Shown here: positions 1 to 64,000 of the stretch, piece after piece | Layout: the number at the start of each line of letters is the position of its first letter | Position numbering within the stretch: the stretch's first letter is position 1 | Assembly (NCBI RefSeq): GCF_006439395.2 | Contig: NZ_CP083950.1 | Location: forward strand, 3,658,001 to 3,722,000 | Length of the DNA stretch: 64,000 bases | Source: Mesorhizobium sp. B4-1-4 | Lineage (GTDB): Bacteria; Pseudomonadota; Alphaproteobacteria; Rhizobiales; Rhizobiaceae | Direction of reading: 5' to 3' | Notes under the pieces: model-generated | What the model was told of the DNA's origin: nothing | Seen by the model: the letters and a program-made list of their open reading frames with translations, nothing else | Databases searched by the model: none | Program-made: the position numbers and the translations under genes

Positions 1-85
1 CGCCGAGCTCTTCAACCAGCGTGGCGAAAGCGTCTTCGAGCTCGAGAACACCGGCATGTTCCTCACCCGCGAGGCCGTCGCGTGA
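1..85 (+). CDS. MaoC family dehydratase, C-terminal end only
   Basis: An open frame enters from the left edge and stops with TGA at 83-85. The visible residues include the segment NQRGESVFELENTGMFLTR. A motif of the type NQxGExV followed by a hydrophobic strand is typical of the last beta strand of MaoC-type hot-dog hydratases. The stop overlaps the GTG start of the next gene (GTGA, 82-85), so the two are translationally coupled. Pairs of small MaoC-like proteins often act together on enoyl-CoA or acyl-thioester substrates. Only about 27 residues are visible, so the substrate cannot be named. Confidence 0.6.
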   Translation, partial: AELFNQRGESVFELENTGMFLTREAVA

Positions 86-549
86 CCCTCGACGAATTCT
101 TCCGCATCGGCACCACCGTCACCCTCGGTTCGCACAGATTCGAGCCTGAGGAGATCAAGGCGTTCGCCCGCAAATACGACCCGCAGGTCTTCCATGTCGA
201 CGAGGAGGCGGCAAAGGACAGCGTGCTTGGCGGCCTCTGCGCCTCCGGCTGGCACACTGCTGCCACCTGGATGAAATACAATCTGGAAAAGCGTATGGAC
301 GCCGAGGGCTGGGATGGTCCAGGCCCGGTGCCGGAATTCGGTCCCTCGCCTGGTTTCAAGAACCTCAAATGGCTGAAGCCGGTCTATGCCGGCGAGACGG
401 TGACTTTCACCCGCACCGCTGTTTCCCACCGCCCGATCACTTCACGCCCCGGTTGGCAGTTGCTGGCGCTGCGTTCGGATGCCTTCGATTCGACCGGCGA
501 CAAGGTGCTGGAATTCGAAAGCGCCGTGCTCGTGAAGGTGGGTGAGTAG
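82..549 (+). CDS. MaoC family hot-dog dehydratase
   Basis: A 155-residue single hot-dog protein, the usual length for a one-domain MaoC-like hydratase. The segment FARKYDPQVFHVDEEAAK followed by GGLCASGWHT is the family pattern: an Asp/His hydratase region, then a Ser/Gly-rich turn before the long helix. It probably hydrates an enoyl-CoA or a related thioester in the cytoplasm. The GTG start is chosen because it overlaps the stop of the preceding MaoC-like gene by 4 bases, suggesting a two-subunit enzyme. It converges with apt, with a cluster of small hairpins between them. The substrate is not predictable from sequence alone. Confidence 0.8.
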   Translation: MTLDEFFRIGTTVTLGSHRFEPEEIKAFARKYDPQVFHVDEEAAKDSVLGGLCASGWHTAATWMKYNLEKRMDAEGWDGPGPVPEFGPSPGFKNLKWLKPVYAGETVTFTRTAVSHRPITSRPGWQLLALRSDAFDSTGDKVLEFESAVLVKVGE

Positions 550-553
550 CCGG

Positions 554-626
554 TTCGCGTAAGCGAATTCATCGTGCCAGCGGCACGATGAAAGGCCGGC
601 GAACGCCGGGACGCTGCGAAGCAGCG
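554..626. repeat. Array of four consecutive small stem-loops between convergent genes
   Basis: Four perfect palindromes follow each other with gaps of only 2 to 5 bases: 554-567 (5-bp arms, loop GTAA), 570-590 (9-bp arms CATCGTGCC/GGCACGATG), 596-609 (6-bp arms CCGGCG/CGCCGG, loop AA) and 612-626 (6-bp arms CGCTGC/GCAGCG, loop GAA). The array lies between the 3' ends of the MaoC gene and apt. It could end transcription in both directions or be a dispersed palindromic repeat. There is no T-run typical of an intrinsic terminator. Confidence 0.6.
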
Positions 627-660
627 GGGACCCGGCAAGCAGGGTGCCGCCCTCGCCCGC

Positions 661-1206
661 TCAATGTCCCTCGAACCCGATCAGCGTCCGCACCGGCACG
701 CCGAGTGCCTCGAGCTTGGCACGCCCTCCCAGATCCGGCAGGTCTATGACGAAGCAGGCGGCCAGGATGTCGGCCCCGATCTGGCGCAAGAGCTTGACCG
801 CTGCTTCCGCCGTGCCGCCGGTGGCGATCAGGTCGTCGACCAGAATCACCTTCTCGCCAGGTGAAACGCCATCCCTATGCATCTCCATCTCGTCCAGCCC
901 GTATTCCAGGCTGTAGGCCACGCGCACCGTGTCGAAGGGCAGCTTGCCCTTCTTGCGGATCGGCACGAAGCCGGCCGAGAGCTGATGGGCGACAGCGCCG
1001 CCAAGGATGAAGCCGCGCGCCTCGATGCCGGCGATCTTGTCGATCTTCTGGCCGGCATAGGGATGCACCAGCTCGTCGATGGCGCGGCGAAAGGCGCGCG
1101 CATTGCCGAGCAGCGTGGTGATGTCGCGAAACAGGATGCCGGGCCTGGGATAGTCCGGAATGGTGCGGATCGACGCCAGCAGCGTGTCTTCGAGCGAAGG
1201 TTTCAT
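661..1206 (-). CDS. apt: Adenine phosphoribosyltransferase
   Basis: A 181-residue cytoplasmic purine salvage enzyme that converts adenine and PRPP to AMP and pyrophosphate. The PRPP-binding loop is seen as [14 protein letters not shown], and the N-terminal segment [14 protein letters not shown] is characteristic of bacterial Apt. Length fits the family. The ATG at 1206 is used because the upstream extension of the open frame lacks family similarity and the protein begins [20 protein letters not shown], as expected. It lies 77 bases downstream of an NTF2-like gene and behind the cytochrome bc1 operon, all on the minus strand, a neighbourhood common in rhizobia. Confidence 0.95.
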
Positions 1207-1283
1207 GAGGAGGCTCCGGATGATGCAGCTGACAGGTGAGAAACGGCGCAGGGCCGATCGTAACCCGGCGCCACCGGCAACGG

Positions 1284-1739
1284 CTAGCGCGATGTCGCGG
1301 CCGAGACAAGCGCATCCGGCAAAGGATTGGCCTCGCTCGCTCTGTCCCATGCCTGCGCGGCGATCTTCCACTGCCCTTCGCTCTTCACCAGCAGCAGCAT
1401 TTCCACGGAGCGGCTGGTCTCGGCTCCGTTCTCGGTCATCTCGGCGGCGGCGGCCGCGATCGCGATATTGCCGAAGACCTGAACGGTGACGCCAAGCACA
1501 ACCTCATCGAACGTCCGCAGCGACGTCTCCGACAGTGCGCGCATGCGGGTGACGAAATCATCGACACTGATCGGCCTTGCCGGTCGCGCGGCAGGGTAAA
1601 GGCTGGCGCCTGGGAGGAAATCACCGGCAAAATCGTCCCAGCCAGGCGCGACATCGGGCCCCCAGCTCAGGCTGGCGAACTGGCGGGCAATGACGACCCG
1701 GATCGCATTCTCGTCACGGCTGCGTTGGCTGTCCTGCAT
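1284..1739 (-). CDS. NTF2-like / SnoaL-like protein (DUF4440 type)
   Basis: A 151-residue protein with the layout of the NTF2-like fold: an N-terminal helix with [14 protein letters not shown], central helices, and a C-terminal beta-sheet pair seen as [20 protein letters not shown] followed by WDRA. The W-K-I-A-A-x-A-W pattern near the C terminus is typical of SgcJ/EcaC or DUF4440 members. There is no signal peptide. The ATG at 1739 has a GAAGGG ribosome site upstream. It sits between the bc1 operon, separated from it by a terminator, and apt. The ligand or reaction is unknown. Confidence 0.65.
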
Positions 1740-1829
1740 GCTCGGCCCTTCCCGGTCCGCTCTGCCATCAGGAACTATAGGCCCATTCCGCCGCCGCCGA
1801 AACCATCGCCAGCCAAGTCGCCGGAAGCA

Positions 1830-1855
1830 GAAAGGGCGCCGCGCGGCGCCCTTTC
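1830..1855 (-). terminator. Intrinsic terminator after petC
   Basis: A perfect 12-bp stem (GAAAGGGCGCCG at 1830-1841 and CGGCGCCCTTTC at 1844-1855) lies 21 bases beyond the petC stop on the minus strand. It ends the bc1 operon before the NTF2-like gene. The T-tract is short (CTTTC). Confidence 0.75.
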
Positions 1856-1876
1856 ATAACCCAAATTTCGCGTCGC

Positions 1877-2734
1877 TCAGTGCGCCACGCCTTCCCACAC
1901 CTTGCGCTTGGTCATGTAGACCAGGGCGCCGAACAGAAGCAGGAACACCAGCACACGGAAGCCCATCTTCTTGCGGTCTTCCATGTGCGGCTCGGCCGCC
2001 CAGGACAGGAAGGCGGAGACGTCGCGGGCATATTGGTCGATGGTCTGCGGCGAGCCGTCATCATAGGTCACCTGGCCGTCGGAGAGCGGCTTGGGCATCT
2101 TCAGCGACACGCCCGACATGAAGTACGGGTTGTAGTGCGTACCCTCAGGGATGACCATTCCGGCCGGCGGCGTCTGGTCGTAGCCGGTCAGAAGCGAATG
2201 GATGTAGTCGGGACCGCCGGCGTCATACTGGGTGAAGATGTCGAAGACGAACTGCGGGAAACCGCGCTCGACGCCGCGCGCCTTGGCCAGCAGCGACATG
2301 TCGGGCGGAGCAGCGCCGCCATTGGAGGCAGCAGCGGCCTCCTCATTGGCGAACGGCGCCGGGAAATGGTCTGATGGTTTGCCGGGACGGTCGAACATGT
2401 CGCCGGCATCGTTGGGGCCGTCATGGATGGTGTATCCGGCCGCCAGCGTCTTGATCTGCGCGTCGTTGTAGCCAAGGTCCGAAAGCGTGCGGAACGCCAC
2501 CAAATTCATCGAATGGCAGGCCGAGCAGACTTCCTTGTAGACCTTCAGGCCGCGCTGCAGCTGCGCCTTGTCATAGGTGCCGAACGGGCCGGTGAAGCTC
2601 CAGCTCATTTCCTTCGGCTCGTTGATCGGGAAATGCGTCGGAGCCGCGGCGTTGTGCGCCTCTTCGGCCGCGAATGCCGCCGTACTGGCGGCCACAAGGC
2701 CGATCAGCGCAAGCGAGGTGAGAATCTTTTTCAT
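1877..2734 (-). CDS. petC: Ubiquinol-cytochrome c reductase, cytochrome c1 subunit
   Basis: A 285-residue cytochrome c1 of the respiratory bc1 complex (complex III), passing electrons from the Rieske protein to cytochrome c in the periplasm. An N-terminal Sec signal (MKKILTSLALIGLVAAS, cleaved near AFA-A) precedes the heme c site CSACH (Cys70, Cys73, His74). A likely Met axial ligand lies in SLKMPKPL, and one C-terminal membrane anchor (GFRVLVFLLLFGALVYM) ends in basic residues. It is the last gene of the petA-petB-petC operon, 27 bases after petB. It is a separate gene, unlike the fused fbcH of Bradyrhizobium. Confidence 0.95.
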   Translation of the reverse strand: MKKILTSLALIGLVAASTAAFAAEEAHNAAAPTHFPINEPKEMSWSFTGPFGTYDKAQLQRGLKVYKEVCSACHSMNLVAFRTLSDLGYNDAQIKTLAAGYTIHDGPNDAGDMFDRPGKPSDHFPAPFANEEAAAASNGGAAPPDMSLLAKARGVERGFPQFVFDIFTQYDAGGPDYIHSLLTGYDQTPPAGMVIPEGTHYNPYFMSGVSLKMPKPLSDGQVTYDDGSPQTIDQYARDVSAFLSWAAEPHMEDRKKMGFRVLVFLLLFGALVYMTKRKVWEGVAH

Positions 2735-2761
2735 GCCAAATCCCCTTAGATTCTCTACCGC

Positions 2762-4063
2762 TCAGCCCTTGGTCTGTGGTGCGGCCGTGGCGCCCGCTGG
2801 ATGCCCGCTGCCACCCTTGTTCTTCTCCAGCACCGCCTCGGTGATCGAGTTCGGCACCCTGCGCGGCGTCTCGATCAGGCCGAGCACCGGCATGACGATC
2901 AGGAAGAAGGCGAAGTAGAACAGCGTCGCCATCTGCGCCATGAACACATAGCTGCCTTCCGCCGGCTGCGAGCCCAGCCAGCCAAGCAGGATGGCATCGG
3001 CCACGAACAGCCAGAAGAACAGCTTGTACCAGGGCCGGTACACCGCCGAACGCACCTTGGAGGTGTCGAGCCAGGGCACCAGGAACAGCATGGCGATGGC
3101 GCCGAACATGCACAGCACGCCGCCGAGCTTGGAGTTGATCGGCCCGATGTTGAAGGTGATGGCGCGCAGGATCGCGTAGAACGGCAGGAAGTACCATTCC
3201 GGCACGATGTGAGCCGGCGTCTTCAGCGGGTTTGCGACGATGTAGTTGTCGGCATGGCCGAGATAGTTCGGCAGGTAGAAGACGAAATAGGCGAAGAAGA
3301 ACAGGAACACGATCATGCCGAACGCGTCCTTGATGGTCGCGTACGGAGTGAAGGCGACAGTGTCGGTCTTCGACTGGACCTCGATGCCGGTCGGGTTCGA
3401 TTGGCCCACGACATGCAGCGCCCAGACGTGCAGCACGACGACCCCGGCGATCATGAACGGCAGCAGGTAGTGCAGCGCGAAAAAGCGGTTCAGCGTCGGA
3501 TTGTCGACGGCGAAGCCGCCGAGCAGCAGCTGCTGGATCCAGTCGCCGACCAGTGGAATGGCGCTGAAGAAGCCGGTGATGACGGTGGCGCCCCAGAAGC
3601 TCATCTGCCCCCACGGCAGCACATAGCCCATGAAGCCGGTCGCCATCATCAAGAGGTAGATGATGCAGCCGAGGATCCAGAGCAGCTCGCGCGGCGCCTT
3701 GTACGAGCCGTAGAACAGGCCGCGGAAGATGTGGACATAGACGGCGATGAAGAAGAACGAGGCGCCGTTGGCATGCATGTAGCGCAAGAGCCAGCCGGAG
3801 TTGACGTCGCGCATGATCTTCTCGACCGAATCGAAGGCGAGAGTGCTGTCTGACGTATAATGCATCGCCAGCACGATGCCGGTGATGATCTGCGAGACCA
3901 GCATGATCGACAGGATGCCGCCGAACGTCCACATGTAGTTGAGGTTGCGCGGCACCGGGTAGGCGACGAAGCTGTCATAGACCAGCCGCGGCAGCGGCAT
4001 GCGGGCATCGAACCAGCGTCCGAGACCGGTTTTTGGCGTATAGGTCGAGTGTCCCTCGCTCAT
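2762..4063 (-). CDS. petB: Ubiquinol-cytochrome c reductase, cytochrome b subunit
   Basis: A 433-residue integral membrane cytochrome b carrying the two b hemes and the quinol oxidation and reduction sites of complex III. The paired heme ligands are visible: [17 protein letters not shown], with 13 residues between the His residues, and [17 protein letters not shown]. The PEWY quinol-site motif is present in [17 protein letters not shown]. The length is that of a full alphaproteobacterial cytochrome b with about eight helices. It starts 16 bases after the petA stop. A Gly/Ala/Pro-rich C-terminal tail after the last helix is unremarkable. Confidence 0.97.
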
Positions 4064-4079
4064 CGAAATATCCCCTGCC

Positions 4080-4640
4080 TCAACCGATAAGGATCTTGGT
4101 ATCGGAAACGAACTTGAATACCGGAATCGCCATGTTCTCGGGCGCCGGACCTTTGCGGATGCGGCCGGCGGTATCGTATTGGGAACCGTGGCACGGGCAG
4201 AACCAGCCGCCGAAATCGCCTTCCTGGCCGAGCGGGATGCAGCCCAGATGCGTGCAGACCTGAACCATCACCATCCAGGCTTCCTTGCCGGGTGTGGTGC
4301 GGTTGGCATCGGTCGCCGGCGCGTCGGACGGGAGGTTGGCGTTGCGGGCGATCGGGTCCTTGAGATCGGAAAGGCTGACGGCTTCGCCGTCCTTCATTTC
4401 CTTTTCGGTGCGGTTGCGCACCACGACCGGCTTGCCGCGCCACTTGACGATCAGCGAACTGCCTGGCGTCAGCGAGGAGACATCGACTTCGACCGAGGCG
4501 AGCGCCAGCGTCGAGGCATCGGGGCGCATCTGGTCGATGAACGGCCAGGCGACGGCACCGGCGCCAACCACGGCGGCCATGCCGCTGGCGACGTAAAGAA
4601 AATCTCGACGATTGGGATCGTGGATGTCGGTTGCGCTCAC
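4080..4640 (-). CDS. petA: Ubiquinol-cytochrome c reductase Rieske iron-sulfur subunit
   Basis: A 186-residue Rieske protein, first gene of the bc1 operon. The [2Fe-2S] ligands are in CTHLGC and CPCHGS, with the cluster-shielding disulfide Cys in each box. A twin-arginine N-terminus ([20 protein letters not shown]) serves as export signal and membrane anchor. The GTG at 4640 is chosen because it gives [14 protein letters not shown], matching the normal start region of this family, and has AAAGGA upstream. An in-frame ATG at 4697 would add 19 basic residues and is less likely. Confidence 0.93.
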
Positions 4641-4930
4641 GGGTGCCTGATCCTTTCGCCTCTTCCGCGCCGGTGGCCGAGCCTTGTCCCCGCTCAATCA
4701 CGCCAACCCGACAGCGCATGGCGAACAGGCTAGCGAATTCCTCCGGCATTTGGACTTCGGTTTATGCGTGAAGCCCGTTTTTGTCCAGACGGGTCAAGGC
4801 ACATGGGCAGATTGTCGCGGGGACAAAATCCCCTGTTGCGCGGCAAGACGGCGAATGGCCGCAAAAGGCGGCTAAACAGCCGGGAAACAACCGCAAATCC
4901 AGTGTCCTTGTGCACCTCGACACAGGAGGC

Positions 4931-5275
4931 ATGGCGCACGTCATAGACCGCGAGGAATGGGCTGTTCGTTCCGACCGCTGGAAGGGCGAACTGCAATGCG
5001 GCGCCTGTGGCTCCAATGCCTGCCTGATCTTCAACTACCTGCCCGATGTCGGCGGCGGCCCGCGCCTGCACGTCCATCCCTATTCCGAGATCTTCATCAT
5101 CCGCCAGGGCACCGGCCTGTTCACCGTCGGCGATCAGGAGATCGAGGCCTCGGCCAGCCAGATCCTGATCGTTCCGCCGCACACGCCGCACAAATTCACC
5201 AATCTCGGTCCGGGGCCGCTGGAAACGACCGACATCAACGAGAACGGCACTTTCATCACCGAGTGGCTGGAGTGA
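4931..5275 (+). CDS. Small cupin-domain protein
   Basis: A single-domain cupin of about 114 residues. The first cupin motif is visible as GGGPRLHVHPYSEIFIIRQGTG, with the metal-binding His-x-His and Glu; the second as ILIVPPHTPHKFTNLGPGPL. It is probably a metal-binding beta-barrel enzyme or sensor; the ligand is unknown. The start is uncertain. ATG 4931 has an AGGAGG only one base upstream, too close to serve it; an in-frame GTG at 4910 is the alternative. It is divergent from petA across about 290 bases with no recognised element, and is followed by a hydrolase gene on the same strand. Confidence 0.75.
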   Translation: MAHVIDREEWAVRSDRWKGELQCGACGSNACLIFNYLPDVGGGPRLHVHPYSEIFIIRQGTGLFTVGDQEIEASASQILIVPPHTPHKFTNLGPGPLETTDINENGTFITEWLE

Positions 5276-5321
5276 TGATGCCCTTGCTTGTCGGTTTCCG
5301 GTTGCCGCCTAGATTCACTGG

Positions 5322-6230
5322 ATGGGCGGTCGACATGGCCAGGACATGCAAACCTCGGATATCGAAATCGAAGGGCTGAGCATTGCCTTGCGCGAAGCGG
5401 GCCCGGCCGGAGCGCCGGCTTTCCTCCTGCTGCACGGATGGCCACAAAGCTCCTACGCGTTCGAACGGGTGATCGGCCGGCTGGCAACCGAATACCGGGT
5501 CGTCGCGCCCGACCTGCCCTGCATCGGCGGCTCGCAGGGTTTGCCCGGGGCTGGCGACAAGAGGACCCTGGCAAGGCTGATGAGAGGCGTGGCCGAGGCT
5601 TGCGGCCTGCGGCAACTCGTGGCCGCCGGCCATGATGTCGGCGGCCAGATCGTGTTTGCCTTGCTGCGCGACCATCCCGAGATCCTCTGCGGCGCGGCGA
5701 TCATGGACGTCGTCATTCCAGGCATTGCGCCGTGGGAGAAGGTCATTGGCAATCCGCGGATCTGGCATTTTGCATTCCATGCCGTCCCGGCCTTGCCGGA
5801 AACGCTGGTGAGCGGCCATCAGAGCGCCTATTTCGACCTCTTCTTCAATGCGCTTTCGAAGGACCGGGCCTCGATCCCGGATGATGCCCGGGAAATCTAT
5901 GCAAAAGCCTATTCCCGGCCCGAAAGCCTCCAGGCCGGATTCGACTGGTATCGCGCCTTCCCGGAAGACGCCAAAGCCAATGCCGCACGGCCCGCGCAGC
6001 CGATCGCAATTCCGGTGCTGTATCTCAGGGGATCGGCGGAGCCCGGCGATATCAGCGACTATGTCGATGGCCTGCTCGCGGCCGGGCTTTCGGAAGTAGA
6101 GGGCGACATCATCCCCAACAGCGGACATTTCGTCGCCGATGAAAATCCCGAAGGGCTCGCCACCCGCCTGGCGCGTTTCCACAGGGAAATCAGCGCGGCC
6201 AGCGCCGACCCTACATGGCGCCGAGCCTGA
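5322..6230 (+). CDS. Alpha/beta hydrolase of the epoxide hydrolase/dehalogenase type
   Basis: A 302-residue alpha/beta hydrolase. The oxyanion motif HGWP (residues 38-41) and the nucleophile elbow GHDVGG with Asp105 point to the Asp-nucleophile branch (epoxide hydrolases and haloalkane dehalogenases) rather than Ser esterases. A C-terminal NSGHFVADENPEG supplies the catalytic His. A lid region lies between residues about 130 and 220. Start alternatives are ATG 5322 and ATG 5346, both with weak ribosome sites. Its 3' end overlaps the convergent gene at 6211 by 20 bases. The natural substrate is unknown. Confidence 0.8.
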   Translation: MGGRHGQDMQTSDIEIEGLSIALREAGPAGAPAFLLLHGWPQSSYAFERVIGRLATEYRVVAPDLPCIGGSQGLPGAGDKRTLARLMRGVAEACGLRQLVAAGHDVGGQIVFALLRDHPEILCGAAIMDVVIPGIAPWEKVIGNPRIWHFAFHAVPALPETLVSGHQSAYFDLFFNALSKDRASIPDDAREIYAKAYSRPESLQAGFDWYRAFPEDAKANAARPAQPIAIPVLYLRGSAEPGDISDYVDGLLAAGLSEVEGDIIPNSGHFVADENPEGLATRLARFHREISAASADPTWRRA

Positions 6231-6522
6231 CCAGCACGGCTTTCGGAATATTGTATTCGCGGATCACGGCGTCATGCCTTCGAAGGCCGCACAGTTCGCG
6301 CTGGATGAAATAGGCGTGAACGGCCACCGTGGCCTCCTTGAGCAATCGGGGGCGCAACTGCTCGTCGGCATTGTCGCGCAACCTACCCAGCGTTTCTTCA
6401 ACCCGCTGCCCGGCACGCCCGAGTGCCGCCGCCTTCTCGGCCAGGATTTCATGGCCGAGCGCGTCGAAGGCCGCTTCGGCGGCCGACGCGCCGGCAAGAC
6501 GAGATGGCGGACGTAAGGACAT
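6211..6522 (-). CDS. Small conserved protein, DUF6665-like
   Basis: A 103-residue, helix-rich cytoplasmic protein without signal peptide or membrane segment. The C-terminal part AYFIQRELCGLRRHDAVIRE followed by YNIP resembles a conserved alphaproteobacterial family that I recall as DUF6665; this is recollection, not a search. It starts one base after the stop of the upstream GNAT gene, so it is probably co-translated. Its 3' end overlaps the convergent hydrolase by 20 bases. No function can be given. Confidence 0.55.
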   Translation of the reverse strand: MSLRPPSRLAGASAAEAAFDALGHEILAEKAAALGRAGQRVEETLGRLRDNADEQLRPRLLKEATVAVHAYFIQRELCGLRRHDAVIREYNIPKAVLVRLGAM

Positions 6523-6523
6523 T

Positions 6524-6991
6524 TCAGCTTCCCTTTCCGAACACCATGCGGTGGCTGACGAATTCTTCGCTCTCCACGCGTTGAAAGCCAAGCCGCTCAT
6601 AGAAAGCGAAGGCTTCGCGCGGCGCCCGGGTGTTCAACAGGGTGAAATACTGGCGAGCCCGGTCGATGACGGTCTCGACCAGCATGCGGCCAAGGCCGGC
6701 GCGGCGGTGACCTGCACTGACGAACAGATGCCGGACCCGGCCGTGGTCCCTGCCCTCGAAATAAGGATCGATGTTCAGCCCGCAGACACCTGCGAGCTCC
6801 GCGCCATGCCATGCTCCAAACAGCGCCTCGCCCCGTTTGAGGAACTTGTCGCGGCCGCTTGCCCAGCCATCCGCCAGGCGCACCAGCATCCAATAGCCTT
6901 CCAGCCGGCTCTCTTCCTTCAGCCTGTCGAAGGCCGGCGTTGTTGGCCGCAGTCGCCTGACCCCATAGTCGATCTTCGCCTGTCCACCCAT
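6524..6991 (-). CDS. GNAT family N-acetyltransferase
   Basis: A 155-residue acetyltransferase of the GNAT fold. The acetyl-CoA binding motif A is seen as HLFVSAGHRRAGLGRMLVET (R/Q-x-x-G-x-G/A pattern), and the C-terminal FYERLGFQRVESEEFV matches GNAT motif B. The ATG at 6991 is preferred; it is 4 bases after the stop of the upstream ABC transporter gene, so the gene is part of the same operon (ABC-ABC-GNAT-small protein). The acetyl acceptor is unknown. Being co-transcribed with an exporter pair would suit a detoxification or modification role, but that is inference. Confidence 0.85.
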   Translation of the reverse strand: MGGQAKIDYGVRRLRPTTPAFDRLKEESRLEGYWMLVRLADGWASGRDKFLKRGEALFGAWHGAELAGVCGLNIDPYFEGRDHGRVRHLFVSAGHRRAGLGRMLVETVIDRARQYFTLLNTRAPREAFAFYERLGFQRVESEEFVSHRMVFGKGS

Positions 6992-6995
6992 GCGC

Positions 6996-8879
<1,884 letters not shown>

Positions 8880-8889
8880 GCGGCGGCCA

Positions 8890-10791
8890 TCATTCTGCGG
8901 CTTGCCCCTTTGCGCCAATATCGTTGGCAACACTATCGTTGGCGGCGTCGGTCGGGATGTCCTCGAGCAGGAACCCGCCCGACTGGCGCTGCCAGAGCTG
9001 CGCGTAGAGCCCACCCCTGGCGACGAGTTCCTCGTGCGAACCTTCCTCGATGACACGGCCCTGGTCCATCACAACGAGCCTGTCCATGGCGGCGATGGTC
9101 GACAACCGGTGCGCGATGGCGATGACGGTCTTGCCTTGCATGAGCTTGTAGAGATTCTCCTGGATGGCTGCCTCGGCTTCGGAATCCAGTGCCGACGTCG
9201 CCTCGTCAAGGATAAGTATCGGGGCGTCTTTCAACATAACGCGAGCGATGGCGATGCGTTGCCGCTGGCCGCCCGACAATTTGACGCCACGGTCGCCAAC
9301 ATGGGCGTCGAAGCCCTTGCGGCCATTGTGGTCCGAGAGCGCGCCGATGAAGTCCAGCGCCTCGGCCCGCCGTGATGCCTCCACAAGCATCTCGTCGGTG
9401 GCGTCGGGCCGGCCATAGAGAATGTTGTCGCGCACCGAGCGATGCAGCAGCGAGGTGTCCTGCGTGACCATGCCGATCTGGGCACGCAGCGAATCCTGCT
9501 TCACCCCGGCGATCTCCTGGCCATCGATCAGGATGCGGCCGGCTTCGAGGTCGTAAAAACGCAGCAGAAGGTTGACCAGCGTCGACTTGCCGGCGCCCGA
9601 GCGGCCGACAATGCCGACCTTCTCGCCCGGCTTCACGGCCAGCGACAGGTTTTCGATCACGCCTTTCTGCTTGCCATAGTGGAAGCGGATGTCCTCGAAA
9701 CGGATCTTGCCTTTGGAAACCGTGATCTCCTTCGCATCCGGCCTGTCCTCCACCAGGCGCGGCAGCGAGATCGAGGCGATGCCGTCCTGCACCGTGCCGA
9801 TGTTCTCGAACAGGCCCGACATTTCCCACATGATCCACTGCGACATGCCCCACATTCTGAGCACCAGGCCGATGACCACGGCGACCGCGCCGATCGTTAC
9901 CGCCTGGCCAAGCCACAGCCACAGCGAGATGGCGGTAACCGAGAACAGGAGAAGCGCGTTGAGGATGTAAAGCGAGCCGAAAAGCACCGTCACCAGCCGC
10001 ATCGACCGATAGACCGTGTCGAGGAAGCCCATCATGCCTTCCCTGGCGAAGGCGGCCTCACGGCGCGAATGGCTGAACAGCTTGACCGTCTGGATGTTGG
10101 TGTAGCTGTCGACGACACGGCCGGTCATGGTCGAGCGCGCATTGGCCTGTTCCTCGCCGACCTTGCCCAGCCGAGGGATGAAATAGCGCAGCAACAGGAT
10201 ATAGCCGACCAGCCAGACAGCCAGCGGGGCGGCCAGCCGCCAGTCGGCGGAACCGACGATGAACAGCATGCCGAGGAAATAGACGATGACGTAGTTCAGA
10301 ACGTCGATCACCTTGATGACGCATTCGCGCACGGCGAGTGCCGTCTGCATCAGCTTGGTGGCGATGCGGCCGGCGAATTCGTCCTGGTAGAAGCTCATCG
10401 ATTGTTTGAGCAGGTAGCGATGCACCTGCCAGCGGATGCGCATGGGATAGTTGCCCATCAGCGTCTGCTGGTTGAGCAGCGAATGCAGCCACACCGTGCC
10501 AGGCAGCGCGAACAGCACGATGAAGGCCATGCCGGCGAGCTTCCAGGCCTCCGTCTGCAGGAAGGTTTCGCGGTTCTGCCCCGACAGCCAGTCGACGATG
10601 CGGCCGAGGAAGCCGAACATCCACACTTCGGCGATGGCGATCGCCGTCACCAGCACCGCATCGGTCAGGATATAAGGCCATGCGCCGCGCGTATAATGCA
10701 GGCAGAAGGCGACCAGCGTCTTGGGCGGCTCGACCGGTTCCGCCGCGGGGAACGGATCGAGCCTTCTTTCAAACCAGCTAAACAACAACAT
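8890..10791 (-). CDS. ABC exporter half-transporter, first subunit
   Basis: A 633-residue fused permease-ATPase. The exporter transmembrane domain covers roughly residues 20-330. The ATPase domain has Walker A GRSGAGKST (near residue 395), LSGGQRQRIAIARVMLKDAP (near 503) and ILILDEATSALDSEAE, all consensus, so neither site looks degenerate. It is the first of two tandem half-transporters. A small hypothetical gene and a strong hairpin lie just upstream. It probably partners with the 6996-8879 product. The exported compound cannot be predicted. Confidence 0.9.
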   Translation of the reverse strand: MLLFSWFERRLDPFPAAEPVEPPKTLVAFCLHYTRGAWPYILTDAVLVTAIAIAEVWMFGFLGRIVDWLSGQNRETFLQTEAWKLAGMAFIVLFALPGTVWLHSLLNQQTLMGNYPMRIRWQVHRYLLKQSMSFYQDEFAGRIATKLMQTALAVRECVIKVIDVLNYVIVYFLGMLFIVGSADWRLAAPLAVWLVGYILLLRYFIPRLGKVGEEQANARSTMTGRVVDSYTNIQTVKLFSHSRREAAFAREGMMGFLDTVYRSMRLVTVLFGSLYILNALLLFSVTAISLWLWLGQAVTIGAVAVVIGLVLRMWGMSQWIMWEMSGLFENIGTVQDGIASISLPRLVEDRPDAKEITVSKGKIRFEDIRFHYGKQKGVIENLSLAVKPGEKVGIVGRSGAGKSTLVNLLLRFYDLEAGRILIDGQEIAGVKQDSLRAQIGMVTQDTSLLHRSVRDNILYGRPDATDEMLVEASRRAEALDFIGALSDHNGRKGFDAHVGDRGVKLSGGQRQRIAIARVMLKDAPILILDEATSALDSEAEAAIQENLYKLMQGKTVIAIAHRLSTIAAMDRLVVMDQGRVIEEGSHEELVARGGLYAQLWQRQSGGFLLEDIPTDAANDSVANDIGAKGQAAE

Positions 10792-10819
10792 AGGTCATGC
10801 CTGTGAATCTGTTTTCCGC

Positions 10820-11377
10820 TTAGGCGGCCTGACGACGTACGAAGTCCCCGGACCGCATGGCGCGAGGGGCCGACGGTCCGGAATCATCCGGACCGTCGGC
10901 CCTGCTTCGCGCAATATAGGGACTCGCGGGCTTTTCGCCGACAGCATCGTTCGATGATGCCGCCGGCGTGGTGCCGACAATCCGGATCTTCGCGCCGGGC
11001 CGGATCAGCCGGATGATGCGGCGCACCAGCGACGGGCGGCTCGGATCGGGAACCGCGCGCGAGAAATCGACATCCGGCAGCATGCCGCGATGCGGGCGGC
11101 GGCGGACTTCGGCATGAACCGCCGACGCATAGGTATCGCCGATCAGCAGCGCCCAGGTCGGCAGCCGGTGGATATGCAGGCTCCTCGAGCCCGGTATTCT
11201 GTAGGGATCGAACATCGGTCCGTCCTCCGTGTGAAAATAGAGATGAAAAGGCGAAGCAACATCGTCCGCCGGCATTCGGCCGGAGGCGCGGATTGCATCA
11301 GTCTGGACACGACTGAACGAGTCGGTCCGGACGTCTTCAGGTGGGGCGTTCAGCCCTTTTGACTTTTTGAAAAACAT
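10820..11377 (-). CDS. Hypothetical protein
   Basis: A 185-residue basic protein with no recognised domain, signal peptide or membrane segment. The central part (FHLYFHTEDGPMFDPYR, then LHIHRLPTWALLIGDTYASA) looks folded, while the ends are low-complexity and Ala/Pro/Ser/Arg rich. The ATG at 11377 has AAGGAA seven bases upstream, supporting real translation. The last 40 codons run through a perfect 16-bp palindrome (10867-10902), so the C-terminal tail may be poorly conserved. It is 28 bases upstream of the ABC exporter genes and may belong to their operon. Confidence 0.5.
   Translation of the reverse strand: MFFKKSKGLNAPPEDVRTDSFSRVQTDAIRASGRMPADDVASPFHLYFHTEDGPMFDPYRIPGSRSLHIHRLPTWALLIGDTYASAVHAEVRRRPHRGMLPDVDFSRAVPDPSRPSLVRRIIRLIRPGAKIRIVGTTPAASSNDAVGEKPASPYIARSRADGPDDSGPSAPRAMRSGDFVRRQAA
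10867..10902. repeat. Perfect 16-bp hairpin inside the 3' end of the hypothetical gene
   Basis: The arms GGGCCGACGGTCCGGA (10867-10882) and TCCGGACCGTCGGCCC (10887-10902) are exact inverted copies around the loop ATCA. There is no T-run on either side, so it is a transcript hairpin rather than a clear intrinsic terminator. It precedes the two ABC exporter genes and could attenuate read-through into them. Confidence 0.65.
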
Positions 11378-11661
11378 CGCAGGATTCCTTCAGGAGCCGA
11401 AAAAACGTTTCGGCGGGAATCGGTGCGATCAAGTCTTAGAGAGTCAGGAGAATTGTCGTACCGAAACCGCCAGCAGGCAGGTAAGCCCACGGGAGGGGCG
11501 CTGGATGTGCATGGTCATCATGAAATACCCCTCCATCGGTTCGGGTTGACAATGGTGCTGACATACCCGACTTCGCAGAAAATGGCCACCCGCAGGTCCA
11601 GGAATTTCCAAAACCGCCAGCCCGCTGTGGCCGATCTGCCACTTATTAGAAGGATGCGGAA

Positions 11662-12120
11662 ATGAACTGTCGTCTCCGCATCGCGCTCTACCAGCCTGAC
11701 ATTGCCGGCAATACCGGCACAATCCTGCGCTTCGCCGCTTGCCTTTGCCTTGGCGTCGACATCATCGAACCGGCCGGCTTTCCGCTCTCCGACAAGGCGC
11801 TCAAGCGCGCCGGCATGGACTACCTCGAAATGGCTGCCCTGACCCGGCATGTCGACTGGCAGGCCTTCGAGGAATGGCGTAAGGCCGGCGCGCGCAGGCT
11901 GGTACTTCTGTCGACCAAGGCGACCACCGCCTATACCAGCTTCGGCTTCGCCGACGGCGACATATTGCTGTTCGGCCGCGAATCCGCGGGCGTGCCGGAT
12001 CAAGTCCACCAGGCGGCGGACGCACGGCTGACCATCCCCATGCAAGGCACCGCGCGCAGCATCAACGTCGCGCTTTCCGTCGCCATGGTGGCTGGCGAAG
12101 CCGTCCGGCAGCTCGGATAG
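11662..12120 (+). CDS. trmL: tRNA (cytidine(34)-2'-O)-methyltransferase
   Basis: A 152-residue SPOUT-class methyltransferase that 2'-O-methylates the wobble nucleotide of leucine tRNAs using S-adenosylmethionine. Motif 1 is seen as LYQPDIAGNTGTILRFAACL, motif 2 as GDILLFGRESAGVPDQV, and motif 3 as LTIPMQGTARSINVALSVAM, together forming the trefoil-knot cofactor site. The length matches TrmL, a minimal SPOUT protein acting as a homodimer. ATG 11662 is the first in-frame start near the expected N-terminus. It is followed by soxR on the same strand after about 160 bases. Confidence 0.95.
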   Translation: MNCRLRIALYQPDIAGNTGTILRFAACLCLGVDIIEPAGFPLSDKALKRAGMDYLEMAALTRHVDWQAFEEWRKAGARRLVLLSTKATTAYTSFGFADGDILLFGRESAGVPDQVHQAADARLTIPMQGTARSINVALSVAMVAGEAVRQLG

Positions 12121-12243
12121 GATCCGCGGTCCATCGACGGCACCGCCCTTGCCGTCGCCGGCGACAGCGGTTTCTCCGGTCATTCTTACCCAGGCGCACA
12201 TCGCCTTCTCCTTATTTGCCCAATCGACATCTCTTCGCTACAA

Positions 12244-12261
12244 GCTCAACTTAACTTGAGG
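12244..12261. promoter_or_regulatory. SoxR operator (sox box) upstream of soxR
   Basis: The 18-base dyad GCTCAACTTAACTTGAGG matches the enterobacterial SoxR box CCTCAAGTTAACTTGAGG at 16 of 18 positions. On the minus strand it sits in a SoxR-type promoter: -35 TTGACC, a 19-base spacer holding the box, then a weak -10 TAGCGA. On the plus strand the flanking hexamers are poor. It lies 18 bases before the soxR ATG, so binding would also repress or autoregulate soxR. Confidence 0.75.
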
Positions 12262-12279
12262 TCAAGCGGAAAGTGGGAC

Positions 12280-12726
12280 ATGGCACCTGTAACGGAATTG
12301 ACAGTCGGCCAGGTGGCCAGGCGCAGCGGTGTCGCGGTTTCGGCGCTGCATTTCTACGAAGCGCGCGGACTGATCCGCAGCCACCGCACGTCAGGCAACC
12401 AGCGGCGCTACGCCCGCGACGTGCTGCGTCGGGTGGCGATCATCAAGGTGGCGCAGGAGGTCGGCATTTCGCTTGCTGAAATCAGTGCCGCACTTGAATC
12501 TTTACCTGAAGGCCGCACGCCGACACGTGAAGATTGGAATCTGCTTTCAACGGCTTGGCGCGATAGCCTCGACCTGAAAATCAGCCAGCTAAAGAAGCTG
12601 CGCGACGGGCTGACCGACTGCATCGGCTGCGGCTGCATGTCGATCGACAAATGCCCGCTCAGGAACAAGGGGGATCGGCTGGCTAGCGAAGGAACGGGCG
12701 CGAGGCGCCTGTTGGTCGAGCGTTAA
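12280..12726 (+). CDS. soxR: Redox-sensitive MerR-family transcriptional activator SoxR
   Basis: A 148-residue MerR-type regulator. The N-terminal winged helix-turn-helix ([20 protein letters not shown]) is followed by the dimerisation helix and the [2Fe-2S] cluster loop [12 protein letters not shown], with Cys114, 117, 119 and 125 in the diagnostic CX2CXCX5C spacing. It senses superoxide and redox-cycling compounds by cluster oxidation and activates promoters with a long 19-base spacer. ATG 12280 is chosen; an in-frame TTG at 12256 lies inside the operator. Its TAA stop shares bases with the stop of the convergent gene 12723-12980. Confidence 0.96.
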
Positions 12727-12980
12727 TCCGCTGCCGGCAGCCGCCTGATGGTGAACTCGATCAGATCCCCCGGGCGCTCGAACCAGCTTTCGATCTCGGT
12801 CCAGTAGGCCTGTTTGGGGAAGCGCTCGAACCATTCCTTGGCCTTCAGGCGGGCATCGGAGCGCGGCAGGACGAAGGTCTCGCGCAGGAAACCGTCACGC
12901 GGCATGCGCGCGCGTTCGGCCCGGCTCTGGTCGAGCCTTTTCTTCAGGCCATCCAGCGGCGGTCTTGCCGGGGTGCGCAT
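12723..12980 (-). CDS. Small conserved hypothetical protein
   Basis: An 85-residue basic protein: [18 protein letters not shown], then a Pro/Arg linker, then [20 protein letters not shown] and [12 protein letters not shown]. No signal peptide or membrane helix is visible. Positively charged helices alternate with aromatic pairs, which could indicate nucleic-acid or protein binding, but nothing is recognisable. Its stop codon overlaps the convergent soxR stop (the TTAA at 12723-12726 serves both). The start at 12980 is preferred over GTG/ATG options slightly upstream because they add only a short Cys-rich extension. Confidence 0.5.
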
Positions 12981-13107
12981 GAAAAAACTCCTTGCACCGC
13001 AGCACATGGCCCCGAAACCGGACCCGCGTTTCGGAAAGGATCATGCGCCAAACCAAGTCTTGCAGCGTTCCTTGCGCGTCCAAAGGACGCGTGGTGCCGC
13101 AATGACA

Positions 13108-13135
13108 CTTGACCGTGTTCCCTAACAGATTAGGG
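13108..13135 (+). promoter_or_regulatory. Putative promoter with operator-like dyad upstream of hemF
   Basis: A -35-like TTGACC (13108-13113) is followed in the presumed spacer by a perfect 7-4-7 inverted repeat, TCCCTAA-CAGA-TTAGGGA (13118-13135). The -10 element is weak (around TAGGGA, 13130-13135). The position, between -35 and -10 and 60 bases before the hemF start, suits a regulator binding site. The regulator is unknown; it is not an FNR/FixK box. Confidence 0.4.
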
Positions 13136-13194
13136 ATCGCGCCCGGAAAAGACGAGTCTTTTGTGGACTCACCGCCCGCAACCGGAGACGGCAC

Positions 13195-14109
13195 TTGGAA
13201 CGACCCGAAATACCGGCTGGCCTGCCGGCCGACATCGAAGAGAAGAAGATGAAGGCACGCCTGTGGTTCGAGGCGCTGCGCGAACGCATCTGCGCCGCCC
13301 TCGAGCAGATCGAGCAGGATCTGCAAGGCCCTCTGGCCTCATGGTCGCCAGGCCGCTTTGAAAAGACGCCTTGGGAACGCGACGCCGGCAGGGGCGGCGG
13401 CGGCACCATGGCGATGATGCACGGCCGCGTCTTCGAGAAGGTGGGCGTCCATACTTCGACGGTCCATGGCGAGTTCTCGCCCGAATTCAGGAAGCAGATG
13501 CCCGGCGCCGAGGAAGACCCGCGCTTCTGGGCCTCCGGCATCTCACTGATCGCGCACCCCTGGAATCCCAACGTGCCGGCCGTGCACATGAACACGCGCA
13601 TGGTGGTCACCTCAAGCCAATGGTTCGGCGGCGGCGCCGACCTGACGCCGGTGCTCGACCGCCGCCGCACCCAGGACGATCCCGACACGGCAGCCTTTCA
13701 CCGCGCCATGGAGTTCGCTTGCGAGAAGAACGCCGGCATTGCCGACTACCCGAAGTTCAAGACCTGGTGCGACGAGTACTTCTTCCTGCCGCACCGCAAT
13801 GAGCCGCGCGGCACTGGCGGCATCTTCTTCGACTGGCTGCATTCAGCCGAGGACAAGGGCGGCTGGAATGCCGACTTCAACTTCGTCCAGGATGTCGGAC
13901 GCTCCTTCCTGGTCGTCTACGGCCACCTCGTGCGCGCCAATTTCAACGAGAACTGGACCGACGGCGACCGCGACGAACAACTCATTCGCCGCGGCCGCTA
14001 TGTCGAATTCAACCTGCTTTACGATCGCGGCACCATTTTTGGCCTGAAGACCGGCGGCAATGTCGCATCGATCCTGTCCAGCCTGCCGCCGGAGGTCCGC
14101 TGGCCGTAA
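13195..14109 (+). CDS. hemF: Oxygen-dependent coproporphyrinogen III oxidase
   Basis: A 304-residue aerobic coproporphyrinogen III oxidase that oxidatively decarboxylates two propionates to give protoporphyrinogen IX in heme synthesis. Family blocks are clear: [40 protein letters not shown] (with conserved residues of the active cleft), [20 protein letters not shown] and [20 protein letters not shown]. The TTG at 13195 is taken as start because it gives the conserved N-terminus [18 protein letters not shown] and has GGAGA upstream; ATG 13249 would remove it. An operator-like dyad lies upstream. No anaerobic hemN is nearby. Confidence 0.95.
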
Positions 14110-14196
14110 CAAGATGGTGAGCCCGGTGTGAGCCGCATTGCTGTCCCATTTCCCCGAATGGGGGGCGAATGGGGCGTCGGACTTTCTTTTTCGTCT

Positions 14197-14224
14197 AATA
14201 GCCATCGGAAAAGATTGGGCTATT
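14197..14224 (+). terminator. Possible terminator hairpin after hemF
   Basis: A 7-bp stem AATAGCC (14197-14203) and GGCTATT (14218-14224) ends in TTTGTC, about 90 bases beyond the hemF stop. The stem is AT-containing and short, so efficiency is uncertain. Confidence 0.4.
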
Positions 14225-14400
14225 TGTCGGGGCGGGTGGGAAGCGCCGGCGGTTTGCCTAAGCGTTCCAGGAAAACTGCAAAGCGGTTTTCCGTTCGGAA
14301 TTGCATCAGGACAAAGCGAATCGCGACTCGACGCATCCGGACGGCCCAGGACGATGCGGGCGCCAAAAGGATGCCCGCCCTTTCCCAGGAGTATTTCGCA

Positions 14401-14661
14401 AGGCGCAAGATCATTGTTTCGACTGCCGCGGCTGCCTTCTTGCTTCCGGTTCGGTGGCGTTCGCCGCCGTCAAGCACACCACTGGAACGGTCAAGACATT
14501 CGACGCGGCGGCCATGAGCCTTGTGCTCGACGACGGATCTTCTTTTACGCTCTCCAAGGCCTTCAAAGGATCCTGGCCTGAAGGCCGGCGAAAAGGTCAG
14601 AGTTTCATGGGACATGAGCGGCAAGAACAAGGTTGCCGAGGCGGTCAAGATCGTGAAGTGA
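14401..14661 (+). pseudogene. Decayed DUF1344-type secreted protein gene
   Basis: Three frame segments join into one recognisable small secreted protein. Frame A gives a signal peptide start, RKIIVSTAAAAFLL. Frame B continues ASGSVAFAAVKHTTGTVKTF and then DAAAMSLVLDDGSSFTLSKA. Frame C ends PGLKAGEKVRVSWDMSGKNK followed by VAEAVKIVK and a stop at 14659-14661. The joins need a frame change near 14440 and a one-base excess near 14568 (AAAGGATCC where AAAGATCC fits). A good AGGAG ribosome site (14387-14391) faces AGG at 14401 where ATG is expected. Intact relatives are about 85-90 residues with a single DUF1344 domain. The gene is probably inactive, unless the sequence has errors. Confidence 0.7.
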
Positions 14662-14737
14662 CGCCTGTCCGCAAGGGCGCGGCGAGACGATGTCCGGCCT
14701 GCCGCCTGCGGTAGGCTACGAGGGGTAAGCGTAACGG

Positions 14738-14763
14738 GGCGGAGCAGCGCTGCTCCGCCTTTT
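14738..14763 (+). terminator. Intrinsic terminator after the DUF1344 remnant
   Basis: A perfect 11-bp stem with no loop bases between the arms (GGCGGAGCAGC, 14738-14748, and GCTGCTCCGCC, 14749-14759) is followed by TTTT. It isolates the pseudogene from the DUF1059 gene. Confidence 0.75.
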
Positions 14764-14903
14764 GCCCATTGACGGCAACCAACATCGCCCCATCTGTGTT
14801 ATGCTCACCCGCTCGATGATCCGGAGGTGCAACTCGGACGGGCCACGAGCCAAAAAGCGTACCGGAGCCTGACCAGGTTTCACGGAGGAAAGGGAGAAAT
14901 CCG

Positions 14904-15089
14904 ATGAAGGAATTTCACTGCGGGTCGCTCGTTCCCGGCTGTGAATGGCACACCCGTGCCAACGAGGAAGCCGAAGTGATGCGCCGTGCCGTCGAACATA
15001 TGCGCGAGATACATGGTGAGACCATCATCCGCGAGACGATGATCGAGGCGATCCGTTCGCGTATCCAGAAGGCTCGCGACGCGGCGTAG
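14904..15089 (+). CDS. DUF1059 domain-containing small protein
   Basis: A 61-residue protein that consists of one DUF1059 domain. The hallmark is an N-terminal Cys/His set, FHCGSLVPGCEWHTRA, then a helix EVMRRAVEHMREIHG, suggesting a small metal-binding fold. The C-terminal helix IIRETMIEAIRSRIQKAR is amphipathic. A strong ribosome site (GGGAGAAATCCG before ATG 14904) supports expression. It is a single-gene unit after a terminator. Function is not known for this family. Confidence 0.85.
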   Translation: MKEFHCGSLVPGCEWHTRANEEAEVMRRAVEHMREIHGETIIRETMIEAIRSRIQKARDAA

Positions 15090-15381
15090 GTCTTGGCGCT
15101 TGGGTTTGTGGCAAGAGATAAGCGTCGGCGCTCAAGATTGGCTGTAAAGCAGATAGAACAGCGTTGGGCCGCGGCGTCCGCGATGGGCGTTTGACGCGAT
15201 CGCGAACGTCATGCCGCCAGATCTCGCAGGGCCAAAAAATTATATTCGCCTTAACTAAAGTAAACCCGGCGGTAACCGATCCGTGCCATTGTCGCACCGA
15301 TAATCCGGCTACAGCGGGCTGCAAGAGGAGCCCGTCGCCATCAGGCACTGGTCCGGAATCGGTAGGCGAGGTGTTTCGCGC

Positions 15382-15960
15382 ATGCGCGAAAAGTCCGGCA
15401 ATCGAGAGAGTTTCCGCTCGGCGGCGCTCCTCCTGTGCGCGCTCCTTGAGGGGTCCCCGGCTATTGCCCAGGAAATGACGACATCGTTGGTCGACATCCA
15501 TCAGGGCTCGCCACTCAGCGATCGCGCGAAGGGCCTGGGCAACGGCGGTTACGAACTGCAGAACGGAAACCGGGTATCGTTCAACCAATGGTACCGCGCA
15601 AGCTGGGTCGACATGCACGTGGACCTGCTGACCCAGGTCACCGAGGATACCGGCATCCTTTGGGGCTTTGGAACCGGAGAAGAGGGCGAGAAGTATCGGA
15701 TCCAGCCCAGCCTGAAGCTTGGCTTCCTCACCCAGATGCATCCGAATCCGAACAGTACGCTTTCCCTGTCGCTCACCACGACCTTCGGCGGCAAGCTCAC
15801 CGAAAAGGCCTGCGAAGCCGATTATGGCGACTTCGGTACCTACAGCGTCAATTGCCGCCTCGCTGCCAGCCAGATGGCACCTGAGGAAACGCTGAAATAT
15901 CTGGTTAACGCTAAACCGGAGAGCCAGCATCTCTGGCTGAACTACCGTGTTAGTTTCTGA
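15382..15960 (+). CDS. Exported beta-barrel-like protein of unknown function
   Basis: A 192-residue exported protein. The N-terminus SAALLLCALLEGSPAIAQ is a Sec signal with cleavage near residue 29. The mature part has alternating strands (KYRIQPSLKLGFLTQM, TLSLSLTTTFGGKL) and ends in LWLNYRVSF. A terminal aromatic Phe after alternating hydrophobics resembles the C-terminal BAM-recognition strand of outer-membrane proteins. Two Cys residues (near 155 and 165) could form a disulfide. No family is recognised. It is followed 84 bases later by a secreted subtilase on the same strand, and the pair may work together at the cell surface. Confidence 0.55.
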   Translation: MREKSGNRESFRSAALLLCALLEGSPAIAQEMTTSLVDIHQGSPLSDRAKGLGNGGYELQNGNRVSFNQWYRASWVDMHVDLLTQVTEDTGILWGFGTGEEGEKYRIQPSLKLGFLTQMHPNPNSTLSLSLTTTFGGKLTEKACEADYGDFGTYSVNCRLAASQMAPEETLKYLVNAKPESQHLWLNYRVSF

Positions 15961-16044
15961 TCGCCGATGCCTTGGATCGAGAAAACCATCTCGCCGAAGT
16001 TCGCGATCGCCCGTCCCAGTTTCTTGTTTGACCGGAGTTGGAAC

Positions 16045-17025
16045 ATGTCAGGTAATCACTTGAAATTCGGTATCGCCCTCGCTTTCGCCATGCTGTCGGC
16101 GCCGATCGCGTCGGCACAGGAGGCTCCCGATGCGGACGAAATGGCCGCGCTGTGCCATGGCGGCCTATCCATATGCGTGAGCGCAACAATCCCGACCGCG
16201 CGTACGCAAGCTGCCACACCAGGATGGATGAGCCCCGACGTCGGTGCCGCATGGGCGGCAGGCTACAAGGGGCAGGGCGTCACCATGACCATCGTCGACG
16301 ACTTCAGCAGTTCGTCGCGCTTCTCCGGTAACTTCGGCGTCGGGGTTCAAAACCAGCGGCACGGTGAATGGACCCGCGAGGAAGCCGGCATGATCGCGCC
16401 CTGGGCGAGCATCAGATCTAAAGACTTCTCCACAGGTTCGGCGGTCTCGCTAGCGCCCGGCCGTAACGTGCTCAACCTCAGCTACGGGATGTACACGACC
16501 GCAGGCTACAGCGTGAACCAGATCGGGTGGGCACCGGAAGAGGCTTCGATCATCTCCTATGCCAGCAGTGGATCGGCCATCATCTCGAAGGCGGCCGGCA
16601 ACGACTCCGTCGCGGTCGGGGGTGTCACGAACGGCCAGCAGGACTATCTCAATCTCGCCCTGATCGGCAAGCAAACAGCAATCTTCGTCGGCGCGCTGTC
16701 GACGAATGGCACGACAACCAACAAGGCGCAGCTTGCCTGGTACTCGGACTACGCCGGCTCCAATCCGCTGGTGCAAAGCCACTTCCTTGTCGTTGGTGTC
16801 GATGGAAGCAAGACAGGCCTTTATGGCACCTCCTTCGCCGCGCCAATCATTTCAGGATATGCGGCGATCATAGGCAGCAAGTTCACCAAGGCCACGCCGT
16901 CCCAGATCACCAACGATCTGCTCAATACGGCTCGAACCGACACCCTGGTCAACTACAGGGCCTCCGTCTATGGTAAAGGCGAAGCGAGCCTGTCACGCGC
17001 CCTGGCTCCCGTGGCAATCAGGTAG
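16045..17025 (+). CDS. Secreted S8 (subtilase-like) serine peptidase
   Basis: A 326-residue exported protease-like protein. A signal peptide (FGIALAFAMLSAPIASAQ) covers residues 8-25. The catalytic set appears complete: Asp85 or Asp86 in TIVDDFSSS, His106 in QRHGEWT, oxyanion Asn186 in KAAGND and Ser263 in GTSFAAPIISGYAA. The His block (HGEWT rather than HGTHV) is atypical, so this is a divergent branch. It lacks the usual long propeptide and has no autotransporter or cell-wall domain. GGAG precedes ATG 16045. It lies just downstream of the barrel-like protein gene. The substrate is unknown. Confidence 0.75.
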   Translation: MSGNHLKFGIALAFAMLSAPIASAQEAPDADEMAALCHGGLSICVSATIPTARTQAATPGWMSPDVGAAWAAGYKGQGVTMTIVDDFSSSSRFSGNFGVGVQNQRHGEWTREEAGMIAPWASIRSKDFSTGSAVSLAPGRNVLNLSYGMYTTAGYSVNQIGWAPEEASIISYASSGSAIISKAAGNDSVAVGGVTNGQQDYLNLALIGKQTAIFVGALSTNGTTTNKAQLAWYSDYAGSNPLVQSHFLVVGVDGSKTGLYGTSFAAPIISGYAAIIGSKFTKATPSQITNDLLNTARTDTLVNYRASVYGKGEASLSRALAPVAIR

Positions 17026-17040
17026 ATGGGCAATGCATAT

Positions 17041-17061
17041 CTCCCAAAGTGGCCTTGGGAG
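17041..17061. terminator. Possible hairpin between the peptidase gene and cca
   Basis: A 7-bp inverted repeat CTCCCAA/TTGGGAG with a 7-base loop lies 16 bases after the peptidase stop, between convergent genes. It has no T-run, so termination is only possible. Confidence 0.3.
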
Positions 17062-17128
17062 AACGACAGGCATCGAGACAAAGACCTGATCCAAAGCGCG
17101 GCGCGTGATCCGTTTCGACGCGACGCGT

Positions 17129-18391
17129 TCAGGTTTCAAGTGCCTTTGCGGCGCGCTCAAGCAACGCGCCGCGATCAAGCGCAAACCCCGCCTCGATCCA
17201 TTCCGCCTCAAGGTTCTTGAGGATTTCACCGAGCTTTGGCCCCGGCGTTGCGCCGAGCGCGGTCAGATCGGCGCCCTTCAGCGGAAACACTGGTTTTTCC
17301 CATTTGAGCGCGAAGGCAAGCAGGCGCGAAAAACCGCCGGCTTCGAGCAGCGCGTCATTGTCCTCGGCGGCGCGCATCCGCACCGATGCAAGCGCCAGCC
17401 GCAGGCGATCGACAAACCCCTGCCGGTCGCCACGGTACAGCCTTTTCGCCAGTTCGCCCTCGGTCGTCCTCGACGCGACTGCGGTGGCCACCGCCCAGTG
17501 GCGCAACCGGTCTGCTCCGCCGGTCGACAACCTGAGGCGCTCGGCGAGCGTTTTCATGCGCGCGGCGTCCGGCGGCACGATCGCCTCCAGCCGCAGCATC
17601 GGATCTGTCGCCCAGCCCAGATCCTTCTCGGCCTTGGTCAGCCCGTGGATCGCATCGATGCCCCATTTCTCGCTTTCCGGCAGTGCGGCGGTCAAGACGC
17701 TCGCCTGGCGCATCCAGAGCAGCGCCCGCGAGGGATCAGGCGCCGACAACAGCTTCTTCAGTTCGGACCAGATGCGTTCGGCCGAAAGTTGCGCCAACCC
17801 GTCCTTCAGCCGGGCGCAGGCCTTCAGCCCCTCGGCGTCCGGCCGGCCTTCGCCATACCAGGCGAAGAAGCGGAAGAAGCGCAGGATGCGCAGATAATCC
17901 TCGCGGATGCGCGCCTCCGGGTCGCCGATGAAGCGCAGCCGGCGCGCCTCGATGTCGGCGACGCCGCCGACAAGGTCGACAACCGTCCCGTCAGCCTCGG
18001 CGTAGAGCGCGTTGATGGTGAAATCGCGCCGCTCGGCATCGAGCTTCCAATCGCGGCCGAACGACACCCTGGCGTGACGGCCATCGGTTTCGACATCGGC
18101 GCGCAAAGTGGTGATTTCATAGGGCTTGCCGCCGGCGACCACCGTGATCGTGCCATGCTCGATGCCGGTCGGCACCGTCTTGAAGCCTTCCGCCTCGGCG
18201 CGGCGGACCGTTTCCTGCGGCAGGCAGGTGGTGGCGATGTCGATATCGGCGACCGCCTTGCCCATCAGCGCATTGCGCACGGCGCCGCCGGCGACACGCG
18301 CCTCCTCACCGCCCTCGGTGAGCGCGCCAAGCAGGCGCTGCAGATGCTTGTCGCCGAGCCAGTCGGCCCTGCCCGCGATCGATACACTCAC
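17129..18391 (-). CDS. cca: CCA tRNA nucleotidyltransferase / poly(A) polymerase family
   Basis: A 420-residue class II nucleotidyltransferase. The head domain has GGAVRNALMGKAVADIDIAT with the two metal-binding Asp residues, followed by RRDFTINALYAEADGTVVDL and IREDYLRILRFFRFFAWYG, the conserved motifs for tRNA 3' CCA addition or polyadenylation. The alphaproteobacterial form lacks an HD domain, as here. The GTG at 18391 overlaps the upstream Nudix stop (GTGA), so the three genes DUF1285-Nudix-cca are translationally coupled. In rhizobia this enzyme is normally annotated as CCA-adding; poly(A) polymerase activity cannot be excluded. Confidence 0.92.
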   Translation of the reverse strand: MSVSIAGRADWLGDKHLQRLLGALTEGGEEARVAGGAVRNALMGKAVADIDIATTCLPQETVRRAEAEGFKTVPTGIEHGTITVVAGGKPYEITTLRADVETDGRHARVSFGRDWKLDAERRDFTINALYAEADGTVVDLVGGVADIEARRLRFIGDPEARIREDYLRILRFFRFFAWYGEGRPDAEGLKACARLKDGLAQLSAERIWSELKKLLSAPDPSRALLWMRQASVLTAALPESEKWGIDAIHGLTKAEKDLGWATDPMLRLEAIVPPDAARMKTLAERLRLSTGGADRLRHWAVATAVASRTTEGELAKRLYRGDRQGFVDRLRLALASVRMRAAEDNDALLEAGGFSRLLAFALKWEKPVFPLKGADLTALGATPGPKLGEILKNLEAEWIEAGFALDRGALLERAAKALET

Positions 18392-19020
18392 GCATAGAGC
18401 CTTTCATAGAGCGTGCGGATGATGCCGGCGGTGACGCCCCAGATGCGCCTGTCGCCATAGGGCATGTCGTAGAAGAACCATTCGAGATCGTTCCACATGC
18501 GGCTGTCGCGTTTGTGGTTCACCGGGTCCATCAGGAAGCGCAGCGGCACTTCGAAAGCGGCATCGACCTCGTCGGCGTTCAAGGTCAGCTCGAAGCCGGG
18601 TCGCACGATGCCCAGCACCGGCGCGATGCGGTAGCCGCTGCCGGCGACATAATCGGGCATGCGGCCGAGGATCTCGATGCGATCGCCGCCGAGGCCGATC
18701 TCCTCGAAGGTCTCGCGCAGCGCCGTTGCTTCCGGGCTGGCGTCGGTCGGGTCGATGGTGCCGCCGGGAAAGGCCACCTGCCCTGAATGGCTGCGCAGCT
18801 TCTCGGCCCGTTTGGTCAACAGAACCGTCGCCTCGCCGTCATGATCGACCACCGGGATCAGGACCGCGGCATTGCGCAGCGCCTTGTCCTGTTTGAGGCG
18901 CGGATGGCCGGGATTGAAGCGGTGATCGCCATAGTCGTCGTCGGCATGCGCTTGCGGCTGCGCGGCAAAGCGCGTGCGAAAATCCGCCGATGAAAACGGC
19001 GCCGGCGCCATATGGTCCAT
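18388..19020 (-). CDS. NUDIX hydrolase, CoA pyrophosphatase type
   Basis: A 210-residue Nudix enzyme. The Nudix box is visible around PGGTIDPTDASPEATALRET and FEEIGL, preceded by KRAEKLRSHSGQVAFPGG, the NuCoA pattern (UPF0035) that marks CoA diphosphatases. It probably hydrolyses CoA or acyl-CoA to phosphopantetheine and 3',5'-ADP. The ATG at 19020 shares a base with the TGA of the upstream DUF1285 gene; a GTG three bases earlier is possible. Its stop overlaps the cca start. The link with tRNA maturation is positional only and is common in rhizobial genomes. Confidence 0.9.
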   Translation of the reverse strand: MDHMAPAPFSSADFRTRFAAQPQAHADDDYGDHRFNPGHPRLKQDKALRNAAVLIPVVDHDGEATVLLTKRAEKLRSHSGQVAFPGGTIDPTDASPEATALRETFEEIGLGGDRIEILGRMPDYVAGSGYRIAPVLGIVRPGFELTLNADEVDAAFEVPLRFLMDPVNHKRDSRMWNDLEWFFYDMPYGDRRIWGVTAGIIRTLYERLYA

Positions 19021-19649
19021 CACGCGCTCAGCTGTTTCAATTGGTCGGCCGGCATGATCGCGAACACCGCTCCCTTGGAGCGCACGGCGAACATCGTCCT
19101 GCCGTCGATCTCGACCTCCTCGCCATGGCCGACCAGCTCGTACATGACAGGCCGCGCCACCAGCGCCTCCAGCCTGCCGCGCACCAGCACATAGGGCTTC
19201 AGGCCTCCGGTCTCGTCCTCGTCGACGAAACGCAGCGGCCGCTCCGGTCCGGCCTCGACCACGTCGCCGACATTGGTGCGGAAGGTGATGATCTGTTCGC
19301 CGCCGCGGCCCGAAACATCCATCTCGACGGCGATGAAGGGCGCATCGGCGACGCGGATGCCGACCTTTTCCACCGGCGTTACCAGATAGGTCCTGCCGTC
19401 GGCATCCTTGCGCAGCACTGAGGAAAAAAGCTGGACCAGCGGCATGCGGCCGATCGGCGTTCCCAGGTAGAACCAGGTGCCGTCAGCCTTGATCTCCATA
19501 TCGAGATCACCGCAAAAGTCGGGATTCCAGTGCTCGACCGGCGCCGCGCCCTTGCCGGCACGGGCCGCACGCGCGATCAGCGCCTCGAGGCCCCGCGCCT
19601 CGGTGGCATCGGTAAGGCTTTGTTCGCGATGTGGCGAGTGTTCCGTCAT
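19020..19649 (-). CDS. DUF1285 domain-containing protein
   Basis: A 209-residue soluble protein matching DUF1285: VEHWNPDFCGDLDMEIKADG, then WFYLGTPIGRMPLVQLFSSV and a long region with YLVTPVEKVGIRVADAPFIA. The family has a two-domain beta-rich fold and unknown function. ATG 19649 is chosen over a GTG two codons earlier. It heads the DUF1285-Nudix-cca unit, with overlapping starts and stops. It is divergent from the MoxR gene, with about 140 bases between them, so the regulatory region is shared. Confidence 0.85.
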   Translation of the reverse strand: MTEHSPHREQSLTDATEARGLEALIARAARAGKGAAPVEHWNPDFCGDLDMEIKADGTWFYLGTPIGRMPLVQLFSSVLRKDADGRTYLVTPVEKVGIRVADAPFIAVEMDVSGRGGEQIITFRTNVGDVVEAGPERPLRFVDEDETGGLKPYVLVRGRLEALVARPVMYELVGHGEEVEIDGRTMFAVRSKGAVFAIMPADQLKQLSA

Positions 19650-19791
19650 GGTCACGAAATAGTCACTGTTGTTCCGCTTGTCAGCCTAAGTCTGTGATTT
19701 AAATTCGAACATAGGCGCTACGCGAGGCCGAATCGCGGCACCTATGGTATGGTGCGAGCCGGTATTTCCAAACCAAAGGGATCGATGCGGC

Positions 19792-20795
<1,004 letters not shown>

Positions 20796-20796
<1 letters not shown>

Positions 20797-21773
20797 TGGC
20801 GCGAATCGGCGAGGTCCAGGCTCCGGCAGCGACGCGCGACGCGCTCGCCCGCGGCCGGTTGCGGGCTTCGCTTGTGCCGGACCTGCTGGTCGAGGCGCGC
20901 CGCATCGTCAACACCATGATCGCCGGCTGGCATGGCCGTCGCAAACGCGGCATCGGCGAGAATTTCTGGCAGTTCCGGCCCTATGTGGAGGGTGACGCCT
21001 CGCGCATCGACTGGCGCCGCTCGGCCCGCGACGACCATACCTATGTGCGCGACCGCGAATGGGAAGCCGCCCATACGGTCTGGCTGTGGGCCGATCCCTC
21101 GCCCTCTATGCTCTACAAGTCGACGGGCGCCGGCGTCTCCAAGCAATCGCGCGCGCTGGTACTGGCCCTGGCCATGGCCGAACTGTTGTCGCGCAGCGGC
21201 GAACGCATCGCCTGGCCTGGCCTGACCGATCCGTTCACCGCGCGCAACGGCGCCGAGCGTATCGCCGCCCAGTTGATGCATGCCGGCGACTTGCCGGCAA
21301 AGCCTGACCTGTCCGATATCAGGCGCTTCTGCGACATCGTCATCGTCAGCGATTTCCTCGATCCCGTCGAGGAAACCATGGCCTGGCTCGACGTCCTCGC
21401 CCGCCACGGCGTGCGCGCCCATCTTATCGAGGTCGCCGATCCGGCCGAGGAAACCTTCCCCTATGCCGGCCGCACGGAGTTCACCGATCCGGAGACCGGC
21501 GACAAGCTGACCGCAGGACGTGCCGAGATGCTGGGCGATGAATACCGCCTGCTCTATACCGCCCGCCGCCAGGAACTGGCCGGCTGGTGCAAGCGGCTCG
21601 GCTGGAGCTTCACCGTCAACCACACAGACCGGCTGGCTTCCGACGCCCTGGTGCGCCTGCACATGGCAATGACCGCCGATGGCTCTTATGCCCGGCCGAC
21701 CTCTGGTCGTGCCGGGCTGACCTCTGCTCTTGCCGGGCCGACCTCCGGTCAGCCTGGAAAGGCCGTGGCATGA
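20796..21773 (+). CDS. DUF58 domain-containing protein
   Basis: A 325-residue protein with a DUF58 domain. The signature GIGENFWQFRPYVEGDASRI, then DWRRSARDDHTYVRDREWE, is complete, and the following WLWADPSPSM is the VWA-like MIDAS-type strand. DUF58 proteins are the standard partners of MoxR ATPases. No membrane segment is present, unlike many DUF58 proteins. The C-terminal 21 codons are three imperfect copies of a seven-residue unit (see the repeat at 21690). Its ATG overlaps the moxR stop (TGATG), and its stop overlaps the next start (ATGA). Confidence 0.9.
21690..21752 (+). repeat. Three 21-bp tandem repeats at the 3' end of the DUF58 gene
   Basis: Units at 21690-21710, 21711-21731 and 21732-21752 share the pattern GCCSGGCYGACCTCYGSTC. 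They encode ARPTSGR, AGLTSAL and AGPTSGQ. Being multiples of three they keep frame and only extend the C-terminus; copy number may vary between strains. Confidence 0.75.
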
Positions 21774-24592
21774 GCTGGCTGCCGCTCTCCTTTGGCGCTC
21801 CCATGGTGCTGTGGGGCCTGCTGGCGCTGCCGGTGATCTGGTGGCTGCTCAGGCTGACGCCGCCCAAGCCGCAGACCGAGATCTTTCCGCCGCTGAAGAT
21901 CCTGGCGCGCGTGCTGAAGCGCGAGGAGACGCCGCAGCAGAGCCCCTGGTGGCTGACGCTGCTCAGGCTGCTAATGGCGGCGCTCATCGTCGCGGCATTG
22001 GCCGAACCGGTCTTCAATCCGCGCGAGAAATTGCCGGCCGAGGGTGCGGCACTTGCGCTGGTCGTCGACAATGACTGGGCCAGTGCCGCCGACTGGAATA
22101 AACGTGTCGCCACCGCCGAACGGCTGATCGCCGATGCCGGCTCCAACGGCGTGCCGGTCATCCTTGCCTTTACCGCCGAAAAGCCCAATGCCGAGATCGG
22201 CCCCTTCGATGCCGCCGCCGCGCTGAACCGGCTGCGTGCCGCCAAGCCGCGGCCGATCCCGACCGACCGGCCCGCTGTCTATGCCCGCGTCGCCGGCGCG
22301 CTGGAGACCTTGCCCGGCGCCAGCGTCGCCGTGCTGGCCGACGGCCTGGCCGCCAAGGGCGACGAGGCCGCCTTCAACACGCTCTTGTCGAAAAATGCCT
22401 CCCGCATCGTGTGGGCAACCGCGGACCGGCTTTCCCTGACCGGCCTGATCGCGGCCGACAACCAGGTTGATGGCTTTGCCCTGACCGCCATCCGCGCGCC
22501 GGGCGATCCTGCTCCCGCGCAGGTCACCGCGGGTGCTTTCGACGACAAGGGGCGTCGCATCGCCGATGCGACGCTGACCTTCGCGCCCGGCGAAGCCACG
22601 GCCACGGGCACCATGACGGTGCCGTTCGAGTTGCGCAACGACTTCGCCTCGATCGCGCTCGACGGCGAGCACCACGCCGGTGCGGTGCGCGTGCTGGATG
22701 AAAGCTCCAAGCGCCGCCGCGTCGGGCTGCTGTCGCAGGCCGAAGCCGACCAGGCGCAGCCGCTCCTGTCGCCTCTCTACTACATCAGGCGCGCGCTGCA
22801 GCCCTTCGCCGATCTGGTCGAACCCTCCAGCGCCGACCTAGCCGACGCCATCCCGCAGATCCTCGACCAGAAGCCGGCGATGATCATCATGGCCGATATC
22901 GGCACCATTCCGGCGCAGGTGCGCCAAAGGCTGGTCGACTGGGTCGACAATGGCGGCACGCTGGTGCGTTTCGCCGGCTCGCGGCTGGCGGCCGCCGGCA
23001 ATGACGACGACCTTCTGCCGGTCCGCCTGCGCACAGGCGAGCGCTCGCTCGGCGGCGCATTGTCATGGACCTCGCCACAGCCGGTGACCGAATTTCCGAA
23101 GGCCGGCCCCTTCGCCGACCTGGCGCCGCCCACCGAGGTCACGGTGAGCAGGCAGGTACTGGCCGAGCCGACACCCGACATCGTCGAGCGCACCTGGGCC
23201 GCCCTTGCCGATGGCACGCCGCTGGTCACCGGCTTGAAGAAGGGCAAGGGCACGCTGGTGCTGTTCCACGTCACGCCCGAGGCGACCTGGTCGAACCTGC
23301 CGATATCGGGCAGCTTCGTCGAGATGCTGCGCCGCATCGTGCAGCTGTCACGCAACCAGGGCGCGGCGATCGCGAATGCCGAAGCCGCCGCCACGTCGCT
23401 GGCGCCCTATCGCATGATCGCGGCCGACGGCTCGCTGGTGCCGCCGACACCGGATGCACGTCCACTGGTGCCAGGCGCCGGCGCGCTGCCGGTGACTATC
23501 GAGAATCCGCCCGGCCTCTATGGCTCGGAGACCGGTGTCTTCGCTCACAACCTGCTTGATGCCGCGAGCACCTTCGCGCCGCTGGCGCGCCCGCAAATCA
23601 CCGTGCCGGTTACCACGATCCAGTATGCCTTCGATGAATCGCGCAACCTGAAGGGTGGGCTGGTCGCGGCAGCCCTGGTGCTGATGCTGCTCGACACGCT
23701 GGCGGTGTTGTGGATGGGCGGCCTGTTTTCGCGCCGGCCGCGCCGTGCCGGCGCGGTGGCAACCACCGCCGCGATCCTGATTGCGCTTGGCGCGCTGTTT
23801 GGCCATGCCGATCTGGCCCGCGCCGATGACGCCAAGCCGGGCGACGAGGCCGCGATCGCGGCGATCTCGAAGACCCGCATCGCCTATGTGCTGACCGGCG
23901 TGCCGGGCGACGATTCGATCAGCCGCGCCGGGCTCGAGGGCCTGACCCGTTTCCTGATCGAGAAGACCGCCCTGGAACCGGGCGCGCCAGCCGGCGTCGA
24001 CATATCGAGGGACGAACTGTCCTTTTATCCCCTGATTTACTGGCCGATCAATCCGGCGGCGCCCATGCCGAGCCAGGCCGCGATCGCTCGCATCGACGCC
24101 TATATGCAGCAGGGCGGCACGGTGCTGTTCGACACGCGCGACCAGTTCGCCAACGGCATCGGCGCCAATTCCACCAGCCCTGCGACGGAACGGCTACGCG
24201 ACATCCTCGGCAACCTCAACGTGCCGCCGCTGGAGCCGGTGCCGTCGGACCATGTGCTGACAAAATCCTTCTTCATCCTGCCCGAATTTCCCGGCCGTTT
24301 CGCCGGCAGCCCGCTCTGGGTCGAGGCATCGCTCGACGCCAGCAACGCCGACAACCGGCCGGTGCGGACTGGCGACGGCGTTTCGCCGATCATGATCACC
24401 GCCAATGATTTCGCCGGCGCCTGGGCGGTCGACGAGAATGGCGACCCTCTGCTGCCGACCGTGCCGGCCGACCCGATGCAGCGCATGTATGCGCTGCGCG
24501 CCGGGGTCAACATCATGATGTACATGCTGACCGGAAACTACAAATCCGACCAGGTGCATGTGCCGATACTGCTCGAACGGCTGGGGCAGTAG
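21770..24592 (+). CDS. Membrane protein with BatA-like N-terminus and DUF4159 domain
   Basis: A 940-residue envelope protein. The N-terminus FGAPMVLWGLLALPVIWWLL, then PPKPQTEIFPPLKIL, is the BatA/aerotolerance-type double-helix start. A second membrane segment follows near residue 70 (LLRLLMAALIVAALAEPVF). A VWA-like core and a further membrane pair (near residues 630-690) lead to the C-terminal DUF4159 domain (about 710-940), seen in RIAYVLTGVPGDDSISRAGL and YMQQGGTVLFDTRDQF. DUF4159 resembles a glutamine-amidotransferase-like fold. It is the third gene of the MoxR operon, overlapping DUF58 by four bases. It probably forms the membrane platform acted on by MoxR. Confidence 0.85.
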   Translation: MSWLPLSFGAPMVLWGLLALPVIWWLLRLTPPKPQTEIFPPLKILARVLKREETPQQSPWWLTLLRLLMAALIVAALAEPVFNPREKLPAEGAALALVVDNDWASAADWNKRVATAERLIADAGSNGVPVILAFTAEKPNAEIGPFDAAAALNRLRAAKPRPIPTDRPAVYARVAGALETLPGASVAVLADGLAAKGDEAAFNTLLSKNASRIVWATADRLSLTGLIAADNQVDGFALTAIRAPGDPAPAQVTAGAFDDKGRRIADATLTFAPGEATATGTMTVPFELRNDFASIALDGEHHAGAVRVLDESSKRRRVGLLSQAEADQAQPLLSPLYYIRRALQPFADLVEPSSADLADAIPQILDQKPAMIIMADIGTIPAQVRQRLVDWVDNGGTLVRFAGSRLAAAGNDDDLLPVRLRTGERSLGGALSWTSPQPVTEFPKAGPFADLAPPTEVTVSRQVLAEPTPDIVERTWAALADGTPLVTGLKKGKGTLVLFHVTPEATWSNLPISGSFVEMLRRIVQLSRNQGAAIANAEAAATSLAPYRMIAADGSLVPPTPDARPLVPGAGALPVTIENPPGLYGSETGVFAHNLLDAASTFAPLARPQITVPVTTIQYAFDESRNLKGGLVAAALVLMLLDTLAVLWMGGLFSRRPRRAGAVATTAAILIALGALFGHADLARADDAKPGDEAAIAAISKTRIAYVLTGVPGDDSISRAGLEGLTRFLIEKTALEPGAPAGVDISRDELSFYPLIYWPINPAAPMPSQAAIARIDAYMQQGGTVLFDTRDQFANGIGANSTSPATERLRDILGNLNVPPLEPVPSDHVLTKSFFILPEFPGRFAGSPLWVEASLDASNADNRPVRTGDGVSPIMITANDFAGAWAVDENGDPLLPTVPADPMQRMYALRAGVNIMMYMLTGNYKSDQVHVPILLERLGQ

Positions 24593-24655
24593 GATGAGGT
24601 TCTTTGTTACGCTCCCCACGCGGATCGGCCCCTCCCCACAAAGGGAGGATAAGGC

Positions 24656-26734
24656 ATGAACTGGTCGATCTCCTTCGAACCGCTGATCTCCTGGCCGCTT
24701 TGGGCCCTGGTGCTTGTGCCGCTGGCGCTGCTTGCGCTTGTCGGCCTGTGGTTTCGCCAGCGCGGCGCGATCCTGCGCTTCGTCGCCCTGCTGGCGCTCG
24801 CCGCCGCCCTCTTCAATCCGGTGTTCCTCAATGAGGAGCGTGATCCGCTGAAGAGCGTGGTTGCCCTGATCGTCGACCGCAGCCAGAGCCAGGATATTGG
24901 CGACCGCACCAAGCAGACCGACGAGGCGCTCGCCGGGCTGCAACAGCGTCTTGGCCGCTTCAAGCAGTTCGACGTCCGCGTCGTCGAGGCCGGCAAGTCC
25001 GACGCCGCCGAGGAGCGCACCGAAACCCGGCTGTTCAGCGCGCTGGAAGGCGCCTTCCGCGACGTGCCGCCCTCGCGTGTCGGCGGCGCCATCATGATCA
25101 CCGATGGCGAGGTGCACGACGCGCCTCCGGGCGCGCCCGACTTCAACGCTCCGCTGCATGCGCTGATCACCGGCAACGAGCACGAGAAAGACCGCCGCAT
25201 CCGCTTCGAGAACGCGCCGCGCTTCGGCCTCGTCGGCAAGCCGCTCGACATGACCTACCGCGTCATCTCGACGGAGAACGAGAGCGGCCCTGTCGATGTG
25301 CGTGTCTCGGTCAATGGCGAACAGGTTGCGGTCGAGCACGCCACCGTTGGCCAGGCGATGCCGCTGCAGGTGACCATTCCGGGCGCCGGCCGCAACATCA
25401 TCGAACTCGCCATCGACCGCGAACCGGGCGAATTGACCGATACCAACAACCGCGCCATCGCGCTGGTCGACGGCATCCGCGAGAATTTGCGCGTGCTGCT
25501 CGTCTCCGGCGAGCCGCATGCCGGCGAGCGCACCTGGCGCAACCTGTTGAAATCCGACGCCTCGGTCGATCTCGTCCATTTCACCATTCTGAGGCCCCCC
25601 GAGAAGCAGGATGGCACGCCGATCAACGAATTGTCGCTGATCGCCTTCCCGACCCGCGAGCTGTTCGTCGAGAAGATCAAGGATTTCGACCTCATCATCT
25701 TCGACCGCTACCAGCACCGCGACGTGCTGCCGATCCTCTATTACGACTACATCTCGGAATATGTCGAAAAGGGCGGCGCGCTGCTGATCGCCGCCGGCCC
25801 CGAATATGCCGGAGAAAGTTCGATCGCGCGTACACCGCTGATGTCGGCCCTGCCCGCCATGCCGACCGGCGAGGTGGTCGAAAAGGCCTTCTATCCACGC
25901 CTGACCGATCTCGGCCAACGTCACCCGGTGACGCGCGGCCTCGACGGTTCGGCCACAGAACCGCCGCACTGGAGCCGCTGGTTCCGCACCATCGGGGTGC
26001 AGAACCCGCAAGGCGAAGTGGTGATGAAGGGGGCCGACAACCGGCCGCTGCTCCTGCTCGACCGCAAGGGCGAAGGCCGTGTCGGCATGCTCCTGTCCGA
26101 TCAGGGCTGGCTGTGGGCGCGCGGCTTCGAGGGCGGCGGTCCGCATGTCCAGCTCTACCGGCGCATCGCCCACTGGCTGATGAAGGAGCCTGAGCTCGAG
26201 GAAGAGCGGTTGACCGCCGAGGGACGCGGCATGGTGCTGGAGATCCGCCGCCAGACGATGGCCGACCAACCCGGCCCGGCACAGATCATCACCCCCTCCG
26301 GCAAGACTTTGACGGTCAAGCTCGAGAAGTCCGAGCCCGGCGTCTTCCTCGGCAGCGTCCAGACCAGTGAGATCGGCCTCTTCCAGGTCGCCAATGGCGA
26401 TCTCACCGCGCTGGCCCATGTCGGACCGGTCAACGCGCCGGAATTCGCCGATGTCGTCTCCACCGAGGACCGGCTGAAGGCGCCTGCGGAAGCCACCGGC
26501 GGCAGCGTGCGCCGGCTGACCCCGTCCGCCGCCACTGGCAGCGAGGTGAGCCTGCCTTCCATCGTGCCGGTGCGCTCGGCCGGCGCAGCCTCCGGCAGCG
26601 ACTGGATCGGCCTGCGCACCACCGACGACAGCGTCCTGAAGGCCGTCTCGCGCGTGCCGCTGTTCGGTGGCTTCCTCGGTCTCGGCCTGTTGCTTCTGGC
26701 GATGGGCTCGATGTGGTATCGCGAGGGAAGATGA
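24656..26734 (+). CDS. Large membrane protein of the MoxR operon
   Basis: A 692-residue protein with two N-terminal membrane helices (WPLWALVLVPLALLALVGLW and ILRFVALLALAAALFNPVFL), a long periplasmic or cytoplasmic middle, and one C-terminal helix (FGGFLGLGLLLLAMGSMWY). VVALIVDRSQSQDIGDR is VWA-like, with D-x-S-x-S, and a later block, DLIIFDRYQHRDVLPILYYD with YVEKGGALLIAAGPEY, resembles a glutamine-amidotransferase-like domain. It is the last gene of the operon, 63 bases after DUF4159, with a short palindrome in the gap. Such proteins accompany MoxR-DUF58-DUF4159 in alphaproteobacteria; the role of the set is unknown. Confidence 0.8.
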   Translation: MNWSISFEPLISWPLWALVLVPLALLALVGLWFRQRGAILRFVALLALAAALFNPVFLNEERDPLKSVVALIVDRSQSQDIGDRTKQTDEALAGLQQRLGRFKQFDVRVVEAGKSDAAEERTETRLFSALEGAFRDVPPSRVGGAIMITDGEVHDAPPGAPDFNAPLHALITGNEHEKDRRIRFENAPRFGLVGKPLDMTYRVISTENESGPVDVRVSVNGEQVAVEHATVGQAMPLQVTIPGAGRNIIELAIDREPGELTDTNNRAIALVDGIRENLRVLLVSGEPHAGERTWRNLLKSDASVDLVHFTILRPPEKQDGTPINELSLIAFPTRELFVEKIKDFDLIIFDRYQHRDVLPILYYDYISEYVEKGGALLIAAGPEYAGESSIARTPLMSALPAMPTGEVVEKAFYPRLTDLGQRHPVTRGLDGSATEPPHWSRWFRTIGVQNPQGEVVMKGADNRPLLLLDRKGEGRVGMLLSDQGWLWARGFEGGGPHVQLYRRIAHWLMKEPELEEERLTAEGRGMVLEIRRQTMADQPGPAQIITPSGKTLTVKLEKSEPGVFLGSVQTSEIGLFQVANGDLTALAHVGPVNAPEFADVVSTEDRLKAPAEATGGSVRRLTPSAATGSEVSLPSIVPVRSAGAASGSDWIGLRTTDDSVLKAVSRVPLFGGFLGLGLLLLAMGSMWYREGR

Positions 26735-26989
26735 GCTTCCCTTCTCCCCGTCTCTATACGGGGAGAAGGTGCCGGCAGGCGGATGAGGGGGTGAGAAGCG
26801 GTCCGCATGGCGGACGAAAAGCCAATTGCTTGGCTTTTCGAGCTTCGAACGCCCTGAGCCTGCGAAGGGCCGCCATTGCGCCATGGCTCCCGGCCCTTCA
26901 CGGCATGGGGCGTCTGTCGGGGCCCCGTTGCCTCCGGCAACAGCGTTCGCTCGCCCTCACATGAATTCACCCACGGCGAACCGGCGGCT
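26735..26989. repeat. Mosaic of palindromic intergenic repeats
   Basis: The 255-base gap between convergent genes is made of palindromes: CCTTCTCCCCGT...ACGGGGAGAAGG (26744-26769), AAAAGCCAA-TTGC-TTGGCTTTT (around 26817-26838) and GTTGCC-TCC-GGCAAC (around 26929-26943). The first, with its following GATGAGGGGGTGAG, looks like a dispersed repeat of rhizobial genomes; related CTCCCCGT palindromes recur at 40014-40067 and 40489-40543. No gene is seen. Confidence 0.6.
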
Positions 26990-27295
26990 CTACTCCTCCG
27001 GCTCCGTCGTGAACAGCAGCGGGTAGCCCTTGGCCTTGCCGGCGTCGGTGGCCCGCGTCGCCTTGGTTTCGGCGACATCCTTGGTAAAGACCGCGACGAC
27101 GCAGACGCCGCGCCGGTGCGCGGTGATCATGATCCGGTGCGCCTGGTCTTCGCTGAGCTTGAACTCGCCCTTCAGCACCGTCACCACGAATTCGCGCGGG
27201 GTGAAATCGTCATTGATCAGGATGACCTTGTAGAGCTTCGGCCGCTCGGTCTGCGGCTTGACCTTGGTTCGCGGTTTTGTGGTGATTTCTGGCAT
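26990..27295 (-). CDS. clpS: ATP-dependent Clp protease adaptor ClpS (ClpS2-like)
   Basis: A 101-residue adaptor that delivers N-degron substrates to ClpAP. The core is clear: LYKVILINDDFTPREFVVTV with the substrate-binding Asn-Asp-Asp, then AHRIMITAHRRGVCVVAVFT and KDVAETKATRATD. The residue that gates the pocket is usually Met (TPMEF) but is Arg here (TPREF). No clpA follows, unlike the common clpS-clpA pair, so this is probably the second, orphan ClpS of rhizobia. ATG 27295 gives MPEITTKPRTKVKPQTERPK, a basic flexible tail as expected. Confidence 0.9.
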   Translation of the reverse strand: MPEITTKPRTKVKPQTERPKLYKVILINDDFTPREFVVTVLKGEFKLSEDQAHRIMITAHRRGVCVVAVFTKDVAETKATRATDAGKAKGYPLLFTTEPEE

Positions 27296-27435
27296 CGGAA
27301 CCGGCAGTTTCCCGATCGGGCTTCGCCTCGCATTTTGCCACGCGCGGCAGCGATCGTCCATTTTGGATTGGCATGCAGACCGTCGGCGGGCCGGCCCGGT
27401 CATTCACGTTCATGTGGGAAATTGTCGGTCGCGGT

Positions 27436-27750
27436 TCAACGGCCCTGACGGCCGAAGATGCGGCGATTTGCGTCGGCATCCGCCCGGTGTTCCATCCATG
27501 CCGCGATCGGCCACGCGACGACGCAGATCAGCGTCACGCTGGTGAGCAGGATCAGCAGCCAGGTCTGTGCCGGCGTGATGTAGTCCCACTTGCTGGAAAT
27601 GGCTGGCGCAAACAGCGAAGGCTCTGTGCGCCCGCTCGCCGGATCCGGCACCGGGCTGGCGGTGAGCAGGATCAGCACCCTGGCAATGCCGGTGGCAACC
27701 AGGCCGCCGAACACTATCGAACGCAAAATGGACGAAAGCCGCTTCTTCAT
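27436..27750 (-). CDS. Small inner-membrane protein of unknown function
   Basis: A 104-residue protein with two membrane helices: SIVFGGLVATGIARVLILLT (about 11-30) and TWLLILLTSVTLICVVAWPI (about 63-84). The loop between them, rich in Pro and Ser, would lie in the periplasm if both ends are cytoplasmic, as the Lys/Arg at each end suggests. No family is recognised. It lies 140 bases upstream of clpS on the same strand, separate from the Lys-rich secreted protein gene by a strong hairpin. Confidence 0.55.
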   Translation of the reverse strand: MKKRLSSILRSIVFGGLVATGIARVLILLTASPVPDPASGRTEPSLFAPAISSKWDYITPAQTWLLILLTSVTLICVVAWPIAAWMEHRADADANRRIFGRQGR

Positions 27751-27851
27751 GCGGGCAGTCCTACAGGGCCGGCGTTGCAAACGGGTTAAGGCAGGTCGAA
27801 GCGCGTGACCGGAAGCCACCGGTGCTCAGTTTCCGATCAAGCGCATGGCAG

Positions 27852-27888
27852 AAGGCCGCCCCAGCCGGTTTGCGGCTAGGGCGGCCTT
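27852..27888 (-). terminator. Strong hairpin after the Lys/Ala-rich protein gene
   Basis: Ten-bp arms AAGGCCGCCC (27852-27861) and GGGCGGCCTT (27879-27888) enclose a second 5-bp stem AGCCG/CGGCT. It lies 26 bases beyond the stop of the gene at 27914. There is no long T-run, but the stem is very stable. Confidence 0.6.
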
Positions 27889-27913
27889 GATGGAGAGGTG
27901 TCCTGGGACCTGA

Positions 27914-28186
27914 TTAGGCCTTCTTCGGAGCAGCCTTCTTCGGAGCAGCCTTCTTGGCGGATTTCTTGACCGGGCACTTATGCTTCTTGGTCACCTTGCA
28001 GGCCTTCGCGGCCTTCTTCATCGGAGCAGCCTTCGCGGCCGGAGCGGTGGCGGCAGGCGCAGTGGTGGTCGTGGTGGCAGCCGGAGCAGTGGTCGTGGTC
28101 GTGGTGGCGGCGGCGTTGCCGAGAGCCGGCATCGAGAAGGCGAGAGCAACGGCGAGACCGAGGGCGGACAGGAGGGACTTTTTCAT
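27914..28186 (-). CDS. Exported low-complexity Lys/Ala/Thr-rich protein
   Basis: A 90-residue exported protein: signal peptide MKKSLLSALGLAVALAFSMP with cleavage near GNA-A, then a Thr/Ala/Pro tract with two copies of TTTTTAPAA, then a basic tail KKHKCPVKKSAKKAAPKKAA. Two Cys residues (ACKV and KCPV) may form a disulfide. The tail resembles histone H1-like or polyhydroxyalkanoate-associated Lys/Ala repeats but follows a signal peptide, so it would act in the periplasm or outside, perhaps binding acidic polysaccharide or DNA. That role is inference. Confidence 0.6.
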   Translation of the reverse strand: MKKSLLSALGLAVALAFSMPALGNAAATTTTTTAPAATTTTTAPAATAPAAKAAPMKKAAKACKVTKKHKCPVKKSAKKAAPKKAAPKKA

Positions 28187-28223
28187 GGCTACGTTCCTTT
28201 TTCTTGCGGGTCGAGTTTGAGCG

Positions 28224-28523
28224 TCACTGAACTGGGTCGTTCGGTGTCACTCCAAGCAGCTTCAAAGCGTTGGCGAGCATCCGGATGCCCTGCGCCTGTT
28301 TCTTGGCGGCGCAGTACCGGTTGCCCTTTCTCTGAAGTGCCTTTGCCGCGGTGACCTGCGTTGCCGTGGCATGGGTTTCGAGTGCTTCATCAAATTGGTG
28401 GCTGAGATTGGCGCACCGTTCAGTCCGGGTGAGCGGCGCCTTTGCATCGGATTGTCCAACAGCGGTGGTGACCAGGCCAAGACCCAGCAACGCACCCAAC
28501 AGACTGATCGACAACCTTGGCAT
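28224..28523 (-). CDS. Small exported protein of unknown function
   Basis: A 99-residue protein with an N-terminal signal peptide (MPRLSISLLGALLGLGLVTT, cleaved near AVG-Q). The mature part is helical, TERCANLSHQFDEALETHAT and AKALQRKGNRYCAAKKQAQG, with two Cys spaced so as to bridge the two helices. It is 37 bases upstream of the Lys-rich exported protein gene on the same strand, so the two may be co-expressed. No family is recognised. ATG 28523 is chosen because it begins the signal peptide directly. Confidence 0.55.
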   Translation of the reverse strand: MPRLSISLLGALLGLGLVTTAVGQSDAKAPLTRTERCANLSHQFDEALETHATATQVTAAKALQRKGNRYCAAKKQAQGIRMLANALKLLGVTPNDPVQ

Positions 28524-28803
28524 CGGTTTATCCGCGAACCCGGAGACTATCGTCGCAGCCAATGACCTGACCGCCACGGCACCGTTATGCCGCCCTACCT
28601 TTTCAGGAGTTTTTCCGGATTGTAGAATTTTGTTTCTGGATTGTTTCTGGCTCGCCGGCGGAAAGCCGCCAAATGCTCTCTATGCGGGAAAGCGGAATTC
28701 CTTCCACCTTAAAATGCAAGGCACTGGCCAACATATGGCCCGAATTCTATCGTGTGGCTCAGCCACCAAGAATCGCTTTGCCGGCAACCGAGACGGGGCA
28801 CCT

Positions 28804-29520
28804 GTGAAATCCGACGCACACATACTGATCGTCGACGACGACAAGGGCATCCGCGACCTGCTGCAGGAGTTCTTCCAGAAGCGGGGCTTGCACACTTCGG
28901 TTGCCGCCGATGGCACCGAAATGGAAGCCATCCTGCGCCGTGCGCAGGTGGATCTCATCGTGCTCGACGTCATGTTGCCCGGCAAGAGCGGGCTGGAATT
29001 GTGCCGCGAACTGCGCGCCCAGTATTCGACACCCATCATCATGCTGACCGCCGTCACCGAGACGACCGACCGGGTTGTCGGGCTGGAGATGGGCGCCGAC
29101 GACTATGTGCCCAAACCCTTCGACCCGCGCGAGCTGCTGGCGCGCATCCGCGCCGTGCTGCGGCGCAATGGCGCCGCCGAGCCGAAGCGCGCCACCCCCA
29201 AGCAGATCTACCGCTTCGCCGGCTGGACGATGGACTGTTCGCGGCGCCGGCTGACCGCGCCCGACGATGTCAGGGTCGAGCTGACCATGGCCGAGTTCAA
29301 CCTGCTGCAGACTTTCGTCAGGAGCGCGCAGCGCGTGCTGACCCGCGACCAGCTCATCGAGCTCTCCGGCGGCGATAGCGACTATTCCTTCGACCGCAGC
29401 GTCGACATCCTGGTCAGCCGGTTGCGGCGCAAGATGGAAGATGATCCCAAGACGCCCAAACTGATCCTCACCGTGCGCAGCGGCGGCTACCAGTTCCTGC
29501 CCGAGACGACCTCCGAATGA
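28804..29520 (+). CDS. OmpR-family response regulator
   Basis: A 238-residue two-component regulator. The receiver domain has HILIVDDD (acidic pocket Asp11-13), the phosphoacceptor Asp55 in LIVLDVMLPGKSG, Thr in MLTAVTETT and Lys in DDYVPKPFDPREL. The C-terminal winged-helix has DVRVELTMAEFNLLQTFVRS and FDRSVDILVSRLRRKMEDDP, typical of OmpR/PhoB DNA-binding domains. The GTG at 28804 is preferred (GACGGGG upstream); ATG 28735 would add 23 unlikely residues. Its stop overlaps the start of the sensor kinase (ATGA). The regulated genes are not evident. Confidence 0.93.
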   Translation: MKSDAHILIVDDDKGIRDLLQEFFQKRGLHTSVAADGTEMEAILRRAQVDLIVLDVMLPGKSGLELCRELRAQYSTPIIMLTAVTETTDRVVGLEMGADDYVPKPFDPRELLARIRAVLRRNGAAEPKRATPKQIYRFAGWTMDCSRRRLTAPDDVRVELTMAEFNLLQTFVRSAQRVLTRDQLIELSGGDSDYSFDRSVDILVSRLRRKMEDDPKTPKLILTVRSGGYQFLPETTSE

Positions 29521-30926
29521 GACGTTTCCTGCCGCAGACCTTGCCTGTCTGGGTGCTGCTGATCGTCATTGCCGGCCTTTTGATCAGCCAGGTGGCGACG
29601 CTCTATATCGTGGCGCACGACCGCGCCGCCGCCAACGACGTGGTCGATCTCTACCGCCTCAACGACCGCGCCTATTCGCTGGTGCAGCTGATGAGCGGCG
29701 CCACGCCCGAGGAGCGCAAGGCGACCGCCGCGGGCCTGTTCAACTCGACCTATGCGCTCACCGTGTCGGACACCCCCGCCGTCACCTCCTCGATCGCCGG
29801 CGACGACGAACTGGCCGAACTGGAAGACATCCTCGTCGGCCGGCTGTCGAAGTTCGGCGTCACCGACGCGCGCGTGCGGCGCGACCCGGCGACGCGCGAG
29901 GCAGACGACGCCGGCGGCATGGTGTCGGGCCCCGATATCGGTCAGGTGGAACGCGACCTGCTGGTCCTGGCCGCCGACTTTGCCCAGAGCGACAAGCTGA
30001 CTGCCTCGCTGCGCTTCGCGGACGGCCAGTGGCTGAACTTCACCGAGCCGATCACGCCCGTCGGCCCGATCCTGAGCGTCGACAGCCTGCCGCTCTACTC
30101 GCTGATCGCCGGCCTGGTGGTGATCATGTCGATCTGGTCGCTGCGCCGGCTGACGGCGCCCTACCGGATGATGGAAACCGCCGTGAACCGGATCGGCAAG
30201 GACCTGAAGAGCCCGCCGATCGCCGAGTCGGGCAGCCGGGAGGTCCAAGCAGCCGCTAGGACAATCAACGCCATGCAGGCCAGGCTGCGCGAATATGTCG
30301 AGGATCGCGAACATCTTGCCGCCGCACTCGCGCATGACCTGCGCACGCCGATGACGCGCATGCGGCTGCGCCTGGAACTGTTGCGCAAATCGGCGGTTCG
30401 CGAGGCGCTGGCGCATGATCTCGCCGATGTCGAGAGCATCGCCAGTTCCGTGATCGACTTCGCCACCTTCGAGGTGACCGAGGAGAAGAACGAACGCATC
30501 GACTTCTGGTCGCTGGTGGAATCGATCGCCGACGCCTATCCGGATGTCTCCTTCGACAATGACGATACCCGCTCGCGCGGTCTGATTTGCATGGCGCGGC
30601 CGGTGGCGCTCAGGCGCTGCGTCACCAATCTGGTGCAGAACGCCGTCACCTACGGCAAGAAGGCACATCTGAGCCTCCATCGCTCGGACGGCACGATCAC
30701 CCTCGCCATTCGCGACGAAGGGCCTGGCATACCGCAGGCCCAGATCGATGCCGTGTTCGGCTCCTTCGTCCGGCTGGAACAGTCCCGCAACCGCCAGACC
30801 GGCGGTCTTGGTCTCGGCCTCACCATCGCGCGCAACATCGCGCGCGCCGCCGGCGGCGAGATCCGCCTGTCCAATCATCCGGATGGTGGACTGCTGACGG
30901 AGTTGCGCCTGCCGCTGGCGACCTGA
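29517..30926 (+). CDS. Membrane sensor histidine kinase
   Basis: A 469-residue kinase, partner of the preceding regulator. There are two membrane helices (about 10-33 and 197-213) with a periplasmic sensor domain of about 160 residues between, then a HAMP-like linker (RRLTAPYRMMETAVNRIGKD). The H-box ALAHDLRTPMTRMRLRLELL carries His273. N-box LVQNAVTYGKKA, G1 DEGPGIP and G2 GGLGLGLTIA form a complete ATPase domain. The gene arrangement and Gram-negative layout resemble EnvZ/OmpR-like or RegB-unrelated systems; the signal is unknown. It converges with choV. Confidence 0.93.
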   Translation: MRRFLPQTLPVWVLLIVIAGLLISQVATLYIVAHDRAAANDVVDLYRLNDRAYSLVQLMSGATPEERKATAAGLFNSTYALTVSDTPAVTSSIAGDDELAELEDILVGRLSKFGVTDARVRRDPATREADDAGGMVSGPDIGQVERDLLVLAADFAQSDKLTASLRFADGQWLNFTEPITPVGPILSVDSLPLYSLIAGLVVIMSIWSLRRLTAPYRMMETAVNRIGKDLKSPPIAESGSREVQAAARTINAMQARLREYVEDREHLAAALAHDLRTPMTRMRLRLELLRKSAVREALAHDLADVESIASSVIDFATFEVTEEKNERIDFWSLVESIADAYPDVSFDNDDTRSRGLICMARPVALRRCVTNLVQNAVTYGKKAHLSLHRSDGTITLAIRDEGPGIPQAQIDAVFGSFVRLEQSRNRQTGGLGLGLTIARNIARAAGGEIRLSNHPDGGLLTELRLPLAT

Positions 30927-30991
30927 ATTAAGCTATCTTCCGGCGACCAATTCCAGACGGAAAGCCGTTTCACACTTTTCCTGAAATTGCT

Positions 30992-32173
30992 CTATCGCCG
31001 CAGCACCGCGCTCAGCACGTCGCGGATGCCGATCGCGCCGACAAAACGCGACTGGTCGTCGAACAGCGCCACCGGTGCCGTCTGCGAACGGTGCATGGCC
31101 AGCATCACTGTCTTCAGCGACGTGCCGGGATTGGCCCAGAACACCTGGGCGCTCTCCTCCGGCTGTCTCTCGACATCGGCGCAGGACACCCACACCGCCG
31201 GCTTGCCGTCGCGTTCGGCCGCCGCCACCAGCCCATGCTCGTCGATCTTGAAGCGCGTCGTCTTGCGCCGGTCGAGCCACACCCAGCCGTCCGTGCCGTG
31301 TTCGAGGTCGCGGCGGTCGCGCATCACGTTCCAGGCGGTCAGCACCGATAGCGGGTTCACATTGGCGATGAAATCGCGGACATAGTCGTTGGCGGGCCTG
31401 AGCACGATGTCCTCCGGCGCGCCGGTCTGGACGATGCGGCCGCCCTCCATGATGGTGATATGGCTGCCGATCTTCAGCGCCTCCTCGAGGTCGTGGCTGA
31501 CGAAGATGATGGTTTTCTTCAATTCCGCCTGCAGCTGCAGCAATTCGTCCTGCAGCTTGGTGCGGATCAGCGGGTCGAGCGCCGAGAACGGCTCGTCCAT
31601 CAACAGGATCGGCGCCTCGGTGGCGAAGGCGCGCGCCAGCCCCACGCGCTGCTGCATGCCGCCCGACAGCTCATGGGCGTATTTCTTCGACCACTGGTCG
31701 AGATTGACCAGCTTGAGCTGCTTGTGCACGCGTTCCTTGCGTTCGGCGTCCGGCACGCCGGCGAGTTCGAGACCGAGGCCGACATTTTCCTCCACCGTGC
31801 GCCAGGGCAGCAGCCCGAACTGCTGAAACACCATCGCCACCTGCTTCTGCCGCAGCCGCCGCAAGGTCGCCTCGTCGCAGGTGACGACATCGACCGTGCG
31901 GTCGCCGTCCTTGACCAGGACCTGTCCACGCGAGACGACATTCAGGCGGTTGACGGCCCGCAGCAATGTCGACTTGCCCGAACCGGACAGACCCATGAGC
32001 ACGGAAATCTCGCCCTCGTGCACGGTCAGGCTGGCGCCGGCGCAGCCCAGCACATTGCCGGTCTTCTCGAGTATCTCGGCGCGCGTCGCGCCCTTGTCGA
32101 TCATCGCCAGCGAGCCCGCCTGATCGGCGCCGAAGACGATGTCGACGTTCCTGAAATCAACGGCGACGGTCAT
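30992..32173 (-). CDS. choV: Choline ABC transporter ATP-binding protein
   Basis: A 393-residue ATPase of the quaternary-amine type. Walker A GLSGSGKST, signature ELSGGMQQRVGLARAFATEA and Walker B ILLMDEPFSALDPLIRTKL are intact. A C-terminal extension of about 110 residues, ending APVALFDDQSRFVGAIGIRD, is the CBS-type regulatory region usual for ProV/ChoV. It energises choline or betaine uptake at the inner membrane. It overlaps choW by four bases. Gene order choX-choW-choV and the protein sizes match the Sinorhizobium meliloti choline system. Confidence 0.92.
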   Translation of the reverse strand: MTVAVDFRNVDIVFGADQAGSLAMIDKGATRAEILEKTGNVLGCAGASLTVHEGEISVLMGLSGSGKSTLLRAVNRLNVVSRGQVLVKDGDRTVDVVTCDEATLRRLRQKQVAMVFQQFGLLPWRTVEENVGLGLELAGVPDAERKERVHKQLKLVNLDQWSKKYAHELSGGMQQRVGLARAFATEAPILLMDEPFSALDPLIRTKLQDELLQLQAELKKTIIFVSHDLEEALKIGSHITIMEGGRIVQTGAPEDIVLRPANDYVRDFIANVNPLSVLTAWNVMRDRRDLEHGTDGWVWLDRRKTTRFKIDEHGLVAAAERDGKPAVWVSCADVERQPEESAQVFWANPGTSLKTVMLAMHRSQTAPVALFDDQSRFVGAIGIRDVLSAVLRR

Positions 32174-33024
32174 TTCTTGCCTCCAACGCCAATGCGGGTC
32201 ATCCGGTCGAGCACGATGGCGAGCACGACGATGGCCAAGCCTGCTTCAAGCCCGAGATCGATGCGGCGTGAGCCGAGCGCGCGGTTGATCTCGGTGCCGA
32301 GGCCGCCGGCGCCGATCAGGGCGGCGAACACCACCATCGACAGCGACAGCATGATCGACTGGGTCAGCCCCGCCATGATGGTGGGCAGGGCCGAGGGCAA
32401 TTCCACCTTCCACAGGAGCTGGCGCTTGGTGGCGCCGAACGCCTCGCCTGCCTCGATGATCGACTTTGGCACGGAAACGACGCCGAGATGAGTAAGCCGG
32501 ACAGCGGTCGGGATGACGAAGATGATGGTGACGATGAGGCCGGGCGCGTTGCCGAGACCGAACAGGGTGAGCACCGGGATCAGGTAGACGAAGGTCGGCA
32601 GCGTCTGCATCAGGTCGAGCACCGGCAGCATGACGCGATAGACCTTCGGCTTGTGCGCCGCCCAGATGCCGAGCGGCACGCCGATCGCCATCGCCATCGC
32701 GGCGGCGGCGACGACCAGCACCAGCGTCTGCACCGTCTGCTTCCAGAGGTTCTGGTTGATGATGAAGATCAGGCCGAGGAAGACGGCAATGGCGAGCGGC
32801 CGCGAACGCTGCAGCAGCCAGGCAATGACGGCGATGACGAGCGCCAGCAGCACCGGCGGGACCATCAGCAAAAGGTTGACCAGCCCGTCGAGGATGAAAT
32901 TGAGCCCGTTGGAGAAAGCTCTGAAGACGGTGTCGAAATTGTCGGTGAGGAAACCGAAAAACGACTTTCCCCAGGCGCCGATCGGGATCTTGTGATCGAC
33001 CATGAATTTGGAAATCGGATCCAT
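32170..33024 (-). CDS. choW: Choline ABC transporter permease
   Basis: A 284-residue inner-membrane permease with about six helices. The first is in LINLLLMVPPVLLALVIAV-like sequence near residue 55, and others include WKQTVQTLVLVVAAAAMAMA. The ABC-coupling EAA loop is seen as IEAGEAFGATKRQLLWKVEL followed by PSALPTIMAGL. It forms the channel for choline with ChoV and the ChoX binding protein. Its start is 135 bases after the choX stop, a gap containing a strong hairpin that could lower permease and ATPase expression relative to the binding protein. Confidence 0.92.
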   Translation of the reverse strand: MDPISKFMVDHKIPIGAWGKSFFGFLTDNFDTVFRAFSNGLNFILDGLVNLLLMVPPVLLALVIAVIAWLLQRSRPLAIAVFLGLIFIINQNLWKQTVQTLVLVVAAAAMAMAIGVPLGIWAAHKPKVYRVMLPVLDLMQTLPTFVYLIPVLTLFGLGNAPGLIVTIIFVIPTAVRLTHLGVVSVPKSIIEAGEAFGATKRQLLWKVELPSALPTIMAGLTQSIMLSLSMVVFAALIGAGGLGTEINRALGSRRIDLGLEAGLAIVVLAIVLDRMTRIGVGGKK

Positions 33025-33095
33025 CTCACCCCTCTTCCGCCGGAGCTCTGTCTTTGGCTCCGTACTGTCGCGACGTCATCTTGTCACAGCATATG

Positions 33096-33131
33096 AAAAA
33101 GGGCAGCCTTTTCCAGATGGCTGCCCTTTTC
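33096..33131 (-). terminator. Intercistronic hairpin between choX and choW
   Basis: Arms AAAAAGGGCAGCC (33096-33108) and GGCTGCCCTTTTC (33119-33131) form a stem of at least 12 bp with a loop of about 10. Read on the minus strand it ends GGCTGCCCTTTTTC, an intrinsic-terminator form. It lies within the operon, so it probably causes partial termination and 3' protection of choX mRNA, giving more binding protein than transporter. Confidence 0.75.
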
Positions 33132-33159
33132 TTTCGGTCATGCCGAAATCAAAGCCGGC

Positions 33160-34095
33160 TCAACCTCCAAGCGCGGTCTTGACCGCCGCCGCCGCATCGC
33201 CGCCGTCGAAGGTGGTGACGCCGGCAATCCATGGCTTGACCGCGTCCGGATTTTTCTTCAGCCAGTCGGTCGCGACCGTCTGGGCGTCGCCGCCCTTCAG
33301 GATGGCGTCCATCATCTGGCCTTCCATGTCGAGGTTGAACTTCAGGTTGGCGATGAACTTGCCGGCATTCGGGCACTCGGTTGTGTAGCCCTTGCGCACA
33401 TTGGTATAGACGGTGGCCGCACCGAAGCCGCTGTCGCCCATGCCGTCGAGATAGGTGATCTTCATGGCGCCCATCACCGGATGCGGCGTCCAGCCGAGGA
33501 AGGCGATCCACTCATTGTTCTTCATCGACTGCTCGGCCTGCGTCAGCATGCCGGCCTCCGAGGACTCGACCAGCTCGAACCCGGCGAGGTTGTCCTTCGG
33601 GTTCTTGATCATGTCGAGGATGATGCGGTTGCCGTCATTGCCGGCTTCGATGCCGTAGATCTTGCCGTCGAACTTGTCCTTGAACTTGCCGAGGTCGGTC
33701 AGCGACTTGACGCCGGCATCCGCGACATAGGTCGGCACGACGATGCCATAACCGGCGCCGGTCAGGTTCGTGCTGATGGTCTCGACCGAACCGTCGGCGG
33801 TGTAATCCTTGATGTCGTTGGTCATCGACGGCATCCAGTTGCCGAGGAAGACGTCGAGGTCCTTGTTCTTGAGCGACGCCATCGTCACCGGCACCGACAG
33901 CTGGATGACCTTCGGCTCATAGCCGAGCGCGGTAAGCAGCACCGAGGCGAGGCCGGTGGTGGCCTGGATGTCGGTCCAGCCGACATCGGAGAGACGAACA
34001 GTCTTGCAACTCGCCGGATCGCCGGCAAAGGCGGCACTCGTGGACAGGAAAGCCGCCAGGCCGAGGCCGGCGACGAAAGAATTCATACGCGACAT
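33160..34095 (-). CDS. choX: Choline ABC transporter periplasmic binding protein
   Basis: A 311-residue substrate-binding protein of the OpuAC/ProX class. A signal peptide (MNSFVAGLGLAAFLSTSAAF) is cleaved near FAG-D. The mature protein shows VRLSDVGWTDIQATTGLASV, FLGNWMPSM and EWIAFLGWTPHPVMGAMKIT, with Trp residues suited to an aromatic box that binds the trimethylammonium head group. ATG 34095 has GGGAGAAAGTAC upstream; the longer open frame has no signal. It is the first gene of choXWV, which imports choline for glycine betaine synthesis and as a carbon and nitrogen source. Confidence 0.93.
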   Translation of the reverse strand: MSRMNSFVAGLGLAAFLSTSAAFAGDPASCKTVRLSDVGWTDIQATTGLASVLLTALGYEPKVIQLSVPVTMASLKNKDLDVFLGNWMPSMTNDIKDYTADGSVETISTNLTGAGYGIVVPTYVADAGVKSLTDLGKFKDKFDGKIYGIEAGNDGNRIILDMIKNPKDNLAGFELVESSEAGMLTQAEQSMKNNEWIAFLGWTPHPVMGAMKITYLDGMGDSGFGAATVYTNVRKGYTTECPNAGKFIANLKFNLDMEGQMMDAILKGGDAQTVATDWLKKNPDAVKPWIAGVTTFDGGDAAAAVKTALGG

Positions 34096-34357
34096 GTACT
34101 TTCTCCCATTGCGATTCTTTGGCGAGGCGAAGTTACGGTTTTTCTGCCCGCCTTGTTTCGTCAGCCAAACACCATTCTCGTGCGGTTTCAAGCATCAAGG
34201 CAATCACGATCAACGGCGCGGGCTGGCCAATCAGCGACACGGCCGACGCTATGCCGACCCGGCCTGACCTTGTCGGCGCCGGCCCGTGACGGCTTTTTCA
34301 GGGGAATGCGGCGGCAGGCCCTCCCCGCACCGCGGCAAGTCGGCTTAAAAGAGCGGC

Positions 34358-34969
34358 ATGGCCAAGCTCTATTTCCACTACGCGACGATGAATGCCGGCA
34401 AGACGACCATGCTCTTGCAGGCATCGTACAATTATCGCGAGCGCGGCATGACGACCATGCTGTTCGTCGCCGGCCACTATAGCAAGGGCGACAGTGGCCT
34501 GATCTCGTCGCGCATCGGGTTGGAGACCGAGGCCGAGATGTTCCGTGACGGCGACGATCTGTTCGCCCGCGTCGCCGAACATCACGGGCGCAGCGCCGTC
34601 CATTGCGTCTTCGTCGACGAGGCGCAGTTTCTCGAGGAGGAGCAGGTCTGGCAGCTCGCCCGCATCGCCGACCGGCTCGACATCCCAGTCATGTGCTACG
34701 GCCTGCGCACCGATTTCCAGGGCAAGCTGTTTCCCGGCTCGCGCGCCTTGCTGGCGATCGCCGACGAGCTGCGCGAGGTCCGCACCATCTGCCGCTGCGG
34801 CCGCAAGGCGACGATGGTCGTGCGCCTCGGCCCGGACGGCAAGGTTGCCCGCCAGGGCGAACAGGTGGCGATCGGCAAGGACGTCTATGTCTCGCTCTGC
34901 CGCCGCCACTGGGAAGAGGAAATGGGCCGCGCCGCGCCCGACGATTTTATCGGCTTCACCAGGGCCTGA
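34358..34969 (+). CDS. tdk: Thymidine kinase (type II)
   Basis: A 203-residue type II thymidine kinase that phosphorylates thymidine to dTMP in the salvage pathway. The P-loop is YATMNAGKTTMLLQASYNY, the DEAQ motif is FVDEAQFLEEEQVWQL, and CYGLRTDFQGKLFPGS is the conserved lasso-adjacent block. A zinc-binding Cys set is partly present (TICRCGRKATM and SLCRRH). ATG 34358 gives MAKLYFHYATMNAGKTT as usual. It is divergent from choX and precedes a small cytochrome c gene by about 100 bases. Confidence 0.95.
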   Translation: MAKLYFHYATMNAGKTTMLLQASYNYRERGMTTMLFVAGHYSKGDSGLISSRIGLETEAEMFRDGDDLFARVAEHHGRSAVHCVFVDEAQFLEEEQVWQLARIADRLDIPVMCYGLRTDFQGKLFPGSRALLAIADELREVRTICRCGRKATMVVRLGPDGKVARQGEQVAIGKDVYVSLCRRHWEEEMGRAAPDDFIGFTRA

Positions 34970-35068
34970 CCTGGCGCGCGGACCACGCATCGCCCCCGAT
35001 CTGCCGATGCAGCGTTTGTTAAGGCCTCCGTCCTACAAGGCCGTCAGCCAGAGCTCCCCGGGTCAGCC

Positions 35069-35458
35069 ATGCTTCGAGCCGTTTTGTCAGCCAGCACCCT
35101 TCTGCTTGTCACCTCGCTTGCCGCTCATGCTGGCAGTGACCCGGTGCTGGGCAAGCACGTCTTCAACCGGTGCGTTGCCTGCCATGAAGCGGCTACCGAC
35201 CGCGACAAGGTCGGCCCGCATCTGATGGGTGTCGTCGGCCGCACGGCCGGAACCGCCGAAAGCTTCCTCGGCCACTATTCGGAGGCCATGAAAAGCGCTG
35301 GCGCCGCCGGTCTTGTCTGGGATGAGGCGAATCTTGCCGAATACCTCAAGGCGCCCAGGCTGAAGGTGCCCGGCAACAGGATGGCTTTTGGTGGCCTCAG
35401 CAGCGATGACGACATCGCCAACGTCATTGCCTATCTGAAGGCCGACCCAAAACCCTGA
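35069..35458 (+). CDS. Small class I c-type cytochrome
   Basis: A 129-residue periplasmic monoheme cytochrome c. A signal peptide (AVLSASTLLLVTSLAAHAG) precedes the heme site CVACH (Cys35, Cys38, His39), with Met105 in PGNRMAF as the distal ligand, as in cytochrome c2. VGPHLMGVVGRTAG and EYLKAPRLKVPG are normal class I features. It may shuttle electrons from the bc1 complex to a terminal oxidase or another periplasmic enzyme. It appears to be a single-gene unit; no oxidase genes are near. Confidence 0.92.
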   Translation: MLRAVLSASTLLLVTSLAAHAGSDPVLGKHVFNRCVACHEAATDRDKVGPHLMGVVGRTAGTAESFLGHYSEAMKSAGAAGLVWDEANLAEYLKAPRLKVPGNRMAFGGLSSDDDIANVIAYLKADPKP

Positions 35459-35734
35459 GCCGGCTGCAACTGGTCAGTTATTTGTCGAATTCGGAGGGCA
35501 TCCGCCTCGGCGGAGACTGATTGCTTTGCCGGCATGAAAGTTCAAAATCAGCTGAACTACGACTGGCTGGCCAGTTGATCACGCTATGACCACGGCTCCA
35601 TTGGTTTTCAAGGGCGCGGCCGGATATTTTGTTTTCGCTCCGCCCTTGTCGTCGCGCCTTTCAATCCCCGGATGCCCCACTTATATTCGCCGCTGTTCGC
35701 GACCAGCGACCTGATGCCGAAGTGGGAGGCCCTT

Positions 35735-36823
35735 ATGGCGACATTGCAGGATTTCGACGCCGAAATTGCCAAGACCAAGCAGGTCGTCCAGGACATGCGG
35801 GCCAGGATCGAGCAGTCCGGCACCATGCTCGACACGCTCGCCACATCGGACAAGAAGATCGGCGACGCCAATTTCGACATCGAGAACGCCCGCATCGAGG
35901 ACGTGCTGAAACAGCAGAAGGTGATGGAAGGCAACATCGCCGACCTGATCATCGGGCTCGAGGACGCGACCAATGTCTTCGGCGCCGAATTCGAGAGCAT
36001 GAAGAACTATACCGGCTGGGAGAACTTCGTCGGCGTCTTTTCGGCGCAGCGCAAGCAGCGCATGCGCACCGACCGCGTCCGCAACATGTCGCTGGCCGGC
36101 AATCTGCAGGAATTGCTGGCCAAGTCCGACACCATCGTCGGCATCCTCAAGGCGCAGAAAGAGATTCTCGACCAACGCTACAAGACCTCCGAGGCCAGCC
36201 TGTCGCAAGTGATCGAGCGCCGCAAGACCACCATGACGAACCTCGAAGCCGTGCAGAAACGCATCGAGGAGCTCAACCCGATGCTGCTCGACATCGAGAA
36301 CAAGATCGCAGCCTCGACCAGCCAGAAGGATCGCACCCAGCTCGAAGGCGAGCGGTCGAAACTGGCCACCGAATACAATGAGAAGCAGGCCAAGGAGCAG
36401 GAACTGCTGGCTGAGAGCCAGACGCTGGAGCGCTACACCTCGATGTTCCAGACCTTCGTCGATTCGCTCAACAACCAGATCGCCGCGCAGTCGACGCTGA
36501 TCAACAAGCTGACCATCGATACCGAGCAGCGCATCGTGCTCTACAAGGCGCTGGAGGATTCGCTGAAGACCGCAGCCCAGCAGGACGTTGCCCACAAGAT
36601 CAACACGCTGGGCAGCCAGGTCGACAACACGGCCGAGGAAACCATGGCCGGCATTGGCGCCGCCTCGCAGAAGCACATCGGCGATCTGCTTGAGATGCAC
36701 GAGAAGAACATGGTCGCCACCGCCGACATCCAGCGCCGCAAGAAGCTCGCGGACGACGCCTTTGCCCGCCGCTTCGACGAGGTGCTGAAGAAGCACAATT
36801 CGGCCAATTACGTGCAGTCATAA
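35735..36823 (+). CDS. Long coiled-coil protein, first gene of the AAA/DUF2333 operon
   Basis: A 362-residue soluble protein, almost entirely helical and charged. Heptad-rich stretches run about residues 5-80 (FDAEIAKTKQVVQDMRARIE), 110-230 (QELLAKSDTIVGILKAQKEI, RKTTMTNLEAVQKRIEELNP) and 235-350. Only NYTGWENFVGVFSAQRKQR (about 90-108) looks globular. There is no signal or membrane helix. ATG 35735 has GGGAGG five bases upstream. The overall helix plan recalls TelA-type toxic-anion-resistance proteins, but no signature was recognised, so this is only a resemblance. It is 39 bases upstream of the next gene and probably scaffolds the ATPase of the operon. Confidence 0.7.
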   Translation: MATLQDFDAEIAKTKQVVQDMRARIEQSGTMLDTLATSDKKIGDANFDIENARIEDVLKQQKVMEGNIADLIIGLEDATNVFGAEFESMKNYTGWENFVGVFSAQRKQRMRTDRVRNMSLAGNLQELLAKSDTIVGILKAQKEILDQRYKTSEASLSQVIERRKTTMTNLEAVQKRIEELNPMLLDIENKIAASTSQKDRTQLEGERSKLATEYNEKQAKEQELLAESQTLERYTSMFQTFVDSLNNQIAAQSTLINKLTIDTEQRIVLYKALEDSLKTAAQQDVAHKINTLGSQVDNTAEETMAGIGAASQKHIGDLLEMHEKNMVATADIQRRKKLADDAFARRFDEVLKKHNSANYVQS

Positions 36824-36862
36824 TTGCCGCGCGCACCGGTGCGACAATCCAGGGCCGATAGC

Positions 36863-38008
36863 ATGACCTCCGAAAACGACGCGGCGGCGCGGTATTTCTC
36901 GGCGATCACGGCAGCGCTCAGCGGCCTTGAAGTGTTCATGCGCGACGACCGTTCGCCGCTCTACCGGCACGGCATCGTCGCCAGGGTCGTCGCCGAATAT
37001 ATCGCCCGGCTCGACAAGTCCTTCTCCTGCTGGCGCAACCGGCTGGGCTTCATGGACACGTTTCGCATTTCGCGCGCCGAAAGCGGCTTCCCGGTGTTCC
37101 AGAACCTGCTCGAACTGGAAAACGACCGCCGCCACGCCGACGCGCGGCTCGCCAACATCCCACTGGCCAGCGAACTGCGCGAGGAGATGGCGGACTTCAT
37201 CCTGCGCCACAAGGAATTCCCCGAGGCGCTGCAGCGGTCGATGGCTGAGCGGCTCTACCTCGAGGACGTCAAGAGCGAGCAAACCTTCGGCCCGTTCATG
37301 CTGGCGCAAACCGCAAATGTTTCGGTCAACCCGAAGACAGCGCGGCCCTATTATCTCGTCCATTGGGCGACCTTCGACGGCAGCGCCAACCTGCCGCTGG
37401 TCTACATGGCGACGGTGGAGGACTCCTCCGAGAACATGATCCGCCAGCTCGTCGACAGGAACGGCAAGCTCAACGACAAGGTCGACATTCCGCTCCCCGT
37501 CGACGGCCTGCTCAATCCCGAGCTTGCCCACCGTTTCGACGATTTCACCGAGAAGAACTCCGCCTACACGCTGTCGCCGGCCACCATCGCGGTCAACCTC
37601 GACAAGGATTTCCCCGAGCTGCATCCCAAGCAGCTGCGCCGCGTGGTGCTCGGTCCCTTTTATTCGGCCGGCATCACCGAGAACAATTCCGTCGTCGCCG
37701 AAGTGCTGGCCAAGGTTCGCAAGCCCGACAATGCCTGGCTGCTGACCTGGACCATCCAGGAAGTCTATTCGAAGAGCGAAAAGCCCGGCCGCAGGGGCCT
37801 TTGGTCGAGCGAGCCGTCGTCCGAGGAATTCTTCATCAACACCGACGATTTGGAAGCCGCGCGCCAGGGCGTGTCGAGCTATGAGAACCATGCGCTGATT
37901 CCGCACGAAGCCTACCAGGCACTCTACGCCGCCGGCGAGGCGCAGAAGATTTTTGCCGGCTACAAGGTTCACATCCTGTCCAACGGGCAGGTGATCTCGG
38001 ACGTCTGA
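36863..38008 (+). CDS. Soluble protein of unknown function, second gene of the AAA/DUF2333 operon
   Basis: A 381-residue protein without signal peptide or membrane helix. The N-terminal third is helical (RYFSAITAALSGLEVFMRDD, VVAEYIARLDKSFSCWRNRL). The middle has beta-rich segments (RPYYLVHWATFDGSANLPLV, YMATVEDSS) and the C-terminus again beta-rich (DNAWLLTWTIQEVYSKSEK). No catalytic motif or family is recognised. It starts 39 bases after the coiled-coil gene and 24 bases before the ATPase gene, so it is probably a dedicated partner or regulator of the ATPase. Confidence 0.65.
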   Translation: MTSENDAAARYFSAITAALSGLEVFMRDDRSPLYRHGIVARVVAEYIARLDKSFSCWRNRLGFMDTFRISRAESGFPVFQNLLELENDRRHADARLANIPLASELREEMADFILRHKEFPEALQRSMAERLYLEDVKSEQTFGPFMLAQTANVSVNPKTARPYYLVHWATFDGSANLPLVYMATVEDSSENMIRQLVDRNGKLNDKVDIPLPVDGLLNPELAHRFDDFTEKNSAYTLSPATIAVNLDKDFPELHPKQLRRVVLGPFYSAGITENNSVVAEVLAKVRKPDNAWLLTWTIQEVYSKSEKPGRRGLWSSEPSSEEFFINTDDLEAARQGVSSYENHALIPHEAYQALYAAGEAQKIFAGYKVHILSNGQVISDV

Positions 38009-38032
38009 CCGCCACACCAGGGAGCATCCTTC

Positions 38033-39943
38033 ATGGACACCGGCCTGACCACCATCCCGGAAGCGGCGATCGAGAAGCATCGCGCCATCGCGCAAAGCTT
38101 CATCACCCGCATCGTCGCGCTGGAGGACCCGTCGCGCGAATCCGGCACGGCATTGGCCGGCACCAACCGCCGCTTCGTCTCGACGGTGTCGGTCGGCTCG
38201 GTGCGCCGCACGCGTGAGGTCGAGCTGTCGAAGACCGTCGGCGCCGTCCATCCCGACGACCAGTTGTTCACCATCCCGCAACACACGCTGTTGTTTCGCG
38301 CCCGGCGCGGCACGGCGATCGCGCTGGCGGTATCGGATGTTTTTGCCGAGGGCTCGGATCTCGAAAGCCTGCAGGCGAAAAATGCCCGCGCGCCCCTCGA
38401 AGGCAACGATGCCGCCATCTTCAAGAAGCTGCTGTCGGCCTCGGCCTACATTTCGGCCTTCAGCCTCGCCTCCTACCTGTTCCAGCTGATCGACAGCAAC
38501 GGCGAGGCGCCGAATGACATCCCCGAGCCGGATTTTCTCTTCGACACACCCCAGGATGCGGTGAAGTCGATCATCGCCGGCCTGGACAAGGCGATAGCAG
38601 GCTCATCCGACGATGCCGACCTGATGACTCGCGCCCGTGCCTTCGCCCGCGTCGCCATGGACGGGCTGCTGGCGCGCAAGGGCCGCTTCGACGGCATCGG
38701 CCCGTTCGAGAGCGCCCATATCCGCATCGACGTCGACGATTTCACCCTCGACGGTTTCGATGTTGCGCCCGGCAAGCGCTCCAAGCCGCTGGTGATGACC
38801 TTCAAGAAGCCCGAAGAGGTCGTCGGCAACCACATCGCCAAATACCAGTCGGTCAAGCTCGCCAAGATGCTGATGGCCTATGACTTCGAGCGCGAACTGA
38901 ACCCCTTCGTCGAACTCGGCGGCTTCCTCTTCACCTTCATCGGTGACGGTGCGCCCGGCACCGGCAAGACGACGCTGATCCAGATGATCGCCGGCCTTGT
39001 CAACGGCTACTGCCAGGTCGCAGGCTACCCCTTCGCCTATGAGAATTTCGGTGTCGACCAGATCTCGTCCTATCAAGGCAAGTCGGGCCAGAACTGCCGC
39101 CAGTTCATCAACAATGTGCTCAATCCGCGCGTCATCGGCTTCGGCACTATCGACGACATCGACCAGGTGGCGGCGCGCCGCTCCGACGACCGCGCCTCGG
39201 CCGGCCAGCAGGAAATCACCGGCGTCCTGATGGACGCCTTCGGAGGAGCGTCCACGGTCGTGCGTGGCAACTGCTCGTTCGGCATGTTTTCCAACTATCC
39301 CGAAAATGTCGACGACGCGCTGCGCCAGCGCGCCGGCGCCCGCTGGCTGGTCGACGGACCGCAGACGCGCGACGACTACATCGACATTTTTGTCCTTCTC
39401 GCCGGCAAGAACCACAAGATTCCGCTGGGCGACCACAAACTCTACGCAGCACAGGAAATCCAGCGCGCCGTCGCGGAAGCCTATGAGCAGCACGAGAAGC
39501 CGCGGGAGGACGGGCTGATGCGGGTCTATGAACGCTACATGAAGGAGAACGGCGCGCCCAGGACCATGGCCGATATCGGCACCTATCTGCGCCTGATCAA
39601 GGATGCCGAGCCACGCTTCACCGGCCGCGCCATCAAGAACATCACCGACGCCATCAAGATGCGCGCCATGGACATCGAACTTCCCGACGACTGGTTCGAG
39701 AAGCCCGAAGCCTTCATGCACAAGAGCTACGACGACAAGAAGGCGATGATCGAGGACCTGCGCGGGCCGTTTTCGATGGACATGGTGATGCAGGAGATCA
39801 ACCGCTACGCGGACAGCGAGTTCCGCTATTCCGACAAGTCCGACGATGCCGCGGTGGAAAAACTGCTGCGCGACACCCGCCTGCGCGAACGCGCGGCCCG
39901 CGAGATGGAGGAGATGAAGAAGAAGGGGCTTTGGAATGCGTGA
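38033..39943 (+). CDS. AAA-family ATPase with large N-terminal domain
   Basis: A 636-residue ATPase. The first about 290 residues form an accessory domain with no recognised motif. The ATPase core starts near residue 295: Walker A GDGAPGTGKTT (about 304-314), Walker B VIGFGTIDDIDQVA (about 367-380, Asp-Asp rather than Asp-Glu), and a sensor or arginine-finger region FSNYPENVDDALRQRAGARW (about 420-440). A C-terminal helical lid follows, ending in a charged coiled coil (LRDTRLRERAAREMEEMKKK). The length and single AAA module exclude FtsH, ClpX and MoxR. It is the likely motor of the five-gene operon. Its substrate is unknown. Confidence 0.8.
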   Translation: MDTGLTTIPEAAIEKHRAIAQSFITRIVALEDPSRESGTALAGTNRRFVSTVSVGSVRRTREVELSKTVGAVHPDDQLFTIPQHTLLFRARRGTAIALAVSDVFAEGSDLESLQAKNARAPLEGNDAAIFKKLLSASAYISAFSLASYLFQLIDSNGEAPNDIPEPDFLFDTPQDAVKSIIAGLDKAIAGSSDDADLMTRARAFARVAMDGLLARKGRFDGIGPFESAHIRIDVDDFTLDGFDVAPGKRSKPLVMTFKKPEEVVGNHIAKYQSVKLAKMLMAYDFERELNPFVELGGFLFTFIGDGAPGTGKTTLIQMIAGLVNGYCQVAGYPFAYENFGVDQISSYQGKSGQNCRQFINNVLNPRVIGFGTIDDIDQVAARRSDDRASAGQQEITGVLMDAFGGASTVVRGNCSFGMFSNYPENVDDALRQRAGARWLVDGPQTRDDYIDIFVLLAGKNHKIPLGDHKLYAAQEIQRAVAEAYEQHEKPREDGLMRVYERYMKENGAPRTMADIGTYLRLIKDAEPRFTGRAIKNITDAIKMRAMDIELPDDWFEKPEAFMHKSYDDKKAMIEDLRGPFSMDMVMQEINRYADSEFRYSDKSDDAAVEKLLRDTRLRERAAREMEEMKKKGLWNA

Positions 39944-40013
39944 GCTTCCTTCTCCCGTGAACCATCGATGGACAGGCTGCAATCACAACGTCGAAGGACG
40001 AGAGGCCGACGTT

Positions 40014-40067
40014 GACGCCCCCTCTCCCCGTCCTTCACGGGGAGAGGGTAAGGGTGAGGGGCGGCGC
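40014..40067. repeat. Left inverted repeat of the DUF559 island
   Basis: A 54-base GC-rich repeat (begins GACGCCCCCTCTCCCCGTCC, ends GTGAGGGGCGGCGC) containing its own CTCTCCCCGT-CCTTC-ACGGGGAGAG palindrome. Its inverted copy is at 40489-40543, with about one indel and one or two substitutions. The ATG of the nuclease gene begins immediately after it. Confidence 0.85.
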
Positions 40068-40482
40068 ATGCGTGGACCGAAAATCGCGACAACAAAACGG
40101 GCAAGACGTCTGCGCCAGTCGGACAACGATGCCGAAGGCGCACTTTGGACGGAATTGCGCGACCGCAGACTAAACGGCCATAAATTCGTGCGGCAGTTTC
40201 CGATAGGAACCTTCTTTGCTGACTTCGCATGTAGAGAATGCCAGCTGATTGTGGAGGTCGATGGAAGCCAGCATGCGGGCAACAAATACGATCAGGCGAG
40301 GGATCGCTTCATCGTCTCAAATGGCTGGTCTATCCTACGTTTTTGGAACATCGATGTTTTGAAAGATCGGAGCCGTGCTCGAAACGCTATTGGCTGCTAT
40401 TGAGCAGCGCTTGGAGCGCAATATCGACACGCACGACCTTCGATTTATTGCCGCCGAGGGCTATGGGGAGACATGTCTTTGA
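40068..40482 (+). pseudogene. DUF559 (Vsr-like) endonuclease gene with C-terminal frameshift
   Basis: The open frame 40068-40403 encodes 111 residues, RARRLRQSDNDAEGALWTEL, NGHKFVRQFPIGTFFADFAC, and CQLIVEVDGSQHAGNKYDQA, then RFIVSNGWSILRFWNIDVL. This is the DUF559 core, a restriction-endonuclease-like fold with the D-x(n)-E-V-D catalytic set. After residue about 99 the frame ends abruptly in RARNAIGCY. Moving one base near 40368 restores GAVLETLLAAIEQRLERNI and runs to a stop at 40480-40482, so one extra base is likely. It stands in the island between the ATPase gene and its normal neighbour, flanked by inverted repeats. Activity of the shortened protein is doubtful. Confidence 0.75.
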
Positions 40483-40488
40483 CCGTCT

Positions 40489-40543
40489 GCGCTGCCCCTC
40501 ACCCTTACCCTCTCCCCGTGAAGGACGGGGAGAGGGAGGCGTC
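40489..40543. repeat. Right inverted repeat of the DUF559 island
   Basis: A 55-base inverted copy of 40014-40067 (begins GCGCTGCCCCTCACCCTTAC, ends GGGAGGCGTC). With the left copy it brackets the DUF559 gene and lies 48 bases before the next operon gene. Confidence 0.85.
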
Positions 40544-40591
40544 AGCGTTGGCGCTTCGCCTTATCAGGCAAAGCCCCTCGGACCCTTCAAC

Positions 40592-41893
40592 ATGATCAGC
40601 AAAAAACCTGACCTCCTCCGCGACAATGAGCTGATCTACGGCCGGCTGCTTACAGTCGACGAGCCGCATCTCATCCAGCGCTACAACAAGGCGCTTGCCG
40701 CCTTCGGCCTCGAGCCCACCAAGCTGGAGAGCTTCCAGATCGACCGCACCGGCTTCTCGCCGGAAGTGGCCGAGGAGTGCGGCGACTATGACTATCTCGA
40801 CCCCAACGAGGTCAATCGCCGCTTCATCATCCTGACGCCCTCGCAGATCGACCTGCCGGTGGTGCACACCGCCTTCTCCAACACCTCGCAGCTGATGTTC
40901 GAGTTCATGACCAGGAACCAGCGCGCCATCGACGCGCTGACCATCAAGGACGTCATCTACGGCGAGATCGAGGACTCCGTTCCCAAGGTCAACGAAATCG
41001 AGGATCTACTGTCGATCAACCAGGTCGAGTTCAAGGTGCTGTCGGCCGAGAATGTGCTGGGCAAGGCCGCCGAACTCGGCAAGCTCGTCGACCGGCTGAA
41101 ACAGGAACCCGACGCCTGGCGCGACAATGCGATGCTGACCCGCATGGTGGACCTGGCCAAGGTCTGCGGCGACATCCGCGAGAACGCGCTGGTGCCCGAC
41201 CAGGTGATCTTCCGCCATAGCGCCTACTGGACCAGCCATTTCGGCGGACTCTATGTCTTCGTCGATCCCGACATGACGACCGTGATCAGCGACCCGGCCG
41301 CCCCCGGCTTTCGCCGCTCGCGGCCATGGCAGGTGAGCTATCTCTCGATCAACGATGCCGACAAGGTGTTCAAGTTCCTGGCCGCCACCGGCCGCATCGA
41401 GCTGCCCCGCGCTTCCTGGATCGAGGCGTCCGGCTATCTCGAACACCGCGCCGAGATGGTGGTGCGCACGCTGATCCATGACGCCGAGCCGAACCGCAAC
41501 CTTACCGATGTCGACAAGATCTGGCTGCAGACCTGGATCCAGAGCCATGCCGACCTGATCACCAGGGACGGCAATTTCCCCTTCCTCAACGCCGCCAAGC
41601 GCGAGATCGCCCAGCTCGGCCATCTCAAGATCGAGGACGTCCTGCCGCGGCAGCGTTTCCTGGTGATCCGCGCCAAGCCTGACTATCCCGACGCCTGGCT
41701 GACCAACAGGCTGATTTCGGATTTCGTGCCGGCGGACTTCGTCTCGCGCTACATCTTCAACAAGGACCGGTTCTACAAGGACTATGACGGCTTCAGCGAC
41801 GCCTGGCGATCGCATGTTGTCGACGTTCTGAAAACCACATATTTGAAGGACAAAGTGGCGTTTCGCACGCGCCTCTACGGCCTGACTGACTGA
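40592..41893 (+). CDS. Soluble protein of unknown function, fourth gene of the AAA/DUF2333 operon
   Basis: A 433-residue protein with no signal or membrane helix. It begins MISKKPDLLRDNELIYGRLL and contains segments RFIILTPSQIDLPVVHTAFS, VIFRHSAYWTSHFGGLYVFV and RFLVIRAKPDYPDAWLTNRL. I associate it with a family named DUF6638, but from memory only. ATG 40592 is used; the long upstream part of the frame crosses the repeat island and is not real coding sequence. It is 14 bases upstream of the DUF2333 gene, and was probably close to the ATPase gene before the island arose. Confidence 0.7.
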   Translation: MISKKPDLLRDNELIYGRLLTVDEPHLIQRYNKALAAFGLEPTKLESFQIDRTGFSPEVAEECGDYDYLDPNEVNRRFIILTPSQIDLPVVHTAFSNTSQLMFEFMTRNQRAIDALTIKDVIYGEIEDSVPKVNEIEDLLSINQVEFKVLSAENVLGKAAELGKLVDRLKQEPDAWRDNAMLTRMVDLAKVCGDIRENALVPDQVIFRHSAYWTSHFGGLYVFVDPDMTTVISDPAAPGFRRSRPWQVSYLSINDADKVFKFLAATGRIELPRASWIEASGYLEHRAEMVVRTLIHDAEPNRNLTDVDKIWLQTWIQSHADLITRDGNFPFLNAAKREIAQLGHLKIEDVLPRQRFLVIRAKPDYPDAWLTNRLISDFVPADFVSRYIFNKDRFYKDYDGFSDAWRSHVVDVLKTTYLKDKVAFRTRLYGLTD

Positions 41894-41907
41894 GGGGTGA
41901 CACAGCC

Positions 41908-43026
41908 ATGCTCGATCCGATCGTGAACTTTTTCACCCGGATTTTCCAATGGATCGGCCGCGGCATCGGCCTCGTCATCGGAGTCATCCTGTGGCCGTTC
42001 ATGTGGGCCGGGCGCTGGTACACGCAGCGCGGCTGGATCCTCAAGGCCTTGGTCGCCCTCGCGCTGCTGGTGCTTGTCGGCCTCTACGCCAACTTCTTCT
42101 ACGCCACCCAATGGTGGCGCAATTTCAACCCGAACTATCCCGACACCTACAGCTTCGAGAAACGCAATGTTTCCGCCGGCGAACAGGTTGCCGCCGGCGC
42201 CGGCACCGACACGGCAAAGACCTGCGGCAACTCCGGCATCGCTCAGATTGCCGCCGACCTGATCGACTTCAACGTCAATCAGAACGCCTGGGTCTCGTCG
42301 ATGGTCCTCTACAAACTCGGCCTGTTCGGCATCGACTGGGACGACACGCCATGGATGGACAACAAGGCTTCGTTCCAGCGCGGCATCAATCAGGCGGTGC
42401 GGCGCACAGCCACCGAGCTTGCCGACAACCTCGGCCGTGTGCGTACCACCTCGCAGATCGACACCAATCTCCAGGATGCCCGCGGCCAGCTGCAGTATGA
42501 CGAGTCCATCTGGTATATCAGCCGCAACGGCATGACCGCTACCACGCCTAGCATGTATCGGCGCGCGATGGGCAATCTGCGCTCTTTCAACGCCCGCCTC
42601 GCCACCTGCCAGGCGACTTTCGATGCCCGCGCGGATAATCTGAAGCAATATATCGATCGCATCGCCAGCGACATCGGCTCGACCTCGGCCATCCTCAAGG
42701 AGCGCGCCGAAAACCACAACAATGGCTGGTTCGACTTCCGTGCCGACGACCGCTACTGGTTCGCCTATGGCCAGCTCTATGCCTATTATGGCCTGATGAA
42801 GGGCGCCCAGGCCGATTTCGAGGGCGTCATCAAGGAAAAGCACCTGCAGAGCCTGTGGGACACGATGGACGCGCAGTTCGTCTCGGCGCTGCGCATCCAG
42901 CCTTTCATCATCGCCAACGGCCGGGAGGATGGCTGGCTGCTGCCGACACATCTGACGACCATGGGCTTCTACGTGCTTCGGGTGCGTTCCAACATGGTTG
43001 AAATCAGCAACGTGCTGACGCAGTAA
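41908..43026 (+). CDS. DUF2333 family membrane-anchored protein
   Basis: A 372-residue envelope protein. The N-terminus has a first hydrophobic stretch (GRGIGLVIGVILWPFMWAGR, about 18-37) and a second clear membrane helix (ALVALALLVLVGLYANFFYA, about 47-66). The remainder, about 300 residues, is probably periplasmic and helical (NAWVSSMVLYKLGLFGIDWD, RADDRYWFAYGQLYAYYGLM) with two Cys residues. It matches DUF2333, a family of unknown role in proteobacteria. It is the last gene of the operon and would tether the soluble AAA and coiled-coil parts to the inner membrane. Confidence 0.85.
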   Translation: MLDPIVNFFTRIFQWIGRGIGLVIGVILWPFMWAGRWYTQRGWILKALVALALLVLVGLYANFFYATQWWRNFNPNYPDTYSFEKRNVSAGEQVAAGAGTDTAKTCGNSGIAQIAADLIDFNVNQNAWVSSMVLYKLGLFGIDWDDTPWMDNKASFQRGINQAVRRTATELADNLGRVRTTSQIDTNLQDARGQLQYDESIWYISRNGMTATTPSMYRRAMGNLRSFNARLATCQATFDARADNLKQYIDRIASDIGSTSAILKERAENHNNGWFDFRADDRYWFAYGQLYAYYGLMKGAQADFEGVIKEKHLQSLWDTMDAQFVSALRIQPFIIANGREDGWLLPTHLTTMGFYVLRVRSNMVEISNVLTQ

Positions 43027-43339
43027 CGCTGTTCGGCTACAACCTCCGGTGATGGCGAATTTGCGCCGTCGCTTCTGTCGCATTCCGTGCATTGTGCGGC
43101 TGTTTTGAGACGGCGGAGACGCCCCTGCTCTGGCTTCTATACGGCGCGGCAAGCGGAGCCAGAAAGAACCGAGGAGAGGTCGGCCGGCCGCGGATGAATT
43201 TTCTTCATAGGAAACATAGTTGCATGAAAGTTGACGCCACGGCTGCGACAGGGTTAGATGCCCGCGCGTCCGGTTCCAGCCTTCTTGCGAGCGACATCAA
43301 CCCCGTCCCCTCCACCGTCCAATCCAGAGGAAAGCCGTC
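43027..43339. other. Intergenic region upstream of fhs, nothing recognised
   Basis: These 313 bases between the DUF2333 gene and fhs contain no convincing gene, RNA or repeat. A ribosome site for fhs (AGAGGAAAG) is present at the end. A stretch around 43195-43240 is AT-richer than its surroundings and may hold the fhs promoter, but I cannot assign -35 and -10 boxes with confidence. Confidence 0.4.
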
Positions 43340-45019
43340 ATGGCCGAAGTGAAGTCCGACATCGAGATCGCGCGTGGCGCTAAGAAAAAGCAGATCCAGG
43401 AGATAGGCCAGAAGATCGGCATCCCGACCGAACATCTGCTGCCCTACGGCCACGACAAGGCCAAGATATCAGCCGAATTCATCAAGTCGGTGAAGGGCAA
43501 CAAGGACGGCAAGCTGATCCTGGTCACCGCCATCAACCCGACCCCGGCCGGCGAAGGCAAGACGACCACCACCGTCGGCCTTGGTGACGGCCTGAACCGC
43601 ATCGGCAAGAAGGCCATCATCTGCATCCGCGAGGCCTCGCTCGGCCCGAATTTCGGCGTCAAGGGCGGTGCCGCCGGCGGCGGCTACGCGCAAGTCGTGC
43701 CGATGGAGGACATGAACCTCCACTTCACCGGCGACTTCCACGCCATCACCACCGCGCACAATCTTCTGTCGGCGCTGATCGACAACCACATCTACTGGGG
43801 CAACGAGCTCGGCATCGACACGCGCCGCGTCGTGTGGCGCCGCGTCATGGACATGAACGACCGGGCGCTGCGCGAGATCATCTGCTCGCTCGGCGGCGTC
43901 GCCAACGGTTTCCCGCGCGAAGCCGGTTTCGACATCACCGTCGCCTCGGAAGTCATGGCCATCCTGTGCCTTGCCACCGACCTGAAGGATCTGGAAAAGC
44001 GCCTCGGCGACATCATCGTCGCCTACCGCCGCGACAAGTCGCCGGTCTATGCCCGCGACCTCAAGGCCGACGGCGCCATGGCCGTCCTGCTCAAGGACGC
44101 CATGCAGCCCAACCTGGTGCAGACGCTGGAAAATAACCCCGCCTTCGTCCATGGCGGCCCGTTCGCCAACATCGCGCATGGCTGCAACTCGGTCGTCGCC
44201 ACCACGACGGCGCTGAAGCTCGCCGACTATGTCGTCACCGAAGCCGGCTTCGGCGCCGACCTTGGTGCTGAAAAATTCTTCGACATCAAGTGCCGCAAGG
44301 CGGGCCTCAAGCCGGCAGCTGCCGTCATCGTCGCCACCGTGCGCGCCATGAAGATGAATGGTGGCGTCAAGAAGGAAGACCTTGGCAAGGAAAACATCGA
44401 GGCGGTGAAGAAGGGCTGCGCCAACCTTGGTCGCCACATCGAGAATATCAGGCAGTTCGGCGTGCCGGCGGTGGTTGCCATCAACCACTTCTATTCCGAC
44501 ACCGACGCCGAAATTCAGGCGATGAAGGACTATGTCGCCTCGATGGGCGAAGAGGCGATCCTGTGCAAGCACTGGGCCAACGGCTCGGCCGGCATCGAGG
44601 ACCTCGCCAACAAGGTGGTGGCGCTGGCCGAATCCGGCGCCTCGCAGTTCGCGCCGCTCTATCCCGACGCCATGCCGCTGTTCGAGAAGATCAACACCAT
44701 CGTCCAGCGCATCTATCGCGGCTCGGAAGCGATCGCCGACAAGTCGGTGCGCGACCAGTTGCATGCCTGGGAACAGGCTGGCTACGGCAACCTCCCGGTC
44801 TGCATGGCCAAGACCCAGTATTCATTCTCGACCGACCCGAACCTGCGCGGCGCGCCGACCGGCCACACCGTGCCGGTGCGCGAGGTCAGGCTTTCGGCGG
44901 GTGCCGGCTTCGTCGTCATCATCTGCGGCGAGGTCATGACCATGCCGGGCCTGCCCAAGGCGCCGTCCTCGGAAAAGATCTTCCTCAACGAGGCCGGCCA
45001 GATCGAAGGCCTGTTCTAA
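43340..45019 (+). CDS. fhs: Formate--tetrahydrofolate ligase
   Basis: A 559-residue formyl-THF synthetase that makes 10-formyl-THF from formate, THF and ATP. The P-loop is [18 protein letters not shown] (about residues 68-85). Other conserved blocks include [40 protein letters not shown] and [20 protein letters not shown] near the C-terminus. The length is typical of the bacterial tetrameric enzyme. It links one-carbon units from formate or methylotrophic and purine pathways. It is a single-gene unit with its own terminator. Confidence 0.97.
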
Positions 45020-45040
45020 GCCTCGTGGTATCGACGGACA

Positions 45041-45066
45041 AAAGGGCGCCGGGTGGCGCCCTTTTT
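45041..45066 (+). terminator. Intrinsic terminator after fhs
   Basis: AAAGGGCGCC (45041-45050) pairs with GGCGCCCTTT (45055-45064) around the loop GGGT, followed by more T. It is bidirectional and also lies just beyond the convergent hydrolase gene. Confidence 0.88.
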
Positions 45067-45083
45067 CATTCGGGACGACCCGT

Positions 45084-45728
45084 CTACGCGGCGTTGCGCG
45101 CCAGCGCCCGCTGGTTCGATGCATAGATCGTATCACGCTCCGGCAAAGCGCCCGTCTTCAGGCATTCGATCCATTCGGCGGTCTTCAGCACCGCCGCGAA
45201 GCGCGACTGCAGGATGATCGTGATCACGCGGTGGATCTCCTCGGCCGAGGCATAGCCGGCGCCGTTGGCGTAGGGCACCGAACCGGCCGCATCGGACAGG
45301 AACTCGACCGCAAAGCCCATATGCACGGCATGGATGATGGTCGACAGGTCGCAATTGTGCGTCATGTAGCCGACGACCGTGATCGTATCGATGACATTGG
45401 CCCTTAGCCATTCCTCAAGGTCGGTGCCGGTGAAGGCCGATGGCAGCATCTTCTCGACATAATGGTCACGGCCGCGCCGTGCGATTTCGGGATGCAGTTC
45501 GCCGCCATGGCTGCCCTTGGCGAAGACCGGTGACGTCTCGGGCGCCATCTGCTTGACGACGACCACCTTGATACCGGCCGCTGCCGCCGCGTCCATCGCA
45601 CGCGCCACATTGACGACGCTGTCAGGGAATGGCGGATGCTGGATGGCGAGATTGCCACCATCATAGTCGTTCTGGACGTCGATGACGACGAGCGCGCGGC
45701 GCGGCGTTGCGGTGGCAGGGTCAGACAT
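45084..45728 (-). CDS. Isochorismatase-family cysteine hydrolase
   Basis: A 214-residue cysteine hydrolase. The catalytic triad is visible: Asp in ALVVIDVQNDY, Lys in HYVEKMLPSAF and Cys in VGYMTHNCDLST. A cis-peptide turn precedes the Cys as usual. The family includes nicotinamidase and amidohydrolases of small amides or ureas; the substrate is not clear here. ATG 45728 is used because the upstream open frame is antisense to the next regulator's leader. It is divergent from the GlxA-type regulator, across 120 bases, and is the likely regulated target. Confidence 0.85.
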   Translation of the reverse strand: MSDPATATPRRALVVIDVQNDYDGGNLAIQHPPFPDSVVNVARAMDAAAAAGIKVVVVKQMAPETSPVFAKGSHGGELHPEIARRGRDHYVEKMLPSAFTGTDLEEWLRANVIDTITVVGYMTHNCDLSTIIHAVHMGFAVEFLSDAAGSVPYANGAGYASAEEIHRVITIILQSRFAAVLKTAEWIECLKTGALPERDTIYASNQRALARNAA

Positions 45729-45848
45729 GGTGTTTTCCTTTCCGGCTTGAATGCGATGACCGAAAATAGGCAGGTCGCCGAGCTGCCAAAAGTGACCCAA
45801 TTGACATCATCCGAAAGAATTGGGACAATCCGCATTCAACTGTCGGAA

Positions 45849-46835
45849 ATGCCCATGACCGCCCCGATCATTGCCGTGCTTGCCTTCGATGGTATCAGCC
45901 CGTTCCATCTCTCCGTGCCCTGCCTGGTGTTCGGCGCCGACCGCACCAGGCTCGGCCTGCCGCGCTTCGACTTCCGCGTCTGCGGGGTCGAGGACGGGTT
46001 GATCCAGACCGATGCCGGGCTGAGCATTGTTGTCCGGCACGGGCTGTCCGCGCTCGACGATGCCGATATCATCATCATTCCAAGCTGGAAGGATCTGGAA
46101 GCCCCGCTGGCCAGGCCGCTCCACGAAGCGCTCGGCCGCGCGCACCGGCGCGGGGCGCTGATTGTCGGCCTCTGTCTCGGCACCTTTGCCATCGCCGCCG
46201 CCGGCCTTCTTTCGGGACGGAAAGCAACCACGCACTGGGCCTATACGGACCAGCTGCGGGACCTGCACCCCGACATTTCAGTCGATGCGGATGTGCTCTA
46301 TGTCGATGAAGGCGACATCGTCACCTCCGCCGGCGTCGCCGCCGGCCTGGACTGCTGTCTGCATATCGTGCGCGCCCGTTACGGCGCCGAGGCGGCGCTG
46401 CGGCTCGCCCGGCACGTCGTGCTGTCGCCGCACCGGCAGGGCGGGCAGGCGCAGTTCATCGAACGCCCCGTCGCGAAAAGTGCGAACGCCGACCGCTTCA
46501 CCGGGGCCCTCGACGCGGTGCGCGCCACGCTTGGCGAGGCGCACAGTCTCGACAGCGTCGCCGAGGCCGCCGGCCTGACCCGGCGTACCTTCACCCGCCG
46601 CTTCCAGAAATCGATCGGCACCAGCTTCGGCGACTGGCTGACCGGTCAGCGCATCGAACTGGCGCAGCGGTTGCTGGAAGCCACGGAAAAATCGATGGAC
46701 ATGGTGGCCTTCGAGGCCGGCTTCGGCAGCGCCACATCGCTGCGCCAGCACTTTGCCGCAAGGCTCAGGACGTCGCCGGCGCAATACCGGCGGGAATTCT
46801 CAAGGCGGGCTGACGGACAGATAGCGCATGCCTGA
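45849..46835 (+). CDS. GlxA-family transcriptional regulator (DJ-1/PfpI plus AraC domains)
   Basis: A 328-residue regulator. The N-terminal DJ-1/PfpI-like domain (IIAVLAFDGISPFHLSVPCL, then GALIVGLCLGTFAIAAAGLL with the nucleophile-elbow Cys) is followed by a C-terminal AraC-type DNA-binding domain with two helix-turn-helix units, HSLDSVAEAAGLTRRTFTRR and MDMVAFEAGFGSATSLRQHF. Such regulators respond to small amines or amides. It is divergent from the cysteine hydrolase gene, which it probably controls. ATG 45849 is preferred over the long 5' extension. Confidence 0.92.
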   Translation: MPMTAPIIAVLAFDGISPFHLSVPCLVFGADRTRLGLPRFDFRVCGVEDGLIQTDAGLSIVVRHGLSALDDADIIIIPSWKDLEAPLARPLHEALGRAHRRGALIVGLCLGTFAIAAAGLLSGRKATTHWAYTDQLRDLHPDISVDADVLYVDEGDIVTSAGVAAGLDCCLHIVRARYGAEAALRLARHVVLSPHRQGGQAQFIERPVAKSANADRFTGALDAVRATLGEAHSLDSVAEAAGLTRRTFTRRFQKSIGTSFGDWLTGQRIELAQRLLEATEKSMDMVAFEAGFGSATSLRQHFAARLRTSPAQYRREFSRRADGQIAHA

Positions 46836-46849
46836 TCGGTTGAAGAGAC

Positions 46850-47145
46850 TCAGCCACGCTTGACCGGTCGCGCCGGATTGCCAACGACGGTCGCATTGGC
46901 CGGCACGTCGCGCGTCACCACAGCGCCCGCCCCGACGATGGCGCCTTCGCCGATGCTGACGCCGCCGAGGATGACGGCGCTGCCACCGATCCAGGCATCG
47001 GCGCCGAGTTGCCGCGCTGTCGCGGCGGCAGCGTCTTGTGCTCGAACAATGCGTCGCGCACGATGCCGCGCAGACTCTCCAGTTCGCTATCCAGGAAGGT
47101 GTACCATTCGCCATCGGCCATCTCGCCGCGCTCACTTTCAGACAT
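46850..47145 (-). pseudogene. Remnant of a sugar (maltose) O-acetyltransferase gene
   Basis: The start is intact: AGGAGA precedes ATG 47145 and encodes [20 protein letters not shown], then [20 protein letters not shown], the normal N-terminal domain of MAT/NodL-like acetyltransferases. It then jumps, in another frame, to the C-terminal left-handed beta-helix: [20 protein letters not shown], then [20 protein letters not shown] and a stop at 46850-46852. About 80 to 90 residues of the middle, including the catalytic His region, are missing. So an internal deletion with frameshift has destroyed the gene. Intact members have about 185 residues. Confidence 0.8.
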
Positions 47146-47287
47146 GGCGATATCTCCTCTTCGAATTGCAGCCAAAGCACAGTTGGTTCCGGCGGGAAAA
47201 CACCAAGGTCTATATCGCAGCTGGTCAAATACCCGGCTATGGTGGCGTGTCTTTGCCTGCAGCCCGTCCGGCATTTGAGGGGGAATC

Positions 47288-47749
47288 ATGCTGTACATAC
47301 TTGCACTTCTGATCGGCGTCATTGCCGGTCTTCGCGCCATGACCGCGCCGGCCACTGTTGCTTGGGGCGCGTATCTCGGCTGGCTGCCGGTCGCCGGCAC
47401 CTGGGCCAGCTTCATGAGTCATTGGGCCGCCGTGGGTATCTTCACCATCCTGGCCATTGTCGAGCTCATCACCGACCAGCTGCCGTCGACGCCGAGCCGC
47501 AAGGTGCCGCAGCAGTTCGGCGCCCGTATTTTGCTTGGCGCCTTCAGCGGCGCGGTGATCGGCGCGACCGGCGGCGCCACCCTTGTCTGCCTGATCGCCG
47601 GCATCATTGGCGCCGTCATCGGGACGGTGGGCGGTGCCGAAGCGCGGGGCCGGCTGGCCGCCGCCTTCGGCAAGGATCCGCCCGCCGCCTTCATCGAGGA
47701 TGCGGTGGCGATCATCGGCGGCCTTCTGATCGTGGCGGCGGTGGCATGA
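47288..47749 (+). CDS. DUF4126 family small membrane protein
   Basis: A 153-residue protein with about four membrane segments: MLYILALLIGVIAGLRAMTA, SHWAAVGIFTILAIVELITD, ILLGAFSGAVIGATGGATLV and AFIEDAVAIIGGLLIVAAVA. It matches DUF4126, a Gly/Ala-rich family of unknown role. ATG 47288 has GAGGGGGA upstream. Its stop overlaps the start of the disulfide reductase (ATGA), so the two proteins are coupled. The pairing suggests the oxidoreductase acts with, or near, this membrane protein; this is inference. Confidence 0.8.
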   Translation: MLYILALLIGVIAGLRAMTAPATVAWGAYLGWLPVAGTWASFMSHWAAVGIFTILAIVELITDQLPSTPSRKVPQQFGARILLGAFSGAVIGATGGATLVCLIAGIIGAVIGTVGGAEARGRLAAAFGKDPPAAFIEDAVAIIGGLLIVAAVA

Positions 47750-49122
47750 CGGCGAAAACCTTCGACGCCATTGTCATCGGCGCAGGACAGGCAGGCCCTT
47801 CGCTAGCCGGCCGGCTGAACGCGGCGGGCATGAGCGTGGCGCTGATCGAGCGCAAGCTGATCGGCGGCACCTGCGTGAACACCGGCTGCATGCCGACCAA
47901 GACCATGGTCGCCAGCGCCTATGCCGCGCGTCTGGCGCGGCGCGCCGCCGATTACGGCGTGACGCTCTCCGGCCCCGTCGGGGTCGACTACAGCAGGATC
48001 AAGGCGCGCAAGGACAAGGTGACGATCGACGCCCGCACCAATCTGGAGACGTGGATCGCCGGCATGAAGGGCTGTACGCTCTATCGTGGCCATGCGCGTT
48101 TCGAATCCGCCAACACGGTGCGCGTCGGCGACGACCTTCTGACCGCCGAAAAGATCTTCCTCAACACCGGCGGCCGCGCCGCGGTGCCCGACCTGCCCGG
48201 TGTCCATGACATCGACTATCTGACCAATTCGTCGATGATGGACCTCGATGTGCTCCCGCGCCATCTCATCGTCGTCGGCGGCAGCTACATCTCGCTCGAA
48301 TTCGCGCAGATGTTCCGCCGCTTTGGCTCCGAAGTGACGGTGATCGAAAAGGCCTCCCGGTTGACCGGCCGCGAGGACGAGGACGTCTCGGCCGCCATCC
48401 TGTCGATCCTCGAAAACGAGGAGATCGAGGTTCATCTCGGCGCCGACGAAATCGCCTTTGCCAAGCAAGGCAAGGATATCGCCGTGACCTTCTCGGCAGG
48501 CAAGCCAGCTGCTGTCGGCTCGCATGTGCTGCTGGCGATCGGACGCGTGCCCAACACCGACGATCTCGGCCTCGACAGAGCCGGCGTCGCGGTCGACAAG
48601 CGTGGCTTCGTCACCGTCGACGACCAGTTGCGCACCAGCGTGCCCGGCATCTGGGCGATGGGCGACTGCAACGGCAAGGGCGCCTTCACCCACACCTCCT
48701 ACAACGACTATGAGATCGTCGCCGCCAACCTATTGGACAACGACCCACGTAAGGTCAGCGACCGCATCGAGGCCTATGCGCTCTACATCGACCCGCCGCT
48801 CGGCCGCTGCGGCATGACCGAAGCAGCCGTGAAGAAATCCGGACGCCGCGCGCTGGTCGGCCAGCGGCCGATGACCCGCGTCGGCCGCGCCGTCGAAAAG
48901 GGCGAGACGCAAGGGTTCATGAAGATCCTGGTCGATGCCGACACCAGGCAGATTCTCGGCTGTTCGGTGCTTGGCCCCGGCGGCGACGAAGCGGTGCATT
49001 GCGTGCTCGACCTGATGTACGCCAAGGCGCCCGTCGACACCTTGGCGCGCGCCGTGCACATCCATCCCAATGTCTCGGAACTGCTGCCGACGATAGCGCA
49101 GGAGCTGAAACCGCTGGTCTGA
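47746..49122 (+). CDS. Class I pyridine nucleotide-disulfide oxidoreductase (mercuric-reductase-like)
   Basis: A 458-residue FAD flavoprotein. FAD-binding GAGQAG is at residues 12-17, the redox-active pair is Cys43 and Cys48 in GGTCVNTGCMPTK, and NAD(P)H-binding is in LIVVGGSYISLEFAQMFRR. GIWAMGDCNG is the second FAD motif, and the dimer-partner His and Glu are in HIHPNVSELLPTI. It lacks the N-terminal metal-binding domain and the C-terminal Cys pair of true mercuric reductase. It may reduce a small disulfide, or be soluble transhydrogenase-like; substrate unknown. It is coupled to DUF4126. Confidence 0.88.
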   Translation: MTAKTFDAIVIGAGQAGPSLAGRLNAAGMSVALIERKLIGGTCVNTGCMPTKTMVASAYAARLARRAADYGVTLSGPVGVDYSRIKARKDKVTIDARTNLETWIAGMKGCTLYRGHARFESANTVRVGDDLLTAEKIFLNTGGRAAVPDLPGVHDIDYLTNSSMMDLDVLPRHLIVVGGSYISLEFAQMFRRFGSEVTVIEKASRLTGREDEDVSAAILSILENEEIEVHLGADEIAFAKQGKDIAVTFSAGKPAAVGSHVLLAIGRVPNTDDLGLDRAGVAVDKRGFVTVDDQLRTSVPGIWAMGDCNGKGAFTHTSYNDYEIVAANLLDNDPRKVSDRIEAYALYIDPPLGRCGMTEAAVKKSGRRALVGQRPMTRVGRAVEKGETQGFMKILVDADTRQILGCSVLGPGGDEAVHCVLDLMYAKAPVDTLARAVHIHPNVSELLPTIAQELKPLV

Positions 49123-49300
49123 CAATCCTCTACAGGCATCAATTCTATCTAGTTGAGCATCATTGGACCAAGTGCGGTAAGCTGAAGAGTCGCAACGGTC
49201 ACGACCCATGCTCTTCGTAAGGGGCTCCATATATCAAATTGGCACCCCCGATGTTGTTAATGTGATTTACACGGTAGATTTTCTATAAAGGGCTTTATGT

Positions 49301-49717
49301 ATGTTCTTCATTTTAAGGAAATCCAATTTAAATGCAGAACGAACTTACGGGGTTTTTATAGCGATATTCGGCTTGATATCGTTAATTTTTTTAGTATTGC
49401 TAGGAGGAACGATCGATAATAAAAATTTATTTCGCAGAATCATAGTCGTGTATGCGCTAGTTGGGTATTACCTTGCGTATGTTAGTTCGAAACACTACAA
49501 TTCTAGACAATACATGCCTTTAAAAATGCCAAACAAAATGATGTTTTTAATTTCATTTTCTTTTATATGTTCGTTTGCGGCGTTAATATACATTTCCATG
49601 AAAACCTACGTTAATATGACGTGTGGATTTATTATGGTTTCTTTATGTCTGATTAGCTATTCATTTTTTGTAGATATGCTTTTCATCTGGAGAGGGAGCA
49701 ACCAAGAGTTCCGTTGA
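49301..49717 (+). CDS. AT-rich orphan membrane protein
   Basis: A 138-residue protein with four membrane segments: YGVFIAIFGLISLIFLVLLG, IIVVYALVGYYLAYVSS, MMFLISFSFICSFAALIYIS and MTCGFIMVSLCLISYSFFVD. It uses many AT-rich codons (ATA, TTA, AAT, TTT), unlike all neighbours, and the AT-rich stretch extends from about 49130 to 49720. No family is recognised. The ribosome site is weak (AAAGGG). It is probably a recent acquisition from a low-GC source or a mobile element; whether it is expressed is unclear. Confidence 0.55.
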   Translation: MFFILRKSNLNAERTYGVFIAIFGLISLIFLVLLGGTIDNKNLFRRIIVVYALVGYYLAYVSSKHYNSRQYMPLKMPNKMMFLISFSFICSFAALIYISMKTYVNMTCGFIMVSLCLISYSFFVDMLFIWRGSNQEFR

Positions 49718-49877
49718 TTTTTTGCAACGTGCTGAGGAATAGCCTGACGGTACGACTCCGGCCGAAAATGCGGCGAGCTGTCGGCTTTCTGCATTGCTGC
49801 ATTGCGGCAATGTCTGTTGCGTCCCCCAGCGATCCTCGCGCAGTCTGAAAATTGAACCGATTCAGACTGGACGCCCC

Positions 49878-51056
49878 ATGCCGTTGCCGATCCTTGCGCT
49901 TGCCATTGCGTCCTTCTGCATCGGCACCACCGAATTCGTCATCATGGGCCTGCTGCCGGAGGTCGCCGCCGACCTCGGCGTGACGATCCCCGCCGCCGGC
50001 CTGCTGGTCACCGGCTATGCGCTGGGCGTCGTCTTCGGTGCGCCCATCGTGGCGATGGCCACCGCGCACCTGCCGCGCAAGCCGGTGCTGGTCGGGCTGG
50101 CCGCATTGTTCGTCGTCGGCAATCTGTTCTGCGCCATAGCGCCCAATTACTGGCTGTTGATGGCGGCACGCGTCTTCACCGCCTTCGGCCATGGTGCCTT
50201 CTTCGGCATCGGCTCTGTCGTCGCCGCAAGCCTGGTGCCGCGCAACAAGCGAGCCAGCGCCATTGCGCTGATGTTCGCGGGACTGACACTGGCCAACATC
50301 CTCGGCGTTCCAGCCGGCACCGCGTTGGGCGAAGCCTTCGGCTGGCGCGCCACCTTCCTGGCCGTGGTCGGCATCGGCCTGATCTCGGTCGCTGCCATCG
50401 CCTTGCTGGTGGCGTCAGACGTCACTGAGCCGAGCGGCGGCGGCCTGCGTGCCGAAGTCCGTGTGCTCGGCAAGCTGCAGGTGTGGCTGGCGATGCTGAT
50501 CGCGGCGTTGACCTCAGCCAGCCTTTTTGCCGTCTTCACCTACATCAAACCCTACCTCACCGACGTGTCGGGCCTGTCGACCTCGGCGGTCACCTGGGTA
50601 CTGCTGCTGTTCGGAGCAGGCATGACCATCGGCAACATTATCGGCGGCAGGCTGGCCGACTGGAAGCTGATGCCGACAGTGATCGGCACGCTGCTTTTGA
50701 TGGCGCTGCTCTTCGTCTGCTTCATGCAGTTCGGCGCGATCGCCTCTGTTGCCATCGGCATCGTCTTCCTGTGGGGCCTGCTCATCTTCGTCGTCGTGCC
50801 GCCGCTGCAGATCCGCGTCGTCGAGGCCGCTTCCGAAGGACCGAACCTTGCCGCCACGCTGAACCAGGGCGCCTTCAATGTCGGCAATGCCGGCGGCGCC
50901 TGGATCGGCGGCGTGGCTCTTTCCGCCGGCGTGTCCTATGCCAATCTGCCGCTGGTCGGCGCGGTGCTCGCTCTGCTGGCGGTCACCGTGGCGGTGCTTT
51001 CGCAGGCACTGGACCGGCGCGCGCCGGTCGCCGCCCTTCAGCCTGCCGCCGAGTAA
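49878..51056 (+). CDS. MFS exporter (AraJ/CmlA-like)
   Basis: A 392-residue 12-helix major facilitator protein. The first helix ASFCIGTTEFVIMGLLPEVA with the G-x-x-E-F motif, and motif A-like RKPVLVGLAALFVVGN, match the DHA1 drug-exporter family (AraJ, arabinose-efflux-permease type). The central loop is short, and FGAGMTIGNIIGGRLADWKL begins the second half. It probably exports a small toxic compound or sugar by proton antiport. ATG 49878 precedes the first helix; the upstream extension is not coding. It starts about 160 bases after the AT-rich orphan. Confidence 0.88.
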   Translation: MPLPILALAIASFCIGTTEFVIMGLLPEVAADLGVTIPAAGLLVTGYALGVVFGAPIVAMATAHLPRKPVLVGLAALFVVGNLFCAIAPNYWLLMAARVFTAFGHGAFFGIGSVVAASLVPRNKRASAIALMFAGLTLANILGVPAGTALGEAFGWRATFLAVVGIGLISVAAIALLVASDVTEPSGGGLRAEVRVLGKLQVWLAMLIAALTSASLFAVFTYIKPYLTDVSGLSTSAVTWVLLLFGAGMTIGNIIGGRLADWKLMPTVIGTLLLMALLFVCFMQFGAIASVAIGIVFLWGLLIFVVVPPLQIRVVEAASEGPNLAATLNQGAFNVGNAGGAWIGGVALSAGVSYANLPLVGAVLALLAVTVAVLSQALDRRAPVAALQPAAE

Positions 51057-51142
51057 CCACTTGCGCCCATAGCGCGGGGGGCTGGACCAATCGACATCGG
51101 CACCTTCAATGGGCATGTCTTCTCACTCTGATGGAGGACGTC

Positions 51143-52198
51143 ATGCAGAGATCGATCGAACGCATCGCCGGCGACAGCGAGGGCGTTTCCTACGAATTCC
51201 CGGTGTTCCGCTTCGCCGGATCCGACAGGGCCGCACCTTCCGCCTATCTGCAGGCAGCCCTCCATGCCGGCGAACTGCCGGGCGTCGTCGCCATCGACGC
51301 CTTGATGCCGGCGCTGAACAAGGCCGAGGCCGAAGGCCGCATCAGGGGCAACATCACCATCGTCCCCTGGGCCAACCCGATCGGCCGCGCGCAATATCAT
51401 TTCGGCGAGCACCAGGGCCGCTTTCACCTGGGCACCCGCACCAACTTCAACCGCGGCTTTCCGCTGCTCCCGGCACCGGATGCCGCCCTCTTGCCCAACA
51501 CCATCCTTGGCGGCGCCGACCAGCGGCTGAAGTCACGCCTGGTGCAGCTATCGCTCGGCCACGACATCGTGCTCGACCTGCATTGCGACGACGAGGGTCT
51601 TGCCTATCTCTACATCCACACCAGCCTATGGCCGGCCATGGCCGATTGCGCCGCCGCCATGGGCATCGACGCGGTGGTGCTGTGGAGCGAGGACACTGAC
51701 GGCACCTTCGAGGGCGCCTCCATCATGCCTTACCAGAACGCGCCCGCCGGCGTGGCGAAATTCGACCGCCGCGTCGCCACCACGGTCGAATATCGCGGCA
51801 TCCTCGATGTCGACGGCGCGCTCGCCGCAGCCGACGCCGAAGGGCTCTACCGCCTGCTCGTCGCGCGCGGCGTGGTCGCCGACAAGGCCCTGCCCGCTCC
51901 AGCTTCCTTCAAAGGTGCCGTCGCTCCGCTTGAAAACATCGACATGATGCCGGCGCCCCGCTCCGGTGCCGTCCTCTACGACGTCAAGCCCGGCGACCGC
52001 GTGACCAGGGGAGCACGTCTCGCCACCATCATCCATGCCCCGGGCGAAGCCGATGGCCGCACGGAAGTCTTCGCGCCGCAGGACGGCATCATCCTGACCC
52101 GCCGCTCGCGCCGCATCATCCGCGCCGGCGAGGACCTGCTGAAACTTGTTGGCGACAGAAAGAGCGCCGACGCAAGGTCGGGCACTCTGGAGGATTAA
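51143..52198 (+). CDS. Succinylglutamate desuccinylase/aspartoacylase-family zinc deacylase
   Basis: A 351-residue M14-like zinc hydrolase. The metal ligands are visible: His41 and Glu44 in ALHAGELPG and a His in DLHCDDEG (near residue 147). RTNFNRGFP is the usual substrate-carboxylate block. A C-terminal beta-barrel (SGAVLYDVKPGDRVTRGARL, then IIRAGEDLLKLVG) is typical of AstE/AspA-like proteins. It may remove an acyl group from an amino acid or ectoine-like compound. GGAGG lies five bases before ATG 51143. It is the last gene before the trp leader, with 63 bases between its stop and the leader AUG. Confidence 0.87.
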   Translation: MQRSIERIAGDSEGVSYEFPVFRFAGSDRAAPSAYLQAALHAGELPGVVAIDALMPALNKAEAEGRIRGNITIVPWANPIGRAQYHFGEHQGRFHLGTRTNFNRGFPLLPAPDAALLPNTILGGADQRLKSRLVQLSLGHDIVLDLHCDDEGLAYLYIHTSLWPAMADCAAAMGIDAVVLWSEDTDGTFEGASIMPYQNAPAGVAKFDRRVATTVEYRGILDVDGALAAADAEGLYRLLVARGVVADKALPAPASFKGAVAPLENIDMMPAPRSGAVLYDVKPGDRVTRGARLATIIHAPGEADGRTEVFAPQDGIILTRRSRRIIRAGEDLLKLVGDRKSADARSGTLED

Positions 52199-52225
52199 GG
52201 CCGGGCGCCTTCGCACCGAATCCAG

Positions 52226-52254
52226 TTGCGTGGCCACTCAATCGCCGCTATGGG
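52226..52254 (+). promoter_or_regulatory. trpL-trpE(G) promoter, leaderless start
   Basis: -35 TTGCGT (52226-52231), a 17-base spacer, -10 TATGGG (52249-52254). The predicted start falls on the A of the trpL AUG at 52262, seven bases after the -10, so trpL would be translated without a 5' leader, as reported for S. meliloti. Confidence 0.65.
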
Positions 52255-52261
52255 AATCCCC

Positions 52262-52306
52262 ATGAACATGCGTTCGACTAAGACCATTTGGTGGTGGGCC
52301 TGCTGA
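52262..52306 (+). CDS. trpL: trp leader peptide (peTrpL-type)
   Basis: A 14-codon open frame, MNMRSTKTIWWWAC then stop at 52304-52306. Three consecutive Trp codons make it a sensor of charged tryptophan tRNA. It matches the 14-residue S. meliloti leader peptide in length and in the IWWWA core. Ribosome stalling at the Trp codons would let segment 2 pair with segment 3 and open transcription of trpE(G). In S. meliloti the released RNA and peptide also act in trans on multidrug-resistance and other genes (established there); this has not been shown here. Confidence 0.93.
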   Translation: MNMRSTKTIWWWAC

Positions 52307-52308
52307 CA

Positions 52309-52383
52309 GCGGCCTGTTCGAACGCGTGCGCGTGAAAAGAGAGGGTGGCCGCAACGGAATGTCCGGGCGGCCATTTGTTTTTT
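52309..52383 (+). terminator. trp attenuator (antiterminator and terminator)
   Basis: The terminator stem is TGGCCGC (52346-52352) with GCGGCCA (52367-52373), followed by TTTGTTTTTT to 52383. The alternative antiterminator pairs GCGGCC (52309-52314), just after the leader stop, with GGCCGC (52347-52352), so the two structures are exclusive. Released transcript (about 120 nt) would be the homologue of the rnTrpL small RNA. Confidence 0.88.
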
Positions 52384-52430
52384 AAAGCCATTCCCGGGTC
52401 CGTTGCCCCAAGTAGCTGATGGAGACGGCA

Positions 52431-54620
52431 ATGACGATGCAGGTTCTGGAAAACGGCGCTGAACGCTTCGTAACCGCGGGTGGCGTCACAATTACCCGCG
52501 AACGCCACGACCGACCTTATGAAGGTGCGATCGACGCCTATGTCGACGGGCTGAATGCGCGCCGCGGCGCGGTGTTCTCCTCCAATTACGAATATCCCGG
52601 CCGTTACACGCGCTGGGACACCGCCATCATCGATCCGCCTTTGGTGATCTCCGCCCGCGGCCGCGCCATGCGCATCGAGGCGCTGAACAGCCGTGGCGAG
52701 GCACTGCTGCCGGTCATCGGCAAGACGCTCGGCGCTCTCTCCGAGGTCACGATTGCCGAGACTTCGAAAAAGCTGGTCCGCCTCGACGTTGCCAAGCCCG
52801 GCCGCGTCTTCACCGAGGAAGAGCGCAGCCGCGTTCCCTCCGTCTTCACCGTGCTGCGCGCCATCACGGCCTTGTTCAAGACCGCCGAGGACGCCAATCT
52901 CGGCCTCTACGGTGCCTTCGGCTACGACCTCGCCTTCCAGTTCGACCCGGTCGACCACACCCTCGTCCGCAAGGAAAGCCAGCGCGACCTGGTGCTGTTC
53001 CTGCCTGACGAGATCCTGGTCGTCGACCATTATTCGGCCAAGGCCTGGACCGACCGCTACGATTATTCGGGCGAAGGCTTTTCGACCGAAGGCCTGCCGC
53101 GCGATACGGTGGCCGAGCCGTTCAAGACCGCCGACCGCATCCCGCCGCGTGGCGATCATGAGCCGGGCGAATACGCCAATCTGGTCCGCCGCGCGATGGA
53201 GAGCTTCAAGCGCGGCGACCTGTTCGAGGTGGTGCCCGGCCAGATGTTCTACGAGCGCTGTGAGACGCAGCCGTCCGAGATTTCGCGCAAGCTGAAGTCG
53301 ATCAACCCCTCGCCCTATTCCTTCTTCATCAATCTGGGCGAAGGCGAATATCTGATCGGCGCCTCGCCGGAGATGTTCGTGCGCGTCAACGGCCGCCGCG
53401 TCGAGACCTGCCCGATCTCCGGCACCATCAAGCGCGGCGACGACGCCATCTCGGACTCCGAGCAGATCATCAAGCTGCTCAATTCCAAGAAGGACGAATC
53501 CGAGCTGACAATGTGCTCGGATGTCGACCGCAACGACAAGTCGCGCGTCTGCGACCCAGGCTCGGTGCGCGTCATCGGCCGGCGCCAGATCGAGATGTAT
53601 TCGCGCCTGATCCATACCGTGGATCATATCGAAGGGCGCCTGCGCGAAGGCATGGACGCCTTTGACGCGTTTCTCTCGCACGCCTGGGCGGTCACTGTCA
53701 CCGGCGCGCCGAAATTGTGGGCCATGCGCTTCATTGAGCAGAACGAGAAGAGCCCGCGCGCCTGGTATGGCGGTGCGATCGGCATGGTCAACTTCAACGG
53801 CGACATGAACACGGGGCTCACGCTGCGCACCATCCGCATCAAGGACGGCATCGCCGAGGTGCGTGCCGGCGCCACGCTGCTTTTCGACAGCATTCCCGAG
53901 GAAGAAGAAGCCGAAACCGAACTGAAGGCATCCGCCATGCTCTCCGCCATCCGCGACGCCAAATCGGGCAATTCGACCAGCACCGAGCGCACCACCGCGC
54001 GCGTCGGCGACGGCGTCAACATCCTGCTCGTCGACCACGAGGATAGCTTCGTCCACACGCTGGCCAACTACTTCCGCCAGACCGGCGCCAACGTCTCGAC
54101 CGTCCGCTCGCCGGTGCCAGAGGAAGTGTTCGAGCGGCTGAAGCCCGACCTTGTGGTGCTGTCGCCCGGTCCCGGCACGCCGAAGGACTTCGATTGCGCC
54201 GCGACCATCAAGAAGGCCAGAGCCCGCGACCTGCCGATCTTCGGCGTCTGCCTTGGCCTGCAGGCGTTGGCCGAAGCCTATGGCGGCGAACTGCGGCAGT
54301 TGCATATTCCCATGCACGGCAAGCCGTCGCGCATCCGCGTCTCCAAGCCGGGCATCATCTTCTCCGGCCTGCCCAAGGAAGTCACCGTCGGCCGCTATCA
54401 CTCGATCTTCGCCGATCCGGTGCGCCTGCCCGATGACTTCATGGTCACGGCCGAAACGGAGGATGGCGTCATCATGGCCTTCGAGCACCGCAAGGAGCCG
54501 ATCGCCGCGGTGCAGTTCCACCCGGAATCGATCATGACGCTCGGCCACAATGCCGGCATGCGCATCATCGAGAACATCGTCGCCCACCTGCCGCGCAAAG
54601 CCAAGGAAAAGGCAGCCTGA
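52431..54620 (+). CDS. trpE(G): Anthranilate synthase, fused TrpE-TrpG
   Basis: A 729-residue bifunctional anthranilate synthase: the N-terminal chorismate-binding TrpE part (about 1-515) and the C-terminal glutamine amidotransferase TrpG part (about 530-725). TrpE blocks include [30 protein letters not shown] and [20 protein letters not shown]. The TrpG triad is Cys near residue 607 in GVCLGLQAL and His-Glu in QFHPESIM. It makes anthranilate from chorismate and glutamine, first step of tryptophan synthesis. The fusion is a rhizobial trait. ATG 52431 has GGAGAC upstream; attenuated by trpL. Confidence 0.97.
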
Positions 54621-54625
54621 CCTCG

Positions 54626-55573
54626 ATGGCCGAAGCCGAGAACTCGGTGGCGATCGCTGCCAGGGAGGCCGCGAAGCGCAAGGTCGCAAACCTTGCCTTC
54701 TGGTCGATCGTGGTCGCCTTTGTCGTGCTCGCGCTGAAAGCAGCCGCCTGGTACATCACCGGCTCCGTCGCGCTCTATTCCGACGCGCTGGAATCCATCG
54801 TCAACGTCATTGCTTCGGTCGCCGCCTTCTGGGCGATCCAGGTCAGCTACAAGCCGGCCGACCAGGACCATCCGTTCGGCCATCACAAGGCCGAATATTT
54901 CTCGGCCGTGCTGGAAGGCGTGCTGATCGTGCTGGCCGCGCTTCTGATCCTCAACGAAGTCTGGCGCTCCTGGCAGGCACCTGCGCCGCTCGAACAGCCC
55001 TGGGAAGGTCTTGCCGTCAACGGCGTCGCCACTGTCATCAATGCCTTCTGGGCCTGGACGCTGATCCGTGCCGGCAGGACCGAGAAGTCGCCAGCGCTGG
55101 TCGCCGACGGCAATCACATCATGACCGACGTGGTGACCTCGATCGGCGTCTTCGGCGGCCTGGTCGGGGCGATCCTGACCGGTTGGCGGATCCTCGATCC
55201 GGCGCTGGCCGTCATCGTCGCGCTCAACATCCTGTGGCAGGGCTGGCATGTCATCGGCTCGTCGATGAACGGCCTGATGGACCGCGCCGTCGACACAACG
55301 GAAAACATGCGCATCCGCGACATCATCTCGTCCAATTGCAAGGGCGCGCTGGAGGTGCATGATCTCAAGACCCGCATCGCCGGCCGTGCCACCTTCATCG
55401 AATTCCATCTGGTTGTCGACGCCGACATGTCGGTCGGCGCCAGCCATGTCATCTGCGACCGCATCGAGGATGCGCTGAAGGCCGAGATCCCCTCCGTGCG
55501 GGTGACCATCCATGTCGAGCCCGATGACGAGGCGAAGCTGCCCAAAGGCACGACGGCCGTGCCTTTCGCCTGA
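54626..55573 (+). CDS. Cation diffusion facilitator transporter
   Basis: A 315-residue CDF efflux protein. Membrane segments include FWSIVVAFVVLALKAAAWYI and VLEGVLIVLAALLILNEVW, with the metal-site helix SVALYSDALESIVNVIASVA (the S-D-x-x-E-S block; canonical site H/D-x3-D) and DHPFGHHKAEYFSAV. The second site is VADGNHIMTDVVTSIGVFGG. The C-terminal cytoplasmic domain (RIAGRATFIEFHLVVDADMS) is a ferredoxin-like metal sensor. It probably exports Zn, Fe, Co or Mn by proton antiport. It is only 5 bases after trpE(G), so may be transcribed from the trp promoter. Confidence 0.9.
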   Translation: MAEAENSVAIAAREAAKRKVANLAFWSIVVAFVVLALKAAAWYITGSVALYSDALESIVNVIASVAAFWAIQVSYKPADQDHPFGHHKAEYFSAVLEGVLIVLAALLILNEVWRSWQAPAPLEQPWEGLAVNGVATVINAFWAWTLIRAGRTEKSPALVADGNHIMTDVVTSIGVFGGLVGAILTGWRILDPALAVIVALNILWQGWHVIGSSMNGLMDRAVDTTENMRIRDIISSNCKGALEVHDLKTRIAGRATFIEFHLVVDADMSVGASHVICDRIEDALKAEIPSVRVTIHVEPDDEAKLPKGTTAVPFA

Positions 55574-55618
55574 AGTGATTTCCCGTCACGACCTCGGAAA
55601 TTAGCCGAGCCCTCCCGA

Positions 55619-55805
55619 CTTCGTCATCCTTGGGCGAAGCAGGAGCGCAGCTCCGTCGCGCAGACCCAAGGATCCATGCCGCGACCTTAGCCGTGGAGTG
55701 CAGCTGAGCAAATTTTGCACTGTGGCGCCGCCGCCGAGTCACGGCATGGATCCTATGGTCTGCGCCGCGTCGCTTCGCTCCTTGCTTCGCCATAGGATGA
55801 CGAAG
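55619..55805. repeat. 187-bp palindromic element (MITE-like) between convergent genes
   Basis: Two imperfect arms of 63 and 64 bases, 55619-55681 and 55742-55805, are inverted copies (each begins CTTCGTCATCCT and ends GGATCCATGCCG in its own orientation) with scattered mismatches. The 60-base centre has its own GTGCA/TGCAC stem. It lies between two convergent genes and has no open frame. The form suits a non-autonomous mobile element or an old dispersed repeat, which could also act as a two-way terminator. Confidence 0.75.
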
Positions 55806-55812
55806 CGCCAAA

Positions 55813-56913
55813 TCACGGCGCGCAGGCCGATTGCGGCATTGCCTCCAGCCGGTAGACCTTGTCGTCCGATTTCGTCTTGCCGTCGGCGGCCTTCGAGCAA
55901 AGATCGACGACCGCCAGGCTGCTATTGGGATTGGCCAGCATCATCGTGCCGTTGGCGCCGCGCTTGAGGAAGATTTCCTTTTGCGCGATGTCGCAGGAGA
56001 AATTACTCATCTTCGAGCTCGCGGCACAACGCCACTGGTTGGCCTCGCCCTGGCAGGAATAGGTCTGTGTGACCTTGCCCGACTTCTCCCTTGTCGTGAC
56101 AGAAACCGCGATGTCGGCGCCATCCGGCCAGTTGGCCGCGTCCCCGCCCGAAGCGAAGGATGCCAGTTCCACCGGCCCGCGAAACACCCGGATCGATTGC
56201 GTCAGCTGGTTGGGATGCGAGGCTAGGTGCGCCGCATCGTAGTCGTGCCCGTAGCAGAAGGCCTGATCGGGCTTCAGCCGCTCGCGCAACGGCGACCCGA
56301 GCGCCGGATCGATCGGATCTATGCGCGCGAACTCGGCCTTGCAGGTCGCGGCCGGCATCGGGTCGAGGCGGAAATTGTCGTCCTCCGAGCCGAGCGCCTG
56401 CCTGGTATATTCCGCCGTGCCGAGTTCCTCCTCCGAATCGGCGTCGAGATAGATGTCGGGTTGCAGGTCCGAGAGGATCAGCCGGCCTTTGTCGTCGACC
56501 TTCAGCGACGCCAGCGTGCGGTCGCAGTCCATGCCGCAATGGATGGCGCCTGATTTGCCGTCCTCGGACTGGTGGTTGCACCAACCACCCGCCCATTGAG
56601 GCGCCTCGGCGCCGCGCACGGTGGTGGTGACGAAGCCATTGTAGGAGGTGTCGGAGTGCGCCGGTTCCTCGTTCGTACGGCTGACCGGATCGTGCCCGTA
56701 GTAGAAGAAGATCCGCGCCACCTTCTGCTTCGGGTGCGCCTTCAGGTGTGCCGCGTCATAGACATGGCCGAAGCAGGCATCCGCCCCGTTCGGGCTGAGT
56801 TCGGTGAGCTTGAGGGCATCATCGGCGCAAGCCGGACCGAAAAGCGCGCCAAGCAGCGCTGCGCTCAATCCGGCGGTGAAGACGGCCCTCCAATCCAGCC
56901 CCTTGAACGCCAT
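55813..56913 (-). CDS. Exported protein with two internal repeats
   Basis: A 366-residue exported protein. The N-terminal signal (AGLSAALLGALFGPACAD) is cleaved near residue 31. Two related halves are seen: ACFGHVYDAAHLKAHPKQKV with ARIFFYYG (about 46-73) and FCYGHDYDAAHLASHPNQLT with QSIRVFRG (about 220-247). Each begins with a Cys-Y/F-G-H-x-Y-D-A-A-H-L block and continues with a beta-rich domain holding several Cys (HCGMDCDRTL in the first, CQGEANQWRC in the second). His and Asp in the repeated block suggest metal binding. No family is recognised. Confidence 0.65.
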   Translation of the reverse strand: MAFKGLDWRAVFTAGLSAALLGALFGPACADDALKLTELSPNGADACFGHVYDAAHLKAHPKQKVARIFFYYGHDPVSRTNEEPAHSDTSYNGFVTTTVRGAEAPQWAGGWCNHQSEDGKSGAIHCGMDCDRTLASLKVDDKGRLILSDLQPDIYLDADSEEELGTAEYTRQALGSEDDNFRLDPMPAATCKAEFARIDPIDPALGSPLRERLKPDQAFCYGHDYDAAHLASHPNQLTQSIRVFRGPVELASFASGGDAANWPDGADIAVSVTTREKSGKVTQTYSCQGEANQWRCAASSKMSNFSCDIAQKEIFLKRGANGTMMLANPNSSLAVVDLCSKAADGKTKSDDKVYRLEAMPQSACAP

Positions 56914-57013
56914 GTGATCCCCCTCGCCTCGACAAGACGCTGCGTCATTTTATGCTAGTATCGCCGCGGGAGCCACGGATTTTGCGGTGGGCCGCCAAGC
57001 GGAGGAGGATGCC

Positions 57014-57451
57014 ATGCGCCGGCGCGACATGTTCCGCGCGGTTCTTGCCGGAACCGGAACGTTCCTTGGCCTGCGCGTGGTGCGGGCGGCGGCGACCGAG
57101 CCCACAAGGCTCAAGGTCGCCTATCACCTGAGCGACCTCGACAAGGTCAATTTCGTGCTCGGCAACATCAAGAACCACTATGAGGGCACGGGCGGCAAGG
57201 TCGACATCGTGCTGGTCGTGCATGGCCCAGCTCTTGCCGCCTTCAAGTCGAAAGGCATATCGGCCGCGGTCTCCGGCCGCTTCGCCGGTCTCGTGCAGCA
57301 GGGGCTGGAGCCGCAGGCCTGCGCCAACACCATGCATGGGATGGATATTTCTCTGACCGACCTCCTCGAAGGCTTCCATGCCGCCGACAAGGGTGGCGTC
57401 GTCAAGCTCGCGGAATTGCAAAGCCAGGGCTATGCCTATCTCAGGCCATAG
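57014..57451 (+). CDS. DsrE/DsrF-like protein with twin-arginine signal
   Basis: A 145-residue exported protein. The start MRRRDMFRAVLAGTGTFLGL is a twin-arginine signal with AAA cleavage near residue 27. The rest is a DsrE-type fold (LKVAYHLSDLDKVNFVLGNI, then VDIVLVVHGPALAAFKSKGI) with a Cys in QACANTMHG at the position of the sulfur-relay Cys in related proteins. It may handle sulfur in the periplasm, though most DsrE proteins are cytoplasmic. A very strong GGAGGAGG precedes ATG 57014. Confidence 0.8.
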   Translation: MRRRDMFRAVLAGTGTFLGLRVVRAAATEPTRLKVAYHLSDLDKVNFVLGNIKNHYEGTGGKVDIVLVVHGPALAAFKSKGISAAVSGRFAGLVQQGLEPQACANTMHGMDISLTDLLEGFHAADKGGVVKLAELQSQGYAYLRP

Positions 57452-57512
57452 TGCACAGTCTTGACCATGGGCCGGGAACGACTGGTCCCGTTGAACCTCC
57501 GGAGGACCGGCA

Positions 57513-58295
57513 TTGCCCGCCACGACCGCGCTCACCATCCCCGATCTCGCCGGCAAGACGGTGCTGGTCACCGGTGCCTCGACCGGCATAGGCGCGGCGT
57601 TGGTGCTGGCTTACGCGGCACAGAAATGCCGGGTAGCGCTGCATTACAATTCAAGCCGCGAGGCGGCCGAAAGGCTAGCCAAGACGATCACCGGGAATGG
57701 CGGCGATGCCTTCCTCGTCCAGGGCGATTTCTCCGTTGCCGCCGACGTCGAGCGCGTCGTCGAGGACAGCGCGCGGCACTTCGGGCGCCTTGACGGGCTG
57801 GTCAACAATGCCGGTGGCATGCTCGGCCGCGTGCCCTACGCCGAGCAGACCGAGGCGCATTACGACGCGGTGATGGACCTCAACGCGCGTTCGGTGCTGA
57901 CCGCCTCGCGCAAGGCGATGCCGTGGCTGAAGAAGCAGGGCGGCTTCATCGTCAACACTTCGTCGATCGCGGCGCGCAATGGAGCGGGCGGCGGGGTCGG
58001 CCTCTACGGCTCGGCCAAGGCCTTCGTCTCCAATGTGACGCGCGGCATGGCCAAGGAACTGATCGGCTTCGGCATCCGGGTCAACGCGGTGGCGCCGGGC
58101 ACGATCCTCACACCCTTCCACGAGCGCTATTCGACCGACGAGCAGATGAAGGGCATGGTGGCCACCATTCCGCAAGGACGCGCCGGCACCGCGGAGGACT
58201 GCGTCGGCGCCTATCTGTTCCTCTCGTCCGATCTCCTGAGCGGCTACATCACCGGCCAGGTGATCGAGGTGAATGGCGGCCAGTTGATGCCGTGA
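57513..58295 (+). CDS. Short-chain dehydrogenase/reductase
   Basis: A 260-residue classical SDR. The cofactor motif is VTGASTGIGAA, the N-N-A-G motif is LVNNAGG, the catalytic Ser is in VNTSSIAA, and the Tyr-x3-Lys pair is in LYGSAKAFVSN. Substrate C-terminus YITGQVIEVNGGQLMP is typical. NADP preference is likely (HYNSSRE at the beta-2 end). The TTG at 57513 is used because GGAGGA lies 6 to 7 bases upstream and gives the expected start. It is 61 bases after the DsrE gene and precedes a small monooxygenase gene by 63 bases. Confidence 0.88.
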   Translation: MPATTALTIPDLAGKTVLVTGASTGIGAALVLAYAAQKCRVALHYNSSREAAERLAKTITGNGGDAFLVQGDFSVAADVERVVEDSARHFGRLDGLVNNAGGMLGRVPYAEQTEAHYDAVMDLNARSVLTASRKAMPWLKKQGGFIVNTSSIAARNGAGGGVGLYGSAKAFVSNVTRGMAKELIGFGIRVNAVAPGTILTPFHERYSTDEQMKGMVATIPQGRAGTAEDCVGAYLFLSSDLLSGYITGQVIEVNGGQLMP

Positions 58296-58358
58296 CCGGC
58301 TATCTGCATACTGGCGACCCGCATACTTTTGTCGGAGACTTCAAAGGGAGGCAACAGA

Positions 58359-58667
58359 ATGTACGGACTGATCGGCAAGATGCGGGCGTCGCGCGGCCAG
58401 CGCGACGCGGTCATGGAAGTCCTGCGTGCCAGCACCGGCGCCCTGCCCGGTTGCCTGAGTTATATCATCGCCACCGACCCGGCCGATGCCGATGCGATCT
58501 GGGTCACCGAAGTGTGGACGGATCAGACGAGCCACAAGGCCTCGCTGCAACTTCCGGAAGTCCAGGCGGCCATCGCCAAGGCCCGGCCCTTCATCGCCGG
58601 CTTCGAATTCCAGGTGGAGACCCACCCTGTTGGCGGCTTCGGGTTGGCCGACGGTAAGACGGGCTGA
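58359..58667 (+). CDS. Antibiotic biosynthesis monooxygenase-domain protein
   Basis: A 102-residue ABM-type ferredoxin-like protein, the size of the dimeric YgiN/quinol-monooxygenase group. MYGLIGKMRASRGQRDAVME, then PGCLSYIIATDPADADAIWV with TEVWTDQTSHKAS, are the family blocks; the W-x-E-V-W strand and His are conserved. It may oxidise a small aromatic, or act in a pathway with the upstream SDR. GGGAGG lies 7 bases before ATG 58359, while an upstream in-frame start lacks one. Confidence 0.85.
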   Translation: MYGLIGKMRASRGQRDAVMEVLRASTGALPGCLSYIIATDPADADAIWVTEVWTDQTSHKASLQLPEVQAAIAKARPFIAGFEFQVETHPVGGFGLADGKTG

Positions 58668-58703
58668 TCCTGTCGGGAACCTACTTGCAGTACCCACACA
58701 AAA

Positions 58704-58725
58704 GACTAAGTTCTGTGGACTAAGT
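58704..58725 (+). promoter_or_regulatory. Direct repeats upstream of the toxin-antitoxin genes
   Basis: Two identical GACTAAGT copies, at 58704-58711 and 58718-58725, are spaced 14 bases apart, just 20 bases before the antitoxin ATG. Such paired sites are usual for antitoxin autoregulation; binding here is inference. Confidence 0.45.
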
Positions 58726-58744
58726 CTGTTGGGAGCAAACTGTG

Positions 58745-58990
58745 ATGCAGACCGTGAACATCCACAATGCAAAGACCAATCTGTCGCGTCTCGTTGACCA
58801 GGCCGCCAAAGGTGAGCCGTTTATTATCGCCAAGGCTGGCAAGCCGTTGGTCAAAGTCGTGCCCATCGATCAGCCGGCTTCGGCGCAGATACGGCGGGTC
58901 GGCTTCATGGCCGGCCGGTTTTCTGTCCCCGACAACTTCGACCGCATGGGCAGCGAGCAGATCGAGCAACTATTCGGCATCAAGACGTGA
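58745..58990 (+). CDS. Antitoxin of the Phd/YefM type
   Basis: An 81-residue antitoxin. The N-terminal DNA-binding part MQTVNIHNAKTNLSRLVDQA, then GEPFIIAKAGKPLVKVVPID, is the Phd/YefM pattern. The C-terminal tail FDRMGSEQIEQLFGIKT would wrap the toxin. Its TGA overlaps the GTG start of the VapC-type toxin (GTGA, 58987-58990), which couples their synthesis. It represses its own promoter in known systems; direct repeats lie just upstream. Confidence 0.9.
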   Translation: MQTVNIHNAKTNLSRLVDQAAKGEPFIIAKAGKPLVKVVPIDQPASAQIRRVGFMAGRFSVPDNFDRMGSEQIEQLFGIKT

Positions 58991-59373
58991 AGCTGCTGCT
59001 CGACACCCATTTGCTGTTGTGGGCGGCCAGCGAACCAGACCGACTGCCCCTTGCTGCCCTCGCCGAGATTGAAGACCCGTCGAACGAATTGCTGTTCAGC
59101 GCTGCCAGCCTGTGGGAAGTGGCGATCAAACGAGGGCTTGGGCGAGACGACTTCACTGTGGACCCGCGCTTACTGAGGCGAGGCCTTTTCGACAACGGCT
59201 ATCATGAGTTGCCCGTCAACAGCGAGCACGCCGTTGCCGTCGATGGACTTCCGCCGATCCACAGAGACCCCTTCGATCGAATCCTTGTAGCTCAGGCTAA
59301 TATAGAAGGCATTACCTTGTTGACGACGGACAATATCGTAGCCCGCTACCCAGGCCCTATTCGAAAGCTCTGA
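58987..59373 (+). CDS. vapC: VapC-type PIN-domain toxin
   Basis: A 128-residue PIN ribonuclease toxin. The acidic active site is complete: Asp6 in LLLDTHLLLW, Glu44 in SLWEVAIK, Asp94 and Asp97 in HRDPFDRILVAQA, and Asp115 in TTDNIVARY. PIN toxins cut specific RNAs, often tRNA or rRNA. Starts at GTG 58987, overlapping the antitoxin stop by four bases. The D-T-H-L-L-L-W variant with a Phd-type partner is the FitB-like/PIN_Sll0205 subgroup. The pair lies between unrelated metabolic genes and has ordinary host base composition. Confidence 0.92.
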   Translation: MKLLLDTHLLLWAASEPDRLPLAALAEIEDPSNELLFSAASLWEVAIKRGLGRDDFTVDPRLLRRGLFDNGYHELPVNSEHAVAVDGLPPIHRDPFDRILVAQANIEGITLLTTDNIVARYPGPIRKL

Positions 59374-59469
59374 CCCGGAGCCCCTAGGCAGCAAGGCTGA
59401 AGCGCGGAAACATATTCTTTCAGCTGGACCGGGGTTCGCATTTCTCGCAACCGGATCTAAGACCAGAAG

Positions 59470-60573
59470 ATGGATTCCTCGCCCGAGCAGCACATCCCGG
59501 ATCCGCCCGTCATCGAGCACATGGCGCGTTGGCGCAAGCCTTGGCAATGGCTGCTCCTCCTCGTCATATCGACCCTGCTCGCCGGCGCGCTCGAACTCGC
59601 CGCCTTGCCGGCGGCGCTGCTGATCGGGCCAATGCTGGCGGCCATCGTCGCCGGCACCAATGGTGCCACGGTGCGCGTGCCGCGCCTTTTGTTCGGCTCC
59701 GCCCAGGCAGTTGTCGGCTGCCTCGTGGCCGCCTCGATCTCGGCCGACATCTTTCCCGTCTTCTACGCCGAGTGGCCGCTGTTTCTCGGCGTGGTGATCG
59801 CCACGGTCGCGGCCTCCAGCCTGCTTGGCTGGCTGATCAGCCGCTGGCGCATTCTGCCCGGAACCACCGCCGTCTGGGGCTCCTCGCCGGGTGCCGCCAC
59901 CGCCATGGTGCTGATGGCCGGGGCCTTCGGTGCCGACCAGCGGCTCGTCGCCTTCATGCAGTATCTGCGCGTCATCTTCGTGTCGATGACGGCGGCTATC
60001 GTCGCCAGGATGTGGGTCGACACGTCGGGCATCGAAATCCCGCCCGTCACCTGGTTTCCGCCGATCGATGGGCAGGCTTTCGCCGCCACCATCGGCATCG
60101 CGCTGGTCGGCGGACTGGCGGGAAAGCTGTGCCGGCTGCCCTCGCCGTTTTTCCTCGGCACCTTCATCTTCGGGGCCGTCATCCATCTCGGCCTCGGCGT
60201 CGGGATGCAGTTGCCGCCCTGGCTGCTGGCAATCAGCTACGCCATGGTCGGCTGGTCGATCGGGCTGAACTTCACCAGGCCGATCCTGCGCCATGCGACA
60301 CGCGCGCTGCCACAGATCATCGCCTCGATCGTGGCGCTGATCGCCTTTTGCGGCGGGCTCGCCTTCATCATCAGCCATCTGCTCGGGATCGATCCGCTCA
60401 CAGCCTATCTGGCGACCAGCCCCGGCGGCATGGACAGCGTGGCCATCATCGCCGCCGCGGCACAGCATGTCGACATCTCCTTCGTCATGGCGCTGCAGTC
60501 GGCGCGCTTCCTGATCGTGCTGCTCGTCGGCCCGAGCGTCGCGCGGCTGGTGGCCAGAAGCATCCGGGAATAG
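59470..60573 (+). CDS. AbrB-type (ammonia monooxygenase-like) membrane protein
   Basis: A 367-residue integral membrane protein with about ten hydrophobic segments and an internal duplication (about 30-190 and 200-365). The repeated block is seen as GTTAVWGSSPGAATAMVLMA in the first half and ATSPGGMDSVAIIAAAAQHV in the second, both with S-P-G. This is the AbrB/PF05145 duplication family, not the AbrB transition-state regulator. It may be a transporter; its substrate is unknown. It begins about 100 bases after the toxin gene. Confidence 0.85.
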   Translation: MDSSPEQHIPDPPVIEHMARWRKPWQWLLLLVISTLLAGALELAALPAALLIGPMLAAIVAGTNGATVRVPRLLFGSAQAVVGCLVAASISADIFPVFYAEWPLFLGVVIATVAASSLLGWLISRWRILPGTTAVWGSSPGAATAMVLMAGAFGADQRLVAFMQYLRVIFVSMTAAIVARMWVDTSGIEIPPVTWFPPIDGQAFAATIGIALVGGLAGKLCRLPSPFFLGTFIFGAVIHLGLGVGMQLPPWLLAISYAMVGWSIGLNFTRPILRHATRALPQIIASIVALIAFCGGLAFIISHLLGIDPLTAYLATSPGGMDSVAIIAAAAQHVDISFVMALQSARFLIVLLVGPSVARLVARSIRE

Positions 60574-60596
60574 GTACCTTCGAGCCGGCCTGGAGT

Positions 60597-61373
60597 TCAA
60601 TCCAGCCTGTGCATCAGATCCTCATCCAGCCAGCGGCCGAAGAAATAGACCAGCTGCTTGTGCCACCACGGCCAGTCATGACTGACGTCGCCGCCCCAAT
60701 AGTCGACCCAGGCGGGAATGGATTTGTGGCGCAGGATCTGTTCGAGCTGGCGCGTCTCCACCAGCATGCGCTCTTCCCAGGCGCCCTGCCCGCAGCAGAA
60801 GATCAGCCTGAGCGCCTTCAGCCGGGCCAGCAGCTTCGGGTCGACGATCCCGGGCAGGTAGTCGAGCGGCGAGTTGTAGAAGATGTCGCCCTCCAGCGCC
60901 TTGCCGAAGAAATCGCGGGCCGAATAGACGCCCGACAGCGCGATGACGCCGCTGGCCAGTTCCGGAAAGCGGAAGACGAAGTTCGAGGAATGATAGCCGC
61001 CCATCGAACAGCCTGAAAACAGTGGCTTCAGCTTGCGCCCACCATTGGCCTGCGCCGCCGTGGCGAGGAACTCCGGCAGTGCCTCCTCGCGCACATAGCG
61101 GAAATAGGCCTCATGGCGGCCGATGCGATGCGCCTTATCGGCATGCCTGTCGAAGAAGGATTCCGAATCGATGCCGTCGACTGTAAACAGCTGGATGCGA
61201 CCGGTGTCGATGAACTCGGCCAGCGCGCCCACCCCGCCGGAATCCTCGAATTGGTAGAACCGCCCCTGCGAGGTCGGAAACACCACCACCGGCCGGCCGG
61301 CATGGCCGTAGCGCTTGTATTCCATGTCGCGGCCGAGATTGCGGGCGAAAGCCTTGTGATAGGAGATGTCCAT
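60597..61373 (-). CDS. Esterase-like alpha/beta hydrolase
   Basis: A 258-residue protein of the esterase D/PF00756 type. The nucleophile elbow is FSGCSMGGYHSSNF, with Ser in G-C-S-M-G-G; the acid is likely an Asp near the C-terminal third (CCGQGAWEERML) and the His is in DVSHDWPWW. No signal peptide is present. The ATG at 61373 is 5 bases after the stop of the upstream ATP-grasp gene, so the two form an operon. It probably cleaves or transfers an acyl ester of the product made by the ATP-grasp enzyme. Confidence 0.83.
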   Translation of the reverse strand: MDISYHKAFARNLGRDMEYKRYGHAGRPVVVFPTSQGRFYQFEDSGGVGALAEFIDTGRIQLFTVDGIDSESFFDRHADKAHRIGRHEAYFRYVREEALPEFLATAAQANGGRKLKPLFSGCSMGGYHSSNFVFRFPELASGVIALSGVYSARDFFGKALEGDIFYNSPLDYLPGIVDPKLLARLKALRLIFCCGQGAWEERMLVETRQLEQILRHKSIPAWVDYWGGDVSHDWPWWHKQLVYFFGRWLDEDLMHRLD

Positions 61374-61378
61374 TGGCT

Positions 61379-62545
61379 TCAAGCCTTTTCCGCGTGGATG
61401 AAGGCAACCGCCTCGCGCAGCGCCACCTGATCCTTCGAGCGCATCTGGTAGGCGTAATTTCCCATGGCGCGGCTGAAAACCTCTTCTATCGGTTGATGAT
61501 GGACGATCTTGTCCTTGTGGGCGGCTAACACGTCCTCATGGCTGTGCAAATAGTGGAGATGCCGCTTGCGGCTGGCATAGGCGGTGAAATACTTGCCCTC
61601 ATAGGGCCCGCCAGCGGCGTCCTTGACCACCATGTCGGCCCATGCCGCATAGACATCGATATCGAACGTATAGTTGATCGCGTCCGTCATCCAGGCGCCG
61701 GGCGGCCGCATGTTGACCTCCAGCGCGATGATCCGATCATCCCGGGTCTCGAACAGCTCTATATGGAAAAAGCGCTCGCGCACATCGAACGCCTTCAGGA
61801 TCTTGCGGCCGGCTTCCTCGACCACGGGCCTGATGTGGGGAAAGCAGGTGTAGCTCATGTGCCGGTCCTTGTTGACCACCTCCATGACGCTCTGGTCGTA
61901 GCGGTGGCTGGCCGCCAGCACCACTTCGCCGTCGCGGTTGACCAGCCCGTCATAGGTCACCACCAGCCCCTCGATGAACTGCTCCATGACGAAGGTGACG
62001 TCCTCGGGCTTGTCCCGGAAGAACTGGTCGAGCTCCCTGGCATTGGAGATCTTGAAAGTGTTCGAGGCGCCGGAACCCGAATCGGGCTTCACCACAACGG
62101 GGTAGCCGACGCGGCGGATGAAGGTCATGGCGCCGGCACGATCGGAGCATTTGCGCTGCGCTATGGTCTCGACGCCGCTCTTGCGGAAGAAGGCGCGCAT
62201 GCGGCTCTTGCGCTTCAAATTCTTCACGAAATCGAGCTTGGTGCCATAGATGTTGAAGTCGGTGCGGATGTTGGCTTCCAGCTCCAGCCAATGCTCGTTG
62301 AGCGATTCGAACCGGTCGATGCGGCCCCATTTGTGGATGAAATGCCCCATCGCCCGGAACACCGGATCGTAGTCCTCCATGTCGGGGAGGCGATAATATT
62401 CCGAAAGCGCCGCTTTGAGCTTGCTGTCCAGCGCCTCGTAGGGCGCGTCGCCGATGCCGAGCACCGTGGCGCCGGCCTTCTTCAGCCGGTCGCAGAAATC
62501 GGCGCCGTTGGCGGGAAAATGCGGCGAGAAGAACACGAAAATCAT
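61379..62545 (-). CDS. ATP-grasp ligase of unknown specificity
   Basis: A 388-residue ATP-grasp enzyme. The N-terminal pre-ATP-grasp domain (MIFVFFSPHFPANGADFCDR) is Rossmann-like. The ATP site is seen in GYPVVVKPDSGSGASNTFKI and FVMEQFIEGLVVTYDGLVNR, and the metal ligands in IIALEVNMRPPGAWMTD. The enzyme would join a carboxylate to an amine or thiol through an acyl phosphate. ATG 62545 is chosen with a GGGGGG upstream. It forms an operon with the esterase, an uncommon pair that suggests a small peptide or amide product. Confidence 0.85.
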   Translation of the reverse strand: MIFVFFSPHFPANGADFCDRLKKAGATVLGIGDAPYEALDSKLKAALSEYYRLPDMEDYDPVFRAMGHFIHKWGRIDRFESLNEHWLELEANIRTDFNIYGTKLDFVKNLKRKSRMRAFFRKSGVETIAQRKCSDRAGAMTFIRRVGYPVVVKPDSGSGASNTFKISNARELDQFFRDKPEDVTFVMEQFIEGLVVTYDGLVNRDGEVVLAASHRYDQSVMEVVNKDRHMSYTCFPHIRPVVEEAGRKILKAFDVRERFFHIELFETRDDRIIALEVNMRPPGAWMTDAINYTFDIDVYAAWADMVVKDAAGGPYEGKYFTAYASRKRHLHYLHSHEDVLAAHKDKIVHHQPIEEVFSRAMGNYAYQMRSKDQVALREAVAFIHAEKA

Positions 62546-62665
62546 GGACACCCCCCTCTCGACGGCAGAGCATCGCAGCCCCGCCGGCGCTCAAGTCTGG
62601 CGCATTTGCGGCGCGCGGGGAAGAGCATCCGCATTAGGGATAATATGCGACGGATGCCGGCCCGC

Positions 62666-62694
62666 TTGCCTCCCACAGATCGCTCCTGTATGAG
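62666..62694 (+). promoter_or_regulatory. leuL-leuA promoter, leaderless start
   Basis: -35 TTGCCT (62666-62671), a 17-base spacer, -10 TATGAG (62689-62694), and 7 bases to an ATG at 62702. The geometry is identical to the trpL promoter (-10 to ATG distance 7), so the leu leader is probably also leaderless. Confidence 0.6.
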
Positions 62695-62701
62695 AACCGC
62701 C

Positions 62702-62818
62702 ATGAACACGCGCGCCACCACCGCTTCCCGTCAGACCGGCTTTGCCGGCGAGACCATGCGCGCGCTGGCCTCGACGCTGCTTCTTCTCGGCCTTATCGGC
62801 GATCGCCGGGTTCGCTGA
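62702..62818 (+). CDS. leuL: Leucine-rich leader peptide of leuA
   Basis: A 38-residue open frame starting ATG 62702: MNTRATTASRQTGFAGETMR, then ALASTLLLLGLIGDRRVR and stop at 62816-62818. Four consecutive Leu codons plus two more Leu and an Ile near the end are the mark of a Leu-tRNA sensor. An internal ATG (62756) would give a 20-residue form. Attenuation of leuA is predicted in rhizobia by comparative genomics. The start at 62702 is supported by the promoter spacing. Confidence 0.75.
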   Translation: MNTRATTASRQTGFAGETMRALASTLLLLGLIGDRRVR

Positions 62819-62862
62819 AGGAGCGCCCGGCGGTCGAACCGCCGCGCAAGCGCATGCTCCTT
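62818..62862 (+). terminator. Candidate leuA attenuator structure
   Basis: Just after the leader stop an inner hairpin CGGCGGT-CGA-ACCGCCG (62828-62844) is enclosed by AAGGAGC (62818-62824) and GCTCCTT (62856-62862). Inside the end of the leader a palindrome CGGCGATCGCCG (62797-62808) could compete for pairing. There is no good T-run, so a classical terminator is not proved. A further stem ATCCGCC/GGCGGAT lies near 62930-62946. Confidence 0.45.
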
Positions 62863-62864
62863 AG

Positions 62865-64000
<1,136 letters not shown>

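Follow-up and report, generated by a model that had tools for sequence, protein, structure and literature searches.

Classic-clade AAA ATPases (PF00004), among them FtsH/i-AAA, Afg2 and Rpt2, carry a Walker A motif, an aromatic-glycine pore loop, a sensor 1 residue and an SRH arginine, and the logic of Vps4-ESCRT-III and PspA/Vipp1 is that of a AAA motor working at a membrane on a partner of helical build. Here we report a five-gene locus (genes A to E) of Mesorhizobium sp. B4-1-4 (Rhizobiaceae), in which the product of C shares these four motifs with the classic clade but differs from it in an N-terminal domain of ~285 residues without a match, in a Walker B motif with DD instead of DE, and in partners A, B and D that appear to be obligate. 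The likeness of A and C to the two membrane systems would be one of action; no sequence relation to them was found for A, and nothing there corresponds to the putative adaptors B and D.

The window, the whole stretch of 64,000 nucleotides that was analysed (G000:C1:3658001-3722000), lies inside a complete 6.27-Mb genome. On its plus strand it encodes A (positions 35735-36823; 362 aa; helical/coiled-coil, of no known family), B (36863-38008; 381 aa; soluble, no match in Pfam or NCBIfam), C (38033-39943; 636 aa; a AAA ATPase carrying an N-domain of its own), D (40592-41893; 433 aa; DUF6638, PF20343) and E (41908-43026; 372 aa; DUF2333, PF10095, with one or more N-terminal membrane segments). The locus is flanked by two conserved neighbours on the same strand, thymidine kinase upstream (34358-34969) and formate--tetrahydrofolate ligase downstream (43340-45019). 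The A-B, B-C, C-D and D-E spacings are 39, 24, 648 and 14 bp, with an island filling the 648 bp, and all five reading frames are intact, which confirms the first-pass annotation of five genes on one strand, closely spaced except at the island. Every gene is under purifying selection (median dN/dS 0.05 for A, 0.08 for C, 0.11 for D, 0.11 for B and 0.16 for E), strongest in A, and because gene order is also kept across classes, the arrangement is not due to chance. Hydrophobic segments are present in E and absent from A, B, C and D. When the proteins were searched with profile HMMs, Pfam recognised only the AAA core of C, DUF6638 in D and DUF2333 in E; it gave no match for A or B, and NCBIfam and PADLOC added only weak AAA-domain matches. 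The literature searched describes no function for any of the five genes, in line with the earlier view that no member has a recognised job.

Among 299 Pseudomonadota genomes, a search for DUF6638 was positive in 20, and alignment searches of the same genomes found complete A and complete B in exactly these 20; C lies with A, B and D in every locus examined. The order A-B-C-D and the common strand are kept wherever the contig is long enough, in the stretches around these 20 and in 80 loci from a named collection, and this order spans Rhizobiaceae, Rhodobacteraceae and Vibrio. Annotated Vibrio records show A-B-C-D followed by mfd, with identities to the window proteins of 36% (A), 30% (B), 39% (C) and 25% (D), and a Sinorhizobium record reads thymidine kinase, A, B, C, then DUF559 and ISRm16, then D, E and formate-THF ligase. 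In one non-alphaproteobacterial genome (G050), the genes A-B-C-D-DUF1523 nest inside Rhodobacteraceae with a support of 100/100, which suggests that the five were acquired by transfer as one unit. Since widely divergent bacteria carry the same four genes as a set, A, B, C and D almost certainly form one machine, and by this pattern of gene content the true unit is the four-gene core rather than five genes. The first-pass annotation had read the locus as a self-contained five-gene membrane machine: the motor, its helical partner and two soluble unknowns are indeed co-conserved in fixed order, and they do not fall into separate characterised families, but the membrane gene is lineage-specific and does not belong to the core.

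C matches the Pfam AAA model from residue 306 with 43.6 bits (cut-off 21.2; E 5e-11) and aligns with i-AAA, Afg2 and Rpt2. Its N-domain (residues ~1-285) has no recognised relative and contains no recognised MIT-like domain, in line with the earlier description of an ATPase with a novel N-terminal domain of about 290 residues. Within the AAA core (~286-450), the Walker A motif GDGAPGTGKT (304-313) fits GxxxxGK[TS] and is invariant in 22 sequences, as are sensor-1 N421 and the arginine-finger candidates R431/R433/R437 (a further candidate is G531-R532), and the pore loop SYQG (Y347-Q-G), whose Tyr-Gln-Gly is likewise invariant, aligns with SKYLG of Afg2. Judged by these motifs, the components of a classic substrate-threading AAA motor are present in C. 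The Walker B motif (residues 374-377, with D374-D375) reads IDDID in each of the 22 aligned sequences and likewise in Vibrio, being invariant from there to Mesorhizobium, and so departs from the hhhhDE pattern. Going by AAA proteins in general, an aspartate at the position of the catalytic Walker-B glutamate may make ATP hydrolysis slow or tuned, and hydrolysis by C, which has aspartate there, could be slow or absent.

A has a single proline in 362 residues, the invariant P182, and this near-absence of proline makes an all-helical protein plausible. Of the near-continuous coiled coil proposed earlier, the helical character is thus credible, while sequence periodicity supports continuity of the coil weakly. 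The most conserved stretch of A is SLKTAxQQxxAHxIN (residues ~276-290; about 36560-36604 in the window), which lies in a wider segment, ALxxSLKTAxQQxxAHxINxxG (residues ~272-293), that has the top conservation of A from Vibrio to Mesorhizobium. Four relatives from two genera (G043, G103, G250 and G262) hold only a variant, A', and E between thymidine kinase and formate-THF ligase, with A' directly preceding E; B and D are missing genome-wide in all four, and C is missing at the locus. A' is without the segment around ALxxSLKTAxQQxxAHxINxxG in 4/4 cases and keeps the remainder of A; in G262 the gap lies a few residues off, and this A' is missing one more segment besides. The dN/dS of A' (0.19-0.31, against 0.05 for full A) reflects relaxed purifying selection, and A' is not a pseudogene. 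Because the segment is gone in all four A' that lack B and D, and C at the locus, we infer that it is where the motor or the adaptors engage A, and the remaining A probably has a function with E that outlives the loss of motor and adaptors. The motif could instead be a site for B or D, or mediate self-assembly, and not be a site for C, and the losses in the two genera may trace to two events only.

The best explanation, which we hold tentatively and with somewhat less than even confidence, is a four-protein AAA remodelling machine in which C, with B and D, would remodel assemblies of A, acting in Rhizobiaceae at the inner membrane with E. C would assemble into a ring, with B and D as obligate adaptors or cofactors and A as the substrate, gripped at or near residues ~272-293, and a pull by C on this segment would disassemble or remodel the A assemblies. 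In Rhizobiaceae A would act at the inner membrane together with E (DUF2333), and in Rhodobacteraceae the neighbouring place is taken by DUF1523.

A possible but less probable arrangement reverses these roles, making B and D the substrates or products of C, which would serve as a dedicated ATPase for their folding, assembly or activation, with A as an organising scaffold only. The co-occurrence of B and D is as tight as that of A, and some lineages show translational coupling of C and D, with overlaps of 13 bp in Phyllobacterium and 4 bp in locus L029; but where B and D are lost, A and E stay and A drops a single conserved segment, most simply explained by contact between this segment and the parts that went missing. 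Also against this arrangement, neither B nor D has an obvious catalytic motif or a match in the PDB by profile or fold. B, the soluble unknown of the first reading, is predicted to have a helical N-terminal part and a beta-sheet middle. D, also called a soluble unknown, likewise has no hydrophobic segment and no described function, but it is not without a family, matching PF20343 with 236.6 bits (cut-off 27; E 7e-70). We found no mention of DUF6638 in the literature searched and no function described for the family, which in the sampled genomes always occurs in the context of the A-B-C-D core. Profile comparison found no solved relatives of B, D or E in the PDB, and Foldseek searches of the PDB returned nothing below E 0.2 for the AlphaFold2 models of the two proteins (pLDDT 74 for B, 66 for D), which are of modest quality and built from shallow alignments; this result is weak evidence of new folds in both.

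E is a DUF2333 protein with a membrane anchor, as proposed before, matching PF10095 with 75.4 bits (cut-off 22; E 5e-21) and having a hydrophobic stretch at residues 39-67 and a weaker one at 16-34; its domain is presumed to be periplasmic, with two invariant cysteines, C106 and C234. In twelve distant loci the fifth gene is instead a member of DUF1523 (PF07509) with two hydrophobic segments. DUF1523 was considered as a disguised DUF2333 and rejected, the hhalign pairs being negative, and hhalign detected no homology in any pair among A, B, the N-domain of C, D, E and DUF1523. E is present in 71/71 B-positive genomes of Rhizobiaceae and B in 0/27 E-negative ones; DUF1523 is present in 41/41 B-positive genomes of Rhodobacteraceae and B in 0/10 DUF1523-negative ones, and the Fisher p-values for these counts, which ignore kinship and are thereby inflated, are descriptive. 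Both families are widespread without A-D: DUF2333 occurs in 67/299 genomes, mostly without the core, and DUF1523 also exists without it. In the Vibrio locus no membrane gene adjoins the core, which shows that membrane action is not intrinsic to it. In other alphaproteobacteria (L205-L211), DUF2333 lies near UspA-like and NifU-like genes, named by eye from sequence starts, and this context may hint at a function of DUF2333 of its own. The one paper that mentions DUF2333 and the four that mention DUF1523 in the literature searched do not, by their titles and abstracts, concern this system.

The membrane gene found beside the core in two lineages fits a narrower proposal, that of a membrane-remodelling ATPase pair with a logic like that of Vps4 and ESCRT-III, in which polymers of A would give the inner membrane its shape or mend it, to be recycled by C. 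C is a classic-clade AAA protein with an intact pore loop, and A would be its all-helical partner, kinked at a single invariant proline and bearing a short motor-linked segment. We nevertheless consider this pair rather improbable, since neither the PF04012/PspA/IM30 nor the ESCRT-III profiles match A at E<=1 and C has no recognised MIT-like domain.

The island between C and D contains a DUF559 endonuclease-like reading frame (39936-40403, plus strand), which is not part of the machine, and a palindrome CCCTCTCCCCGT-N5-ACGGGGAGAGGG (40020-40048); a second palindrome lies on its other side (40508-40536). The genome contains 18 palindromes of the form CCCTCTCCCCGT-N5-ACGGGGAGAGGG, and a control with the reversed pattern gave 0. 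DUF559 is found at the C-D junction (39936-40591 in the window) in 32/77 Rhizobiaceae loci (L041, L146 and 30 more), the other Rhizobiaceae junctions measuring 9-63 bp or overlapping, with L055 as an empty site; the island is possibly a mobile element that inserts recurrently and favours this site, or an old resident that was repeatedly lost. A Fic-family gene (HPFNDGNGR) is found between B and C in L056 (8207-8995) and in L036, L040, L052, L080, L081, L094 and L100. The record of L146 (CP090106.1) is titled pSymB, but its length of 3.7 Mb and its genes for choline transport and housekeeping suggest that it may be a chromosome under the wrong label.

Such insertions of Fic and DUF559 genes would suit a role in bacterial defence or as an effector system triggered by stress, as would the patchy presence between genera (71/121 in Rhizobiaceae, 41/90 in Rhodobacteraceae) and the weak matches of the AAA domain of C to the IetA and TRIP13 models. 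In Rhizobiaceae loci, however, the site is constant, with thymidine kinase on one side and formate-THF ligase on the other (present in 78/103 and 79/103 stretches, respectively, nearly all the Rhizobiaceae ones), and together with the strong purifying selection, on A above all, this argues against a mobile defence island. PADLOC matches are limited to the AAA domain, without an IetS or HORMA/CD-NTase partner and with nothing for B, D or E, and 2.9 million viral contigs gave no match to C and one chromosomal-looking match to A. The role in defence suggested by the first-pass annotation is accordingly unlikely, and we give it very little credence.

A tellurite or TelA-like system against toxic anions or envelope stress, with A as a distant TelA, is scarcely credible: A resembles TelA/KlaA (PF05816) in size and helical make-up, the first reading having seen a likeness in shape only, and over a short stretch VGVFSAQRKQR resembles LSNLFSSFKARL, but A has no Pfam TelA match at E<=1 and no detectable sequence or profile relation, its hhalign probability against the TelA alignment (0.4%) being no better than that of reversed or column-shuffled TelA, and a true TelA gene sits elsewhere in the same genome. 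That TelA-family gene lies at G000:C1:1307639-1308631 (L129), and its counterpart in the relatives L130 and L131 has a neighbour of substrate-binding/von-Willebrand-like type.

The preferred reading stays with C, B and D acting on A. In a bolder form, which we regard as doubtful, A-B-C-D would be a distinct membrane-remodelling class, Vps4-ESCRT-III-like but with an unrelated A, consisting of a helical polymer (A), a motor of its own that recycles it (C), two dedicated adaptors (B and D) and interchangeable periplasm-spanning partners (DUF2333 or DUF1523). The comparison provides a context for DUF6638, DUF2333, DUF1523 and two proteins without a family, and ties four of these into one co-conserved motor system of plant symbionts, marine Rhodobacteraceae and Vibrio. 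It also singles out a short stretch of A that is lost along with the motor.
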